From contig CAIKZH010000131.1 of the NCBI GenBank assembly GCA_903831865.1, forward strand, positions 1-47,925: a stretch of DNA of 47,925 nt. Reading direction: 5' to 3'. The notes beneath the pieces were generated by a model. The model had not been told where the DNA came from. It ran no database searches and was given only the letters and a program-made list of their open reading frames with translations. A program made the translations under genes and the position numbers. Below, in pieces: positions 1 to 47,925 of this stretch. The stretch comes from an uncultured Coriobacteriia bacterium. GTDB taxonomy: Bacteria; Actinomycetota; Coriobacteriia; Anaerosomatales; PALSA-660. Each line of letters starts with the position of its first letter. Within the stretch, counting starts at the first letter, position 1.

Positions 1-1
1 C

Positions 2-229
2 GCGAACCAGGCCTTCGAGACGGCCGGCGGCAGGGTCGTGGGCCTGCAGTTCCACCTGGAGTGGACGCGCCACTCGCTTGCGACGCTGGTCTCCAACTGC
101 GCCGACGAACTCGTCGGCGAGGGTCCCTGGAAGTGGAACGCGAAACGCCTGCTCGAGGACGAGGGCGCGTACGAGAGCTCACGGGAGCTGCTCTTCGGAC
201 TGCTCGACCGGATGGAGGAGCTGGCTTGA
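2..229 (+). CDS. Type 1 glutamine amidotransferase, C-terminal fragment
   Basis: Only the last 75 codons are inside the window; the reading frame is open from base 2 and no start is visible. The segment GLQFHLEWT is the conserved region of class I glutamine amidotransferases that carries the catalytic histidine, here in FHLEW, followed by the usual helical tail. The family hydrolyses glutamine to supply ammonia to a partner domain, or acts as a stand-alone hydrolase; the missing N-terminus prevents a choice. The TGA stop overlaps the TTG start of the next gene (TTGA), so translation is probably coupled to the ABC exporter downstream, although a functional link is not evident. Confidence 0.75.
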   Translation, partial: ANQAFETAGGRVVGLQFHLEWTRHSLATLVSNCADELVGEGPWKWNAKRLLEDEGAYESSRELLFGLLDRMEELA

Positions 230-1230
230 GCGACGGAGAGCGCGACATCATCGCCGTCACCGATCTGGTGAAGCGGTTCGGGGAGAACACCGCGGTGGGA
301 GGAGTGAGCTTCGGCATCCGGCAGGGCGAGGTCTTCGGGTTGCTCGGCCCCAACGGCGCCGGCAAGACGACGACCATCTCGATGATCTGCTGCCTCATCG
401 CGCCCACCGAAGGTGAGATCGTCGTCGACGGTCACCGGGCGACGCGCGAACCTGAGAAGGTCAAGCGGCTGCTCGGCGTGGTCCCACAGGAGATCGCGCT
501 CTACCCCACGCTCACCGCGATGGAGAACCTCCGCTTCTGGGGCCGGATGTACGGCCTGAGCGGCAAGCTGCTCGAGGACCGGGTCGTGGAGGCGCTCCAG
601 CTGGCGGGCCTGGAGGACCGCGCGCGCGAACGCGTGGAGACCTACTCGGGCGGCATGAAGCGGCGCATCAACATCGCCGCGGGCATCCTGCACCACCCGA
701 AGGTCCTGATCATGGACGAGCCCACGGTGGGCATCGACCCTCAGAGCCGCAATCACATCCTCGAGACGGTGAAGCGTCTCAACGAGGGCGGCACCACGGT
801 GCTCTACACCTCGCACTACATGGAGGAGGTCGAGTTCCTCTGTGACCGCGTCGCGATCATGGACCACGGAGACATCATCGCGAGCGGGACGATCGACGAG
901 CTTCGACGCGTCGTGGGCGACGAGAATGTGATCACGGTGCGGCTGAGCGAGCTGCCCGAGGGGGTGCTCGAGCAGCTGCGCGCGCTGCCCGGCGTCGACG
1001 GGGCGACGGCGGCCGAGGCGGTCACGCCCGATGATGCCGCCACCGGCGAGTCGGACAAGGCGGATGAGCCGAGGGTGATCGAGGTGCTCTCGCATGACGC
1101 GGGCGCAGTGATCGTGGACGTCGTGGCGACCTTGGGACGCTCCGGGGCCAGGGTCATCTCCGTCGAGGTGCATGAGCCGGACCTGGAGAGCGTGTTCCTG
1201 CACCTCACCGGCAAGTCGCTTCGAGACTAG
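226..1230 (+). CDS. ABC-2 type exporter, ATP-binding protein
   Basis: This is a 334-residue ABC ATPase. Walker A GPNGAGKT lies at residues 41-48, the signature SGGMKRR begins at 141 and Walker B VLIMDEP lies at 160-166. A family-typical C-terminal domain follows from about residue 230. I chose the TTG at 226 because a GGAGGAG Shine-Dalgarno sequence sits just upstream and because it overlaps the preceding stop; longer upstream ORF extension has no family similarity. It heads a three-gene set with two ABC-2 permeases and should power export of a drug, lipid or other hydrophobic compound. The substrate cannot be told from sequence. Confidence 0.93.
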
Positions 1231-1247
1231 CGGAGGCTGATCCCGCC

Positions 1248-2441
1248 ATGCGCTGGCTCGACATCGGGCTCAAGGACGTTCGCGTCACGCTTCGCGACCG
1301 TGGGGCGCTCGGCATCCTGCTGGGGATGCCGATGCTGCTGATCGTCATCCTCGGGTCGGCGCTCGGCAACATCTCAAGCAACGTCTCCAAGATCCCTGTG
1401 GCGATCGTGAACGAGGACAAGGGCGACGTGGGGGCGAAGGTCACCGACGGCTTCTTCACCGACGAGTCGCTCGTGAAGCTGTTCAACGCGAGTCGCGTGA
1501 ACAGCGCCTCCGATGCGGTGGCGTCGGTGCAGCGCGGGGACCTGGCGGGCGCGCTCATCGTGCCGGCGGACCTCACTCGCCGCCTCGACTCCGGCCGACC
1601 GTCCACGCTCACCGTGTACGTCGATCCCGGCAGGCAGGTCTCCGCCACGGTCTTCAGCAGCGTGGCGCAGGCGCTCTCGACGCGAGTCTCCGCTGCGTCG
1701 ATAGCGGCGAGGACGAGCGTGTTCTACACGCAGAACGTCCCGGCCGGCCCGGGGTTCGTCTACGGCGTGGTGGGGCAGGCGGTGAGCAGCGCGAGCGCCA
1801 CCGACGCCCTCTCTCATGTCGGGATGCGCGAGTCGACCTCCGCCCAGGGCGTGCAGGTCCCGACGCTCTCCTACTACGCCGCCGCGATGTCGGTGATGTT
1901 CCTGCTGTTCGGATCGATGTTCGGCGCCTTCTCGCTCGTACGGGAGCGTGACACGTGGACGCTGCCACGCATGCTGACCACGCCGGCGACGAAGACGGAC
2001 ATCGTCGGCGGCAAGACTCTCGGAGTCTTCTTCGTCGGGCTCGCCCAGTTCGGCGTGCTCTTCATCTTCACGAACCTGATAGGCGTTCGTTGGGGCAACG
2101 TCGCAGCCATATGGCTGCTGGCGATCACCACGGTCCTCGCAGCCAGCGGGCTCGCCGTCCTGATCGCATCACTCGGTCGCACGGTGCGCGCCGTGTCCGG
2201 CTTCGCGCAGATCTTCATCCAGTTCATGGCGGCTGTGGGCGGCTCCTTCATCCCCGTGGCGCAGTTCCCGGCCTGGCTGCAGCCGCTCCACTACTTCTCC
2301 GTGAACGGCTGGGCGATCGACGGGATGCTCGCGGCGATGCGCGGCGGTGGGCTGCTCTCCGTGCTGCCGAGCGTCGCCGCGCTCATGGTGATGGCCTCGG
2401 CGTTCTTCGCTTTGGGCACGTGGCGACTGAGGTGGGAGTGA
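1248..2441 (+). CDS. ABC-2 type exporter permease, first subunit
   Basis: The 397-residue protein has the ABC-2 (YhgE/DrrB-like) architecture. One N-terminal membrane helix (about residues 22-45) is followed by a large extracytoplasmic domain of about 170 residues, then five or six helices from about residue 205 to the end. The conserved cytoplasmic stretch RERDTWTLPRMLTTP precedes the helical core. It begins 17 bp after the ATPase and ends 1 bp before the second permease. It most likely forms a heterodimeric channel with that second permease. Confidence 0.9.
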   Translation: MRWLDIGLKDVRVTLRDRGALGILLGMPMLLIVILGSALGNISSNVSKIPVAIVNEDKGDVGAKVTDGFFTDESLVKLFNASRVNSASDAVASVQRGDLAGALIVPADLTRRLDSGRPSTLTVYVDPGRQVSATVFSSVAQALSTRVSAASIAARTSVFYTQNVPAGPGFVYGVVGQAVSSASATDALSHVGMRESTSAQGVQVPTLSYYAAAMSVMFLLFGSMFGAFSLVRERDTWTLPRMLTTPATKTDIVGGKTLGVFFVGLAQFGVLFIFTNLIGVRWGNVAAIWLLAITTVLAASGLAVLIASLGRTVRAVSGFAQIFIQFMAAVGGSFIPVAQFPAWLQPLHYFSVNGWAIDGMLAAMRGGGLLSVLPSVAALMVMASAFFALGTWRLRWE

Positions 2442-2442
2442 C

Positions 2443-3642
2443 GTGAACAAGATCGTCACGATCGCCGGGCTCAACCTGCGCCAGCTCACCAAGGACCGGG
2501 CCGGTTTCGCGACGCTGCTCGCGATACCGATCATGCTCACGCTGCTCTTCGGGACGGTCCTCGGCGGCGGGGAGCGAAAGGTGCCCGTCGCGATCGCCGA
2601 TCTGGACGGCACCGTGTACAGCCGCGAAGTCGCCGGTGCCCTCGATCCGGCGAGCTACACCACCGTCGCGGTCGATGAAGCAGGCGCCCGCGAGATGGTC
2701 TCGAACGAGAGCGCCCTGGCGGCGATCATCATCCGCAAGGGCTTCGGCGACGACGTGGTCGCCGGCAACGACACCACCCTCACCGTCCTGGAGGATCCGC
2801 GCTCCACAGCGTCGCTCGCCGTGGCGGAGGCCGTCAGGGGCCGGGTCCAGCGCGTGGCGGCCAACAGCGAGACGATCCGCGTGGTCAAGAGTGCGTTCCA
2901 GCAGGCGTCCAGCTTGGCGGGACAGCCGCTCGGGCCGCCTTCGCCGCGCGACGTCTACACGTACGCCGACAAGCTGTGGACGCCCCCGCCCCTCTCGGTC
3001 GCCGAGGTCTCTGTGACGCCGTCGAAGACGCGCGGCTCAGGCACGCAGGCGGCGGGCTTCCAGCAGTACTCGCTGGGTTTCACGCTCATGTTCATGCTCT
3101 TCATGGCGCTCAGCTCCGCGGGAGGGTTCCTCGACGAGCGCGAGCAGGGCACGCTGTCCCGCCTGCTCACGACGCCGACGAACAGGGTCGTGCTGGTCGC
3201 CGGCAAGGTGGTGGGGATCCTCGCGACGGTGGCGCTCGAAGCGACGATCATGATCGGCTTCGGCGTGCTGGTCTTCCACGTCCCGTGGGGCGACGACCCG
3301 ATCGGCGTGGTCATGATCGTCGGCTCGTTCTCGCTCGCGGCCACCGGTCTCGGCGTGATGGCCTCCACTCTCGTCCGCACCCGGGGGCAGCTATCCGCGG
3401 TGTCGGCAGTCTCGGCCACCGCGCTGGCGATGCTCGGCGGCTGCTACTGGCCCCTCGACATCGTGAGTCCCGCGATGCGCACGATCGCCTACCTCACTCC
3501 CACCGGATGGGCGATGAGCGGGCTCACGGACGTCGTCGTCCGCTACCAGGGCACGCAGCACGCGATCGCTCCCAGCCTCATCCTGATCGGGTTCGCGACC
3601 GTCTTCCTGGGGGTGGGCATGACACGGCTCAAGCTCGAGTAG
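2443..3642 (+). CDS. ABC-2 type exporter permease, second subunit
   Basis: This 399-residue protein is a paralogue of the preceding gene with the same layout: N-terminal helix, large outer domain (about residues 45-200) and a C-terminal block of membrane helices. The coupling segment DEREQGTLSRLLTTP matches the equivalent RERDTWTLPRMLTTP of its neighbour. It starts with GTG one base after the previous stop, so the two are certainly co-transcribed and probably translationally coupled. Two related but distinct permeases indicate a heterodimeric exporter. Substrate unknown. Confidence 0.9.
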   Translation: MNKIVTIAGLNLRQLTKDRAGFATLLAIPIMLTLLFGTVLGGGERKVPVAIADLDGTVYSREVAGALDPASYTTVAVDEAGAREMVSNESALAAIIIRKGFGDDVVAGNDTTLTVLEDPRSTASLAVAEAVRGRVQRVAANSETIRVVKSAFQQASSLAGQPLGPPSPRDVYTYADKLWTPPPLSVAEVSVTPSKTRGSGTQAAGFQQYSLGFTLMFMLFMALSSAGGFLDEREQGTLSRLLTTPTNRVVLVAGKVVGILATVALEATIMIGFGVLVFHVPWGDDPIGVVMIVGSFSLAATGLGVMASTLVRTRGQLSAVSAVSATALAMLGGCYWPLDIVSPAMRTIAYLTPTGWAMSGLTDVVVRYQGTQHAIAPSLILIGFATVFLGVGMTRLKLE

Positions 3643-3652
3643 GGGGCGGGAC

Positions 3653-4372
3653 ATGGTATCCACCGCGCTGCCTCCCGCGGACGACCTTGTCGCTCGGCTG
3701 CGTGGCCTGGGTGACCCGGCGAACGTCGCGGGCATGATGCGCTTCGGGATCTCCGGCGAGGGCGCGCTCGGTGTCCCCGTGCCGGCGATCCGGGCGCTCG
3801 CGAGGGAGCTCCGGCCGTCGGGCACGGCCGACCCGGAGGGCGTCCACCTTCTCGCGCTCGCGCTGTGGAGCACCGGTGTCCACGAGGCGCGCATGCTGGC
3901 GGCGTTCATCGACGTCCCCGCGCTCGTGACCCGCACGCAGGTCGAGGCGTGGGCCTGCGACCTCGACTCGTGGGATGTCTGCGACCAGCTGTGCGGCAAC
4001 CTTCTCGACCGCACGGCCTTCGCGTGGGAGCTGCGCGAAGAGTGGGCGGGCCGCCCGGAGACCTTCGTCAAACGCGCCGGTTTCGCCCTGATGACCCAGC
4101 TCGCGGTGCACGACAAGGATGCGTCCGACGAGCCGTTCCTGCACTTCCTGACCCTGGTGGAGAGGGAAGCGGACGACGACCGGCCCTACGTGCGCAAGGC
4201 GGTCAACTGGGCGCTGCGCCAGATCGGCAAGCGCGACGCCGCCTTGTGGAGCGCGGCTGTTGACGCGGCGCGGCGCTTGCGCGAACGTGAGTCGAGGGCG
4301 GCCCGATGGGTCGCCTCCGACGCACTCCGGGAGCTGCAGAGCGACGCTGTCCGCACGCGGCTGGGTCTCTGA
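3653..4372 (+). CDS. AlkD-like DNA alkylation repair protein
   Basis: This 239-residue, mostly helical protein has the features of the AlkD/AlkC HEAT-like DNA glycosylase family. These include the N-terminal phrase MMRFGISGEGALGVPVPAIR (the family's short MaryFGI-like segment), the ARELRPSG helix, and tryptophan/aspartate-rich helices such as WACDLDSWDVCDQLC. AlkD enzymes excise N3- and N7-alkylated bases without base flipping. The gene starts with ATG only 10 bp after the exporter, so it may be read through from that operon. The exact glycosylase specificity is not shown by the sequence. Confidence 0.85.
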   Translation: MVSTALPPADDLVARLRGLGDPANVAGMMRFGISGEGALGVPVPAIRALARELRPSGTADPEGVHLLALALWSTGVHEARMLAAFIDVPALVTRTQVEAWACDLDSWDVCDQLCGNLLDRTAFAWELREEWAGRPETFVKRAGFALMTQLAVHDKDASDEPFLHFLTLVEREADDDRPYVRKAVNWALRQIGKRDAALWSAAVDAARRLRERESRAARWVASDALRELQSDAVRTRLGL

Positions 4373-4430
4373 CCCGTCGGGCGGCGCCGTATCGTCCCCG
4401 GGACCCGACCGAGAAGACGCGTTCACTGCC

Positions 4431-5792
4431 ATGAAGACCCGCTATGACACCAAGGCGATCGTCGCCGCTCTTGCCACACTGCTCGTGTGGTCGAGCGCGT
4501 TCGCCGGCATATCCGAGGTCGTGACGAGGGGCGGGTATGGCCCCGGCCAGGCCGCGCTGCTTCGCTTCCTGGTGGCCTCCGCGACGATGCTGGTCGCGGC
4601 CGTGCTCACGCGGATGCGCCTTCCCGATCTTCGCGACCTGCCGATGCTCGCGCTCTGCGCTCTGTTCGGCATCACGATCTACCATCTCGCGTTCACGTTC
4701 GGGGAGAGCCGCGTGTCGGCCAGCGCGGCGGCGCTCATCATCGCGTCCGGCCCGATATGGACCGCCCTGCTCGCCGTGTCGTTCCTTGGAGAGAGGCTCA
4801 ACCGGTGGGGCTGGGCGGGAGTCGCGCTCGCCTTCAGCGGGGTCGCGGCCATCTCGTTCGGCGCCGGGGGCGGCGTGCACTTCGAACCGCTGGCCCTGGT
4901 TGTCCTTCTCGCGTCGGTGTCGACGGCCATCTACTTCGTGCTGGGCAAGGGACCGCTGAAGAAGTACTCGTCGCTCGAGTTCACGAGCTACATCATCTGG
5001 CTGGGCGTTCTGCCGATGCTCGTCTTCATGCCGGGGCTGATACACCAGCTGCCGCATGCGCCGCTGTGGTCCACGGCGACCGTCGTCTTCCTGGGCGTCT
5101 TCCCGGGCGCGCTGGCCTACTTCCTGTGGAGCTATGCCCTCGCTCGCATGCCCGCGTCCACCACCGCGAGCTTCCTGTACGCGACGCCCGTGCTCGCGAC
5201 GGCGGTTGCCTGGCTCGTGCAGGGCGTCGTGCCGGGGCTGGTGACCGTGGCCGGCGGGGGCCTCGCACTCGTCGGCGTGCTCCTGGTGCAGACGAAGGGG
5301 CGTCCCGCTCCGTCGACCGTCGTGGTAGTGGCGAGGACCGAGGAGCAGCGCGCCGTGGTGCGCGAGCTGGTGGCAGAGACCATGGGACAGATGACCGCGA
5401 GACTCGAGATACCGCCCGGACGGTTCGAGCAGGAACTCGCCGCTTTCGACGAACTCTACGGCGGCGAGAAGGGCCGGGCCCTGCTCGCCACGGTGGACGG
5501 CAAGCCCGCCGGCTGTGTCGTCATGAGGCCGATCGGCCCGGACGCGGAGATCCGCCGCATGTACGTGCGGGACGTCTTCCGCCGTCGGGGCGTCGCCAGG
5601 GCCCTCGTGCGCGCTGCCGTGACGGAGGCGTCCTCTCTCGGCTTTCGCCGGCTGCTGCTCATGACCTCGGAGGAGTTCGAGGGCGCCGTCCCGCTCTACC
5701 GGTCCGAGGGGTTCTCGCCGATCGAGCCCTATCGCGAGGCTCACGCGCGGGCGTCCGCGTCGTTCGCGCTCGACCTTCAGTCCGGGGCCTGA
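4431..5792 (+). CDS. EamA (DMT) transporter fused to a C-terminal GNAT acetyltransferase
   Basis: One uninterrupted ORF of 453 residues. Residues about 8-288 form ten membrane helices with the duplicated EamA pattern (LLVWSSAFAGI near the start; YALARMPAST and FLYATPVLAT in the second half). Residues about 295-450 form a GNAT domain: a TEEQRAVVRELV opening helix, IRRMYVRDVFRRRGVARALV as the acetyl-CoA-binding strand and loop, and LYRSEGF near the end. The linker QTKGRPAPS shows no stop or frameshift. EamA proteins export metabolites, often amino acids, and GNAT enzymes acetylate amines, so coupling of modification to export is conceivable. The ATG at 4431 opens the first helix; its Shine-Dalgarno is weak. 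Confidence 0.88.
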   Translation: MKTRYDTKAIVAALATLLVWSSAFAGISEVVTRGGYGPGQAALLRFLVASATMLVAAVLTRMRLPDLRDLPMLALCALFGITIYHLAFTFGESRVSASAAALIIASGPIWTALLAVSFLGERLNRWGWAGVALAFSGVAAISFGAGGGVHFEPLALVVLLASVSTAIYFVLGKGPLKKYSSLEFTSYIIWLGVLPMLVFMPGLIHQLPHAPLWSTATVVFLGVFPGALAYFLWSYALARMPASTTASFLYATPVLATAVAWLVQGVVPGLVTVAGGGLALVGVLLVQTKGRPAPSTVVVVARTEEQRAVVRELVAETMGQMTARLEIPPGRFEQELAAFDELYGGEKGRALLATVDGKPAGCVVMRPIGPDAEIRRMYVRDVFRRRGVARALVRAAVTEASSLGFRRLLLMTSEEFEGAVPLYRSEGFSPIEPYREAHARASASFALDLQSGA

Positions 5793-5848
5793 TGACTGGC
5801 AGGGGTTGGTGTAACATTCCGCGAATCCGGCGACTCTGGAGCGAACGA

Positions 5849-6427
5849 GTGAAGATGAAGAACCTGGCGGCGCTGATCGCACTTGCTGCCGTGGTCGTCC
5901 TGGCCGCGGGATGCAGCAACCCGACGGCCCAGGCGGACTCGGACATCTCGTCGGTCAACGCGCATCTGAACGCCGCCGCGGCCTCTGAGGCCAAGGCGAA
6001 GGACCTCACGACTCGATTGGGCGCGGTCTCCTACACTAAGGCCGGGGCGACGCAGGCCCTGACCCTCATCACGCAGATGCAGGCGGAGTTGAACACTCAG
6101 AAGACCGAGTTGCAGGCGGCCCAGAGCAAGCTCGGCTCCGCCACGAAGCTCGACATCAAGCCCGAGCTGAAGAAGTACATCCAGCTCGAGAGCCTCGCCA
6201 TCGACACGAGGATCGAGATCGTGGACGCGGGGATGCAGCTGTACGACGAGACGGGCCAGATGTACCGGGCGATCAGCGCGGGCAAGTCGAACAACGTGGC
6301 GATGAACAAGATCACGGCATCCATGGACCAGTCCTCGAGTCAGATCGAGGCGCTCACTCTGCAGGCCGCCACCCAGACCCAGGCCGCCTCCTCGTACTTC
6401 ACGGCGCACAAGCTGGGCGGCCAGTAG
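5849..6427 (+). CDS. Predicted lipoprotein of unknown function
   Basis: A 192-residue protein with a lipoprotein signal peptide: short basic start, hydrophobic stretch LAALIALAAVVVLA and lipobox LAAGC. The mature part is rich in Ala, Gln, Lys and Ser and is strongly helical (for example MQAELNTQKTELQAAQSKLG), suggesting an extracytoplasmic coiled coil. I chose GTG 5849 because TGGAG ends 8 bases upstream; ATG 5855 two codons later is possible. A sequence resembling a -10 box (TAACAT, 5813-5818) precedes it. No family recognised. Confidence 0.8.
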   Translation: MKMKNLAALIALAAVVVLAAGCSNPTAQADSDISSVNAHLNAAAASEAKAKDLTTRLGAVSYTKAGATQALTLITQMQAELNTQKTELQAAQSKLGSATKLDIKPELKKYIQLESLAIDTRIEIVDAGMQLYDETGQMYRAISAGKSNNVAMNKITASMDQSSSQIEALTLQAATQTQAASSYFTAHKLGGQ

Positions 6428-6452
6428 TCGCCGCCGGGGCGCCCGCTCCCCC

Positions 6453-6731
6453 TCACCGCACGCCGAATCCGGCCTCGCCGCGGGGCTTCTCCCACTGCAC
6501 GTCGACGGACTCCACGTACGCCTTGGCGGGGCCGACGCGCACGTAGTCGAGCGCCCGCTCGACAGCATCAGGAGGACCCTCGAAGATGGCCTCCACCCGG
6601 CCGTCGGGCGTGTTGCGCACCCACCCCGACACCCCAAGATCCACCGCCTTGTCGGCGGTCGACTGGCGGAACCAGACTCCCTGCACGCGACCGCTCACGG
6701 TCGCATGAGCTCGGACCACGGACGCGGGCAT
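6453..6731 (-). CDS. acyP: Acylphosphatase
   Basis: The 92-residue product matches the acylphosphatase family in full length (usually 90-100 residues). The first motif is GRVQGVWFR with the phosphate-binding arginine at residue 22, and the second is GWVRNTPDGRVE with the catalytic asparagine at residue 40. The enzyme hydrolyses acyl phosphates such as carbamoyl or acetyl phosphate in the cytoplasm. The start was chosen at 6731 because GGGAGGTG lies at a suitable distance upstream; longer ORF extensions overlap the divergent gene and are unlike the family. It converges on the lipoprotein gene. Confidence 0.92.
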   Translation of the reverse strand: MPASVVRAHATVSGRVQGVWFRQSTADKAVDLGVSGWVRNTPDGRVEAIFEGPPDAVERALDYVRVGPAKAYVESVDVQWEKPRGEAGFGVR

Positions 6732-6797
6732 CGCGACACCTCCCGCAGTAGAATCCTGCCTGCGCCCATCAGAGCGCAACCGATGAAGAGGAGACGC

Positions 6798-7592
6798 ATG
6801 CCAAGCCATCCCGCGATGGAGGCCAGCACGTGGCTCGCGACCATCCCCTCCCGCCGCTCCAGGCGGGCCTTCGATACGCACGCGCTCTCCCACGAGGACC
6901 TCGACGCCATCGCCACGCTCTGCAGCCGGTTCACTCCCTATGAGGACGCTCGCGTCCTGCTGCTTCCGGAGGCGCCCGAGACCGTGTTCACGGGGCTCAT
7001 CGGCTCGTACGGCAAGGTCACGGGTTCGCCTTCGGCCCTCGTCTTCATCGCTGACGCGGCATCTCCCCACGCTGAGGAGCACCTCGGCTACACAGGCGAG
7101 GCAGTCGTGCTGGCGGCCGATGCGAGAGGGATGCAGACCTGCTGGATCGGCGGCTCCTTCTCACGGTCGGCGGTGACCCGCATCGTGACCTTGCGCGAGA
7201 GCCAGGTCGTTCGCGCGGTATCCCCGCTCGGGCACGCGCTCCTTGAGCCACCGCGGGCGGAACGGGTCATGTTCGGCGCGAGCAAGCCGAAGTCGCGGCG
7301 CTCGCTGGACCAGATCGCAGCCGGACAGGAGGACTGGCCGGCGTGGGCCCAGGCCGGCGTGCGTGCCGCGCAGGTGGCTCCGTCGGCGATGAACCGGCAG
7401 CCGTGGCGGTTCCGCATGGAGGGCGACTCCGTGATCGTGGCCACCTCGGGCGTGCGGACTCCGGTCGTCTCCACGCGGCTGGACTGCGGCATCGCCATGC
7501 TGCACTTCGAGCTCGGCGCGCGCGGGGAAGGACTGGACGGCGAGTGGGAGGCGCTCGAGGGTCATGACATCGCGCGCTGGTCGCCCAGGTAG
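6798..7592 (+). CDS. Nitroreductase-family protein
   Basis: The 264-residue protein shows the nitroreductase fold signature in a divergent form: an early RRSRRAFDTHALS segment (normally binding FMN phosphate), and WAQAGVRAAQVAPSAMNRQPW, the classic APSAxNxQPW flavin-contact motif. The TCWIGGSF region also matches the family. Such proteins reduce nitro compounds, quinones or flavins with NAD(P)H, but the order of motifs is that of the TM-nitroreductase subgroup, whose substrate is unknown. The ATG at 6798 follows GAAGAGGAGA; another in-frame ATG at 6783 is less likely. It is transcribed divergently from acyP. Confidence 0.8.
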   Translation: MPSHPAMEASTWLATIPSRRSRRAFDTHALSHEDLDAIATLCSRFTPYEDARVLLLPEAPETVFTGLIGSYGKVTGSPSALVFIADAASPHAEEHLGYTGEAVVLAADARGMQTCWIGGSFSRSAVTRIVTLRESQVVRAVSPLGHALLEPPRAERVMFGASKPKSRRSLDQIAAGQEDWPAWAQAGVRAAQVAPSAMNRQPWRFRMEGDSVIVATSGVRTPVVSTRLDCGIAMLHFELGARGEGLDGEWEALEGHDIARWSPR

Positions 7593-7691
7593 CACTCCGC
7601 GCGCCGCGCTGTCGCTCCGGCGGCGCTCGTCGGCCCTCGGCGCGGCCTGCTACGATGACAGCCCTGTCCATCGACACGCGTGGGAGAGCAC

Positions 7692-7916
7692 ATGAGCGAC
7701 GATCGCCACGATGGTGAGCCGCGGATGTCGATGAGAGCGAAGGTCATCGCCGCGGCGGTCATAGTGCTGGTCCTGCTCGCGGTCGGCTACGTGCTGTTTC
7801 GACTGTCCCCACCGACGATACCTCCCGACCAGACGCCCCCCGCGGGCCACTCGGGCGCGCCGTGCAGCCGGTGCCACCATGTGGACCCGGCCGCGCCACG
7901 GATCCGGGTGCCGTGA
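7692..7916 (+). CDS. Small membrane-anchored protein with a single CxxCH heme-type motif
   Basis: A 74-residue protein: about 16 hydrophilic residues, one membrane helix (AAAVIVLVLLAVGYVLF, residues about 20-36), a proline-rich linker PTIPPDQTPPAGHSG, then CSRCHH at 58-63. The CxxCH at 58-62 is the covalent c-type heme motif, and the Pro-rich lead-in resembles magnetochrome-like single-heme domains, but only 12 residues follow the motif. The start at ATG 7692 follows GGGAGAG; GTG 7680 is an alternative. The stop overlaps the next gene by 4 bp. Heme attachment is inferred, and a zinc site or chance CxxCH remains possible. Confidence 0.65.
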   Translation: MSDDRHDGEPRMSMRAKVIAAAVIVLVLLAVGYVLFRLSPPTIPPDQTPPAGHSGAPCSRCHHVDPAAPRIRVP

Positions 7917-8650
7917 GCGGCCACGGCGTGGGAATGGCAGCCGCGGACGGGTCAGCCGAGCAGGCGGATCCCGGCAAGGACGCGCGCGGGGAACGCAGCT
8001 CGCGTGACTACACCCTCGGCGAGGAGATCGCCAACAGCATCACTCACGGCGTCGGGATCGCGGTCTCGATCGTCGCGCTCACGCTTCTCGTTGCCGACTC
8101 GGTGGCGTACGGCGACGGGTGGGCGCTCGCGAGCGGCATCGTCTTCGGCCTCTCGCTCATCCTGCTCTACACCGGCTCGACGCTCTACCACGCGATCCCA
8201 TTCCCGAGGGCCCGCCACGTCTTCAAGGTGATCGATCACTCCGCGATCTACCTGCTCATCGCAGGCACCTACACACCGTTCACACTCGTGACGCTGAGGG
8301 CGTCAGGAGGGTGGTGGATGTTCGGGATCGTCTGGGCACTCGCAGCGGCGGGCATCGCCACCGAGGCGTTCTGGACCTACCGCCCCAGGTGGGTGTCGGC
8401 CGTGGTCTACCTCGCGATGGGCTGGCTCATCATCTTCATGATCGGACCGATCGTGCACGCCATCCAACCGGCGGGGCTGTGGCTGCTCGTGGCAGGAGGC
8501 GCCTGCTACACGCTGGGGACGGCGTTCTACGTCTACAAGCGGGTCCCCTACTTCCACATGGTGTGGCACCTGTGGGTGCTCGCGGGGAGCGTCTGCCACT
8601 TCCTCGCGGTGCTCCTCTACGTCGTGCCGCTGAGTGCGAGGATCGGCTAG
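7913..8650 (+). CDS. Hemolysin III (HlyIII/YqfA, PAQR-related) membrane protein
   Basis: The 245-residue protein has seven predicted helices and the conserved metal-site residues of the HlyIII/PAQR superfamily: EEIANSITHG in the first loop, GSTLYHAI, VIDHSAIYLLIAGTYTPF and the terminal HMVWHLWVLAGSVCHF. Bacterial members are integral membrane proteins, some linked to membrane-lipid homeostasis; true hemolytic function is not established for most. GTG 7913 gives a GTGA overlap with the CxxCH gene; ATG 7934 is an alternative start. Its TAG stop shares the palindrome CTAG with the stop of the convergent gene. Confidence 0.88.
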   Translation: MSGHGVGMAAADGSAEQADPGKDARGERSSRDYTLGEEIANSITHGVGIAVSIVALTLLVADSVAYGDGWALASGIVFGLSLILLYTGSTLYHAIPFPRARHVFKVIDHSAIYLLIAGTYTPFTLVTLRASGGWWMFGIVWALAAAGIATEAFWTYRPRWVSAVVYLAMGWLIIFMIGPIVHAIQPAGLWLLVAGGACYTLGTAFYVYKRVPYFHMVWHLWVLAGSVCHFLAVLLYVVPLSARIG

Positions 8651-9390
8651 CCCGCCACCTCGGGGCGCGCCTTCGCGTCGAACGGGTTCGTCCGGACCGC
8701 GAAGGAGAACAGGTACGGGTAGTCAGCCTTGAGGTGGCGCACGTAGAGCAGCCACTCGCCCAGCAGCCTGCCGTACGCCCTCGCCAGGTCGAGCTCGAGA
8801 TGTCGGCGGTCCGGCGTCGACAGGTCCTTGAGGTCCCCGCGCGCGGAGAGTTCCTCGCTGAGATGCGAGACGGCCCACAGCATGTCGGTGAAGGACGCGT
8901 GCTCCAGGAGATTGCCGTTCTGCAGCAGCCCCAGGACGAACGTGCGCTGCTCATCCAGCGCGGTGTGCAGCCCCGCGATGTCCCCCGCGCCGAGGTCCAT
9001 CGGGTGGTCCTCGCCACTCACGGCAAGCCGGTGAGACTGGAAATCCGCCGGGGTCCACTCGGCAGTGAAGAGCATGTGCGCACGATCGTGTTCGACGTCG
9101 GTGTCGAATGCCGACAGGCGCGCCATGAGGTCGTCGCCGGCCTGCGAGAAGAAGGCCCCGACGACCATGTTCATCTTGTGCAGCAGCTCCTCGCGCTCGC
9201 GCGCCGCGATGAGCCGGTTGATGAACAGTCCGACGACCAGGACGTTGATCGGGATGAAGGCGATGTCCAGCAGCGTGTAGAAGCCGAGGCTGCGGGCGTC
9301 ACGATAGAGGGCGAAGTCCAGCAGGAAGAACAGGGCGGCGACGGCCAGAAGCAGCGTCACGAGCCACCCGATCGACAGGGTCCGTTTCAC
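8647..9390 (-). CDS. Two-TM membrane protein of unknown function, partner of the UGA-containing gene
   Basis: The 247-residue protein has two N-terminal membrane helices (about residues 8-28 and 38-58), then a basic/acidic junction INRLIAAREREELLHKMNM and a soluble, helical C-terminal domain of about 180 residues. I recognise no named family. Its ATG at 9390 overlaps the TGA of the thioredoxin-NHL gene (ATGA), so the two are translationally coupled and probably act together at the membrane. The topology resembles sensor or scaffold proteins, but no catalytic motif is visible. Confidence 0.85.
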   Translation of the reverse strand: MKRTLSIGWLVTLLLAVAALFFLLDFALYRDARSLGFYTLLDIAFIPINVLVVGLFINRLIAAREREELLHKMNMVVGAFFSQAGDDLMARLSAFDTDVEHDRAHMLFTAEWTPADFQSHRLAVSGEDHPMDLGAGDIAGLHTALDEQRTFVLGLLQNGNLLEHASFTDMLWAVSHLSEELSARGDLKDLSTPDRRHLELDLARAYGRLLGEWLLYVRHLKADYPYLFSFAVRTNPFDAKARPEVAG

Positions 9391-10886
9391 TGCGGGTCCC
9401 CCGCGGCCGTCCGTCCGTCCGTGATCACGAGGTCGCTCACACTCCCTGAGTCCGGGTCCACGATCACGATCCGATGTGCGTCGGTGTCAGCCACGAACAG
9501 CCGGTGCCCGTCGGACGTCACTCCCGCGGGGTGGCAGAATGCTGTCCCCGATCCCGCGGCCCCCGGTAGCGCCCGGCACGTCGCGCTGTCCACGTCGAGC
9601 GTCTTGATCTTGTCGTTGTAGGTGTCGGCGACCATTATGCGCGTGTCGTGGAAGCAGATGGCCTCGGCGTGCTGCAGGCGCACCGCCTCGCCCGCGCCGT
9701 CCACGTCGCCGAAGTCAAAGAGGCCGGTGCCCACCAGAGTGCTCACCCATCCGGGGTCGCCCATCGCCAGGGTGCGGACCGACGAGGACTCCGCGTCGGC
9801 GAAGGCGACAGCGCCCTGGTTCCCGGCGAGCCCCATCGGCTGCGCCAGCAGCGCCTCGCGAGCGGGCCCGTCCTCGATCGCCTCGCCTCCCGTGCCCGCG
9901 TAGGGAGCGATGCGCTGCGCGGCAAGGTCCAGCAGCCACAGCGGGTGTGAGCCGGCCATGGCGACCAGGAGGCCTTCGTCAACGAGGGTCACGTCCCACG
10001 GGGAACGCAGCGCGACGGCGGTCGCGGGCCCGGGGCCGGGCCGGCTCTCGGCAATGAGGCCGGTCCCTGCCAGGGTCGTCACCGCGCCGGACCCCAGATC
10101 GACGGCCCGGACCGCGTGGTTCGATCGGTCCGCCACGTAGAGGGTCGTGCCGTCCGTTGCCAGCCCCTGAGGCGAGTGGAACGCGGCGCAGTCCGCTGCC
10201 CCGTCGCTGAGTCCGGCGAGCCCCGACCCGAAGACACGTCGTATCGCGGCTGCATCATGCGCGACGAGCTCCATCTCGAGGATGCGGTGGCGCCCCGTGT
10301 CGGCAACGAAGAGCTTCTCGCCCCAGGCGAGCACCCGGCCGGGGAACCGCAGCGGCCCCTCCGGCTCGGCCAGCACGTGCGGGTCCCGACCGAAGTCGCG
10401 CGGCTCCTCGTCGAGCGTGCCCTCCGTCCGGAACCTCTCGATCTCCCGCGCGATCGTGCCGGCGAGCGACTCGGTGTCGAACTCGCCCGCCTGTCTCAGC
10501 ACGATGCGCCCATCCGCCCCGACGAGCACCACCGTGGGCCAGGCGTTCACGTCGAACTCGCGCCAGATCCGGAACTGGCGGTCGTTGACGACGGGATGCC
10601 GCACGTCCAGACGCGCACACGCCGAACGGATCCGCTCGGTGGCACGCTCCGCGGGGTACTTGCCTGCGTGCACGCCGATGACGACGAGCTGGCCTTCGAA
10701 CCTCCGGTGAAGCTCCGCGACACGCGGGAGCACGTGCATGCAGTTGATTCAACCGGCGGTCCAGAAGTCGAGCAGCACCATCTTGCCGCGAAGATCGGCC
10801 ATCCGGATCGGCGCGGACGTCCCGACCCACTCCAGGCCCTCGGTGAACTCCGGAGCGTGTACGGTGAACACGCCACCCAGGGTCAT
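9387..10886 (-). CDS. Thioredoxin-NHL repeat protein with in-frame UGA: probable selenoprotein (U-I-N-C)
   Basis: Read through the TGA at 10749-10751, this is a 499-residue protein. The ATG at 10886 follows GAGGAGG at 7 bases. The thioredoxin-like domain (residues about 10-170) opens [11 protein letters not shown], then UGA as residue 46, then INCMHVLP. Related thioredoxin-NHL (NHLRC2-like) proteins have [13 protein letters not shown], so UGA replaces exactly the first cysteine of the CxxC redox site; C49 is kept. Residues about 175-495 form an NHL beta-propeller with repeats such as [19 protein letters not shown] and [18 protein letters not shown]. The internal ATG at 10739 has no Shine-Dalgarno and would cut off half the active site. 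A SECIS-like hairpin follows the UGA. Stop or frameshift mutation is the alternative. Confidence 0.85.
10712..10731 (-). promoter_or_regulatory. SECIS-like hairpin downstream of the in-frame UGA
   Basis: In the mRNA sense the segment folds as GCUCC, bulged C, GCG, loop UGU, CGC, GGAGC: eight base pairs with one bulged base and a three-base loop. The loop sits 27-29 bases after the UGA at 10749-10751 and has G as its second base. Bacterial SECIS elements lie within the coding region with the apical loop about 16-37 bases after UGA and a G at the start of the loop, so position and shape fit. Because the stem is GC-rich like its surroundings, the hairpin alone is not proof. Confidence 0.65.
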
Positions 10887-10976
10887 GCCCCGTCCTCCTC
10901 GTGTCGCGCCTTCGGGTCCACGGTGTCGCTCTGGGGAATGGGTACCCATGTTCGAAGTCTTGGGAGGGGGACTGAG

Positions 10977-11684
10977 GTGGACCGGACGGCTCGCACGGTC
11001 GCGTTCTCGGCGACGGAACCGGTGTGCCAGGGCACCGCGTCGTTCTTCTTCGAGCGCCCGGAGGCGTATCGGTTCGCCGCCGGCCAGTATTTCACCCTCA
11101 CTCTCCTGACCGGGGACGGCGAGCAGACGAAGTCCTTCTCGCACTGCGACTCCCCGGGCGACGAGCGCTCGCAGCTCACTACGCGCCTGACGGGGAGCGC
11201 GTTCAAGAACGCGCTCGAGGCGCTGATGCCGGGTGACCCCGTAGCGGTCGCCGGGCCGTTCGGATCGCTCACGGTGCCGGAGGGGATGACAAAGGCGGCG
11301 TTCCTTGTGGGAGGCGTCGGCATCACCCCTGCTCGCAGCATCCTGCGCGACAGCGTGCAGCGTGGGACCGGTCTCACCGCGCTCGTGTTCGACGGGAACC
11401 TTGACGAGGGATGCATCCCGTTCGATGAGGAGTTCAGGCGATACGAGGTCGAGGTGCCGGGCGTTCGCTTCGTGCACGTGCTGGAGCGCCCGGGTCAAGC
11501 GTGGACCGGTGAGCGCGGATTCATCACCGCCGACACCGTGCTGCGCCACTGCGACCCCCTGGACGGCTGGCACTGGTTCGTGGCCGGACCGCCTGCCATG
11601 GCGAAGGCGATGGAGGTGGTCATCGCGGGCCTCGGGCTGCCTGAGGACCGGGTCTCCAGAGAGCCGTTCTCGGGGTATCAGTGA
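10977..11684 (+). CDS. Ferredoxin-NADP reductase-family flavoprotein (FAD/NAD(P)H oxidoreductase)
   Basis: The 235-residue protein has both FNR-type domains: an FAD-binding barrel (residues about 1-100, with [12 protein letters not shown]) and a nucleotide-binding domain opening with [13 protein letters not shown] and closing with [12 protein letters not shown], a variant of the CGPPxM motif. No 2Fe-2S domain is fused, so an external acceptor is needed. GTG 10977 is preceded by GGGAGGGGG at 6 bases; the much longer upstream ORF is antisense to the selenoprotein gene and is not coding. It is divergent from that gene over a 90-bp gap, which invites, but does not prove, a shared redox role. Confidence 0.88.
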
Positions 11685-11787
11685 CCAAGCTGGCAGACGT
11701 TTCCGGTGTCGGCATCGCAGGGTATGAATCAGGCATTGGGACTCCGGTGCCCAGGGACGATCACACCACTCGGGAAGGACCCGCACC

Positions 11788-12189
11788 ATGGCACTCATGG
11801 CGAGAACGTGTAACTACGACGCGATGGGAGCCGAGCGCCTCGGAGCGAGGCTGTTCGTGTTCCTGGGCGGCCTGTTCTGGGTGATCGCCGCGCTCTCGGC
11901 CCCGCTCTTCTACACAGGGCAGGGAGTGGGCACGGCTGTGCTCGACGCGCTGCTCCCGTTCGGGTTGGCCGCGGTGGCGCTGCTGGTCGGCTGGTTCTAC
12001 GAGAACGTCGCTGCGGTCCTCCTCTTCCTGGGAGCCGCCGCAACGGTCGTCTGGGGCATCGTCGCGGGGTGGGAGCCGGGCGTGTGGGCTGTCATGGCCC
12101 TCGTGCTCATCGCCCCGCAGATCATCGCGGGTCTGCTGTTCATCATGGCTGCGCAGGCACAGAGAGTCTGTGATGGCGCGAAGGCCTGA
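11788..12189 (+). CDS. Small four-TM membrane protein, unknown function
   Basis: A 133-residue protein with four predicted membrane helices separated by short turns (starting at about residues 22, 50, 75 and 100), a short N-terminal [11 protein letters not shown] segment and a soluble C-terminal tail. The start ATG at 11788 is preceded by GGGAAGGA. A -10-like TATGAA at 11723-11728 could belong to its promoter, with no convincing -35. No family recognised. It is followed by a strong bidirectional hairpin. Confidence 0.75.
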
Positions 12190-12210
12190 AGGCGCCGCCA
12201 GGGAGCGTGA

Positions 12211-12253
12211 CGTGAAGATGGCCCCGGCCGAGTCGGCCGGGGCCATCTTCACG
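12211..12253. terminator. Perfect 20-bp inverted repeat between convergent genes
   Basis: The arms 12211-12230 and 12234-12253 are exact reverse complements around a three-base loop (agt). Convergent genes end on either side (12189 and 12274), so this is most likely a bidirectional terminator. No T-tract follows on either strand, so a role as a transcript-stabilising hairpin is also possible. Confidence 0.75.
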
Positions 12254-12273
12254 AGCGCCCACAGATGCGCCGC

Positions 12274-12708
12274 CTAGTACTCGCTGAGCGGCAGGTGGTC
12301 CTCGATGGTGATCTCGAAGTTCAGCCGCTCCCCCGCGAGGGGATGGTTGAAGTCCAGAGTCACGTCCTTGCCGTCGATCGCCACGATCTTGCCCAGCAGC
12401 TGGTCGCCGTCGGGCGTCTCGAGGGGCACGATCCCGCCGATCATCGGCTCCTCGCCGAAGGCCTCGCGGTCGTACGTGTGGCTGAGCCCCTCCTGACACG
12501 GGCCGTACGCGTCCTCGGGCTCGATGGCCGCCGCGACCGTCTCGCCCTTCTCGTGGCCGATGACGGCGCGTTCGAAGCCCGGGATGAGTTCGCCGTTGCC
12601 CACGACGAACTCCAGAGGCTCGCTCTCCTGGTTGGTGTCGAACAGGGTCCCGTCGTCCAGGGTCCCCTTGTAGTGGACACGGACCGTGTCTCCACTGTTG
12701 ATCGCCAT
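12274..12708 (-). CDS. FKBP-type peptidyl-prolyl isomerase, SlyD-like
   Basis: The 144-residue protein is a typical SlyD-like FKBP. The FKBP core begins VRVHYKGTLDDGTLFDTN and contains GELIPGFERAVIGHEKGE. The insert-in-flap chaperone domain occupies about residues 65-120 (EDAYG through LDFNHPLAG), and the core resumes with NHPLAGERLNFEITI. The enzyme isomerises X-Pro bonds and acts as a holdase in the cytoplasm. It lacks the histidine-rich nickel tail found in E. coli SlyD. It is monocistronic between a hairpin and the divergent CorC-like gene. Confidence 0.94.
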   Translation of the reverse strand: MAINSGDTVRVHYKGTLDDGTLFDTNQESEPLEFVVGNGELIPGFERAVIGHEKGETVAAAIEPEDAYGPCQEGLSHTYDREAFGEEPMIGGIVPLETPDGDQLLGKIVAIDGKDVTLDFNHPLAGERLNFEITIEDHLPLSEY

Positions 12709-12876
12709 ATGACGTGCCTTCCGTCGGTTGTCCGGGGGGTGGTGCAGCGCTGACCATACATCACGGCGCCGGGGACGCGCTACGTGGCGGCGGGTCGGGG
12801 CGCCCGGCGGGAGATGCGTCGCTGCTCGGGCCGGTGTGCTGTGGTGCGGGGAGGCCGCTGTTGGTAACGTAGGAGC

Positions 12877-14232
12877 ATGGGACGCTATCTCGGCGAGATC
12901 ATCACGATCGCCATACTCATCGGGTTGAACGGCTACTTCGCCGCGGCGGAGATCGCGCTGGTCTCCGCTCGGCGCACGGCGTTGCAGCAGTCGGCCGAGA
13001 GGGGCTCCGCCGGGGCACGCGCCGCTCTGCGGCTACTCGACGACCCCAACCGGCTGCTCTCCACCATCTCCGTGGCCATCACGCTGGTGGGTTTCAGCGC
13101 GGCCTCGCTCGCAGCTGTCACCTTCGACGGGCCGCTCACCGCCGCTCTCACGGCCGCCCGGATCCCGGGGGTCTCCTCGCTGGCCGCGGGCTTCGCCGTC
13201 TTCCTCGTCACGATCGCGGTCACGTACTTCACGCTCGTGTTCGGCGAGCTGACGCCAAAGCGGCTCGGCCTCAAGCGCTCGGAACGCGTCGCCACGGCCG
13301 TGGCGCGGCCGGTGACCTGGCTGTCGGCCGCGCTGACCCCGGTCGTGTGGCTGCTCGGACGGTCGACCGACGTCACCTCACGCGCCATCGGTCTGCGAAC
13401 GGGCCCGGAGGAGGGCCATGCGGTCTCGGAAGAGGAGATCAAGATCCTCGTCACCGAGCAGGGCACCCTCCTCGACGAGGAGAAGCGGATGATCCGCGAA
13501 GTCTTCGAGCTGGGAGACACGGTGGCGCGCGAGATCATGGTGCCTCGCGTCGACATGGAGATGCTCCCCGACACCCTCACCGTGGGGGAGGCGCTCCCGC
13601 GTTTCCGGACGACCGGGTTCTCGCGGATCCCGGTGTTCCACGACGCGCCGGACGACGTGACGGGAGTGGCGCTGCTGAAGGACCTCCTCGGTCCCATCGC
13701 CGCAGGGAGGACGGCCGATCCGCTCGGTCCTCTCGCTCGCCCGGCGCTCTTCGTCCCGGAGACCAAACCGATCCTGGATCTCCTGCAGGAGATGCGCGCG
13801 GCACACAACCACATGGCGATCGTCGTCGACGAGCACGGCGGGACGGCGGGAGTCGTGACCATCGAGGACATACTCGAGGAGGTCATCGGAGACATCTCCG
13901 ACGAGTTCGACACGGAGCGCCGCCATCTGAGCAACATCGGAGGCAACGTCTGGCTGGCCGACGGCAGGATGCCGGTCGAGGACGCGAACGAGAAGCTCGG
14001 CCTCGGCATCCCGGAGTCCGAGGAGTACGAGACGCTCGCAGGATGGGTGCTGAGTGAGCTCGGGCATATCCCCGTGGCGGGCGAGCTGGTCTGGTCAGAC
14101 GGCGCGGAGGTCCGCGTGCAGACGGTGAGGAGTCAGCGGATCGCACGGCTTCGGATCACGCTCCCGGCGGGTCACGCGACCCCGGGTGCAGTCACACCTG
14201 AAGAGGGACGAGGGGGACCGGATGATGAGTGA
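12877..14232 (+). CDS. CNNM/CorC (HlyC-CorC) family transporter or regulator, DUF21-CBS
   Basis: The 451-residue protein has the standard layout: DUF21/CNNM membrane domain with three or four helices (residues about 5-195, with NGYFAAAEIALVSARR and VFGELTPKRLGL), a pair of CBS domains (about 210-340, with VAREIMVPRVDMEMLP and NHMAIVVDEHGG) and a C-terminal CorC_HlyC domain of about 80 residues. Members are linked to magnesium or cobalt export or resistance. Start ATG at 12877 follows TAGGAGC. The end overlaps the next gene by 11 bp, which ties it to the LiaF-like/PspC envelope genes. Confidence 0.92.
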   Translation: MGRYLGEIITIAILIGLNGYFAAAEIALVSARRTALQQSAERGSAGARAALRLLDDPNRLLSTISVAITLVGFSAASLAAVTFDGPLTAALTAARIPGVSSLAAGFAVFLVTIAVTYFTLVFGELTPKRLGLKRSERVATAVARPVTWLSAALTPVVWLLGRSTDVTSRAIGLRTGPEEGHAVSEEEIKILVTEQGTLLDEEKRMIREVFELGDTVAREIMVPRVDMEMLPDTLTVGEALPRFRTTGFSRIPVFHDAPDDVTGVALLKDLLGPIAAGRTADPLGPLARPALFVPETKPILDLLQEMRAAHNHMAIVVDEHGGTAGVVTIEDILEEVIGDISDEFDTERRHLSNIGGNVWLADGRMPVEDANEKLGLGIPESEEYETLAGWVLSELGHIPVAGELVWSDGAEVRVQTVRSQRIARLRITLPAGHATPGAVTPEEGRGGPDDE

Positions 14233-15430
14233 CGAGGGAGAAGGAAAGGCGTCGGGCGGGGCCGAGACACAGCCGACACCACCGGCGACGCCGGTGCAGC
14301 CGCCGTCCGACGACGCGACCTGGAGCGGCACGCATGGCGCGCGGGGGCGGCGCGGGGGGACCTTCATCGGCATCGCCCTGATCGTGATCGGCGTGCTCGT
14401 GCTGCTGGGGCAGGTCACGTCGCTCAGCGGCGTTCTGCGGCTGTGGCCCCTTCTCGTCGTCGCGGCGGGCATCGGCTCGATCGTGCGGCCGCATCGTTGG
14501 GGTCGCGGGACCGTGGTCAACATCGTGGGCGGCCTCACCACCGTGGTCGTAGGGCTCATCCTGCTCGCCAACACATGGGGTTACCTCGGCTGGAACGTCT
14601 GGTTGAGTGTCTTCTCGCTCTGGCCGCTGCTCGTCATCGCCTGGGGCCTCGAACTGCTCGGGCGAGGGATCGGGCAGCGTTGGCTGGGCGTCGTCGGCGC
14701 CCTGCTCGTCTTGGGCGGGCTGCTCTACGGGGCGTTGATCCTCGGACCGAGGCACGCACCGGTCGCGTGGTTCCCGTTCACGGGCGTCGTCTCCACCAGC
14801 CCGTTCGCCTCCGATGTGGCCCACGACCCGTCGCTCGCCCACGCGGACGCGTCGATCAAGGTGGGAGCGACGCAGCTGGTCGTGGGCGCCGGCGAGAAGC
14901 TCGCCTCCATAGACGGCCTGGCGCCGGCGGGGGACGCGCCTGTCCTGGCGTCGACGTCCGCCAGCGGCTCAGCCAGCGTGACAGTGACCGAGCCCGGTGG
15001 GTCCCGCACGTTCGACGTCGGAAGCCAGACACTCGACGTACGGCTGGATCGCGCCGCGACCTGGCGCTCAGTCGCGCTGGATGTCGGCGCCGTCGACGGT
15101 CGCGTCGACCTGAGCGGCCTGAATGTGCAGGCGGTCTCGGTGAACTCGGGGGCATCACACCTGGCACTCACCGTAGGCACCCGGTCACCCCGGGTCGCGA
15201 TCGCGATACAGGGTGGGGCGGCGGACATCACGCTGCGTATCCCCGCCGGCGCCGCAGTGAACCTCGACGCCAAGAGCGGGCTCTCCGACGTGACCGTCCC
15301 CCCGTCGTACCGTCGGGTCGCCGGCGCTCCCATCTTGGGGGAGTCGCGCTGGATCGCGCAGGGAACGGGCCCGCGGATCGACATCTCGGTGCAATCGGGC
15401 GTGTCGTCCGTCACCCTGCAGACCTACTAG
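14222..15430 (+). CDS. LiaF-like membrane protein with toast-rack C-terminal domain
   Basis: The 402-residue protein starts with about 45 flexible, Pro/Thr-rich residues. Next come four closely packed membrane helices (residues about 50-190, including IGIALIVIGVLVLLGQ and TTVVVGLILLAN), in the DUF5668 pattern. Residues about 220-402 form a beta-rich domain (DVGAVDGRVDLSGLNVQAV, NLDAKSGLSDVTVPP) like that of LiaF/VraT and PspC-associated proteins. Such proteins negatively regulate cell-envelope-stress two-component systems in Firmicutes. ATG 14222 or 14225 may be the start; GAGGGGG precedes both. PspC follows by 13 bp. Confidence 0.8.
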   Translation: MMSDEGEGKASGGAETQPTPPATPVQPPSDDATWSGTHGARGRRGGTFIGIALIVIGVLVLLGQVTSLSGVLRLWPLLVVAAGIGSIVRPHRWGRGTVVNIVGGLTTVVVGLILLANTWGYLGWNVWLSVFSLWPLLVIAWGLELLGRGIGQRWLGVVGALLVLGGLLYGALILGPRHAPVAWFPFTGVVSTSPFASDVAHDPSLAHADASIKVGATQLVVGAGEKLASIDGLAPAGDAPVLASTSASGSASVTVTEPGGSRTFDVGSQTLDVRLDRAATWRSVALDVGAVDGRVDLSGLNVQAVSVNSGASHLALTVGTRSPRVAIAIQGGAADITLRIPAGAAVNLDAKSGLSDVTVPPSYRRVAGAPILGESRWIAQGTGPRIDISVQSGVSSVTLQTY

Positions 15431-15443
15431 GAGGACTGTGAAG

Positions 15444-15947
15444 ATGACCCCATCGAAGGACTCGCGTTCGTCGGCAGCCACGGCGGCCGGCATCGCGCTC
15501 GTCGTGGTCGGAGTGTGGTGGCTCGCGTGGGCGCTGGTGCCTGAATGGCTGCGCACGATCGGTACGCAGGTGCTCGGAGCGCTGGTGCTTATCGCGCTGG
15601 GGGTCCTGGTCGTGGTGGCCGCCCGTCGCGGGACGTTCAACGCGTCCTACACGGGGACGCGGCTCCACCGCTCACGGAGCGACCGCTGGATAGGCGGCGT
15701 CCTCGGCGGGCTAGGGGCATACCTGGGCATCGAGCCGCTGATCCTGCGCATCCTCGTACTCGTGCTCACGCTGCTTGGACAGGGCGTGCTGGTGCTCGCC
15801 TACATCGTGCTGTGGGTACTGGTACCGGAGGAGCCTCTCTTCGCGGCCACGTTGGTCCCACCTGTGGTCACGGACTCCGCACCGGTCGAAGCAGAGCAGT
15901 CCGAGCCCGTTCAGTCACCGCCGTCGGAGGATGCCCACGATGAGTGA
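15444..15947 (+). CDS. PspC-domain membrane protein
   Basis: The 167-residue protein has two N-terminal membrane helices (about 8-55), then the PspC core SRSDRWIGGVLGGLGAYLG with a third and fourth helix (LILRILVLVLTLLGQG) ending in VLWVLVPEEP, and an acidic tail. PspC domains sense membrane stress; fused to a LiaI-like helix pair this form is frequent in Actinomycetota. The AGGAGG at 15429-15434 favours ATG 15444 rather than GTG 15438. The stop overlaps the amidohydrolase start by 8 bp. Confidence 0.87.
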   Translation: MTPSKDSRSSAATAAGIALVVVGVWWLAWALVPEWLRTIGTQVLGALVLIALGVLVVVAARRGTFNASYTGTRLHRSRSDRWIGGVLGGLGAYLGIEPLILRILVLVLTLLGQGVLVLAYIVLWVLVPEEPLFAATLVPPVVTDSAPVEAEQSEPVQSPPSEDAHDE

Positions 15948-16890
15948 GACCGGCGACACCGCTCAGGCCATGGATCCGGCGCCGCCGACGGCGCCGGGCG
16001 ATGTGATCGACGCGCACACGCACCTGTTCACCGTCGGGCTCCTCGAGGAGATGGTCTCGAAGATGCCCAACGTGCCCGAGCGCTTCAAGGACGGCCTTCG
16101 CAAACGGCGCTGGGGCAAGAGGGCGGACACGCTGCCGGACATGTCCCCTCTGGAGACAGCGAAGTGGTACGTCGGACGGCTGCAGGCGGCTGGCGTGGCC
16201 AAGGCGCTCGTGATGTCCATCGCGCCGGACAACCAGTGGACGCGGGACTTCCTGGTCGCCGCCAACGGACACGTCCACGCGCTGTGCGGGATCGACCCGC
16301 GGGACCCGGGCGCTCCGGCTCTGCTCGAGCGCGAGGTGGCGGCCGGGTTCAGGGGGGTCAAGCTGCTTCCCTCGAACCGCTGCTACCGGCTCTCCGATCC
16401 TGCGTGCCGCCCGTTGTTCGAGAAGGTCGCCGAGCTCGGAGTCAGCGTCACGATCCACTACGGTGTCACCGTCGATCCGACGGGGGACATGCGCTACGCC
16501 GATCCGACCGACCTCTCGCCGGTCGCCCGGGACTTCCCCGACACCCCTTTCGTGATCGCCCACTTCGGTGCCGGCTATCTGCAGGAGGTGCTGCGCGTCG
16601 CCTACCAGTGCAAGAACGTCTGCGTGGACACCTCGGGCACGAACAACTGGATGGACTACTACGTGCCGAAGATGCCGCTGTCCGAGGTGTTCGAGCGCGC
16701 GCTGACCGCGCTGGGGCCCGAACGGGTCCTCTTCGGCACCGATGCCGGTACGACCGCCGCGTACCGCACGTGGATCAAGTTCCAGCAGATGAGGACGCTC
16801 GAGGAACTCGGTCTGTCGGCGGGCGACCTCGACCTCGTGCGGCGTGGGAACGCCGTGCGCATCTTCCGTCTGGATGACCCGCTGACGTGA
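15940..16890 (+). CDS. Amidohydrolase family 2 (metal-dependent hydrolase, TIM barrel)
   Basis: The 316-residue protein is an amidohydrolase-2/ACMSD-like enzyme. DVIDAHTHLF supplies the HxH metal ligands, FRGVKLLPSN and VTIHYGVT give the next histidine strand, FVIAHFGAGY another, and VLFGTDAG the catalytic aspartate. Family members hydrolyse or decarboxylate cyclic amides and aromatic acids. The substrate cannot be inferred. ATG 15940 follows CGGAGG at 9 bases; ATG 15931 is closer than is usual. It overlaps the methyltransferase by 4 bp and the upstream pspC by 8 bp. Confidence 0.87.
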   Translation: MSETGDTAQAMDPAPPTAPGDVIDAHTHLFTVGLLEEMVSKMPNVPERFKDGLRKRRWGKRADTLPDMSPLETAKWYVGRLQAAGVAKALVMSIAPDNQWTRDFLVAANGHVHALCGIDPRDPGAPALLEREVAAGFRGVKLLPSNRCYRLSDPACRPLFEKVAELGVSVTIHYGVTVDPTGDMRYADPTDLSPVARDFPDTPFVIAHFGAGYLQEVLRVAYQCKNVCVDTSGTNNWMDYYVPKMPLSEVFERALTALGPERVLFGTDAGTTAAYRTWIKFQQMRTLEELGLSAGDLDLVRRGNAVRIFRLDDPLT

Positions 16891-17699
16891 CGCGACCGGA
16901 GCCAGCCGAGCGCGTCGAGCCCGCCGCCGACTACGACCGTTTCGTCGACTGGCGCGCGCGACTCGCCCGGGAGGCGCCGTTCTACAAGCGCGTCTTCGGG
17001 GAAGCCGGGGTCCGCAGCGTGGTCGACGCGGGCTGCGGCACCGGCATGCCCGCGATCACGTGGGCACAGTGGGGACTGAAGGTCACCGGAGTCGACCCGG
17101 ACCTGTCGATGCTCGCGCAGGCACGAGTGAACGCCGCCGCGGCTGCATCAGCGATCGACGATGCCGGCGGAAGTGTCAGCTTTGTGGAGGGCGCGTTCGG
17201 AGGCCTTGCGGAGCTCGGACTCGCGGGAGCGGACGCCGTGACCTGCACGGGCAACGCGCTGCCGCACGTGCGCGGGCTGGACGGCCTACGTGCGGCCATC
17301 GAGGACTTCGCGGCGGTCCTGAGGCCGGGCGGGCTCCTCGTGCTCCACCTCCTCGACCACGACCGGCTCCTCGGCCGTCACCTGCGCTCCATACCTCCGG
17401 TGGTCCGTGATGCCGAGGACGGGACGTGGGTCTTCCTTCGGGTCATGGACTACACGGACGAGGGCATCCTGTTCGACTTCATCACGCTGCACCGGCCGCC
17501 GGCGGAAGCCAGCGGCGACGGCTCCTGGGAGGTCTCGTCCCGCCGCTCGGTCCACACGGCGATCCCCTCGGGCGCGCTGACGAGCGAGCTGGCGCGCGCG
17601 GGGTTCGACGGCGTCGGACTCTTCGGTGACCACACGGGCAAGGCCTTCGATCCTGAGCATGACGAGTCGCTGATCGTGGTGGCGCGCCAGCGCTCCTAG
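16887..17699 (+). CDS. Class I SAM-dependent methyltransferase
   Basis: The 270-residue protein has the Rossmann methyltransferase signature: motif I VVDAGCGTGMPAITWAQWG, acidic VTGVDPDLSMLAQAR, ADAVTCTGNALPHV and the post-motif AVLRPGGLLVLHLLDHD. It starts with GTG overlapping the amidohydrolase stop (GTGA), so the two probably form a metabolic pair. The substrate is not identifiable. Its stop shares CTAG with the convergent maf gene. Confidence 0.87.
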   Translation: MTRPEPAERVEPAADYDRFVDWRARLAREAPFYKRVFGEAGVRSVVDAGCGTGMPAITWAQWGLKVTGVDPDLSMLAQARVNAAAAASAIDDAGGSVSFVEGAFGGLAELGLAGADAVTCTGNALPHVRGLDGLRAAIEDFAAVLRPGGLLVLHLLDHDRLLGRHLRSIPPVVRDAEDGTWVFLRVMDYTDEGILFDFITLHRPPAEASGDGSWEVSSRRSVHTAIPSGALTSELARAGFDGVGLFGDHTGKAFDPEHDESLIVVARQRS

Positions 17700-18355
17700 C
17701 GGTTGCGGCAGAGCCTGCGCCCGAGCGGGCACTCCCTGCCGAGGGCGGCTTCGCACTCCGCGATCGGAGCCGAGATGCCCTGGACGCCGGCCCTCGCAAG
17801 ACGCTCGAAGAGGTGGCAGAGCGGAAGGCCCGCGACGTTCTGGTAGCACTCGCCCTGCTCGACTGTCGCGAGGTGTCGCTCGATGTTGTAGGCGCCGGCG
17901 CACCCCAGCGCCTCGTCCCCCGCGAGCCAGTCGCTGATGGCCCCCGTGTCGAGTTCCCGCATCGCGACCGGCGTGGTCACGGCGAATGTGGTCGGCTCGC
18001 TCTCGCCCGCAAGCAGGAACGCCGAGCCGGTCACCACGTCGTGCACGCGGCCGGAGAGCGACTCGAGCATGGTGCGCGCCTCCTCCACGTCGGCGGGCTT
18101 GCCGAGCACTCGGCGGTCCATCACCACGATCGTGTCGAACGCGAGGATGAGTGCGGTGTCGGGCCGCGCGCCTCGCGCCGCCCTCGCCTTGTCCGCGGCC
18201 AGGGACCGGGCGAGGACCGGCGGCACGCCGCGCAGGGGGGAGTCCAGGTCCTCGTCGGTGTTCGTGCTGAGGCACTCGTAGTCCGCAGCGAGCCACGCCA
18301 GAAGTCGACGCCGGCGGGGTGAGGCGGAAGCGAGAAGGATGGAGGGAGCGTCCAT
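17696..18355 (-). CDS. maf: Maf-like nucleoside triphosphate pyrophosphatase
   Basis: The 219-residue protein has all Maf features: LLASASPRRRRLLAWL at the N-terminus, ADKARAA, DTIVVMDRRVLGKPA with its aspartate and lysine, SGRVHDVVTG, and the late NIERHLATVEQGECYQNVAGLP segment. Maf enzymes hydrolyse dTTP/UTP or modified nucleotides to monophosphates and affect cell division. A tail of about 25 residues containing ECEAALGRECPLGRR carries two extra cysteines, which is somewhat unusual. The gene is divergent from the HEAT/HD-GYP pair. Confidence 0.93.
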   Translation of the reverse strand: MDAPSILLASASPRRRRLLAWLAADYECLSTNTDEDLDSPLRGVPPVLARSLAADKARAARGARPDTALILAFDTIVVMDRRVLGKPADVEEARTMLESLSGRVHDVVTGSAFLLAGESEPTTFAVTTPVAMRELDTGAISDWLAGDEALGCAGAYNIERHLATVEQGECYQNVAGLPLCHLFERLARAGVQGISAPIAECEAALGRECPLGRRLCRNR

Positions 18356-18524
18356 GGCGCGGATGATAGCATCGCCGCCCGGCCACGCCCGGCCCCGACC
18401 GGTGCGACCAGCGGGGTGCCGTCGCCGTGGCGGCCCCCCTTCGCTCGGTACATAATCGTGTGCGTGTGACTCCGGGTCGCGGTCCGTGGGACCGCCGGGC
18501 CCGGGCGCAGCCGGAAGGGAGCGC

Positions 18525-20681
18525 GTGGACGGTTTGGTCGACGAGACGCGCCAGACGGTACCCGCGCCCGTTCGGCTCTTCGCCGTCCGCTTGAACGCGG
18601 CCGACTCGGCCCTGCGGCTCTACCCCGAGGGTGGGGAGATCCCCAAGCGCAACGTCTCGGACCTCGTGGATGCGCTGCGGGCTGCCGTCACTCCCGGTGA
18701 CAGGGCGCTGGACATCGGCGTCACGCGCGACGCTCTCACCTTCGGCGAGCTCCCGCTCGTGCCGGGCAGCACCTCGGCCTCCGTCTTCGCGCGGGAGTTC
18801 TACATCCGCGGACTGCTCGGCGTGCGCTTCCGCCTCGAGGCCGAGTCCGAGGACTTCGTTCGGTTCCTGCGTCTGCTGCACGCTCCGACCGAGGAGATCG
18901 CGGAGACCGGCGGGTTCTCCCACACGCTCCGGGCGCAGGGCGTCACGTCGATCATCGCCCTGGAGTCCGAGACCAGGGTGGTGGACACGGACATCCCCGG
19001 GCAGGAAGGGCGCCGCCCGGAGCCGCCGCCCGAGGACATCGAAGAGATCCTGCACGGGCTCGGAGCGCCCAGGACGGGCGACTACCGTGTCCTGCTGCGC
19101 GTGATGCGCGATCGGCGCGCTGTGGCGGCCTACCTGCACAAGGTGCGGCAGGCGGACCCCGGGCGCGGGGCCACCAAGGAGCTGGCCGAGCGGATCGTCA
19201 CCCTCGCGCGGCTCGCGCATCACGGGACGCTCGCGGAACGCGAGGCGGCGCTGGAAGTCATCGCCCAGGCGGTCATGGAGCTCGAGATCCGGGAGCGCGG
19301 CGAGCTGTACATGGACCGCCTCCTCGAGGAGGCCCGCCGCGACAACGCGCTCGCGACGGTGCTGCGCACCCTTGGAGCGGACGAGCTGATCGACTCGATC
19401 CTCGCGAAGACGGAGGAGAACCCCGAGGGTCTCGAGAAGCTCTCCCATTCGGTCCGTGATCTCGCCGCCGTGGACGAGGCGGAGACGAAGCAGAAGCTCG
19501 TCGAGCGTACGGCCGCACGCATGCGCGAGAAGGGCTTCACGGAGCGGTTCGTGGAGGACTTCATGCGCATGGTCACTCCCAAGACGCTGGTAGGAGTCGA
19601 GCAGGCGCCTTCGGAGGCCGCGTCGCTCAGTGCCGTGCTCAAGCTGTCGGACCCGACGCGCGCCGGTGCGGACGGCTTCGTGTACGAAGAAGCGATCGAG
19701 CGGCTACGTGCGGAGGCGGACCGGGGGATCACCGACGGCGACGTGCTCGCGACGCTCGTCACGGTCGCGGCGCTCGAACCGGAGACGGAGAACTTCGGCC
19801 TTGTGATGGACACGCTGGAGGAGGGGATCGGCTTCCTCGTCGAAGCGCAGGAGGTCGAGGTCGCGGCGGATGTCGCCGAGGCACTGCTCGCGGCGGGGGC
19901 ATCGCCGAAGGTGCCGGAGGCGCACCGCGCGCGGATGGTGAAGGCGGTCACGGCGCTGGCGCGGCCCGAGTCGCTGCGAAAGATCACGGCCATCCTGCGC
20001 ACCTACCGCCCGGAGTCTCCCGAGTACATCGCGAGCCGACGTCTGCTCGGGGTGCTCGGTGACACGACGATCGAAGCGCTGTTGGAGGCGCTCGCCGACG
20101 AGGACGACATGACGGCGCGCAGGGCGCTGGTCGACCTCATCTCCTCAAGCGCCCGCCACTCCATCCCCGACCTCGGTGCGCGTCTCAACGATCGCCGCTG
20201 GTACTTCGTGCGCAACCTCGTCTCCATAATGGTCTCCACCCACTCGCCCGAGACCCTCCCGTACCTGCAGAGGACGCTTCGGCACTCGGATCCGCGGGTC
20301 CGCCGTGAGACCATCCGCGGCCTTGGCAGCATCCGGACCGGTGTGGCGGACTCGATGCTGATCGCCGCCCTCACTGACGAGGACGGCGGCAACGTGCAGG
20401 CCGCCGCCCACGCGCTCAGCTCGATCGACTGTCGCGGTGCGATCCCGGCTCTCGAGGAGGTCGCGCGCGGGATCGGGCGCGGAGCCCGGGACACCGCGAC
20501 CCGGGTCGAAGCGGTGAACGCGATCGGACGCATGACCGACTCGCGAGCGGCATCAGCCCTCGCCGACCTGGCGAAACGCCGTCTCTTCCGTCGTCGCGTG
20601 AGCCGCGAGGTGCGTGCGGCCGCGGCGCTGGCGCTTCGGTCCGGTCCCTCCGGCAGGACCGGGAGGGGGCGAGAGGCGTGA
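18525..20681 (+). CDS. HEAT-repeat protein with an N-terminal domain shared with the next gene
   Basis: The 718-residue, mainly helical protein has no signal peptide or membrane helix. Residues about 10-160 form a domain containing SALRLYPEGGEIPKRNVSDL, DALTFGELPL and FVRFLRLL. It is similar in order of motifs to the start of the following HD-GYP protein. The middle is long helical sequence. Residues about 500-715 contain HEAT repeats (for example LPYLQRTLRHSDPRVRRETI, AIPALEEVARG, AASALADLAKR). GTG 18525 follows GGAAGGGA. A -10-like CATAAT lies at 18451-18456. The proteins are coupled by a GTGA overlap, which suggests a scaffold for the HD-GYP phosphodiesterase. Confidence 0.85.
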   Translation: MDGLVDETRQTVPAPVRLFAVRLNAADSALRLYPEGGEIPKRNVSDLVDALRAAVTPGDRALDIGVTRDALTFGELPLVPGSTSASVFAREFYIRGLLGVRFRLEAESEDFVRFLRLLHAPTEEIAETGGFSHTLRAQGVTSIIALESETRVVDTDIPGQEGRRPEPPPEDIEEILHGLGAPRTGDYRVLLRVMRDRRAVAAYLHKVRQADPGRGATKELAERIVTLARLAHHGTLAEREAALEVIAQAVMELEIRERGELYMDRLLEEARRDNALATVLRTLGADELIDSILAKTEENPEGLEKLSHSVRDLAAVDEAETKQKLVERTAARMREKGFTERFVEDFMRMVTPKTLVGVEQAPSEAASLSAVLKLSDPTRAGADGFVYEEAIERLRAEADRGITDGDVLATLVTVAALEPETENFGLVMDTLEEGIGFLVEAQEVEVAADVAEALLAAGASPKVPEAHRARMVKAVTALARPESLRKITAILRTYRPESPEYIASRRLLGVLGDTTIEALLEALADEDDMTARRALVDLISSSARHSIPDLGARLNDRRWYFVRNLVSIMVSTHSPETLPYLQRTLRHSDPRVRRETIRGLGSIRTGVADSMLIAALTDEDGGNVQAAAHALSSIDCRGAIPALEEVARGIGRGARDTATRVEAVNAIGRMTDSRAASALADLAKRRLFRRRVSREVRAAAALALRSGPSGRTGRGREA

Positions 20682-22132
20682 CGGATGCGGATCGCCTCGA
20701 GACGCTGCGCCCGGGGTCCACGCGGGTGTTCAACGCCGCCCAGGTGCTGCGCGCGAGAGAGCTTCTCGCGCGCCTGTCCGGCGCCCGCCGGGCGGTCCGC
20801 TTCTACCCGCCGGGGCATCTGGCCGTCCACGAGAACGTCGCCGGCCTCATGGCCGTGATCCGGGAATTCCACAACGAGGGAGTCGAGGTCCCGCTCGTCT
20901 TCTTCGACAGCGAAGTGCTGCTCGGCGAGCAGCTGCTCGCCACGGAGAGCGTGATGTTCGACCAGCTCATCCGTGACATGTCCTCGGCGGGCAGGACGAG
21001 CGTGTGCTTCCTGCCCGGGCTCGGCATCGAGGAGCTCGAGCGGGCGATGGCGGTGCTCAGCGCCGACAGCGCGACGATCGAGGCCGAGGGTGGCGTCCAG
21101 GCGGCTGTCGAGGCAGCCGACATCCCGCACGTCGAGATCGGCACCGTCGCCTTCGCGAGACATGCCGTGGAGACCGAGCACACCGAGGACTCGGACGCCG
21201 ATACCACCCACACCAAGGCCCTCGACGTGATGCGCGACTACGAGCGTCAGCTCGGGGAGGATCGGACCCCGACTGCGGCCGACGCGATCGACGTCGTGAA
21301 GGACATCGTCGACAGCGTTCTCACCGACCGCAATGCCATGCTGGGCATGGCCGTCCTGAAGCACTACGACGAATACACGTTCTTCCACTGCGTGAACGTG
21401 GCGATCCTCTCCATCGCCCTCGGATCGCTGATAAGCACGAGTCCCAGGTTCCTGAACTCGCTCGGGGTCGGAGCGCTGCTGCACGACATCGGCAAGATGA
21501 CGGTCGCCCTCGGCGTGCTCAACAAGTCGGGTCGGCTCACCGCGGACGAGTGGGACCTGATGCGGATGCATCCGCTGCGCGGGGCCGAGGTCGCGGCGTC
21601 GATGCGGGGCCTGGACCGCTCGGCGATCGTCGCCGTGCTGGAGCACCACATGCGATACGACCTGGACGGCTACCCTGAGCGGGAGCCGCGGCGAGCGCAG
21701 CAGCTCACGAGCCGCATCACCGCGATCGCCGACTCGTACGATGCGATGACGTCGCGCAGGACCTACTCCTTCGCACATCTGCCCGATGAGGCGATGGAAG
21801 TGCTCTCCCGGAATGCCGGCACGGCGTTCGACCCGGTGCTCGTCCGCATGTTCACCCAGATGATCGGGGTGTATCCTCCGCGGTGCGTCGTGCGACTCTC
21901 GAGTGGTGAGGTCGCCATCGTGGTGCGGGAGAGCGCGGACATGATGGCCCCTGTCGTGAGGGTCATCACCGACGATCGCGCCACGCTCGTCGAGCCACAC
22001 GATGTGGACCTTTCCGACGCGGCCGCCGCGGACGGACGGCGGGTCGAGTTGTGTCTCGACCCTGACGCGCTCAACATCGACGTCGGCGACTACGTGCCGG
22101 AGCGTGAGAAGCCGAGCACCACGAAGTCCTGA
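20678..22132 (+). CDS. HD-GYP domain phosphohydrolase
   Basis: The 484-residue protein has an N-terminal domain (about residues 15-160, with ARRAVRFYPPGHLAVHENV, DSEVLLGEQLL and GLGIEELERAM), related to that of the preceding protein. The HD-GYP domain covers about 205-400: HDIGK at 269-273, RMHPLRGAEV, HH at 323-324 and DGYP at 330-333. HD-GYP enzymes hydrolyse cyclic di-GMP and sometimes other cyclic dinucleotides. The GYP loop here reads DLDGYP rather than DGxGYP, a minor variation. No receiver domain is fused, so the N-terminal domain is the likely input. Confidence 0.92.
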   Translation: MTDADRLETLRPGSTRVFNAAQVLRARELLARLSGARRAVRFYPPGHLAVHENVAGLMAVIREFHNEGVEVPLVFFDSEVLLGEQLLATESVMFDQLIRDMSSAGRTSVCFLPGLGIEELERAMAVLSADSATIEAEGGVQAAVEAADIPHVEIGTVAFARHAVETEHTEDSDADTTHTKALDVMRDYERQLGEDRTPTAADAIDVVKDIVDSVLTDRNAMLGMAVLKHYDEYTFFHCVNVAILSIALGSLISTSPRFLNSLGVGALLHDIGKMTVALGVLNKSGRLTADEWDLMRMHPLRGAEVAASMRGLDRSAIVAVLEHHMRYDLDGYPEREPRRAQQLTSRITAIADSYDAMTSRRTYSFAHLPDEAMEVLSRNAGTAFDPVLVRMFTQMIGVYPPRCVVRLSSGEVAIVVRESADMMAPVVRVITDDRATLVEPHDVDLSDAAAADGRRVELCLDPDALNIDVGDYVPEREKPSTTKS

Positions 22133-22163
22133 TCTTCGTCACCCGAAGGAGCCCGAGGCACAT

Positions 22164-24974
22164 ATGGCTACGAGCCGCCCACAACCGGGAGTCCCATCGC
22201 TGCGCTCGCGGATCATCACCGCGATCGTCATCGTCGGTGCCTTCCTGATCGCCACCGCCAGCGCCGCAGCGACGTTCTACACCGACGCACTCTGGTTCAT
22301 CGACATCGGACACGGTGCCGTGTTCTGGACACGGTTCTGGAGCTCCATCGGCGTCGGCGTCGCCTTCGGCGTCGCCTCGTTCATCATCATCTACGTGAAC
22401 CTCGTGGTCGCCCGACGACTGCGTCCCCGGGTCTCCGTCGCGCCGGTCCTTCCCGGACTCGCGCCTTCTCCTCAGCAGCAGGTCGAAGAGGTCCTGTCGC
22501 GGGTCCGGAGCACGCTGGAGCCTTTCGCCGCGTGGGTGCTGCTCCTGCTCGCGATAGTCGTCGCGTGGGGGATCGGCCAGTCGATGAGCTCCGGCTGGGA
22601 GACCATCAGGCTCGCGCTCTCGGGCGCGACCTTCGGGGTGAAGGACCCTCAGTTCGGACTCGACGTCGGCTTCTTCGTCTTCCGCCTGCCGGCGCTGCGC
22701 ATCGTCGCCGACTGGCTCTTCTCGACGCTCGTCCTCACGCTCTTCCTCGTCGTTGCGGTGCACCTCTACGAGGGCGGCATCCGGCCTGCTCAGCGCCTGC
22801 GGGGCATCGATCCGCATGTGAAGGCCCACGTCTCGGTGGTCCTGGGACTGATCGTGGCCTCGAAGGTGTTCGACTACTGGCTCTCGATCTACGAACTCGA
22901 CCTGTCCGCGAGAGGCCAGGTCGTCGGTGCTTCGTACACCGACGTCCACGCCCAGATACCGGCCTACTTCATCCTCATCGGGATCGCGGTCATCACCGCG
23001 GTGCTGCTCATGCTCAACATCCGCTACCGCGGCTGGCGGCTGCCCATCGTGGCGCTGGGCGCGTGGATCGCCGCGAGTCTGCTGGTGGGGGCGGTCTACC
23101 CGGCGATCGTGCAGTCGCTCGTGGTCTCGCCGAACGAGCTCGCCGTGGAGAAGCCGTACATCCTGCGCAACATCACGGACACGAGACAGGCGTTCGACCT
23201 CGAATCGATCGACGCGACGGCGTTCCCGGCTGCCGAGGACCTCACGTCCTCGGACATCGCAGAGGCGACCTCCACGGTCCGCAACATACGGCTGTGGGAC
23301 CCGAACGTCGTGGTCGACTCCTACAAGCAGCTCCAGGAGATCCGGTTCTACTACGACTTCAAGGGCGTCGACATCGATCGGTACACGATCGACGGCTCGA
23401 TGCAGCAGGTGCTCGTGTCAGCTCGTGAGCTGAACGTCGACAACCTCGCGGCCCAGGCGAAGACCTGGATCAACACGCACCTCGTCTACACGCATGGCTA
23501 CGGCGTGGTCATGAGTCCCGTCAATTCGACCACCGCCGGACTGCCGGACTTCATCATCGAGAACATCCCGCCGCGCTCATCGACCGATCTCAAGGTGACG
23601 GTGCCCGGCATCTACTACGGCCAGGAGACGAACTCCTACGCGATCGTCGACACAAAGCAGAAGGAGTTCGACTATCCGGTCGGCGGGGCCAACGCCACGA
23701 CGTCCTACAGCGGGGACAACGGCATCCCGATCGGGTCTCTGACCAACCGGCTGGCGTTCGCCATTCGCACGGGGGACGTGGAGATCCTGTTCTCGAACGC
23801 GATCACGCCCACCAGCCGGATGCTCTTCCAACGTTCCATCACCGAGAGGGTCCACGCGCTGGCCCCGTGGCTGCGACTCGACAGCGACCCTTACCCGGTC
23901 GTCGTCGAAGGGCGGGTCCTGTGGCTCCTGGACGGCTACACGACGTCCTCCGCCTACCCCTACTCGCAGCCGGACCCGGCGACCGGCGTCAACTACATAC
24001 GCAACTCGGTGAAGGTCACCGTCGACGCCTACGACGGGAAGGTCACTCTGTACGCCTTCGATCCGCACGATCCGGTGCTCGCGGCGTACGAGAAGCTGTT
24101 CCCCGGTCTGCTCACCGACGTGTCCAAGATGCCAGCGGCAGTCCGGGCGCACCTGCGCTATCCCGAGGACCTCTTCAAGATCCAGGCGTCCACCTACGAG
24201 ACCTATCACATGCTCGATCCGCAGGTCTTCTACAACAAGGAGGACCAGTGGGCGGTCCCGGGCGCACGCACTTCCGCGCCGATGCAGCCCTTCTACGTCC
24301 TCATGCGTCTTCCGGGCGTGGCGACCGAGCAGTTCCTGCTGATGCAGCCGTTCACGCCTCTCAACAAGGACAACATGATCGGCTGGATGGCGGCCTCTTC
24401 CGACCCGGGCGACTACGGGCACAGGCTCGTCTACAACTTCCCGAAGTCGCAGCTGATCCTGGGTCCGGAGCAGATCAAGGCCCGCCTGAACCAGGAGCCG
24501 TCGATCTCCACACAGCTCACGCTGCTCAATCAGCAGGGAAGCCGGGTCATCTTCGGCAACCTCCTGGTCATCCCCATCAAGGACTCGATCCTGTACGTCC
24601 AGCCGGTCTACATCCAGGCGGAGCAGTCACCGATGCCACAGCTTGAGCGCGTGATCGTCGACTACTCCGACAGCATCTCGATGGCGCCGGACCTGAAGAC
24701 GGCCCTGACCCAGGTCTTCGGGGCCGCGCCGTCGGACGCGGAGAGCCTGACGTCGAGCACGGTCGCGCCGGGTCAGGCCACGACGTCCACGACCGGTGCG
24801 CCGGCGACGGGTACCAACGCCGCGCTCCTGAAGCAGGCGAGCGATCTCTACTCGGCTGCGATAGCCGCGCAGAAGGCGGGCGACTGGGCGTCGTACGGGA
24901 CCGACATCAACCGCCTCGGACAGATCATCGACCAGCTCGCGAAGCCCTCTGCGACTGCGACCAAGACGCCATAA
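22164..24974 (+). CDS. UPF0182 family membrane protein
   Basis: The 936-residue product has the size and layout of UPF0182 (COG1615): seven membrane helices in the first 350 residues (for example IVIVGAFLIATASAAATFY and LLVGAVYPAIVQSLVVSPNE), then a large extracytoplasmic domain. Family-diagnostic segments are EKPYILRNITDTRQAF and NKEDQWAVPG near residue 695. The last 90 residues are Thr/Ala-rich with a helical tail common in actinobacterial members. The function of UPF0182 is unknown. ATG 22164 starts the family alignment and a GAAGGAGC stretch precedes it. It follows the HD-GYP gene by 31 bp. Confidence 0.94.
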   Translation: MATSRPQPGVPSLRSRIITAIVIVGAFLIATASAAATFYTDALWFIDIGHGAVFWTRFWSSIGVGVAFGVASFIIIYVNLVVARRLRPRVSVAPVLPGLAPSPQQQVEEVLSRVRSTLEPFAAWVLLLLAIVVAWGIGQSMSSGWETIRLALSGATFGVKDPQFGLDVGFFVFRLPALRIVADWLFSTLVLTLFLVVAVHLYEGGIRPAQRLRGIDPHVKAHVSVVLGLIVASKVFDYWLSIYELDLSARGQVVGASYTDVHAQIPAYFILIGIAVITAVLLMLNIRYRGWRLPIVALGAWIAASLLVGAVYPAIVQSLVVSPNELAVEKPYILRNITDTRQAFDLESIDATAFPAAEDLTSSDIAEATSTVRNIRLWDPNVVVDSYKQLQEIRFYYDFKGVDIDRYTIDGSMQQVLVSARELNVDNLAAQAKTWINTHLVYTHGYGVVMSPVNSTTAGLPDFIIENIPPRSSTDLKVTVPGIYYGQETNSYAIVDTKQKEFDYPVGGANATTSYSGDNGIPIGSLTNRLAFAIRTGDVEILFSNAITPTSRMLFQRSITERVHALAPWLRLDSDPYPVVVEGRVLWLLDGYTTSSAYPYSQPDPATGVNYIRNSVKVTVDAYDGKVTLYAFDPHDPVLAAYEKLFPGLLTDVSKMPAAVRAHLRYPEDLFKIQASTYETYHMLDPQVFYNKEDQWAVPGARTSAPMQPFYVLMRLPGVATEQFLLMQPFTPLNKDNMIGWMAASSDPGDYGHRLVYNFPKSQLILGPEQIKARLNQEPSISTQLTLLNQQGSRVIFGNLLVIPIKDSILYVQPVYIQAEQSPMPQLERVIVDYSDSISMAPDLKTALTQVFGAAPSDAESLTSSTVAPGQATTSTTGAPATGTNAALLKQASDLYSAAIAAQKAGDWASYGTDINRLGQIIDQLAKPSATATKTP

Positions 24975-25057
24975 GCAGGTGCGGCGGGCGCCGGGCCCGC
25001 GGCGCTTCGGGTATCTTAGTGGTGGCTTTCGACGCGCAGTCAGGGGGGTGACGGACG

Positions 25058-25408
25058 ATGGCAAGGAAGACACCGGTCGACGACGCGCCACGCGACGACT
25101 TCCTGACGCGGATCATCGACGAGTTGCTCGACCTTCTCCAGACTGCCCGCGACTGGATCCGCCAGGAGGCGGAGGCCACGGTCAAGGAGAAGATCGTCCC
25201 GCCGCTGCAGAAGCTCGGGCTCACCCTGGCCTCGGGCACGGCGGCGGCGATCCTGCTGGTCGTCGGGCTGCTGTTCCTCGCGGTGGCTGCGATCGTCTAT
25301 CTGTCGCAACTGCTGGGCGTGCCGCTCGCGTTCCTCATCATCGGCGCCGTCTTCATCATCGGCGCCTCGATCTTCACGACGATCAAGGTGAAGGCGATGC
25401 AACGATGA
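25058..25408 (+). CDS. Holin superfamily III-like small membrane protein
   Basis: The 116-residue protein begins with about 60 helical, charged residues (including LTRIIDELLDLLQTARDW), followed by two membrane helices (GTAAAILLVVGLLFLAVAAI and GVPLAFLIIGAVFIIGASIF) and a short basic tail. This matches the phage_holin_3_6/DUF1469-like proteins of Actinomycetota, which are chromosomal proteins of unknown role rather than phage lysis proteins; no phage genes are nearby. Its stop overlaps the next gene as ATGA. Confidence 0.8.
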   Translation: MARKTPVDDAPRDDFLTRIIDELLDLLQTARDWIRQEAEATVKEKIVPPLQKLGLTLASGTAAAILLVVGLLFLAVAAIVYLSQLLGVPLAFLIIGAVFIIGASIFTTIKVKAMQR

Positions 25409-25650
25409 GTGCTGACCTCGAGAGCCCGATGCCGGACGCTCCCGCCGAGGAGATCACCCTGGACGACCTCCGCCGCAAGGCGCTGCACATCCGGGACGAG
25501 GTGGCGGACGAAGCGCGGGACCTTGTCGTCCGCCGGAGGGTCCAGGTGGTCGCCGGCGCCGTCGTCGGCCTGCTCGTGGTCGTATCGGTCGCCTACTTCG
25601 TCGGCACCCGCATGGGACGGGCCTCGATCGAGGCGCTGCCCTCCGACTGA
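25405..25650 (+). CDS. Small single-TM protein partnered with the holin-like gene
   Basis: The 81-residue protein has an acidic N-terminal half (including EEITLDDLRRKALHIRDEVADE) and one membrane helix (VVAGAVVGLLVVVSVAYFVG, about residues 50-69), ending GRASIEALPSD. The pattern matches small DUF3618-like membrane proteins that accompany holin-like genes in Actinomycetota. ATG 25405 overlaps the preceding stop, so the pair is translationally coupled. Function unknown. Confidence 0.78.
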   Translation: MSADLESPMPDAPAEEITLDDLRRKALHIRDEVADEARDLVVRRRVQVVAGAVVGLLVVVSVAYFVGTRMGRASIEALPSD

Positions 25651-25653
25651 CGT

Positions 25654-26112
25654 ATGCGGATCCGCTCGATCGACGTCTCCACCGACGCGGTCGAGGCGGT
25701 CATCTCCTTCGGCGCCGACGAGCCGATGCGGACCTCAGAGGCTCCCGGGTGCGCCGCGCGGGTGCTGCGCGAGCTCCCCGGCCTCAGGGCGCATCGCTGC
25801 GACAACGACCTGGGTGTCCCCTTCCGCGAGGAAGCGCTCGACACCGAGCTCGCTCATCTGGTCGAACACTGCACGCTCGAAGTGATGGCGCTCGCGGGCT
25901 CGCCCGCGACTCTGCGAGGCACTACCCGCTGGGACTTCGCGAAGGACGGCCGCGGCGTGTTCCATGTGGCGGTGGCCTACGACGACGATCTTGTCGCGCT
26001 GGGAGCGCTCAGGGCCGCCGCCGCTCTCGTCGAGTGGTCCGTCGAAGGGACCGGCGAGCCGCCCGACGTCGAGGACGAGGCGCGGCGGCTGTGGCTCCTG
26101 CGCCGGCGATGA
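25654..26112 (+). CDS. Stand-alone domain resembling the N-domain of cyanophycin synthetase
   Basis: The 152-residue soluble protein resembles, motif by motif, the N-terminal domain of CphA-type cyanophycin synthetases. Matching elements are APGCAARVLRELPGL near residue 30, TELAHLVEHCTLEVMALAG at 64-82, GTTRWDFA at about 89 and GVFHVAVAYDDD after it. HLVEH (68-72) is an HxxEH motif like that of inverted zinc metallopeptidases. No ATP-grasp or Mur-ligase domain follows and no cyanophycin gene is nearby. It begins 3 bp after the previous gene. The similarity is from my reading, not from a search, so the family name is tentative. Confidence 0.65.
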   Translation: MRIRSIDVSTDAVEAVISFGADEPMRTSEAPGCAARVLRELPGLRAHRCDNDLGVPFREEALDTELAHLVEHCTLEVMALAGSPATLRGTTRWDFAKDGRGVFHVAVAYDDDLVALGALRAAAALVEWSVEGTGEPPDVEDEARRLWLLRRR

Positions 26113-26139
26113 CACTCACGCGTGTGAGCTCGGCGCCAC

Positions 26140-26169
26140 TTGACCCGGCTCGGTGCGTGGCAGTACGGT
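26140..26169 (+). promoter_or_regulatory. Putative promoter of the T-box leader transcript
   Basis: TTGACC at 26140-26145 and TACGGT at 26164-26169, separated by 18 bases, make a plausible sigma-70-type promoter. A start near 26176 would place the whole T-box leader in the transcript. The -10 element is weak. Confidence 0.5.
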
Positions 26170-26175
26170 ACGCCG

Positions 26176-26425
26176 CGACCCGGCGCTGACTCCAGGTCGG
26201 GACGCAACAGTGCTATCGCGGACGTGAGGGAAGAGGGTCGTCTCGGCCCAGCCACCCCTCCGATGTCCCCGGCCAGGGAGCGTGAGCTTCGGAAGCCGGT
26301 CGGTCTCTCGGACCGTTATCGCACCGGGGTCGAGGCTTCGCGACGCTCACGCGCCGCAGGCGAAGACAGGTGGTACCGCGAGAGACGACCCTCGCCCTGT
26401 CAGAAGGGTAGGGTCGTCTTTGTGT
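26176..26425 (+). ncRNA. T-box leader riboswitch
   Basis: The 3' part contains the hallmark T-box sequence AGGTGGTACCGCG at 26368-26380. It is preceded by a hairpin (CTTCGC 26336-26341 with GCGAAG 26360-26365) at the usual stem III position, and followed by a terminator. The TGGT core would pair with the ACCA end of a tRNA with discriminator A. Stem I lies upstream between about 26200 and 26330, with hairpins such as CGGTC/GACCG, but I could not fix the specifier codon. T-boxes bind uncharged tRNA and allow read-through. The regulated genes are the aminotransferase and ddl downstream. Bases 26113-26490 contain no gene. Confidence 0.85.
26383..26419 (+). terminator. T-box terminator hairpin
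   Basis: AGACGACCCT (26383-26392) pairs exactly with AGGGTCGTCT (26410-26419), with an inner CCCT/AGGG extension, followed by TTGTGTGT. It immediately follows the T-box sequence, so the CCCT of its left arm can alternatively pair in the antiterminator. The U-tract is imperfect. Confidence 0.8.
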
Positions 26426-26490
26426 GTCGGGAGGCGGATCCACGCATCCCGACCGGTGCGGTCCGGTGACGGGCCAGGGCGGTGAGCGCG

Positions 26491-27777
26491 ATGGGCACAG
26501 GCGGGGCACGGGTGGTCTTCGATCGCTGGGAGGGCCGCTACTCGTCGGCGATGAGTGCCGTACGGTCGTCGGCCGTGCGGGACCTGTTCGCGGCGGCTGA
26601 CCGACCGGATGTCATCTCGCTCTCCGGCGGCATGCCGGACGTGCGGCGCGTCCCGCGCGAGGCCGTCCAGAGAGCGGTGCGCGACGCGATGCGCCACGAC
26701 GGCGCCGCGGCCCTTCAGTACGGCTCCAGCGAGGGGAGTGTCGCGCTGCGCGGCACCGTCGCCGACCTGATGGCGGAGTCCGGAGCGCGGCTCGACGAGG
26801 ACGACATCGTCCTCACCGCCGGGGCGCAGCAGGCGCTCGATCTCCTGGCCCGCGTGTTCCTCGATCCCGGTGACGTCATCATCACCGAGGGGCCCACCTA
26901 CGTGGGGGCGCTGCAGGCCTTCTCCGCATACCGCCCGCGTGTGGAATGCATACCGCTCGACGAGCACGGCATGAGGACGGAAGTGCTGGAGGAGACGCTG
27001 CGGCGGCTCGGCCCCCGGGGCGCGAAGTTCATCTACACGATCCCGAACTTCCAGAACCCCGCCGGCGTGACGCTCTCCGCCTCGAGGCGGCGCCGGCTCT
27101 TGGAACTCGCCCACGAGTTCGACATCCCGGTCATCGAGGACGACCCCTACGGGAGGCTGCGCTACGAAGGGGGTCACATCCTGCCGCTCCGGGCGCTCGA
27201 CCCGGACGTGATCTACCTCGGCACGTTCAGCAAGGTCTTCGCGCCCGGGCTGCGTGTGGGGTGGCTGGCGGCTCCCCGCCCGATCCGGTCCAAGGTGCTG
27301 CTGGCGAAGCAGGCGGCCGACCTCTGCGGCTCGTCGTTCGCGCACGCCGTGATCGAACGCTACATGACCGGTACCTCGTGGCGCAGGGTGCTCGTGGACC
27401 TCCAGTCGGCGTACCGCGAGCGCAGGGATGCGATGTTCGCAGCGCTCGCGGAGCACTTCCCCGGCGACGTCGCGTGGACCCGGCCGGAGGGCGGCTTCTT
27501 CGTCTGGGTCACCCTTCCCGCGCACATGGACACGAAGCCTCTGCTTGCGGAGGCAGTCGAGCACGGCGTGACCTTCGTCCCCGGCAGCGACTTCTTCCCG
27601 GACGGGCGAGGCAGCAACTGCCTGCGCATCGCGTTCTGCTACGAGTCTCCGGAGAAGATCGCTGAAGGGATCACGCGCCTCGCGGAAGTGCTGGAGGACA
27701 AGCTCGGACTGTACAGGTCGTTCGTCGCGGCAGGCGTGATGCCGGCGTCCGCCGGCTCCGGAGGAGGACTCGCATGA
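26491..27777 (+). CDS. PLP-dependent aminotransferase, LysN/2-aminoadipate type (fold type I)
   Basis: The 428-residue protein belongs to the MocR/LysN-like branch of class I aminotransferases but has no DNA-binding domain. Key segments are ISLSGGMPDVRRVPREA, AGAQQALDLLARVFLDPGD, the NPAGVTLS motif after YTIPNFQ, the PLP aspartate in VIEDDPYG and the PLP lysine K248 in GTFSKVFAPGLRVGW. Family members transaminate 2-aminoadipate, aromatic or branched-chain amino acids; the substrate here is not decided. ATG 26491 follows AGGGCGG at 8 bases; GTG 26482 is less likely. It is the first gene behind the T-box and overlaps ddl as ATGA. Confidence 0.9.
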   Translation: MGTGGARVVFDRWEGRYSSAMSAVRSSAVRDLFAAADRPDVISLSGGMPDVRRVPREAVQRAVRDAMRHDGAAALQYGSSEGSVALRGTVADLMAESGARLDEDDIVLTAGAQQALDLLARVFLDPGDVIITEGPTYVGALQAFSAYRPRVECIPLDEHGMRTEVLEETLRRLGPRGAKFIYTIPNFQNPAGVTLSASRRRRLLELAHEFDIPVIEDDPYGRLRYEGGHILPLRALDPDVIYLGTFSKVFAPGLRVGWLAAPRPIRSKVLLAKQAADLCGSSFAHAVIERYMTGTSWRRVLVDLQSAYRERRDAMFAALAEHFPGDVAWTRPEGGFFVWVTLPAHMDTKPLLAEAVEHGVTFVPGSDFFPDGRGSNCLRIAFCYESPEKIAEGITRLAEVLEDKLGLYRSFVAAGVMPASAGSGGGLA

Positions 27778-28736
27778 AGGAGAAGATCGCGGTCCTGATG
27801 GGCGGACCCTCGCTGGAGCGTGAGGTCTCGCTGCGCAGTGGTGAGCGCGTGTTCGAAGCGCTCAGCGAGCGGGGCTACCGGGCAGTGGCCCTCGATGTGA
27901 CGCCGGAGCTCGTGAGCGCACTGCGCAGCGAGCGCCCGGACGCCGTCTACATCGCGCTGCACGGCAAGTTCGGCGAGGACGGCACCGTGCAGCAGGCGCT
28001 CGAGTTCCTCGGTGTGCCCTACACGGGACCCGGGGTGACGGCGAGCACCCTGTCGTGGGACAAGTCACTGTCAAAGCGGCTGTTCCGCAGGGCGGGGATC
28101 CCGACGCCGGCGTGGGTCACGTTCAGCGCGGATGCGTTCAAGGAGATGGGAGCCGCGAGTGCGCTCGACCTGGTCCCGGAGGCGATCGGCGGATTCCCGA
28201 TGGTCGTCAAGCCGACCAAGCAGGGTTCGGCACTGGGACTCACGAAGGTCGCGAACGCCCAGGAGCTTCCCGACGCTCTCCTGACGGCCCTGTCCTTCGG
28301 CGAGGTGGCGCTTGTGGAGAAGTGGATCGACGGCTGCGAGCTGGCGGTGTCGGTCCTTGACGCGCCCTCCGGGCCGGAGGTCCTGCCGGCCGTGGAGATG
28401 GTCGCGAAGTCGGGACTCTTCGATTACACCGCTGCCTACACGGCCGGCGCCACGGAGTACTTCTGCCCCGCGCGGCTCGAGGACGACGTGGCCGCGGAGG
28501 TGAAGCGTCTCGCGGGTGAGTGCCACACGCTCCTGGGATGCCGCGACGTGAGCCGTGTGGACCTCGTCGTCGACGACGAGGGGCGAGCGTACGTCCTGGA
28601 GGTGAACACGAGCCCCGGCATGACGGAGACCTCGCTGCTGCCGATGGCGGCGCAGGCCGCGGGCATCGGCTTCGCCGATGTGGTCGACAGGCTCGTCCGA
28701 GCCGCACTGGCCAGAGGCGCCACGGACGTCGGATAG
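27774..28736 (+). CDS. ddl: D-alanine--D-alanine ligase
   Basis: The 320-residue protein is a full-length Ddl. The N-terminal segment VLMGGPSLEREVSLRSGE binds substrate, ALHGKFGEDGTVQ is the conserved HGxxGEDG motif, and GVTASTLSWDKSLSKR, FPMVVKPTKQGSALG and DVSRVDLVVDDEGR cover the ATP-grasp core. EVNTSPGMTETSLLP is the metal and D-Ala-binding end. It joins two D-alanines for peptidoglycan precursors. It overlaps the aminotransferase by 4 bp, so it should be under the same T-box control, which is uncommon for ddl. Confidence 0.96.
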   Translation: MKEKIAVLMGGPSLEREVSLRSGERVFEALSERGYRAVALDVTPELVSALRSERPDAVYIALHGKFGEDGTVQQALEFLGVPYTGPGVTASTLSWDKSLSKRLFRRAGIPTPAWVTFSADAFKEMGAASALDLVPEAIGGFPMVVKPTKQGSALGLTKVANAQELPDALLTALSFGEVALVEKWIDGCELAVSVLDAPSGPEVLPAVEMVAKSGLFDYTAAYTAGATEYFCPARLEDDVAAEVKRLAGECHTLLGCRDVSRVDLVVDDEGRAYVLEVNTSPGMTETSLLPMAAQAAGIGFADVVDRLVRAALARGATDVG

Positions 28737-28813
28737 GGGTAAACTGACTTGTGCGCGAGCGTCACGGCGCTCGCAGACACTCAAGGACATCCGTGCGACG
28801 GAGGTGTGGGCGC

Positions 28814-29278
28814 ATGTACGACGACTACAGGCATGGAGCCAGCCCGTTCGGAGCGTTCCTGCTCGGCGGGATCGTCGGCGCGATACTCGGGATCCTGTTC
28901 GCTCCACGTCCCGGCAAGGACACGCGCGACATGCTCGCCAGCCGCGGCCTGGACTATCTGGATCAGGCGAAGGGCACCTACGAGGACGGTCGCGGGCGGC
29001 TCGTCGAGGTCTACTCGACCGCCCGCGGGACCGCGGCGGACAAGGCCGAGGAGCTCAAGGGCCGCGTCGACGAGACGCGTGACGTGCTGAAGGAGAGAGT
29101 GGACGAGGCCTCCAGCAACGTCCGCGCCCGCGTGACCGAGGTCGGACGCGATGCCCGCACCGGCGTCCGCACCGGCGCGAGTGCGGCGAAGCACGGCATC
29201 GACGTCGCGAGCGAGAAGGCGAAGGATGCCCTCGGGACGATCGCGGAGAAGGCGGCCCCGGCGCAACCGGAGGCCTGA
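28814..29278 (+). CDS. YtxH-domain protein
   Basis: The 154-residue protein has one N-terminal membrane helix with the YtxH pattern (GAFLLGGIVGAILGILFAPRPGKDTRD, read at residues about 13-38) and a long charged helical tail. The tail repeats heptad-like units such as KAEELKGRVDETRDVLKE. YtxH proteins are small membrane-associated proteins of unknown, often stress-related, function. ATG 28814 follows GGAGGTG at 7 bases. A strong terminator follows. Confidence 0.85.
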   Translation: MYDDYRHGASPFGAFLLGGIVGAILGILFAPRPGKDTRDMLASRGLDYLDQAKGTYEDGRGRLVEVYSTARGTAADKAEELKGRVDETRDVLKERVDEASSNVRARVTEVGRDARTGVRTGASAAKHGIDVASEKAKDALGTIAEKAAPAQPEA

Positions 29279-29307
29279 AGTCCGCAAGGGGATCCACACG
29301 CGCTTGC

Positions 29308-29344
29308 ATGAGGGTCGGGCGCCGCGCAGGCGTCCGACCCTCAT
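29308..29344 (+). terminator. Hairpin terminator after the YtxH gene
   Basis: ATGAGGGTCGGGCGCC at 29308-29323 pairs with GGCGTCCGACCCTCAT at 29329-29344 over 16 bp with one G-U pair and a five-base loop. It lies 30 bp after the YtxH stop. No U-tract follows, so termination strength is uncertain. Confidence 0.7.
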
Positions 29345-29372
29345 TCGCGGCGCCGGGTGAAACGGAGAGGTC

Positions 29373-30104
29373 TTGGCACTGTCAGTCAACATCGAGGGTT
29401 CCCGCCTGCTGAACAAGAGCGGAGGCCGTCTGGGCGAGGTCACGCGGGTGCTGTATCACCCGTCGGAGCCCAGAGTCGTGGGTCTGATGGTGCGGCCGAA
29501 GGCCCGGCTCTACGTGTTCGAGCGCAAGGAGACCTACGTGCCGCTCGGGGCGTTGGAGTTCGTCGAGGGCGTTGGTCCTCGGATGGCTGTGCCGATCAAG
29601 AGCCTCCCCGGACCCGTTCGCGCCGCGAGCACCTTCGGCCACGATCCGGACGAGACCGTGATCTGGACGAGCATGATCGTGAAGGCGCCCTCGGACAGGC
29701 CCGTGGGTTTCGTGCACGGCACCGAGTTCGGCGCCAAGTCCGGCTCCATCAAGCTCATGGAGGTGGCGTGCGGGAAGGTCTCGGACGCGGCCTACGGGCG
29801 CTACATCGTGGACGGTGCGCTGGTGCTCGGATACAGCGAGGGAGCCGTCCGCATCGCGGTCGAGGCTCACGAGTTGCCGAGAGGCGGCGGGGCCGCCAAG
29901 GCCGCCGCGAAGGGCGCCGTGGCCACGGCACAGGCCGTCGACAAGGCCGGGGCGGTCGTCGAGACCGGGATGGTCTCCGCGGGCGCCGCGACCGGCAAGG
30001 TGCTGCACAAGGTGGGCAAGGCCCGCCTCGGCGAACGCGCCGCGAAGACGGCGGGGCGCACGTGGCGCAACACGGTGGACGGTTTCCGCGACGGCATGAA
30101 GTAG
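29373..30104 (+). CDS. PRC-barrel-like domain protein
   Basis: The 243-residue protein opens with a PRC-barrel-type strand pattern: GSRLLNKSGGRLGEVTRVLY, then EPRVVGLMVRPKARLY and YVPLGALEFVEG, with a second barrel-like unit at about residues 85-165. The C-terminal 80 residues are Ala/Gly/Lys-rich and helical (for example AAKAAAKGAVATAQAVDKAG), and may bind nucleic acid or the membrane surface. TTG 29373 is used as the start because GGAG lies 5 bases upstream and the barrel begins at once. PRC-barrels are protein-binding modules. Precise role unknown. Confidence 0.75.
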   Translation: MALSVNIEGSRLLNKSGGRLGEVTRVLYHPSEPRVVGLMVRPKARLYVFERKETYVPLGALEFVEGVGPRMAVPIKSLPGPVRAASTFGHDPDETVIWTSMIVKAPSDRPVGFVHGTEFGAKSGSIKLMEVACGKVSDAAYGRYIVDGALVLGYSEGAVRIAVEAHELPRGGGAAKAAAKGAVATAQAVDKAGAVVETGMVSAGAATGKVLHKVGKARLGERAAKTAGRTWRNTVDGFRDGMK

Positions 30105-30111
30105 AAGCGGT

Positions 30112-30129
30112 GCCGGGGTCCGCCCCGGC
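30112..30129 (+). terminator. Short intergenic GC hairpin
   Basis: GCCGGGG (30112-30118) pairs with CCCCGGC (30123-30129) around TCCG, directly after the PRC-barrel stop. No U-tract is present. It could be a weak terminator or an mRNA-stabilising element. Confidence 0.35.
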
Positions 30130-30149
30130 CGCAGCGAGGGACGACAGGG

Positions 30150-30779
30150 ATGGCGCGTCGCTTTCGTGCACTGACTGCGAGCCGGGTCGATGACCTGCCG
30201 TCCGGCTGTACATGCTGCGCCCTGTGGGAGCGCGGCTCCGAGCGCTTGGAGTGCGGCTCGGTCGTGGAGCGAGAGGAGCTCGTCACCTGGATCAGGGGCG
30301 TGCAGCACGAGTGGGGAGACTGCGGCCGCGTCGCCTACGAGAGCGGCGAGTCCCTTGGGTTCGTGAAGTACGCGCCGCCCCGCTTCTTCCCGCAGGTCGC
30401 CAGGATGCCCGTGCCCCCGGACGAGGACTCCGTGCTGATCGCCTGTCTTCACGTGGAGGCCGGGCTGCGGGAGGCGGGTCTGGGCAAGGTCCTCCTTCAG
30501 GCGGCGTTGCGCGACCTCGTCTCCCGGGGCGAGCGGACGGTCGAGGCGTATGCCGCGGCCGGCCCTGCGGGTCGCGGGGAGGACGTGCCGCTGATGACGG
30601 TCGAGTTCCTGCTGCGGCAGGGGTTCACCGTGTCGCGCCCGCATCCACACTATCCGCTCATGCGCCTGGAGCTTCGCACCCTCGCGGCGTGGACGGAGAG
30701 TCTCGAGAGCGTGCTCGAGTCGCTGCAGCTGCCGCGTGCCCTCCGCGAGCGCGTGCCCTCTCCGCTGGCGCGGCCGTGA
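30150..30779 (+). CDS. GNAT-family N-acetyltransferase with an N-terminal CxCC segment
   Basis: The 209-residue protein opens with LPSGCTCCALWERGSE, a cysteine cluster seen in one bacterial GNAT-like subgroup. The acetyltransferase core covers about residues 60-180: GESLGFVKYAPP, LIACLHVEAGLREAGLGKVLLQAAL (acetyl-CoA loop) and EFLLRQGFTVSRPHPHYPLM. The substrate is unknown. The cysteines could bind metal or serve redox sensing. Its stop overlaps the YbaK-like gene as GTGA. Confidence 0.83.
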   Translation: MARRFRALTASRVDDLPSGCTCCALWERGSERLECGSVVEREELVTWIRGVQHEWGDCGRVAYESGESLGFVKYAPPRFFPQVARMPVPPDEDSVLIACLHVEAGLREAGLGKVLLQAALRDLVSRGERTVEAYAAAGPAGRGEDVPLMTVEFLLRQGFTVSRPHPHYPLMRLELRTLAAWTESLESVLESLQLPRALRERVPSPLARP

Positions 30780-31291
30780 GCGCGACCGACACAGGGGGAG
30801 CGACGGCGCCACGGCCGCGCGAGTCGCGGTCGCTTGCGAGAGTGCGGGAGTTCCTCGTCGAGCGCGGACTGGCTGACGGGCTCATCGACTTCGGCGAGCG
30901 GTCGACCAAGACGTGTGAGCTCGCCGCCGAGGCTGTCGGCTGCGAGGTGGGGCAGATCGTGAAGTCGCTGGTGTTCGTCGCGGACGGCTCGCCCGTCATG
31001 GCCCTTGTGGCCGGAGACCGGCGTGGCGACACCGAGGCCATCGCGGCGCTCCTGGGCGTGCGCCGCGTCGGCTTCGCCGACGCGGAGACGGTGCGCTCCG
31101 CCACCGGCTACGCGATCGGCGGCGTGTCGCCCTACGACCTTCCCGAAGGGCTGACGGTTCTTGTGGACCGGTCGCTCGAGCGTTTCGATACTCTGTACAC
31201 CGCGGCGGGCACACCCTCTTCGATGGTATGTATCGATGCAGGGACGCTGTTCGCCCTTATGGGCGGGCACGTCGCGCCCATCTCCCGGTAG
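30776..31291 (+). CDS. YbaK/EbsC-type aminoacyl-tRNA deacylase
   Basis: The 171-residue protein matches the YbaK/prolyl-tRNA-editing fold: TCELAAEAVGCEVGQIVKSLVF with the catalytic lysine, VMALVAGDRRGD, and ATGYAIGGVSPYDLPEG followed by VLVDRSLERFDTLYTAAGTP. Such enzymes hydrolyse misacylated tRNA (Cys-tRNAPro and similar). The GTG start overlaps the GNAT stop. It is the second gene of a small operon with the GNAT gene. Confidence 0.9.
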   Translation: MSATDTGGATAPRPRESRSLARVREFLVERGLADGLIDFGERSTKTCELAAEAVGCEVGQIVKSLVFVADGSPVMALVAGDRRGDTEAIAALLGVRRVGFADAETVRSATGYAIGGVSPYDLPEGLTVLVDRSLERFDTLYTAAGTPSSMVCIDAGTLFALMGGHVAPISR

Positions 31292-31298
31292 GAGGCAC

Positions 31299-32417
31299 AT
31301 GCCCGGCGCGAAGGACAGACGACCGTCACGGGCTCTCGTCGAGTTGCGGGGCTCGCCACGAAGGGGCCGCCGCCTTGGCACGGTGCTCGGCATCGCCGCG
31401 GCGGTGGTCGCCGCTGCCGCGATCACGTTCCTGCTTGTGCGACAGCCGGTCACCGTCGACGGCAGGACCGCGTGGATCGCTCGAGGCGCCACCGTCGCCA
31501 GCCTGCGGGCCGACGGACTCATCGTGTCGCCGCCCGGCGATCTGCTGACGGTCAAGGGGGCGCTCCTTCGCAAGGGCGCGGGCGGCCAAGCGGTCGTCGC
31601 GGTCGGCGGGAGCGCCGCGACCAGCACGACGCCGCTCGCGTTCGGAGCGGTGGTGACCAGCCGCCGCGGACCCGACGTGACGGAGCCGACGACGTCGAAG
31701 ATCGTCGGCGCGGACAAGGTCACCGTGGGCGCCATCTCCGGGGTTGAACTCTCGCGTGTCACGGTCGGCGAATACGGCGTCACCGTGACCACAGCGCCCG
31801 TGGACACGGGCGGGCGAAAGCTCGTCGCGCTCACGTTCGACGACGGGCCGTGGCAGGGGCAGACGCAGAAGATCCTCGACATCCTGTTGCGCTATCACGC
31901 GAAGGCGACCTTCTTCATGATCGGGCGGCAGGCGGAGCACCTGCCCTATCTGTCCAGGCTCGTCGTCGCCGACGGGATGGAGGTAGGGGACCACACGCAG
32001 TCGCACAAGGCGCTCCTGCACGCGAGCAAGGCCACGGTCACGTACGAGATCGGTGTGGGAGCCACCACGATCCGTCGCTACTCGGGCGCCGTGCCCACCT
32101 GGTATCGACCCGCCGGCGGGACCACGGACCCGTTCATCCTCTCGGAGGCCAGGCGGCTCGACCTGCGAGTCGCGCTGTGGACGCTGGACACCGAGGACTG
32201 GACGAAGCCCGGGACGGCGGCCATCGTCAAGAAGGCGCTCGGCGGGGTCCAGCCGGGTTCGATCGTGCTGATGCACGATGGGGGCGGCGACAGGAGCCAG
32301 ACCATCGCGGCGCTGCCTCAGATCATCCAGGGCCTGATCGCACGCGGCTACAAGATGGTCACGCTGAGCGAGCTCAACGGGCTGCCTCCGCAGAAGATCG
32401 TCGCGCAGAGGCACTGA
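31299..32417 (+). CDS. Membrane-anchored polysaccharide deacetylase (NodB homology domain)
   Basis: The 372-residue protein has a basic start, one membrane helix (LGTVLGIAAAVVAAAAITF, about residues 27-45), a beta-rich linker domain with short Ala/Thr stretches (about 50-170) and a C-terminal NodB domain. The catalytic motifs are LTFDDGP at 178-184, HTQSH at 232-236 (zinc histidines), WYRPAGG for motif 3 and LMHDGGG for motif 5. It probably deacetylates peptidoglycan or another glycan outside the cell. ATG 31299 follows GGAGG at 3-4 bases after a YbaK stop only 7 bp away. Confidence 0.92.
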   Translation: MPGAKDRRPSRALVELRGSPRRGRRLGTVLGIAAAVVAAAAITFLLVRQPVTVDGRTAWIARGATVASLRADGLIVSPPGDLLTVKGALLRKGAGGQAVVAVGGSAATSTTPLAFGAVVTSRRGPDVTEPTTSKIVGADKVTVGAISGVELSRVTVGEYGVTVTTAPVDTGGRKLVALTFDDGPWQGQTQKILDILLRYHAKATFFMIGRQAEHLPYLSRLVVADGMEVGDHTQSHKALLHASKATVTYEIGVGATTIRRYSGAVPTWYRPAGGTTDPFILSEARRLDLRVALWTLDTEDWTKPGTAAIVKKALGGVQPGSIVLMHDGGGDRSQTIAALPQIIQGLIARGYKMVTLSELNGLPPQKIVAQRH

Positions 32418-32456
32418 GCGCCCGATGGCCGCCGTCGATCGTGGCAGCCGTCACCG

Positions 32457-33023
32457 TCAGGTGCGCAGAAGAGTCCGCGTGGGAGTGACGACCGCATCCA
32501 GCGGCGCGTCGTGGCTCTCGGTGGGGACCGACTCCACCAGCTGCTCGTCGAACGCGATGCCGACGCGCAGCGCATCGGGGCGCAGTGACGGCAGGAGCCG
32601 GTCGTAGCAGCCGCCGCCCTGGCCCAGCCTGCAGCATGCGGCGTCGAACGCGGTCCCCGGGACGAGCACAAGGTCGATCTCGCTCGGAAGGGCGGCGGGC
32701 GCGTCCTCCGGCGGTTCGAGGATGCCGTGGAAGCCGGACACGAGCTGTCCGGGCGCGGCCCAATGCAGCTCGAGCGATCCGTCGCCGCACACACGCGGGT
32801 AGGCGATCCGCGCGCCACGGCCGCGCAGCGCGTCGAGCGCCGCAGCGACGTCGGCCTCCTGCGGCGTCGCGGCGTAGCCGAGCACAGCGTGCACCCGCTC
32901 GATGCCGTCGAGGGCGAGCACCCGGTCCGCGATGGCGTCGCCCGCGGCGGCGCGGACCGCCTCCGGCACGTCATGCCGCGCAGCCCTCGCCGCCTCGCGC
33001 GCCCTGCGCTTCTCGTCCGTCAC
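32457..33023 (-). CDS. 5-formyltetrahydrofolate cyclo-ligase
   Basis: The 188-residue protein has the MTHFS signature: KRRAREAARAARHDV near the start, VLGYAATPQEAD, and GQGGGCYDRLL as the ATP/folate-binding motif, followed by VGIAFDEQLVESVPTESHDAPLD. It converts 5-formyl-THF to 5,10-methenyl-THF with ATP. The reaction needs Mg2+, but many ATP enzymes do. It starts 4 bp after the NRAMP gene, so it is the third gene of the M-box operon. Confidence 0.93.
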   Translation of the reverse strand: MTDEKRRAREAARAARHDVPEAVRAAAGDAIADRVLALDGIERVHAVLGYAATPQEADVAAALDALRGRGARIAYPRVCGDGSLELHWAAPGQLVSGFHGILEPPEDAPAALPSEIDLVLVPGTAFDAACCRLGQGGGCYDRLLPSLRPDALRVGIAFDEQLVESVPTESHDAPLDAVVTPTRTLLRT

Positions 33024-33027
33024 TTCG

Positions 33028-34287
33028 TCAGCCGATCCCGAGGAAGGACATTCCCAGCAGCAGCACGGTCAACGAGATGACCACCACGATGGTCGCCCAC
33101 GCCACCACGTTGAGCACGCGGCCGTTCACGTGGTCCCCCATGATCCGCCGGTCGTTGATGATCCGGATCATGAAGATGAGCAGGAACGGCAGCATCATGC
33201 CGTTGACGACCTGCGACACCAGCATGACCGAGATGAGGTTCACGGCGGGCAGCAGGATGATCGCCGCCGCGAGGAAGATGACGAAGGTGTACAGGGCGTT
33301 GAACGCCGGCGCCTCCGACCAGCTCCGGTCGACCCCCGCCTCCCAGCCGAACGCCTCGCAGATGGCGTAGCTCGCCGTGAGCGGCAGTACCGCCGCGGAC
33401 AACACGGACGCCGAGAGCAGACCCAGAGCGAACAGCAGGGTGGCGTAGTGCCCGGCGAGCGGCGCCAGCGCCAGCGCCGCCTCCTTCGCGCTCGTGACGG
33501 CGATGTGCCGAGGGAAGAGGACGGTGCCGGTGGTGATGATGATGAAGATGGCGACCACGTTCGCGGAGATGGCGCCGATGATGACGTCCCACTTGGCCAG
33601 CGCCCACTTCTTGATCGTGGTGCCCTTCTCCACGATGTTGCTCTGGACGAGGAACTGCATCCACGGTGCGATCGTCGTCCCCGTGAGCCCGATGGCGAGC
33701 GCGATGAAGGCTTGCGTCGGGACGATCTGCGGGGTGACCATCGCGCGCGCGACGGTGCCCCAGTCAGGGCGGGCCATGAACGTCGCCACGATGTAGGAGA
33801 CGAAGACCGCGGAGAGCAGCAGGAGCACCTTCTCCACGTTGCGGTAGCTGCCGCGCACCACCAGCAGCCACACGACGACGGCAGCCACAGGCACCGACAC
33901 GTACTTGGTGACGCCGAACAGTTCGAGGGCCGCAGCGATCCCGGCGAACTCGGCCACGGTGGTCGCGGCGTTGCTCGCGAGCAGGAGGATCATCGCCAGG
34001 AGCGTGGGCCTCACTCCATACTTCTCGCGGATGAGCGCCGCGAAGCCCTTGCCGGTGACCGCGCCCATCCTTCCCGCCATCTCCTGCACGATGACGAACG
34101 AAGGAGTCATGGCGAGCATCATCCACAGCATCGCGTAGCCGTAGCGCGCGCCAGCGACCGAGTACGTGGAGATGCCGCCGGAGTCGTTCCCGGCGCTGGC
34201 CGCGATGATGCCGGGGCCGATCACCGCGAGGAACGAGAGAAGGGCCACCCACCGCGGGTTGAGCCTCTTCAGGCGCTCCCGGATCAT
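33028..34287 (-). CDS. NRAMP-family divalent metal transporter with altered metal-site residues (probable Mg2+ or Mn2+)
   Basis: The 419-residue protein has eleven predicted helices. TM1 reads GPGIIAASAGNDSGGIST, aligning with the usual DPGN region: D35 is kept, P becomes S36 and N becomes G38. TM6 reads TIAPWMQFLVQS where canonical NRAMPs have the MPH motif, so the Met ligand is replaced by Ala. Loss of the soft methionine ligand is expected to shift selectivity to harder ions. This resembles the NRMT group described in Eggerthella (from memory). It is separated from mgtE by one base and sits behind an M-box, supporting magnesium transport. Confidence 0.88.
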   Translation of the reverse strand: MIRERLKRLNPRWVALLSFLAVIGPGIIAASAGNDSGGISTYSVAGARYGYAMLWMMLAMTPSFVIVQEMAGRMGAVTGKGFAALIREKYGVRPTLLAMILLLASNAATTVAEFAGIAAALELFGVTKYVSVPVAAVVVWLLVVRGSYRNVEKVLLLLSAVFVSYIVATFMARPDWGTVARAMVTPQIVPTQAFIALAIGLTGTTIAPWMQFLVQSNIVEKGTTIKKWALAKWDVIIGAISANVVAIFIIITTGTVLFPRHIAVTSAKEAALALAPLAGHYATLLFALGLLSASVLSAAVLPLTASYAICEAFGWEAGVDRSWSEAPAFNALYTFVIFLAAAIILLPAVNLISVMLVSQVVNGMMLPFLLIFMIRIINDRRIMGDHVNGRVLNVVAWATIVVVISLTVLLLGMSFLGIG

Positions 34288-34288
34288 C

Positions 34289-36100
34289 TCAGGCTCCCGC
34301 GACCCGGGCGAACAACATCGACAGGGCGAGGTAGAGCGTCACGGCGGCCAGCGAGGTCAGGGTCGTCACGACCGCGGAGGAGGCGCGCCATCCCTCGCCT
34401 CCGCGCTTGCGCACGAGGGCGGGATAGATGGCGGTGGCCGCGGTCACGATCGCGGTCGTGAGCGCCAGCGCGCCGGCGAGCGCGAGAGAGAGGGCGAGCG
34501 GCTCCGCCAGCGCTTCGAGTACCGCGAGGGCGATGAGTCCGGAGAGGACGCCGAGTGCGAGTCCGACGAGGGTGTTGCCCAACAGTCGGCGCCAGAACCC
34601 CGGCATGGTGGTCTCGTTCTCTATGAGGATACCCAGCTCGTGGTCCGCCACGTCCTCGCCCACGCGCACCACCAGCGGCACGAACAGAGCGATGACGGCG
34701 AAGATGGCTGCGTGCTCGGAGAAGATGCGCACGACCAGGGCGGCGGCGATCCCGAGGACCGCCCACACCGCGAGCCAGTTCATGGACTGCGCGAGCCACG
34801 CGGCGACGCCGGTGGCCTCCAGGGCCCGGCGGGGCGCGGAGCCGGTCGCGAGCCGAAGATCTTCCGCCGACTCCTGCTCCATGACCTCGAGCGCGTCGTC
34901 GACCGTGACGATGCCGAGGATGCGCCCCGCCTCGTCGATGACGGGGATGGCGAGCAGGTCGTACTTGCTCATCATCTCTGCGACCTGCTCCTGGTCGTCG
35001 TCGGGACCGACGCTGAACACGTCGCGCTCGGTGATGTCCGTGACCGTGGTCTCGGGTGGCGACACCACCAGGTCGCGCAGCGAGACGACTCCCTCGAGGA
35101 TGCGGCGCGCTCCCACCACGTAGACGTAGTAGATGTTCTCCGCCTCGGCCGCACGCGACCTCAGCTGGTCGATGACCTCCTGCGCGGTCATGTCCTCCGA
35201 GACCGTCGTGATCTCGGGCGTCATGATGCCGCCCGCGGTCTTCTCGCGGTAGCCCAGCAGCTTGCGCACCTGCCGTGCCTCGCGCACTCCCATCAGCCGC
35301 AGCAGGGCCTCGGCCTTGTCGTAGGGCAGGTCGCCGATGATGTCGGCGGCGTCGTCCGGGTCCATGATCTCGAGGATGTCGGAGGCGCGCTCGTCGGTCA
35401 GGTCGTCGACGACCTGTGCCTGTATCTCGTCCTCCATCTCGGAGATCGTGTCCGCGACCTGGTCGTCGTCGAGGTGCTGGAACACCAGGGCGCGCTGGGA
35501 AGGCGAGAGCTGCTCGAGGACGTCGGCGATGTCGGCCGGGTGCAGCTCGTGCAGACGCCTGTGCGAGACGGAGAGCTTGACGTTGCCGAGGTCCCGGTCG
35601 AGGAGCTCCATGTAGTTCCAGGCGATCAGGTTCTCCTTCAGCGGGCGCCCGAAGACGCTTCCGATGGCGTTCGCGGCGCCCTCCAGGGGCGGCCAGATGC
35701 CGCGCAGGATGCCCCGCGTGCCCACCTCGGCGCCGAGCAGGCGCAGCTGGTTGCGAGACTCGGAGAGCTTGAGGTCGTTGACGCGCACGACCTTCATGCC
35801 CTGTGTGTCGACGATCTGCTTGTTGAGCAGGTCGCGCGCGAGCAGCACCTCGTCCGGCTGCTGGTATGAGAACCGCAGGTCGAGGGCCTTCGTGTTGAGG
35901 TGGGCGCCCGCCTCGTCGTACGCGTCCACGAACTTGCGCCACGACAGCATGAACGGCGTCTTGTCGGGACCGACGAGTGCGAGGGAGGTGACCCTGGGGA
36001 AGACCTCGCCCGTCGCGATCGCGAGGTCCTTGATGGTGCCTATCGGCTGGCCGGCGGAGTCCGTCACCGGTCGGCCCAGCATCCGTGTGAGGTAGAACAT
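34289..36100 (-). CDS. mgtE: MgtE-type magnesium transporter with N-terminal PRC-barrel-like region
   Basis: The 603-residue protein begins with a PRC-barrel-like region (MLGRPVTDSAGQPIGTIKDL and following, residues about 1-75), then a linker, then the MgtE N-domain of helical repeats (HELHPADIADVLEQLSPSQ, MDPDDAADIIGDLP). A CBS pair follows (GGIMTPEITTVSEDM and VTVDDALEVMEQE), then about five C-terminal membrane helices. MgtE is a Mg2+ channel gated by its cytoplasmic N and CBS domains. ATG 36100 follows GGGAG. The membrane part is weakly conserved relative to canonical MgtE, so ion selectivity is inferred from family and from the M-box upstream. Confidence 0.85.
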   Translation of the reverse strand: MFYLTRMLGRPVTDSAGQPIGTIKDLAIATGEVFPRVTSLALVGPDKTPFMLSWRKFVDAYDEAGAHLNTKALDLRFSYQQPDEVLLARDLLNKQIVDTQGMKVVRVNDLKLSESRNQLRLLGAEVGTRGILRGIWPPLEGAANAIGSVFGRPLKENLIAWNYMELLDRDLGNVKLSVSHRRLHELHPADIADVLEQLSPSQRALVFQHLDDDQVADTISEMEDEIQAQVVDDLTDERASDILEIMDPDDAADIIGDLPYDKAEALLRLMGVREARQVRKLLGYREKTAGGIMTPEITTVSEDMTAQEVIDQLRSRAAEAENIYYVYVVGARRILEGVVSLRDLVVSPPETTVTDITERDVFSVGPDDDQEQVAEMMSKYDLLAIPVIDEAGRILGIVTVDDALEVMEQESAEDLRLATGSAPRRALEATGVAAWLAQSMNWLAVWAVLGIAAALVVRIFSEHAAIFAVIALFVPLVVRVGEDVADHELGILIENETTMPGFWRRLLGNTLVGLALGVLSGLIALAVLEALAEPLALSLALAGALALTTAIVTAATAIYPALVRKRGGEGWRASSAVVTTLTSLAAVTLYLALSMLFARVAGA

Positions 36101-36270
36101 GTCTGCTCCCATGCCGTGGGCGCGCCTGGCTTCCTGCGGGCGCGTTCCTTGATAGAGGGGATCTGTCGGAGGCGGTCCCGACTGATCCCGCACGGCGGGA
36201 GCCGGGACCTAGCGACTACTTGAGGGAGTCACAAAGTCCTCTTCTGCTCGGTTGCATGACCGACACGACG

Positions 36271-36300
36271 AAAACAGCCCCGCGTCTTCGACGGGGGCTG
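36271..36300 (-). terminator. Rho-independent terminator of the M-box expression platform
   Basis: In transcript sense CAGCCCC pairs with GGGGCTG, with an inner CGTC/GACG pair, followed by TTTT (36271-36274 on the opposite strand). It lies about 70 bases downstream of the M-box aptamer and upstream of mgtE. This is the expected off-state structure of a magnesium riboswitch. Confidence 0.88.
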
Positions 36301-36372
36301 CGTGGGATGCGGGCCGACACAATCACCGACAAGGCGCCGGGTCTCATGAAGACGCCCGCGCCATCCGCTCAC

Positions 36373-36544
36373 GCTCCGTCCCTCGTCTGTGGTTTGAGCA
36401 CTGCCCGACGTGATGCCGAGAGATCCGGCAAGCCACTTTATCCTTCGCCTTAAGCCGGCGAGGGCTGTTCTACCCATTGGCGTCTCTCGACATTTCCGGG
36501 CAGTGGCCTGTGTTCGAACAGGAGCCGCACCTAACGGATGGAGC
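36373..36544 (-). ncRNA. M-box (ykoK) magnesium riboswitch aptamer
   Basis: The minus-strand transcript carries the M-box consensus pieces in order: CGUUAGGUGCGGCUCCUGU, CCACUGCCCGGAAAUGUCG, AGACGCCAAUGGGU with AACAG after it, GGCUUAAGGCGAAGG, and GGGCAGUGCUCAAACCAC. The outer helix pairs GCUCCAUCC (36536-36544) with GGACGGAGC (36373-36381), with one mismatch. The aptamer binds Mg2+ and promotes termination when magnesium is plentiful. It controls mgtE, the NRAMP gene and the folate cyclo-ligase gene. Bases 36101-36646 contain no protein gene. Confidence 0.95.
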
Positions 36545-36582
36545 CATATTCGTGGTGTCAACGCCCCCGGAGGGGCCATGCC

Positions 36583-36611
36583 ATTGTAGGCGCGGCCTTG
36601 GAGGTGCGCAA
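36583..36611 (-). promoter_or_regulatory. Promoter of the M-box operon
   Basis: On the minus strand TTGCGC (-35, 36606-36611) and TACAAT (-10, 36583-36588) are separated by 17 bases. The predicted start near 36576 lies about 30 bases before the aptamer. No other gene intervenes. Confidence 0.65.
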
Positions 36612-36646
36612 ACGCGGCGTCCGAGTGCCGACGCGAGGTCCGTCGG

Positions 36647-37546
36647 TCACGCCTGCGGCTGCGCCGCGATCCAGGCCTCGACGAGCTCACGCCAGCCGGT
36701 CCCGCGCGCGCCGCGTGTCGCCGCGATGTTGTGATGGCGGGCGGCCGCTGCGAGCAGCGTCGGGTCGTCCAGCCCGTTGCTCACGCACACCATGAGCCCG
36801 ACCGACTCCGCCATCGCGATGTCCGCCGCCCCGTCGCCTATTGCGATCGCCTGGTGCCGCTCGAGCCCGCGGTCCGTCAGGTCCTCGAAGATCGCGCGCT
36901 GCTTCGACACGCCCGAGGGCACGAGGTGGATGGCGTGCACCTCGGTCACCCCGACGAGCCCGTGACTCGGCGGGTGGATGATCCCGTTGTCGACGATCGA
37001 GACAGGCAGGGGAAGCGAGTCAAGGAGTTCCTGCGCCTCGGCGATGGGCAGCTTGCCGCGGAGCATGTGGGTGACCTCGCGGTCGCGGTGCCACGGATCG
37101 TGATACTCGACGAGGCCCGGGAAGCGCTCCTGAAGGAGAGCGACCGCGCCGACCCGCTCGATGGCCTGGTACGGAGTCTCTCCGGGGAGCAGTGCGTCCG
37201 CGGGCCAGACGCCGAGGTCGCGGACCTGCCTGCGGGCGTTCGCGTAGCTGCGCACGCAGCCCACCTCGGCGATGAAGTCGCGCCAGCCGAGCATCCTCGA
37301 CACCTCGTTGAGCTGCCTGGCATTGCGACCTGAGGTGATGACGACAGGGAGGCCTGCACGGTTCACCTCGACGACCGCCGATGCGCCGTCCATCGTCGGC
37401 GCGCCCGCGCTGTCGCGGACGAGCGAGCCGCCCGGGCCCAGCAGAGTCCCGTCGAGGTCGGTGTAGAGGATGCGCGCCTCGCCCAGCCGGGCCGCGAGGT
37501 CGGGCACCTGGTCGAGGAAGGGGATCTCGTGCGGCATCTCGGGCAC
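36647..37546 (-). CDS. HAD-family phosphatase (Cof-type / mannosyl-3-phosphoglycerate phosphatase-like)
   Basis: The 299-residue protein has HAD motif I LYTDLDGTLL near residue 30, motif II as VITSGRN at about 70, and motif IV as AIAIGDGAADIAMAESVG near 240. The large cap lies between (about 85-190). The order matches the Cof/MPGP subfamily that dephosphorylates sugar phosphates such as mannosyl-3-phosphoglycerate. The substrate is not fixed by sequence. It ends 35 bp before the M-box promoter and is divergent from the GalT-like gene. Confidence 0.85.
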   Translation of the reverse strand: MPEMPHEIPFLDQVPDLAARLGEARILYTDLDGTLLGPGGSLVRDSAGAPTMDGASAVVEVNRAGLPVVITSGRNARQLNEVSRMLGWRDFIAEVGCVRSYANARRQVRDLGVWPADALLPGETPYQAIERVGAVALLQERFPGLVEYHDPWHRDREVTHMLRGKLPIAEAQELLDSLPLPVSIVDNGIIHPPSHGLVGVTEVHAIHLVPSGVSKQRAIFEDLTDRGLERHQAIAIGDGAADIAMAESVGLMVCVSNGLDDPTLLAAAARHHNIAATRGARGTGWRELVEAWIAAQPQA

Positions 37547-37611
37547 GCCTTCGCGTCATCGGGGCGGTATGCTCAGGACAGGCAGCAGCGTAGCACCGCA
37601 AGGGAGCACGT

Positions 37612-38622
37612 GTGTCCGAGCTTCGTCATGATCCCGTCGGAGGGGGCTGGACCCTGATCGCGCCCGAGAGGGCGTGGCGGCCGCGCGACGTCACGCACGC
37701 GCCTCGGGAGGTGAGCGATCCGGCTGCCTGCCCCTTCTGTCCGGGGCATGAGGACCTCACGCCACCCACGCGACTCGCCCTGAGCCTCGAAGGCGAGACC
37801 GGGTGGTCGGTGCGGGTCTTCGAGAACCGCTTTCCCGCGGTCCGTCCCGAGACGCTCGAGGACGAGCGCGCGATCGACGCTCCCGCGCCCTACAGAGCGC
37901 AGCCGGGCGCCGGCGTCCACGAGGTGATCGTGGAGACGCGACGGCACGAGGACGCGCTCGCAGACTACGCCCCGGCTCACGCCGCGCTCGTGGTCGAGGC
38001 GTATGCGCAGCGCCTCGCGACGCTGCGCGAGGACATGCGTCTGGCGGCGGCGGTGATCTTCCGCAACGACGGGGTCGCCGCGGGCGCCACGCTGTCGCAC
38101 CCGCACTCGCAGCTGATGGCGCTCGAGCGGGTGCCGGAGATGCTCGTGCGCGAGATCGGCTGCTTCAGCCAGGCGGCGACGGCAGGGGCGGAGTGCGTGC
38201 TGTGTGGCGCGATCACCGCCGACCGGGCCGGCGGCAGGGCGGTGTTCGACGACGGCTGCTGCGTCGCGGTGAGCACCTTCTCCGCGCCGACGCCGTACCA
38301 CATGCGCATCGCCCCGTTGCGGTGTTCGTCCACGCTGGCCGACGCCACGCCCGACGAGCGCGCGTCCTTCGGCGCGGCGCTCGTGGCCGCTGCCCGCGCG
38401 CTGCGCGGCACGCTGGGCGAGGTCGGCTTCAACGCCTACCTGCACGACGAGCCCTTCTCAGCGCAGCGCGCGGGACTCCCCTTCCACTGGCACGCGGACC
38501 TCTTCCCGCGGCTGGGCGACCGCGCGGGCTTCGAGTGGGGCAGTGGCGTGGCGCTCAACGTGGTAGATCCTGACGCCGCTGCTGAGTCGCTTCGGGGGGG
38601 CCTGGCTCGAGAGGCGCGGTAG
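37612..38622 (+). CDS. Galactose-1-phosphate uridylyltransferase-like protein
   Basis: The 336-residue protein has the GalT fold of two HIT domains. Cysteine pairs C40/C43 (ACPFCPGH) and C195/C198 (CVLCGA) look like zinc ligands. HPHSQ at 163-167 is the active-site HxH motif with the nucleotide-accepting histidine. FHWHADLFPRL closes the second domain. It could be GalT or a related nucleotidyltransferase acting on sugar or glycogen-derived phosphates; a Leloir pathway is not visible here. GTG 37612 is preceded by AGGGAG at 5 bases. Confidence 0.88.
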   Translation: MSELRHDPVGGGWTLIAPERAWRPRDVTHAPREVSDPAACPFCPGHEDLTPPTRLALSLEGETGWSVRVFENRFPAVRPETLEDERAIDAPAPYRAQPGAGVHEVIVETRRHEDALADYAPAHAALVVEAYAQRLATLREDMRLAAAVIFRNDGVAAGATLSHPHSQLMALERVPEMLVREIGCFSQAATAGAECVLCGAITADRAGGRAVFDDGCCVAVSTFSAPTPYHMRIAPLRCSSTLADATPDERASFGAALVAAARALRGTLGEVGFNAYLHDEPFSAQRAGLPFHWHADLFPRLGDRAGFEWGSGVALNVVDPDAAAESLRGGLAREAR

Positions 38623-38679
38623 CGGGCCCGGGCGCGAGATCGCCGCGGGGGCCGCGTAGGTCGCAGCGCTCGCGTGGGG

Positions 38680-38685
38680 TAGAAT
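38680..38685 (+). promoter_or_regulatory. -10 box (TAGAAT) upstream of the GNAT gene
   Basis: TAGAAT lies about 40 bp before the GNAT start in the 102-bp gap. The sequence 17 bases upstream (TAGGTC) is a poor -35, so only the -10 is supported. Confidence 0.4.
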
Positions 38686-38724
38686 ATCGCCCCGCACGAG
38701 GCGCGAGAGCGCGAGGAGATGCTA

Positions 38725-39333
38725 TTGGCTGCCCGCGAGGATGTTGATCTCCCCTACCCGCAGTATCTGTGCCCCGTCGACGGGCGCGAACTCCCGCTCG
38801 CCGAGGCCAGGATGAGCGTGACGTGCGCCGAGCACGAGCCTCGCGGCGACGCCGTCCAGTTCACGGTGCGTGAGGCGCGCTCCTCCGACCGCAGGGCGAT
38901 CGAGCAGATCTGCGACCGCGCGTGGGGCGAGACCGAGATCGATGTGTTCGGTCGCACCTTCGATGTCCTCGCGAGCGAGAACCTGGTCGCCATCGCCGGC
39001 AAGGAGCTCGCGGGCCTGATCGCGCTCCAGGTGCATCAGGGTGATCTGGGCATCGTGATGTACTCGGTCTACCCGCAGTTCCAGGGTCGCCGCGTCGGCT
39101 CGGCCCTGCTCGAGGCGGCCACGTCGGCCGCGCGCGCCAAGGCCCTGCCGGCGATCAAGGCGGCCGTCTCCAATGACGACCTCCCTCTGCTCTACTTCTA
39201 CCAGCGCCACGGGTTCTCGATCGCTGAAGTCGCGACGGGACTGCTCGCGGACAAGCTCGGCTACGCTGGCGTCGGATTCGCGGGTATCCCTATCCGCGAC
39301 GAGATCCGTCTACGTCGTCCGATCTGCCCATAG
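38725..39333 (+). CDS. GNAT-family N-acetyltransferase with short cysteine-containing N-terminus
   Basis: The 202-residue protein has about 45 leading residues with PQYLCPVDGRELP and VTCAEHEP, which looks like a half zinc knuckle. A GNAT domain follows (about 47-165), including VMYSVYPQFQGRRVGSALLEAA for acetyl-CoA and LPLLYFYQRHGFSIAEV. I place the start at TTG 38725 because GAGGAG ends 6 bases before it; ATG 38719 would abut the same Shine-Dalgarno. Substrate unknown. Confidence 0.83.
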   Translation: MAAREDVDLPYPQYLCPVDGRELPLAEARMSVTCAEHEPRGDAVQFTVREARSSDRRAIEQICDRAWGETEIDVFGRTFDVLASENLVAIAGKELAGLIALQVHQGDLGIVMYSVYPQFQGRRVGSALLEAATSAARAKALPAIKAAVSNDDLPLLYFYQRHGFSIAEVATGLLADKLGYAGVGFAGIPIRDEIRLRRPICP

Positions 39334-39361
39334 CCATCGATCAGAACGAAAGGAACGTCCA

Positions 39362-40402
39362 GTGAAACGCATCAACCGCACAGCCCTGATCGGCTGCCTC
39401 GTCGCCGCGGGGATGGTCCTGGCGCTTGCCGGGTGCAAGCCGCCCGCCACCGCCACGGGCCCGACGCCGACGGCCACAACGGGTGGCAACAACACCACGG
39501 CCACGCCCACCGCCACCATCAGGATCGGCACGCTGCCCACAGAGGACGCGCTCGCGTTGTGGGTGGCGGACCACACCGACCGCTTCAAGGCCGCGGGCAT
39601 CGACGTGACCATCACGACGTTCGCCTCGGCGCGTGAGCGTGACGCGGCGCTGACCGCGGGCGCCATCGACGGCGAGATGAGCGACATGGTCTCTGCCACG
39701 CTGCTGCGCCAGGGCGGCTTCCCGGTCAGGGTCACGACGCTGCTGCTGGGCGCCACGCCGGCGCAGGGCCGGTTCGGCATCGCCGTGAAGCCGGGCTCCA
39801 AGGTCACGAGCCTGAAGCAGCTCGCCAACGTGCCGATCGGGACGTCGAGCGCGACGATCCAGGAGTACGTCCTCGGCTCGCTGATGAAGACCGCCGGGGT
39901 GCCCGAGGCCCAGATCAAGACCCAGGAGGTCGCCGCCGTGCCGGCGCGCTTCCAGCTGCTGATGAGCGGGAAGCTGGAGGCGGCAGCCCTGCCCGAGCCG
40001 TTCCTCTCGCTCGCGCAGAGCCAGGGCGCGCACGTGATCGCCGACGACACGAAGGGCGCGAACCTGTCGCAGACGGTCCTGCTCTTCGGCGAGAAGTACC
40101 TGAACGTCCCGGCGAACACCACCTCGGTGTTCAAGGTCCTGGGAGCGATCGATCAGGCCGTGCAGGTCATCGACCAGAACCCGAACGTGTGGCGCGGCCT
40201 GCTCGTCACCGATGCGCGGTTCCCCGCCTCCGTCGCGAAGACGTACATGGTCAACCAGTATCCGCGGCCCCAGCTTCCCAGGAAGGCCGACGTCGACCCG
40301 CTGTTGGCGTGGATGCGCGCCAAGGGCCTGCTGAAGTCGAAAATCACCTACGGCGACCTCATGTGGAGCCGGATGGCCGCGACCGTCCAGTCCCCGCAGT
40401 AG
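39362..40402 (+). CDS. ABC importer substrate-binding lipoprotein (NMT1/SsuA-type)
   Basis: The 346-residue lipoprotein has a signal peptide with lipobox LALAGC, then a Thr/Pro-rich linker and a periplasmic-binding fold of the NMT1/ThiY/SsuA class (IRIGTLPTEDALALWVADHT, PGSKVTSLKQLANVPIGTS, LPEPFLSLAQSQG). GTG 39362 follows AAAGGAAC. It is the first gene of an importer with the ATPase and permease that follow. Substrates of this class include thiamine precursors, sulfonates, nitrate and taurine. This one cannot be decided. Confidence 0.88.
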   Translation: MKRINRTALIGCLVAAGMVLALAGCKPPATATGPTPTATTGGNNTTATPTATIRIGTLPTEDALALWVADHTDRFKAAGIDVTITTFASARERDAALTAGAIDGEMSDMVSATLLRQGGFPVRVTTLLLGATPAQGRFGIAVKPGSKVTSLKQLANVPIGTSSATIQEYVLGSLMKTAGVPEAQIKTQEVAAVPARFQLLMSGKLEAAALPEPFLSLAQSQGAHVIADDTKGANLSQTVLLFGEKYLNVPANTTSVFKVLGAIDQAVQVIDQNPNVWRGLLVTDARFPASVAKTYMVNQYPRPQLPRKADVDPLLAWMRAKGLLKSKITYGDLMWSRMAATVQSPQ

Positions 40403-40433
40403 CGCCCCGCCCAGGGAGACGACCAGCCGCGCG

Positions 40434-41234
40434 ATGCCCGACGTCGTAGTCGAAGACGCGAGCGTCACCTATCACGGCGTCGAGGCCGACGTGCTCGCTC
40501 TGGAGCACGTCGGCCTCTCACTGCCTGCCGGCGAGGCGATCGCGCTGATAGGACCGTCCGGCTGTGGGAAGTCGACGCTCCTGCTTGCGATGGCGGGGCT
40601 GCTCGCGCCGTCCTCCGGACGCGTGACCGTCGGGGGAGAGCAGCTCCTCGGGCCGCGGCTGCGCACCGCTCTCATCCTCCAGGACTTCGGACTGCTGCCG
40701 TGGAAGACCGTCCTGGCCAACGCCGAGTTGGGTCTGGTGATACGAAAGCAACCGGCCAAAGAGAGCCGCCATCGCACGATGGAGGCGCTGGAGCGCGTCG
40801 GCCTCGCCGAGTTCATCCACGCGTGTCCCGGCGAGCTTTCCGGAGGCATGCGCCAGCGTCTCGCGCTGGCTCGCGCGCTCGCACTCGATGCGGACCTGCT
40901 GCTGATGGACGAGCCGCTCTCCGCGCTCGACGCGCTCACCCGGGAGGACCTCCAGGACCTGCTGCTGGAGCTGTGGCGCGACCGGGGGCACACCTCGATG
41001 CTGGTGACGCACTCCATCGAGGAGGCCGTCTACCTCGGTCGCAAGGTGGTCGTGATGACGCCCCGGCCCGGGCGCGTGGCGGCCGTGGTCGACAATCCGC
41101 TGATGGGGAGCGCGGGCTATCGCCAGACCGAGGTCTTCTACGAGCGCTGCGCGGAGTTGCGCGCGCTCCTTGCTGCCGAGGGCGCGCTGCACCCTGACGC
41201 CGCCGCGGCGGCAGCCGCCGGGGGTGCGGCATGA
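40434..41234 (+). CDS. ABC importer ATP-binding protein (NitT/TauT-type)
   Basis: The 266-residue ATPase has Walker A GPSGCGKST at 40-48, Q-loop segment ALILQDFGLLPWKT, signature ELSGGMRQRLALARAL and Walker B LLLMDEPLSALD, followed by the switch histidine in MLVTHSIEEAVYLG. This is the NitT/TauT/SsuB style. The stop overlaps the permease start (ATGA). The gene begins 31 bp after the binding-protein gene. Confidence 0.93.
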   Translation: MPDVVVEDASVTYHGVEADVLALEHVGLSLPAGEAIALIGPSGCGKSTLLLAMAGLLAPSSGRVTVGGEQLLGPRLRTALILQDFGLLPWKTVLANAELGLVIRKQPAKESRHRTMEALERVGLAEFIHACPGELSGGMRQRLALARALALDADLLLMDEPLSALDALTREDLQDLLLELWRDRGHTSMLVTHSIEEAVYLGRKVVVMTPRPGRVAAVVDNPLMGSAGYRQTEVFYERCAELRALLAAEGALHPDAAAAAAAGGAA

Positions 41235-41983
41235 GGGCCGCGGTGAGGAAGGTCGTCGGCTACCTCGGCGCGATCGCCGTGATGCTCGTGGTCTGGGAGG
41301 TCGCGGCGCTGGTGCTGGCGTCCCCCGCGCTGCCGGGTCCCGCGAGCGGAGTGGGCCAGCTGGTGGCGCAGGCCTCGGTGATCTGGCCGCAGTTCATCGT
41401 GAGCGCCTGGCGGGTCGTCGCATCGATCGTGGTCGGGCTGGTCGTGGGCGGACCGATCGGCCTGCTGCTCGGCAGGGCCAGGCGCGCCGACGCCCTCTTC
41501 GGCCCGCTCGTCTTCCTGAACTACCCGATCCCGAAGGTCGTCTTCTTCCCGATCCTGCTGGTGCTGCTGGGCATCGGCGACGTGTCGATCATCGCGCTGA
41601 TCTCGCTCATCGTCTTCTTCCAGATACTCGTGACGGCGCGGGACGCTTCCAAGTCGATCCCCTCGTCCTCGGTGCTCTCGGTGAGGTCGCTCGGCGCCGA
41701 CAGCTGGCAGGTGTTCCGCCACGTCGTGGTGCCTGCCTCGATGCCGGAGGTCTTCACCGCGCTGCGGATAAGCGCGGGCACCGCGGTGGCGGTGCTCTTC
41801 TTCGCCGAGTCGGTGGCGGGGTCGACGGGGCTGGGCTACTACGTCTTCGACGCGTGGGGCCGCATCGCGTACGGCGAGATGTTCGCCGGGATCCTGGCGA
41901 TGGCGGTGCTCGGCGTGCTCCTGTACGAGGCGATCGAGTTCGCGGAGCGGAGGGTCTGCCGCTGGGCGCAGGCCCAGAGGTAG
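41231..41983 (+). CDS. ABC importer permease (NitT/TauT-type)
   Basis: The 250-residue membrane protein has six predicted helices. The cytoplasmic coupling loop reads SVRSLGADSWQVFRHVVVPASMPEVFTALR, read in two halves, the EAA-type motif of importer permeases. It is preceded by VVWEVAALVLASPALPGP at the N-terminus. It overlaps the ATPase gene by 4 bp and completes the importer. The gene ends 20 bp from the convergent oxoamine synthase gene, with no terminator hairpin seen between. Confidence 0.92.
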   Translation: MRAAVRKVVGYLGAIAVMLVVWEVAALVLASPALPGPASGVGQLVAQASVIWPQFIVSAWRVVASIVVGLVVGGPIGLLLGRARRADALFGPLVFLNYPIPKVVFFPILLVLLGIGDVSIIALISLIVFFQILVTARDASKSIPSSSVLSVRSLGADSWQVFRHVVVPASMPEVFTALRISAGTAVAVLFFAESVAGSTGLGYYVFDAWGRIAYGEMFAGILAMAVLGVLLYEAIEFAERRVCRWAQAQR

Positions 41984-42003
41984 GGACGCCTCCAGCTCCC
42001 TAC

Positions 42004-43185
42004 CTAGATGAGTCCGGCGGCCTTCCCGACCGTCTCGAACGTCGCCAGCACCTGGTCGAGCTGCTCGTCCGTGTGGGTGGCCATGTAGCTCGTGCGCAGC
42101 AGCTGCTGCCCCTCCGGCACTGCCGGCGAGACCACAGGGTTGACGAAGACTCCGGCATCGAAGAGCGCCTTCCACACGCCGATGGTCCGCGCATCGTCGC
42201 CGATCATGATCGGGATGATGGGCGAGACGGTCCCGCCGATCTTGAAGCCCAGGTCGCGCAGCTCGCGGCGCATCCGGTCGCCGATCTCGGCAAGGCGCTG
42301 CACGCGCTCCGGCTCGTCGCGCATGATCTGCAGCGACGCAAGTGCGGCGGCTGCGTTGGAAGGCGGGATGCTCGCGCTGAAGATCATGGAGCGCGCGGTG
42401 TGCTTCACGAAGTGCATGGTGTTCGCGTCGCCGGCGATGAAGCCCCCGAGCGAGGCGAAGGACTTGCTGAACGTCGACATGATGAGGTCCACGTCCTCGG
42501 TCACACCGAAGTGCGCCGCCGTACCGCGGCCGCCGCCGAGGACGCCGGTGGCGTGCGCGTCGTCCACCATGAGGCGCGCGCCATATTGCTTCACGAGCGG
42601 GATGATCTCGGGAAGCGGCGCGATGTCGCCGCCCATGCTGAACAGGCCGTCGACCACCACGAGGATGCCCTTGTCCTTCGGGATGCCGGAAAGGACGCGC
42701 TCGAGGTCGGCGACGTCGTTGTGGCGGAAGCGCTTCGTCTCGCCGTACGAGAGGCGGGCGCCGTCAACGATGCTGGCGTGGTCGTCCTTGTCCAGCACCA
42801 CCACGTCGTGGCGGCCCACCAGGCTGCTGATCACGCCCAGGTTGGTCTGCATCCCCGTGGAGAACACGAGCGCCTTCTCCTTGCCCACGTACTCGGCGAG
42901 CGCGTTCTCCAGCTCCTCGTGCATCTCCAGCGTGCCGTTGAGGAATCGCGAGCCGGTGCAGCTGGTGCCGTAGCGGTTGATGGCGTCGATGGCCGCCTGG
43001 CGCACCTTCGGGTGCGTCGTGAGGCCGAGGTAGTTGTTCGAGCCGCACATGATGAGCTTGTGGCCGTGGAACGACGCCTCGGTCCCCTCGTTCTCCGTGA
43101 GCGGGATGAAATACGGATAGGGGATCCCGGCCGCGAGCGCGTCCTTGACCACGGTGTAGTTACGACACTTCTCGAAGATGTCCAA
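42004..43185 (-). CDS. Alpha-oxoamine synthase (serine palmitoyltransferase / AONS / KBL type)
   Basis: The 393-residue protein is a fold-type I PLP enzyme of the alpha-oxoamine synthase family. NNYLGLTTHP is near residue 50, DDHASIVDGA with H136, VDDAHATGVLG with D209 and H211, and PLP lysine K241 in TFSKSFASLGGF. The family joins an acyl-CoA or acyl-ACP to serine, glycine or alanine (SPT, KBL, AONS). The gene directly upstream in the operon is a KDSR-like reductase, favouring an SPT-like role making 3-ketosphinganine over biotin synthesis; no bio genes are near. It starts 32 bp after the SDR. Confidence 0.88.
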   Translation of the reverse strand: MDIFEKCRNYTVVKDALAAGIPYPYFIPLTENEGTEASFHGHKLIMCGSNNYLGLTTHPKVRQAAIDAINRYGTSCTGSRFLNGTLEMHEELENALAEYVGKEKALVFSTGMQTNLGVISSLVGRHDVVVLDKDDHASIVDGARLSYGETKRFRHNDVADLERVLSGIPKDKGILVVVDGLFSMGGDIAPLPEIIPLVKQYGARLMVDDAHATGVLGGGRGTAAHFGVTEDVDLIMSTFSKSFASLGGFIAGDANTMHFVKHTARSMIFSASIPPSNAAAALASLQIMRDEPERVQRLAEIGDRMRRELRDLGFKIGGTVSPIIPIMIGDDARTIGVWKALFDAGVFVNPVVSPAVPEGQQLLRTSYMATHTDEQLDQVLATFETVGKAAGLI

Positions 43186-43217
43186 GATCTTGGCCCCTTA
43201 GATTCAGTCGGTCGGTA

Positions 43218-44063
43218 TCAGCTGGCTGCTGTGGACTGCGCTTCCGCGAGCCGCTTCTTGCGTGCCGAGGCGACGTCGCTGTCCATGACGGCGAAGAACA
43301 GCTCCGGAACCAGCCCCTTCAGGCGGAAGTACAGCTTGCTGACCGCCCCGATGATCACGTAGTACTTCCCGGTCTCGACGGCTTTGACGATGTCCTCGGC
43401 CACCTTCTCGGGCGAGATCGCCTTGATGTTGCCGCATACCTTGTCGCACTCGGGGGAGCGCAGTGACTTCTCCTTCGCAAGGCCCGGCGTGTTCACGTCG
43501 GGCGGGCAGACCACGGAGACCTTGATGCCGAGCGGCTTCATCTCCTGGCGCAGCGCCTCGGAGAACCCCATCACTGCGAACTTGGCGGTCGAGTAGGCGG
43601 TGTAGCCGTGGACGCCGATGAACCCCGCCACGGACGCGACGTTGACGATGTGACCGCTGCCACGCTCGATCATCTTCGGGAGCACGGCGCCTGTGGCCCA
43701 GATGGGCCCGAGCACGTCGATGTCCATGTGGTCGCGGAAGATCTTCTCGTCCATCTTCTCGAAGTCGTCCGGGATGAAGATGCCGGCGCAGTTCACCAGC
43801 ACGTCCGGCGCCCCCAGCTCGTTGCGCACGCGATCCATCGCCGCGAAGACCGCGGCCCGGTCGGCCACATCGGCCGAGACGCCGAGGACGGTCCCGCCCT
43901 TGGCGCCCGCAGCGATCGCCTTCTTCGCGGACGCGAGCCGCGTCTCGTCGCGGGCGATCACGGCGACGTTCGCGCCGCGCGCAGCGAAGGCTTTGGCGGT
44001 GGCCAGGCCGATACCGCTGCTGCCGCCGGTGACGACGACGGTCTTGCCGGAAAGGTCCTTCAT
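43218..44063 (-). CDS. SDR-family oxidoreductase resembling 3-ketodihydrosphingosine reductase
   Basis: The 281-residue SDR has TGGSSGIG at 12-19 for NADP(H), NCAG at 91-94, S144 and Y157-x-x-x-K161 as the catalytic set. The later segment CPPDVNTPGLAKEKSL and ending SPEKVAEDIVKAVETGKYYV match eukaryotic KDSR/FVT1-type enzymes better than fatty-acid FabG. The C-terminus (KLYFRLKGLVPELFFAVM) is hydrophobic and may touch the membrane. ATG 44063 has AAAGGGAGC upstream. It is the first gene of a two-gene operon with the oxoamine synthase. Confidence 0.85.
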   Translation of the reverse strand: MKDLSGKTVVVTGGSSGIGLATAKAFAARGANVAVIARDETRLASAKKAIAAGAKGGTVLGVSADVADRAAVFAAMDRVRNELGAPDVLVNCAGIFIPDDFEKMDEKIFRDHMDIDVLGPIWATGAVLPKMIERGSGHIVNVASVAGFIGVHGYTAYSTAKFAVMGFSEALRQEMKPLGIKVSVVCPPDVNTPGLAKEKSLRSPECDKVCGNIKAISPEKVAEDIVKAVETGKYYVIIGAVSKLYFRLKGLVPELFFAVMDSDVASARKKRLAEAQSTAAS

Positions 44064-44101
44064 GTTCAGATGCTCCCTTTGTGCATCGCAGGGTCCGAAT
44101 G

Positions 44102-44130
44102 ATTCTGAAGGGGTGGCAGAGTACGGTCAA
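44102..44130 (-). promoter_or_regulatory. Promoter of the SDR-oxoamine synthase operon
   Basis: On the minus strand TTGACC (44125-44130) and CAGAAT (44102-44107) are separated by exactly 17 bases, and the SDR start follows about 38 bases after the -10 box. The rest of the 213-bp divergent gap shows no clear ECF-type promoter for the sigma gene. Confidence 0.65.
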
Positions 44131-44276
44131 TGCGAGCGGGTCCGGCGGTGTCGGGTCCGCGCGTCACAAACGGAGCCCCGGCGGTGTCCATCTGTAGTGA
44201 CGGACCGAAACGGCAACGTCGCGAAACCGATCCGCGCTTCCGTCCCACAAGCGAGCGATGATGAGCGGGAGGTGCC

Positions 44277-44831
44277 GTGCAACCGAGGACTGCCGAAATG
44301 ACCGACCGCGTCTCGCCTGATCTCCGTGCCGAGTTCGACGAGCTCTACCGCGCCCACGCACGTTCGGTGAGGCGTCACCTCGTGTTCCTCACCGGCGATC
44401 AGGCGTTGGCCGAGGACCTGACCCAGGAGACGTTCGGCAGGCTCTACGAGCGTGCCGGGACCGACGAGGGCGAACTGCGCGACCCGCGTGCATGGCTGCT
44501 CACCGTGGCGTCGAACCTTGCGTACAACCACTTCCGCGCAGAGGCGAGGCGCCTCGCCCGCGAGTCCTCGCCCGAGGTCGCTGCCGGACCGGACGCCGCA
44601 GCCCGGCAGGACGAGATCGACGACGTGCTGGACGTGAGACGGGCGCTGGCGCGTCTGGACAGCCGCGACCGAGTCGTCCTGATGCTGCGACATTCGGGCT
44701 TCCGCTACGCGGAGATCGCCGAGGCGCTGGACCTGGCGCCGAGTTCGGTGGGCACGGTCCTGGCGCGCGCCCAGCGCCGCTTCCGCGAGACGTACGAAGG
44801 CCCCCGCACGGGCGCCGACGAGAAGGAGTGA
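44277..44831 (+). CDS. ECF-type RNA polymerase sigma factor
   Basis: The 184-residue protein has sigma region 2 (ELYRAHARSVRRHLVFLTGDQALAEDLTQETFGRLYE) read in parts, and region 4 (IDDVLDVRRALARLDSRDRVVLMLRHSGFRYAEIAEAL and LAPSSVGTVLARAQRRFRE, read in parts), with no region 3. GTG 44277 follows GGGAGG; ATG 44298 is an alternative. It sits six bases before its anti-sigma factor gene, a common arrangement. It likely directs its own operon and the ABC exporter downstream. Confidence 0.9.
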   Translation: MQPRTAEMTDRVSPDLRAEFDELYRAHARSVRRHLVFLTGDQALAEDLTQETFGRLYERAGTDEGELRDPRAWLLTVASNLAYNHFRAEARRLARESSPEVAAGPDAAARQDEIDDVLDVRRALARLDSRDRVVLMLRHSGFRYAEIAEALDLAPSSVGTVLARAQRRFRETYEGPRTGADEKE

Positions 44832-44837
44832 TGAGCG

Positions 44838-45968
44838 ATGTGTGAGAACGAAGGCCGTCTGCTGGCCTATCTGGATGGCGAAATGTCAGAGCCGGAGCGC
44901 GCGGACATCGAGTCGCACGTGAACGGGTGCGCCGAATGCGCGGCCGTTCTCACGACGCTCGAGGCCGATCGCGACGTCGCGGCCAGCGCTCTCGAGCGCC
45001 TGCAGCCGGCGGCGCAGGTCGTCGAGATGCCGGCACGACGCCCCTCGGCCGCGCCGGCCGCGCGACGGTTCAGCCGGTCGCGGATCGCCGCCGCGGTGGC
45101 GGCTGCCCTGGTGGTCGCGTCCTTCGCGCTGCCGCCGGTCCAGAACGCCGCGGCGAGCCTGCTGCAGGTCTTCCGCGTGCAGAAGGTGCAGACCGTCACG
45201 TTGAGCCAGACGGACCTGAACTCGATCTCCACCGCGCTGAAGAAGGGCGGCCACGTCGATCTGCAGTCCTTCGGCGACGCATGGATCGACGGCGCCTCTT
45301 CGAGCCCCACGTCGGTCACCCTGGCGCAGGCCCAGGCGGCGCTCGACTTCCCGATCAAGCTGCCGTCGAGCGAGTCGGCTCAGCCGGCGTTGCTTCTGAC
45401 GCACGCGCAGACGTACCGCTTCCGCCTCCATGTCGCCGCGATCAACGACGCTCTCGCCTCCTATGGTGGCGACGCGAAGCTGCCGACGGCGCTCGACGGC
45501 GAGGTGTTCACGGTGAACATCCCGGCCACGCTCGTGGCGCGCTATCCCGTTCCAGCGGGGACGAACACCGCCGGCTGGCCCGACAGGACCAGCGGAGTCT
45601 ACGTGGGCCAGGCCCGCAGCCCCGAGCTCACGGTGCCCGATGGCGTGGACGCCGCGCAGCTTCGCACAGCCCTTCTCGACCTGCCGTTCATCCCGCAGAC
45701 CGTGCGTGACCAGCTCGCGGCGATCCAAGACTGGCAGTCGACGCTCATCATCCCGAACGTCGACGGGACCGCGCATGACGTGAGCATCGACGGCGTCCCG
45801 GCCGTCGTGATCACGCCGAAGAGCGCGGCCCGCGACGCGCGCAGCAAGCTGGCACCGCTGCCCGACTCGTCCACGGTCATCTGGAACGACAACGGCGTCG
45901 TGCGCGCCATCGGCGGCCCGATCGACGAGAACACCGCGCTCGGGCTCGCCAGGTCTACCATGAAGTGA
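44838..45968 (+). CDS. Membrane-bound zinc-finger anti-sigma factor
   Basis: The 376-residue protein starts with a zinc-finger anti-sigma domain (MSEPERADIESHVNGCAECAA, read at residues about 15-36) with H-x3-C-x2-C ligands. One membrane helix (IAAAVAAALVVASFALPPV) lies near residue 95. A large extracytoplasmic domain of about 260 residues follows. It should hold the ECF sigma factor until an envelope signal is received. The outer domain resembles no family I can name. Its TGA overlaps the following ABC gene. Confidence 0.88.
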   Translation: MCENEGRLLAYLDGEMSEPERADIESHVNGCAECAAVLTTLEADRDVAASALERLQPAAQVVEMPARRPSAAPAARRFSRSRIAAAVAAALVVASFALPPVQNAAASLLQVFRVQKVQTVTLSQTDLNSISTALKKGGHVDLQSFGDAWIDGASSSPTSVTLAQAQAALDFPIKLPSSESAQPALLLTHAQTYRFRLHVAAINDALASYGGDAKLPTALDGEVFTVNIPATLVARYPVPAGTNTAGWPDRTSGVYVGQARSPELTVPDGVDAAQLRTALLDLPFIPQTVRDQLAAIQDWQSTLIIPNVDGTAHDVSIDGVPAVVITPKSAARDARSKLAPLPDSSTVIWNDNGVVRAIGGPIDENTALGLARSTMK

Positions 45969-46894
45969 TGCAGCTCGAATCGGTCATCCGCACACAGGAC
46001 CTCACGAAGTACTACGGTCGCAGCGTCGGCTGCGAGGGGATATGCCTCCGCGTGAAGCGGGGGCATATCTTCGGTTTCCTCGGCCCCAACGGTGCGGGCA
46101 AGAGCACGTTCATCAAGATGATGGTGGGGCTCCACGCGCCCACCTCCGGCAGCGGCGAGCTGCTCGGCCGCCCGCTCGGTGACTTCCGGGTGCGCCGTCG
46201 CGTCGGCTTCCTGCCGGAGAGCTTCCGTTACCAGGAGTGGCTCACACCGCGCGAGCTTCTACGCTTCCACGGTGACCTGCTCGGCATGGAGCGGTCCGCG
46301 ATCCCCGAGGCCACGACGCGCGCGCTCGGAGAGGTCGGTCTGAGCGATCACGCGGGCGTCAAGCTGCGGCAGTTCAGCAAGGGGATGCTGCAGAGATTCG
46401 GGCTCGCGTGCGCGCTGCTGGGGGATCCCGACCTGCTCTTCCTCGACGAGCCCACCTCGGCCCTGGATCCGCTGGGCCGCGCCGACGTCCGGCGCCTGCT
46501 TCTGGGCGTGCGCGAGCGCGGCACCACGGTCTTCCTCAACAGCCATCTGCTGGGCGAGGTGGAGCGTATCTGCGACGAGGTCGCGGTGATCGACCACGGG
46601 CATCTCGTCGCCAACGGCACGCTCGGCGAACTGCTCGCCGGTCCCTGCGAGGCCGAGGTCGGCCTGGCCGAGCCGCTTCCCGCGCAGTCGGCAGAGCATG
46701 TCGCGGCCGCCGTCGGCGGCCGCGTCCTCGAGTCGGCGCCCACTGCGCTGCTCGTGGGTCTGCCTGACGAAGAGGCGGTGCCGGCTCTGGTGGACGCGCT
46801 CGTGGCCCAGGGCGCGCGGGTCACGCGCGTCGACCGCCGCCGGCGCACGCTCGAGAACCTCTTCCTTGAGGTCACGGACGGTCGCCATGAGTAG
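45968..46894 (+). CDS. ABC exporter ATP-binding protein
   Basis: The 308-residue ATPase has Walker A GPNGAGKST at 39-47, signature QFSKGMLQRFGLACAL and Walker B LLFLDEPTSALDPLG, with the switch histidine in LNSHLLGEVERI. The C-terminal domain is as in ABC-2 drug/lipid exporters. ATG 45968 overlaps the anti-sigma stop by one base; GTG 45965 is possible. It overlaps the permease gene by 8 bp. The signature is FSKGM rather than LSGGQ, a common variation in this branch. Confidence 0.92.
   Translation: MQLESVIRTQDLTKYYGRSVGCEGICLRVKRGHIFGFLGPNGAGKSTFIKMMVGLHAPTSGSGELLGRPLGDFRVRRRVGFLPESFRYQEWLTPRELLRFHGDLLGMERSAIPEATTRALGEVGLSDHAGVKLRQFSKGMLQRFGLACALLGDPDLLFLDEPTSALDPLGRADVRRLLLGVRERGTTVFLNSHLLGEVERICDEVAVIDHGHLVANGTLGELLAGPCEAEVGLAEPLPAQSAEHVAAAVGGRVLESAPTALLVGLPDEEAVPALVDALVAQGARVTRVDRRRRTLENLFLEVTDGRHE
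46039..46069 (+). other. Intragenic inverted repeat in the ABC ATPase gene
   Basis: GATATGCCTCCGC pairs with GCGGGGGCATATC over 13 bp (one G-U) around loop GTGAA, located 70-100 bases into the coding sequence. AT-rich GATATGCC/GGCATATC is unusual in this GC-rich gene. It could be an mRNA structure or an accidental palindrome. Confidence 0.45.
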
Positions 46895-47753
46895 CGGCGG
46901 CGTCATTCGGCGGGTCCTGGCGGTGGCGGGCCTCACGTTCCGCGAGGCGATCCGGCGCCGGGTGGTACTTGCTGCGCTGCTGATGTCGGCGGGTTTCCTG
47001 CTCCTGTACGGGTTCGGGCTCTACCTCGGCGCGCACTCGGTGTGGACCGGAGCGCAGGCGGGGTTCAGCGAGCTCATGCGGCGAGCAGTGGCGGCGCAGA
47101 TGCTCTACCTGGGGCTCTTCCCGGCGAGTCTGCTGGTGGCGCTCACCGCCGTCTTCGCTTCGGTCGGCACCATCTCCAGCGAGCTGGACAGCGGCGTCAT
47201 CTACGGCACCCTCGCCCGTCCCATCCGGCGCAGTGAGCTCGTGCTGGGCAAGTTCGTGGGCCTGGCTGCGATGCTCGTGGTGTACGCGGCCCTCATGGGA
47301 GGCGCCGTCGTCGGCCTCGCGCGGTGGCAGATGGCGACGCCGCTGCTGCCGACGTGGCCCGCGGCGGTGGCGCTGCTCGTGTTCGAGCCGCTGCCCCTGC
47401 TCGCGCTCGCTGTGCTGGGGAGCACGCGCCTGCCCACCCTCGCCAACGGCGTCATGTGCACGGCGGCCTACGGGGTCGCGTTCATCGGCGGGCTGATCGA
47501 GAGCATAGGCGGGCTCATCGGGAACGCGACGATGCGCAACATCGGCATCGTCTCGAGCCTGCTCATGCCGCTGGACTCCGTGCATCGCAAGGCGCTGTCG
47601 CTGCTGCTGCCGGCGGGACTGCTGGTGGAGCAGGGAGGCATCCCCGGGATGGGCGGCTCCACGCCGAGCGTGTGGGCGATCGTCTACGCGGTGGTGTACG
47701 TCGCCATCCTGGTGGCGCTCGCCATGCGCGTGCTCGCGCGCCGCGACCTGTAG
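46887..47753 (+). CDS. ABC exporter permease
   Basis: The 288-residue protein has six predicted helices. It begins with AVAGLTFREAIRRRVVLAALL, the typical cytoplasmic start of single-subunit ABC-2 permeases (ABC2_membrane_2 type). The conserved ELDSGVIYGTLARPIRRSEL segment is the coupling region, and a C-terminal membrane helix ends with LARRDL. It overlaps the ATPase gene by 8 bp and completes an exporter placed directly after the sigma/anti-sigma pair. Substrate unknown. Confidence 0.9.
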   Translation: MSSGGVIRRVLAVAGLTFREAIRRRVVLAALLMSAGFLLLYGFGLYLGAHSVWTGAQAGFSELMRRAVAAQMLYLGLFPASLLVALTAVFASVGTISSELDSGVIYGTLARPIRRSELVLGKFVGLAAMLVVYAALMGGAVVGLARWQMATPLLPTWPAAVALLVFEPLPLLALAVLGSTRLPTLANGVMCTAAYGVAFIGGLIESIGGLIGNATMRNIGIVSSLLMPLDSVHRKALSLLLPAGLLVEQGGIPGMGGSTPSVWAIVYAVVYVAILVALAMRVLARRDL

Positions 47754-47807
47754 AGGCTCCCTCCGCGGCAGCATCTCGCCCGACCGCTGAACATCCGTGT
47801 GACTTCC

Positions 47808-47836
47808 TTGTTAACCATCGCGGATTCAGATACTAA
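47808..47836 (+). promoter_or_regulatory. Putative promoter upstream of the window-edge leader
   Basis: TTGTTA (47808-47813) and TACTAA (47831-47836) are separated by 17 bases in an AT-richer stretch. It would transcribe into the riboswitch-like sequence at the window edge. The gene it serves is outside the window. Confidence 0.5.
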
Positions 47837-47869
47837 GTGCAACGCCCGACCCCCGGACGATGGGTGAGG

Positions 47870-47925
47870 CAATCTGGGACACTCCGGGTTCCTCTCCACC
47901 GCCAAGCAAAGGGGAACCGTTGCCG
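47870..47925 (+). ncRNA. 5' portion of a probable c-di-AMP (ydaO-yuaA) riboswitch
   Basis: The segment GGGTTCCTCTCCACCGCC is followed by AAGCAAAGGGGAACCG, so GGTTCC pairs with GGAACC around an internal CCGCCAA. The spacing and the CCGCCAA/GGGGAACC pair resemble the first helix of ydaO-type c-di-AMP riboswitches, which in Actinomycetota often precede cell-wall hydrolase genes. The rest of the aptamer, including the GGGTGAATCC-type element, would lie outside the window, so the call is provisional. Confidence 0.45.

Follow-up and report, generated by a model that had tools for sequence, protein, structure and literature searches.

The minus-strand frame at 9387-10886 of the window (the whole 47,925-nt stretch of DNA that was analysed) is interrupted by one in-frame TGA, and the question raised by this locus is whether that codon ends translation or is read as selenocysteine (Sec) in a thioredoxin fused to an NHL propeller. 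On the evidence presented below, the selenoprotein reading of the gene is strongly supported, and we put the probability that the UGA at residue 46 is decoded as selenocysteine in the cell at about 0.93.

Features of the locus and of the selenocysteine cluster in the same genome (G000; C126 is a contig of that genome)
Feature	Position	Strand	Description and basis
Predicted Sec-containing thioredoxin-NHL selenoprotein gene	9387..10886	-	499 aa, stop TGA 9387-9389; translation with TGA as Sec, full-length homology to NHLRC2/SOQ1
UGA codon, predicted selenocysteine 46	10749..10751	-	TGA 43, Cys 43, Ser 1 in this column among 87 non-duplicate loci
Cys49 codon, putative partner of Sec46 in the UxxC motif	10740..10742	-	invariant, 36/36 aligned proteins
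Shine-Dalgarno-like AGGAGG	10894..10899	-	7 nt 5' of ATG 10886; read in the sequence
SECIS-like hairpin	10712..10731	-	20 nt; 8 bp, one bulged C, UGU loop starting 26 nt past the UGA
Thioredoxin-like domain, about residues 9-150	10437..10862	-	Pfam Thioredoxin_8, AhpC-TSA, Redoxin; model
NHL beta-propeller, about residues 175-490	9417..10364	-	Pfam NHL; structural matches 6g7w, 7djk
Divergent NAD/FAD oxidoreductase-like protein, possible electron donor	10977..11684	+	235 aa; Pfam NAD_binding_1
Downstream gene	8647..9390	-	overlaps the stop codon by 4 nt; protein starts with hydrophobic stretches; translation
SelD gene with its own in-frame TGA	C126 12155-13105		373 bits
SelA gene	C126 13688-15046		600 bits
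SelB gene	C126 15089-16969		378 bits
tRNA-Sec	C126 18272-18364		70 bits; ARAGORN: tRNA-SeC, anticodon TCA

The reading frame and its relatives

When TGA is translated as Sec, the frame contains a single internal TGA in addition to the terminal one, and the residues flanking the internal codon read [23 protein letters not shown]. Under table 11 the gene is split into two ORFs, one at 9387-10739 (450 aa) and one that ends at 10749 and is open to 11798. An earlier note on this DNA had described a frame open on either side of one in-phase TGA at 10749-10751, with a Shine-Dalgarno sequence before ATG 10886 and none before the internal ATG 10739. The translation bears out the former statement, and the latter also holds, since AGGAGG stands upstream of 10886 and no Shine-Dalgarno-like sequence was seen by eye upstream of 10739. 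The start at ATG 10886 is our choice, based on this Shine-Dalgarno sequence and on the homologues, most of whose alignments to the window protein begin at residues 1-14. No signal peptide was seen by eye in the window protein, which is probably cytoplasmic.

A contig scan for thioredoxin-NHL relatives returned 25 loci, and the family is present in 13 of the 69 genomes of the window's order (E <= 1e-20), in 28 of the 396 genomes of a phylum sample that includes the window's own genome (E <= 1e-40), and in 33 of the 61 genomes of the Thermomicrobiales order around genome G077. Among 97 loci (L024-L120), seven stop short of column 46 and were dropped; the codon in the remaining 90 is TGA in 45, TGC in 37, TGT in 7 and AGT in 1. 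Removal of three duplicates leaves 87 loci, with 43 TGA, 43 Cys (both codons joined) and 1 Ser, so that the alternation of UGA with Cys codons which the earlier note had proposed to look for is indeed present. In the codon alignment, from which L034 was excluded, the residue falls in a single column in all 86 loci. In the window's order, 12 of the 13 family-bearing genomes carry TGA and the thirteenth (G050) carries TGT, which places Sec forms in 12 of the 69 genomes. The 33 family-bearing Thermomicrobiales genomes comprise 29 with TGA (G086, through locus L056, being counted here), 2 with Cys and 2 with fragments lacking the column, and Sec forms are thus found in 29 of the 61 genomes of that order. 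Beyond these two orders, TGA occurs in one genome from the Acidobacteria (locus L053) and, within the window's phylum, in G127 (locus L072). Of the 43 TGA loci, 26 have Cys and 17 have Gly immediately before Sec. On a quick tree of 85 proteins, built with the column masked and without L034 and L037 (too short), the distribution of Sec and Cys requires seven changes, at least four of them forced by starred branches; the tree is unrooted, and gains and losses of Sec are not distinguishable on it.

These relatives bear directly on two other explanations of the TGA. A sequencing or assembly error might be suspected in an assembly as fragmented as this one (2.16 Mb in 192 contigs), and an error at 10749-10751 had been named in the earlier note as a refuting circumstance. 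The same codon, however, occurs in 42 other non-duplicate loci with 39-66% protein identity; the error is in effect refuted by the relatives, and we regard its probability as negligible. According to the second explanation, the UGA is a true stop, and the gene is split or decaying, its 450-aa part perhaps being re-started at ATG 10739. The two ORFs given by table 11 agree with such a reading, as does the fact that UGA terminates elsewhere, for example at the end of this very gene. On the other hand, the TGA of 43 genomes falls in one and the same column, and all of these genomes contain part of the Sec machinery; the thioredoxin fold of the model spans the parts before and after the UGA, and 10739 is preceded by no visible Shine-Dalgarno sequence. 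In addition, the stretch ahead of the UGA can be aligned across the relatives, and purifying selection acts on it in the 22 most closely related TGA pairs, every one of them taken from the Thermomicrobiales search: pooled pN/pS is 0.073/0.463 on the upstream side of the UGA and 0.088/0.426 on the downstream side. In those pairs, then, both sides behave as translated protein. Decay was likewise looked for in the relatives, frameshifts around the UGA having been a further point of concern in the earlier note: the frame is broken downstream of the UGA in 3 of the 43 TGA loci (L034, L056 and L120) and runs off the contig in 2 (L037 and L119), and the rest reach a stop at a similar place, which argues against general decay. 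A true stop is therefore very improbable.

The Sec and Cys forms also differ in length. The TGA loci extend at most 456 aa past Sec, whereas 34 of the 41 complete Cys forms extend at least 507 aa past the column, the other seven being short (392-465 aa). This difference tracks the tree and may thus reflect descent and not function. Among plasmid records, 1030 matches were obtained, of which two span at least 80% of the query, with 41% and 34% identity; a nearly full-length plasmid-borne relative is annotated as a 'redoxin domain-containing protein'. Viral contigs gave 10 loci, none of which matches the query ahead of residue 158.

Decoding machinery and the downstream hairpin

The genes selD, selA, selB and that of a tRNA-Sec(UCA) form one cluster within 6.2 kb on contig C126 of the window genome (profiles TIGR00474, TIGR00475 and TIGR00476); all four components whose presence had been proposed as a check, selA, selB, selC and selD, are therefore in place. 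Across the genomes that bear TGA, the window's own included, at least one of tRNA-Sec, SelA and SelB is over the cut-off in 43 of 43. In the window's order, 10 of 11 TGA genomes tested together have SelA over the cut-off, and the twelfth TGA genome (G051) has SelA as well; the TGA genome G010 has SelB and no SelA over the cut-off. The Thermomicrobiales TGA genomes contain tRNA-Sec in 21 of the 28 tested (E <= 1e-11), and SelA is found in all seven that lack it at this threshold. tRNA-Sec is also present in G077, in the acidobacterium G083 and in G127. Turning to the Cys genomes, G528 has TGC in the column, and neither a tRNA-Sec (E <= 1e-11) nor a SelA over the cut-off was found in it, which sets it apart from every other column-covered genome of the Thermomicrobiales sample; G529, the other Cys genome of that order, has both. 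Across 17 non-TGA genomes, tRNA-Sec is present in 8 by our own 60-bit line. Every Sec form thus comes from a genome in which machinery was found, and Cys forms come from genomes with and without such a finding.

The earlier note had pointed to a hairpin with a UGU loop 27-29 bases past the UGA, and this hairpin is present at bases 18-37 after the codon, with a folding energy of -10.2 kcal/mol. In the bacterial SECIS model drawn in Fig. 2A of PMC13188914, a stem of 4-16 bp carries a 3-9 nt loop that has G in its first two bases and lies 16-37 nt after the UGA, with a minimum free energy of -7.5 or lower. The window hairpin satisfies this consensus with its 8 bp, UGU loop, spacing of 26 and energy of -10.2 kcal/mol. 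Taken by itself the hairpin is unremarkable, random synonymous recodings of its codons folding just as stably (z 0.02), and it counts as evidence because the relatives carry a hairpin at the same place. The consensus, scanned with a procedure of our own that has no 16-bp stem ceiling, is passed by 41 of 43 TGA loci and by 23 of 43 Cys loci, as well as by 105 of 172 recodings of the TGA loci and 72 of 172 recodings of the Cys loci. Since Cys loci and recodings pass too, the consensus alone is weak and separates the two sets poorly in GC-rich DNA. Position, unlike the consensus alone, does discriminate between TGA and Cys loci: by hand count, a loop that begins 23-26 nt past the codon is present in 39 of the 43 TGA loci and in 3 of the 43 Cys loci (Fisher p 4.7e-16, relatedness ignored).

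Folding of bases 10-48 past the codon gives a mean of -14.7 kcal/mol in the TGA loci and -8.9 kcal/mol in the Cys loci. Measured against synonymous recoding, the mean z is -1.21 for TGA and -0.02 for Cys (Mann-Whitney p 1.7e-6), and 14 of 43 TGA loci, compared with 2 of 43 Cys loci, rank among the best 5% of their recodings. In a gapless count of the stem, from which L034 and L053 were excluded owing to their shifted hairpins, six stem columns are paired in 82% of the TGA cells (39 distinct rows) and in 34% of the Cys cells. The maximum for slid registers is 67%, and shuffling of the columns, a control that covered the percentage paired only, gives a mean of 75% and a maximum of 80% in 500 shuffles, which the observed pairing narrowly exceeds. 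Two-sided stem changes involve 2 pairs and 18 cells in the TGA set; the Cys set has 5 pairs and 21 cells with such changes, and the slid registers have 1-4 pairs and 5-12 cells. By this measure, covariation of the stem in the TGA set does not beat the slid-register and Cys-set controls. The six columns between the arms (41 loci) read CAGTTG in 22 loci, CGTGTA in 6, GCGTTG in 6 and CGTGTC in 4, with three other sequences once each.

The machinery and the hairpin also bear on the explanation that the UGA is read through as Cys or Trp and not as Sec. Cys occupies the column in 43 of the 44 loci with a codon other than TGA, and as the column is otherwise nearly all Cys, misreading as Cys would be functional. 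Nevertheless, Sec machinery accompanies TGA in all 43 genomes, the hairpin of fixed place is a property of the TGA loci and rare in the Cys loci, and the codon is TGC in G528, where neither tRNA-Sec nor SelA was found. Readthrough as Cys or Trp is consequently highly unlikely. From the computed UGA column, machinery, hairpin place and selection, we infer that Sec is inserted in the cell: SelB and Sec-tRNA(UCA) would decode UGA 46, guided by the hairpin, and the TGA at 9387 would terminate normally.

Fold, proposed chemistry and genomic neighbourhood

The window protein is over the Pfam cut-offs of Thioredoxin_8, AhpC-TSA, Redoxin (31.7 against 26.6 bits) and NHL. Its nearest solved sequences are SOQ1 and NHLRC2, followed by DipZ and ResA for the thioredoxin part. 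An AlphaFold2 model, computed from 36 of the 87 sequences with Cys in place of Sec, has a mean pLDDT of 95.4 and a pTM of 0.93. Foldseek ranks human NHLRC2 (6gc1) first with a TM of 0.90, and VIA-align matches SOQ1 7djk with a Z of 49.0 and 1.8 A over 476 residues; from its seventh row on, VIA-align lists mostly single NHL domains. In the alignment of 7djk the motif cysteines appear as Ser. Residue 46 aligns with the second Cys of the CCINC motif of NHLRC2 and SOQ1, that is, human Cys90, and the GUINC motif of the window protein, as read from the alignment, may be counted as a variant of the family motif CC(I/V)NC.

Based on this fold and on the invariance of Cys49 in the aligned proteins, a selenenylsulfide between Sec46 and Cys49 is plausible and fits both. 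Sec46, which opens the first long helix of the thioredoxin domain, would be the attacking selenol, and Cys49 would be the resolving thiol of the UxxC motif. The pair is predicted to face the cleft between the thioredoxin domain and the propeller, in which case the propeller probably positions the protein or ligand that is reduced; the selenenylsulfide would then be reset by a reductase. The redox direction, the substrate and the donor are what we infer here, selenol/thiol exchange in the propeller-facing cleft being the predicted reaction. Taken as a whole, the statement that the gene encodes a Sec form of the NHLRC2/SOQ1 family, with a SelB-decoded UGA46, a Sec46/Cys49 redox pair and a reductase that resets it, is likely. 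A selenoprotein in which Sec46 serves as a peroxidase-type or other centre, and not in thiol-disulfide exchange, is a less probable alternative of some weight. The domain is also over the AhpC-TSA and Redoxin cut-offs, the function of the family is called unknown in the published account of NHLRC2 (PMC6107167), and DTT is described there as failing to reverse the change of plastid lipocalin seen without SOQ1, an observation that tells against simple thiol-disulfide exchange. The UxxC spacing with its invariant Cys49 and the sequence similarity to ResA and DipZ nevertheless speak for thiol-disulfide exchange.

A possible source of electrons for this exchange lies next to the gene. The divergent oxidoreductase-like gene starts 90 nt from the selenoprotein gene; NAD_binding_1 is over the cut-off in the longer ORF at 10116-11684, FAD_binding_6 is below it, and all NCBIfam reductase hits of the 10977-11684 protein are below cut-off. 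Relatives of this protein, as found by tblastn, occur only in loci of the window's order, where they adjoin the gene, again divergently, in 8 of 15 loci (L024-L027, L030, the Cys locus L031, L034 and L037). In ten loci inspected by eye, no conserved neighbour was shared except the reductase in L030, and the published survey of 7 bacterial genomes (PMC6107167) reports an absence of conserved neighbours. The 10977-11684 protein is a possible electron donor, a candidate and no more. Neither Pfam nor NCBIfam returns a hit for the protein of the downstream gene (8647-9390), and tblastn finds a relative of it in none of the other loci L024-L120. A more specific scheme, in which a dedicated divergent NAD/FAD reductase feeds Sec46-Cys49, the propeller cleft holds one specific partner, and the Cys pair of NHLRC2/SOQ1 is the sulfur counterpart of this catalysis, is speculative and rather doubtful.

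Comparison with known systems

The earlier note had called an NHL-fused selenothioredoxin little described, and this agrees with the literature searched and with a 2026 catalogue. Table 1 of that catalogue (PMC13188914) names no NHL, NHLRC2 or SOQ1 type among 119 prokaryotic selenoprotein families and subfamilies. The word NHL is absent from the main texts of the selenoprotein literature searched, and no NHL-fused selenoprotein is named in the titles or abstract openings among the matches listed, a scope outside which preprints and subscription papers lie. In NCBIfam release 20, no model is over its cut-off for the window protein, L031, L091 or L039. WAxxUGC_long (NF041054) was considered as a family for the window protein and rejected, the score being 27.9 bits against a curated cut-off of 300.

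Several thioredoxin-fold selenoproteins in Table 1 of PMC13188914, namely Sec-thioredoxin, Prx-like thiol:disulfide oxidoreductase, 'Redoxin family protein' and WAxxUGC_long, resemble the window protein in having Sec at the attacking position of the motif; unlike it, none of these UxxC and WAxxUGC_long entries is listed there with an NHL propeller. The 'Redoxin family protein' (PF08534, UxxC), for which the 2022 and 2026 catalogues give the representatives HEU0032618.1 and MBA3499694.1, could be the same family, the comparison being by name only, because the window protein is over the Redoxin cut-off and its plasmid-borne relative is annotated as a redoxin.

The bacterial Cys homologues (in Planctomycetota, Omnitrophota, Myxococcota, the window's phylum and others) share 34-47% identity in the matched stretch and differ in having TGC or TGT in the column and in being mostly longer. 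The Arabidopsis SOQ1 lumenal domains (7djj-7djm) have the same thioredoxin and NHL arrangement (7djj, E 6.5e-161), whereas the wild-type motif of SOQ1 has Cys and the plant protein adds HAD and membrane parts (PMC6107167). SOQ1, the plant orthologue of NHLRC2, is a regulator of non-photochemical quenching, and NHLRC2 itself is essential in mammals and linked to FINCA disease (PMC6107167). In the crystal of NHLRC2, the motif sits in a cleft next to the propeller, its Cys89 and Cys90 protrude, and all motif cysteines are reduced (PMC6107167).

A natural exchange of Sec and Cys at one position, with at least four changes, argues that the second Cys of CCINC is reactive and that the NHLRC2/SOQ1 family does redox chemistry; the Sec-bearing position is probably the reactive residue of the family. 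Since the Sec forms can be labelled and trapped, they offer a practical route to the reaction of NHLRC2 and SOQ1 and to its partner. Annotation bound to stop codons would split this selenoprotein family; in the Thermomicrobiales sample, 29 of the 33 genomes that carry the family have Sec.

The gene product is very probably a selenium-containing relative of the disease-linked human NHLRC2 and of plant SOQ1. It matches human NHLRC2 (6gc1, 6g7w) in its thioredoxin and NHL domains over the whole length (E 1.2e-155 with a family profile), the CCINC of the human protein aligns with GUINC of the window protein, and the FINCA residue Asp148 appears, on a hand reading, to correspond to Asp102 of the window protein, which is invariant in 36/36 aligned proteins. 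The human protein differs in having Cys in place of Sec and in carrying an extra C-terminal beta-stranded domain (PMC6107167). Judged by length only, the Sec forms leave no room for this domain; as seven of the 41 complete Cys forms are also short, it is taken as a feature of a subgroup.

Reading frames at and beyond the Sec46 site

In three of the homologous thioredoxin-NHL loci with TGA at the codon aligned with Sec46 (L034, L056 and L120), the reading frame is broken 3' of this site, and in L034 the frame shift lies immediately upstream of the SECIS-like hairpin that follows the UGA. The broken frames reflect either decay or assembly errors. The TGA forms extend at most 456 aa from the site to their end, while 34 of the 41 complete Cys forms continue for at least 507 aa past it. 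In addition, a gammaproteobacterial relative (L046) carries Ser (AGT) at the residue aligned with Sec46, and its motif reads ISC rather than INC.

Neighbouring genes and RNA elements

The oxidoreductase-like gene is transcribed divergently from the thioredoxin-NHL gene, and its relatives adjoin the latter in 8 of 15 loci from the window's taxonomic order. An Rfam scan of the window recovered neither of the two ARAGORN tRNA calls, which are probably false.

Features of the window
Feature	Position	Strand	Remark
TM1586-type nitroreductase gene	6705-7592	+	near thioredoxin-NHL locus
Haemolysin-III-related membrane protein gene	7862-8650	+	near thioredoxin-NHL locus
Oxidoreductase-like gene	10977-11684	+	
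tRNA-Ala call	26510-26607	+	ARAGORN, 98 nt
MgtE-type magnesium transporter gene	34289-36193	-	M-box riboswitch upstream
M-box magnesium riboswitch	36372-36545	-	122 bits
tRNA-Glu call	39549-39640	+	ARAGORN, 92 nt

SelD of the same genome

The SelD gene, located on contig C126 of this genome (L021, 12155-13105), contains a single in-frame TGA; SelD is therefore likely to be a selenoprotein itself.

Follow-up and report, generated by a model that had tools for sequence, protein, structure and literature searches.

Three closely spaced genes, encoding an MgtE homologue, an NRAMP-type transporter and the folate enzyme MTHFS, probably constitute a single magnesium-import operon in which an NRAMP-related Mg2+ transporter (NRMT) would be the importer, an MgtE-derived protein would sense Mg2+ and restrain NRMT, and an M-box leader would attenuate transcription. 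They lie in a 47,925-nucleotide stretch of DNA (the window), and the proposal draws on what could be read from sequence: the gene cluster, the riboswitch, leader complementarity across the window's order, the signature and clade of the NRMT, pore loss with sensor retention in the MgtE homologue, and conserved gene linkage. On the minus strand, which carries every feature, promoter, M-box and terminator are followed by the MgtE homologue, the NRAMP gene and MTHFS (Table 1). The intergenic gaps are 1 bp (MgtE homologue/NRAMP) and 4 bp (NRAMP/MTHFS), the same gene order and spacing as given in an initial annotation of this DNA. The open reading frame of the MgtE homologue begins at 36112, but the ATG at 36100 (MFYLTRMLG) is the likelier start, since it is preceded by GGGAG and agrees with the starts of related genes.

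Table 1. Features of the candidate magnesium-import operon and its leader (window coordinates).
Feature	Position	Strand	Basis or content
Candidate promoter, TTGCGC-17-TACAAT	36583..36611	-	8/12 consensus; most leaders in the order have near-identical letters at the same place
Leader hairpin followed by TTGACA	36556..36576	-	[T/C]TGACA in 23/23 leaders of the order
M-box Mg2+ riboswitch aptamer	36372..36545	-	RF00380, 122.3 bits
Predicted intrinsic terminator of the expression platform	36275..36300	-	Hairpin and T run
MgtE-like protein, 603 aa	34289..36100	-	PRC-type N-terminal region, MgtE_N, CBS pair, sensor plug helix, predicted pore-dead transmembrane (TM) domain
Predicted NRMT, NRAMP-related Mg2+ transporter, 419 aa	33028..34287	-	Motif, PDB match, tree
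MTHFS, 5-formyltetrahydrofolate cyclo-ligase, 188 aa	32457..33023	-	TIGR02727 143.8 bits, PF01812 114.1 bits

The M-box leader

The M-box is the sole Rfam match in the window. The cmscan match to RF00380 spans the full model (1-169) and scores far above the cut-off of 44 bits (E = 5e-27), which bears out the full M-box of the initial annotation, where an Infernal search with this model had been suggested. M-boxes are present in 28 of the 41 genomes of the window's order, and were also found at NRMT loci labelled Geobacteraceae, Peptococcaceae, Clostridia and Acidobacteria. At the NRMT loci of Eggerthellaceae, Collinsella and other Coriobacteriales (L117, L120, L124, L127, L132, L136, L153, L160, L167, L180, L183), the M-box was absent by both searches.

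The promoter proposed earlier was missed by a consensus scan and is weak when taken alone, yet its recurrence among relatives argues for it: within the order, 17 of 23 leaders have, 5′ of the M-box, a pair scoring at least 8/12, versus 5% of shuffles, mostly in the form TTGC..-17/18-TACAAT. The [T/C]TGACA element lies between promoter and aptamer, 8-14 nt 5′ of the M-box, and falls outside the Rfam model; in most cases a hairpin, variable in sequence, comes before it. The element could base-pair with the aptamer's invariant UGUCGA, a site that offers no variation by which to judge such pairing; a complement of the conserved TTGACA recurring 3′ of the aptamer was looked for in the leaders and not found.

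Approximately 70 nt past the aptamer, a hairpin of about -19 to -21 kcal/mol is followed by TTTTCGTC, as expected of the terminator described in the initial annotation. Across the order, 18 of 25 leaders keep comparable hairpins (below -14 kcal/mol, then T runs), versus 3 of 150 shuffles. The 5′ arm of the terminator reads CCCTCGTC in most relatives and is the exact complement of GACGAGGG at the 3′ end of the aptamer. Across 19 leaders, pairing between the 3′ strand of the P1 helix and the terminator has a mean of -15.0 kcal/mol versus -10.5 kcal/mol for shuffled P1 strands, the best of 200 shuffled sets reaching -12.2 kcal/mol. The antiterminator pairing of the window's own leader (-11.9 kcal/mol, one mismatch) is weaker than that of its relatives and, on its own, no better than shuffles, its support coming only from the 19-leader comparison. 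These values point to an expression platform in which the terminator would compete with the aptamer's P1 3′ strand, if more weakly in the window itself, and the predicted leader architecture fits classic M-box attenuation.

The MgtE-like partner

The MgtE homologue comprises a PRC domain, MgtE_N, two CBS domains and a C-terminal region whose PF01769 match falls short of the cut-off (21.8 versus 27.6 bits); its TIGR00400 (mgtE equivalog) score of 247.9 is above the cut-off. With MgtE channels it shares MgtE_N, the CBS pair and the acidic Mg2+-sensor residues, while D432, the GGNTGNQ motif and an above-threshold PF01769 match are missing. A PRC-type N-terminal region followed by MgtE_N-CBS, encoded next to NRMT, places it in the NRMT-partner family. 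The cytoplasmic Mg2+ sites of TtMgtE include E59, D91/D247, D95, D226/D250, E258 and D259 (PMC5882242). In TtMgtE numbering, all 30 partners of the order carry the sensor acids D91, D95, D214, E216, D247, E255, E258 and D259; 28 of them have D226, and at least 29 have an acidic residue (D or E) at positions 59 and 250. E258 and D259 correspond to E417 and D418 of the window protein.

A partner gene is directly upstream of NRMT and on the same strand at 70 of 80 NRMT loci, distributed over many phyla and including one archaeal contig. Eggerthellaceae partners have one C-terminal hydrophobic helix left and their plug-helix acids are eroding; those of other phyla have no TM domain, and their E258 is mostly K or R. 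M-box NRMTs also occur with no adjacent partner gene (L133, L149, L191), which implies that NRMT can work without the partner. The MgtE-derived protein would most likely be a membrane-anchored sensor that restrains NRMT at sufficient Mg2+. It could instead serve as a Mg2+ chaperone, a scaffold, a stability factor or a sensor for another target, its TM domain being a decaying anchor. The loss of much of the plug-helix sensor from the soluble partners of other phyla, and a TM domain that evolves fast and gets lost, would suit such a role, as would the A. capsulatum experiment, the only co-expression test we know of, in which a co-expressed soluble partner gave no better NRMT rescue (PMC4072509). 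The NRMT in that experiment seemingly carried Mn2+, and the result argues neither for nor against inhibition by the partner. Since the sensor residues are near-completely kept in all TM-bearing Coriobacteriia partners, which points to Mg2+-dependent switching beside the membrane, we consider a role other than NRMT inhibition rather unlikely.

The pore residues show the opposite pattern to the sensor. D432 of TtMgtE aligns with S587 of the window protein, and the GGNTGNQ site reads VGEDVADHE. Among TM-bearing Coriobacteriia NRMT partners, D432 and a GGNTGNQ-type motif are each kept in none of 38, versus all nine canonical MgtEs of the same order, and a D432A substitution abolishes TtMgtE conductance (PMC5882242). 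Between species, the partner is 33% identical in the TM domain and 74% in the cytoplasmic part, compared with 61% and 67% in canonical MgtE, indicating that the partner's TM domain evolves much faster than its cytoplasmic part. The invariance of W450, R483, I497 and G517 across the order suggests that this domain is still under some constraint. An AlphaFold2 (AF2) monomer has a five-helix TM topology. Superposed on full-length MgtE, it matches approximately 440 columns at an rmsd of about 12.5 Å, reflecting domain orientation, so that only the cytoplasmic fit is meaningful (target TM-score 0.82-0.91) and the likeness of the TM fold to MgtE is a feature of the predicted model.

The best reading of these sequences is that the protein is pore-dead and sensor-intact and that its gene is no ordinary channel gene. 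The plain mgtE transporter gene of the initial annotation must accordingly be reassigned to the NRMT-partner family. That annotation implied two parallel importers under one riboswitch, with the MgtE-like protein still acting as a Mg2+ channel through an altered pore. The TIGR00400 score, the five modelled TM helices and the four invariant TM residues are compatible with a channel, but the pore ligands are gone from every one of the 38 partners, D432A kills conductance in TtMgtE, the TM domain is twice as far from identity as that of canonical MgtE, and relatives of the same family have one TM helix or none; a functioning channel is therefore distinctly improbable.

In a tree of the cytoplasmic domains, rooted on 12 canonical MgtEs (root support 81), all Coriobacteriia partners form one clade (support 96) that is sister to all the soluble partners of other phyla (99). 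The presence of the TM domain requires two changes on this tree, most simply two losses. Re-acquisition of the TM domain is the alternative, given the few canonical MgtEs sampled and the root support of 81. We regard it as an even call that a dead Mg2+ channel has been turned into a regulatory subunit, gated by Mg2+, of a Mg2+ importer with an unrelated (LeuT) fold, with Coriobacteriia as an intermediate that retains the whole channel body, Eggerthellaceae retaining one helix and other phyla the soluble domain. The partner gene on a contig labelled as a Bifidobacterium breve MAG (L189) groups with an Acidobacteria sequence, and this contig is probably mis-binned or mislabelled.

The NRMT-type transporter and its gene neighbourhood

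TM1 of the NRAMP protein reads N34-D35-S36-G37-G38 and TM6 reads T204-T205-I206-A207-P208-W209, so that the TM1 Asn, the TM6 Met and the first His of TM6 are missing. The initial annotation had already noted altered metal ligands (D35 present, G38 in place of the Asn, Met lost), and the residues agree. They include DxxG in TM1 (D35-S-G-G38) and TxxA in TM6 (T204-T-I-A207), and DxxG-TxxA/T is the motif that defines NRMTs (PMC8806188). The operonic NRMTs of 24 relatives from the order share this DxxG-TxxA motif, and GTT[IV]APW and ND.GG occur in all 25 operonic NRMTs of the order. The proton-accepting first His of TM6b is replaced by W209, as in EleNRMT, which transports Mg2+ without proton coupling and has Trp and Asn at the two TM6b histidine positions (PMC8806188). 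EleNRMT (7qia) is also the best PDB match, at 467.8 bits versus 109 bits for DraNramp. In the phylogeny against NRMT that the initial annotation had called for, the protein lies inside a 45-row Coriobacteriia NRMT clade together with EleNRMT (support 99), apart from MntH/NRAMP proteins (an outgroup of only three NRAMPs).

The earlier description of this protein as a magnesium transporter holds as far as its NRMT type is concerned. For the substrate we infer Mg2+, from the kinship and motif shared with EleNRMT and from the M-box, a form of control that has been proposed as a criterion for a Mg2+ substrate (PMC4072509). Carriage of Mn2+ or another metal, as by the A. capsulatum homologue, is highly improbable given the M-box leader, the EleNRMT kinship and the DxxG-TxxA site, even though rescue of Mn2+ uptake is on record for one protein of the wider group (PMC4072509).

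At three loci from the window's genus or family (L030, L039 and L046, in G002, G005 and G006, respectively), the operon NRMT is merely 47-50% identical and is closest to NRMTs of other phyla; L046 in addition has its genes in reverse order. The NRMT was apparently swapped in place at these loci while the MgtE-like partner was retained, and such substitution by NRMTs of other clades argues against a highly specific NRMT/partner interface.

Within the order, the NRMT operon and canonical MgtE are nearly exclusive, with both present only in G019. CorA, canonical MgtE and MgtA were not found above cut-off in G005 (96% complete), G009 or G020 (92% complete), all at least 90% complete, for which the NRMT operon may be the only Mg2+ importer of a known type. 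In the genome of the window, a CorA and an MgtA-like P-type ATPase are also encoded, which rules out the operon as its only importer.

The third gene is a clear MTHFS, scoring well above the cut-offs of TIGR02727 (84.9 bits) and PF01812 (27 bits). It is single-copy in 40 of the 41 genomes searched, the window's being the sole copy of its genome, and was not found in the remaining genome (G007). MTHFS lies -10 to 87 bp past NRMT in 20 of 24 loci. The two genes are also neighbours in the window and, judging by coordinates, in G017, G031, G004 and G027, so that roughly 25 of the order's 29 operons share the arrangement; in operon-free genomes MTHFS is located elsewhere. The initial annotation had extended magnesium regulation to this folate enzyme. 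The cluster does reach MTHFS, in a position conserved over the order, while Mg2+ control through the M-box operon is suggested by gene order only. A conserved third gene of this kind hints at a connection between Mg2+ shortage and one-carbon metabolism within the order.

Proposed feedback and known systems

The most economical mechanism would be feedback in two layers, riboswitch and sensor protein. At high cytosolic Mg2+ the aptamer P1 helix would close, the leader terminator would form and transcription would stop; at low Mg2+ the P1 3′ strand would pair with the 5′ arm of the terminator and the three genes would be read, MTHFS as the third. NRMT would admit hydrated Mg2+ without coupling to protons, driven by the ion's electrochemical gradient. 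The MgtE-derived protein, presumably a channel no more, would retain the Mg2+-sensing N/CBS/plug-helix assembly and a ligand-free membrane domain. As a prediction from the leaders, the first layer, the M-box transcription stop, is well supported. Linkage and residue retention suggest the second, in which the partner may contact and inhibit NRMT; a brake would be useful because EleNRMT lacks proton coupling.

What the MgtE-like neighbour of NRMT does has been a question since 2014, and the Coriobacteriia form separates pore from sensor: loss of the channel ligands in 38 of 38 partners, with the sensor ligands kept, predicts Mg2+-dependent restraint of NRMT by the partner. For annotation, a TIGR00400 match alone is insufficient to call such genes Mg2+ channels. 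The linkage of M-box, NRMT and MgtE-like gene is not new: an M-box-controlled NRMT with an MgtE-like neighbour was published in 2014 (Shin et al., PMC4072509). A literature search, conducted chiefly without subscription papers and thus weak evidence of novelty, returned no pore-dead MgtE beside NRMT and no MTHFS in an M-box operon.

The operon resembles three known systems. With the M-box/NrmT operons of Clostridium acetobutylicum and others (PMC4072509) it shares the M-box leader, NRMT and a neighbour homologous to the MgtE cytoplasmic domain. The partner in those operons was described as a cytoplasmic domain only, whereas the window protein has a multi-helix, predicted pore-dead TM domain and a full plug helix, and MTHFS is added as a third gene. 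The Eggerthella lenta transporter EleNRMT (PMC8806188; PDB 7qia) belongs to the same clade as the window NRMT, with which it shares 57% identity, the DxxG-TxxA site and Trp for the first TM6 His; its close relative from Eggerthella sinensis (L153) has a partner with just one TM helix, at the C-terminus, and the searches gave no M-box at that locus. The MgtE channel (TtMgtE, PDB 2zy9, 5x9h) has the same N domain, CBS pair, plug helix and sensor acids and a homologous C-terminal TM region, from which the window protein differs in being without D432 and GGNTGNQ, in its additional PRC-type N-terminal region and in being encoded with NRMT.
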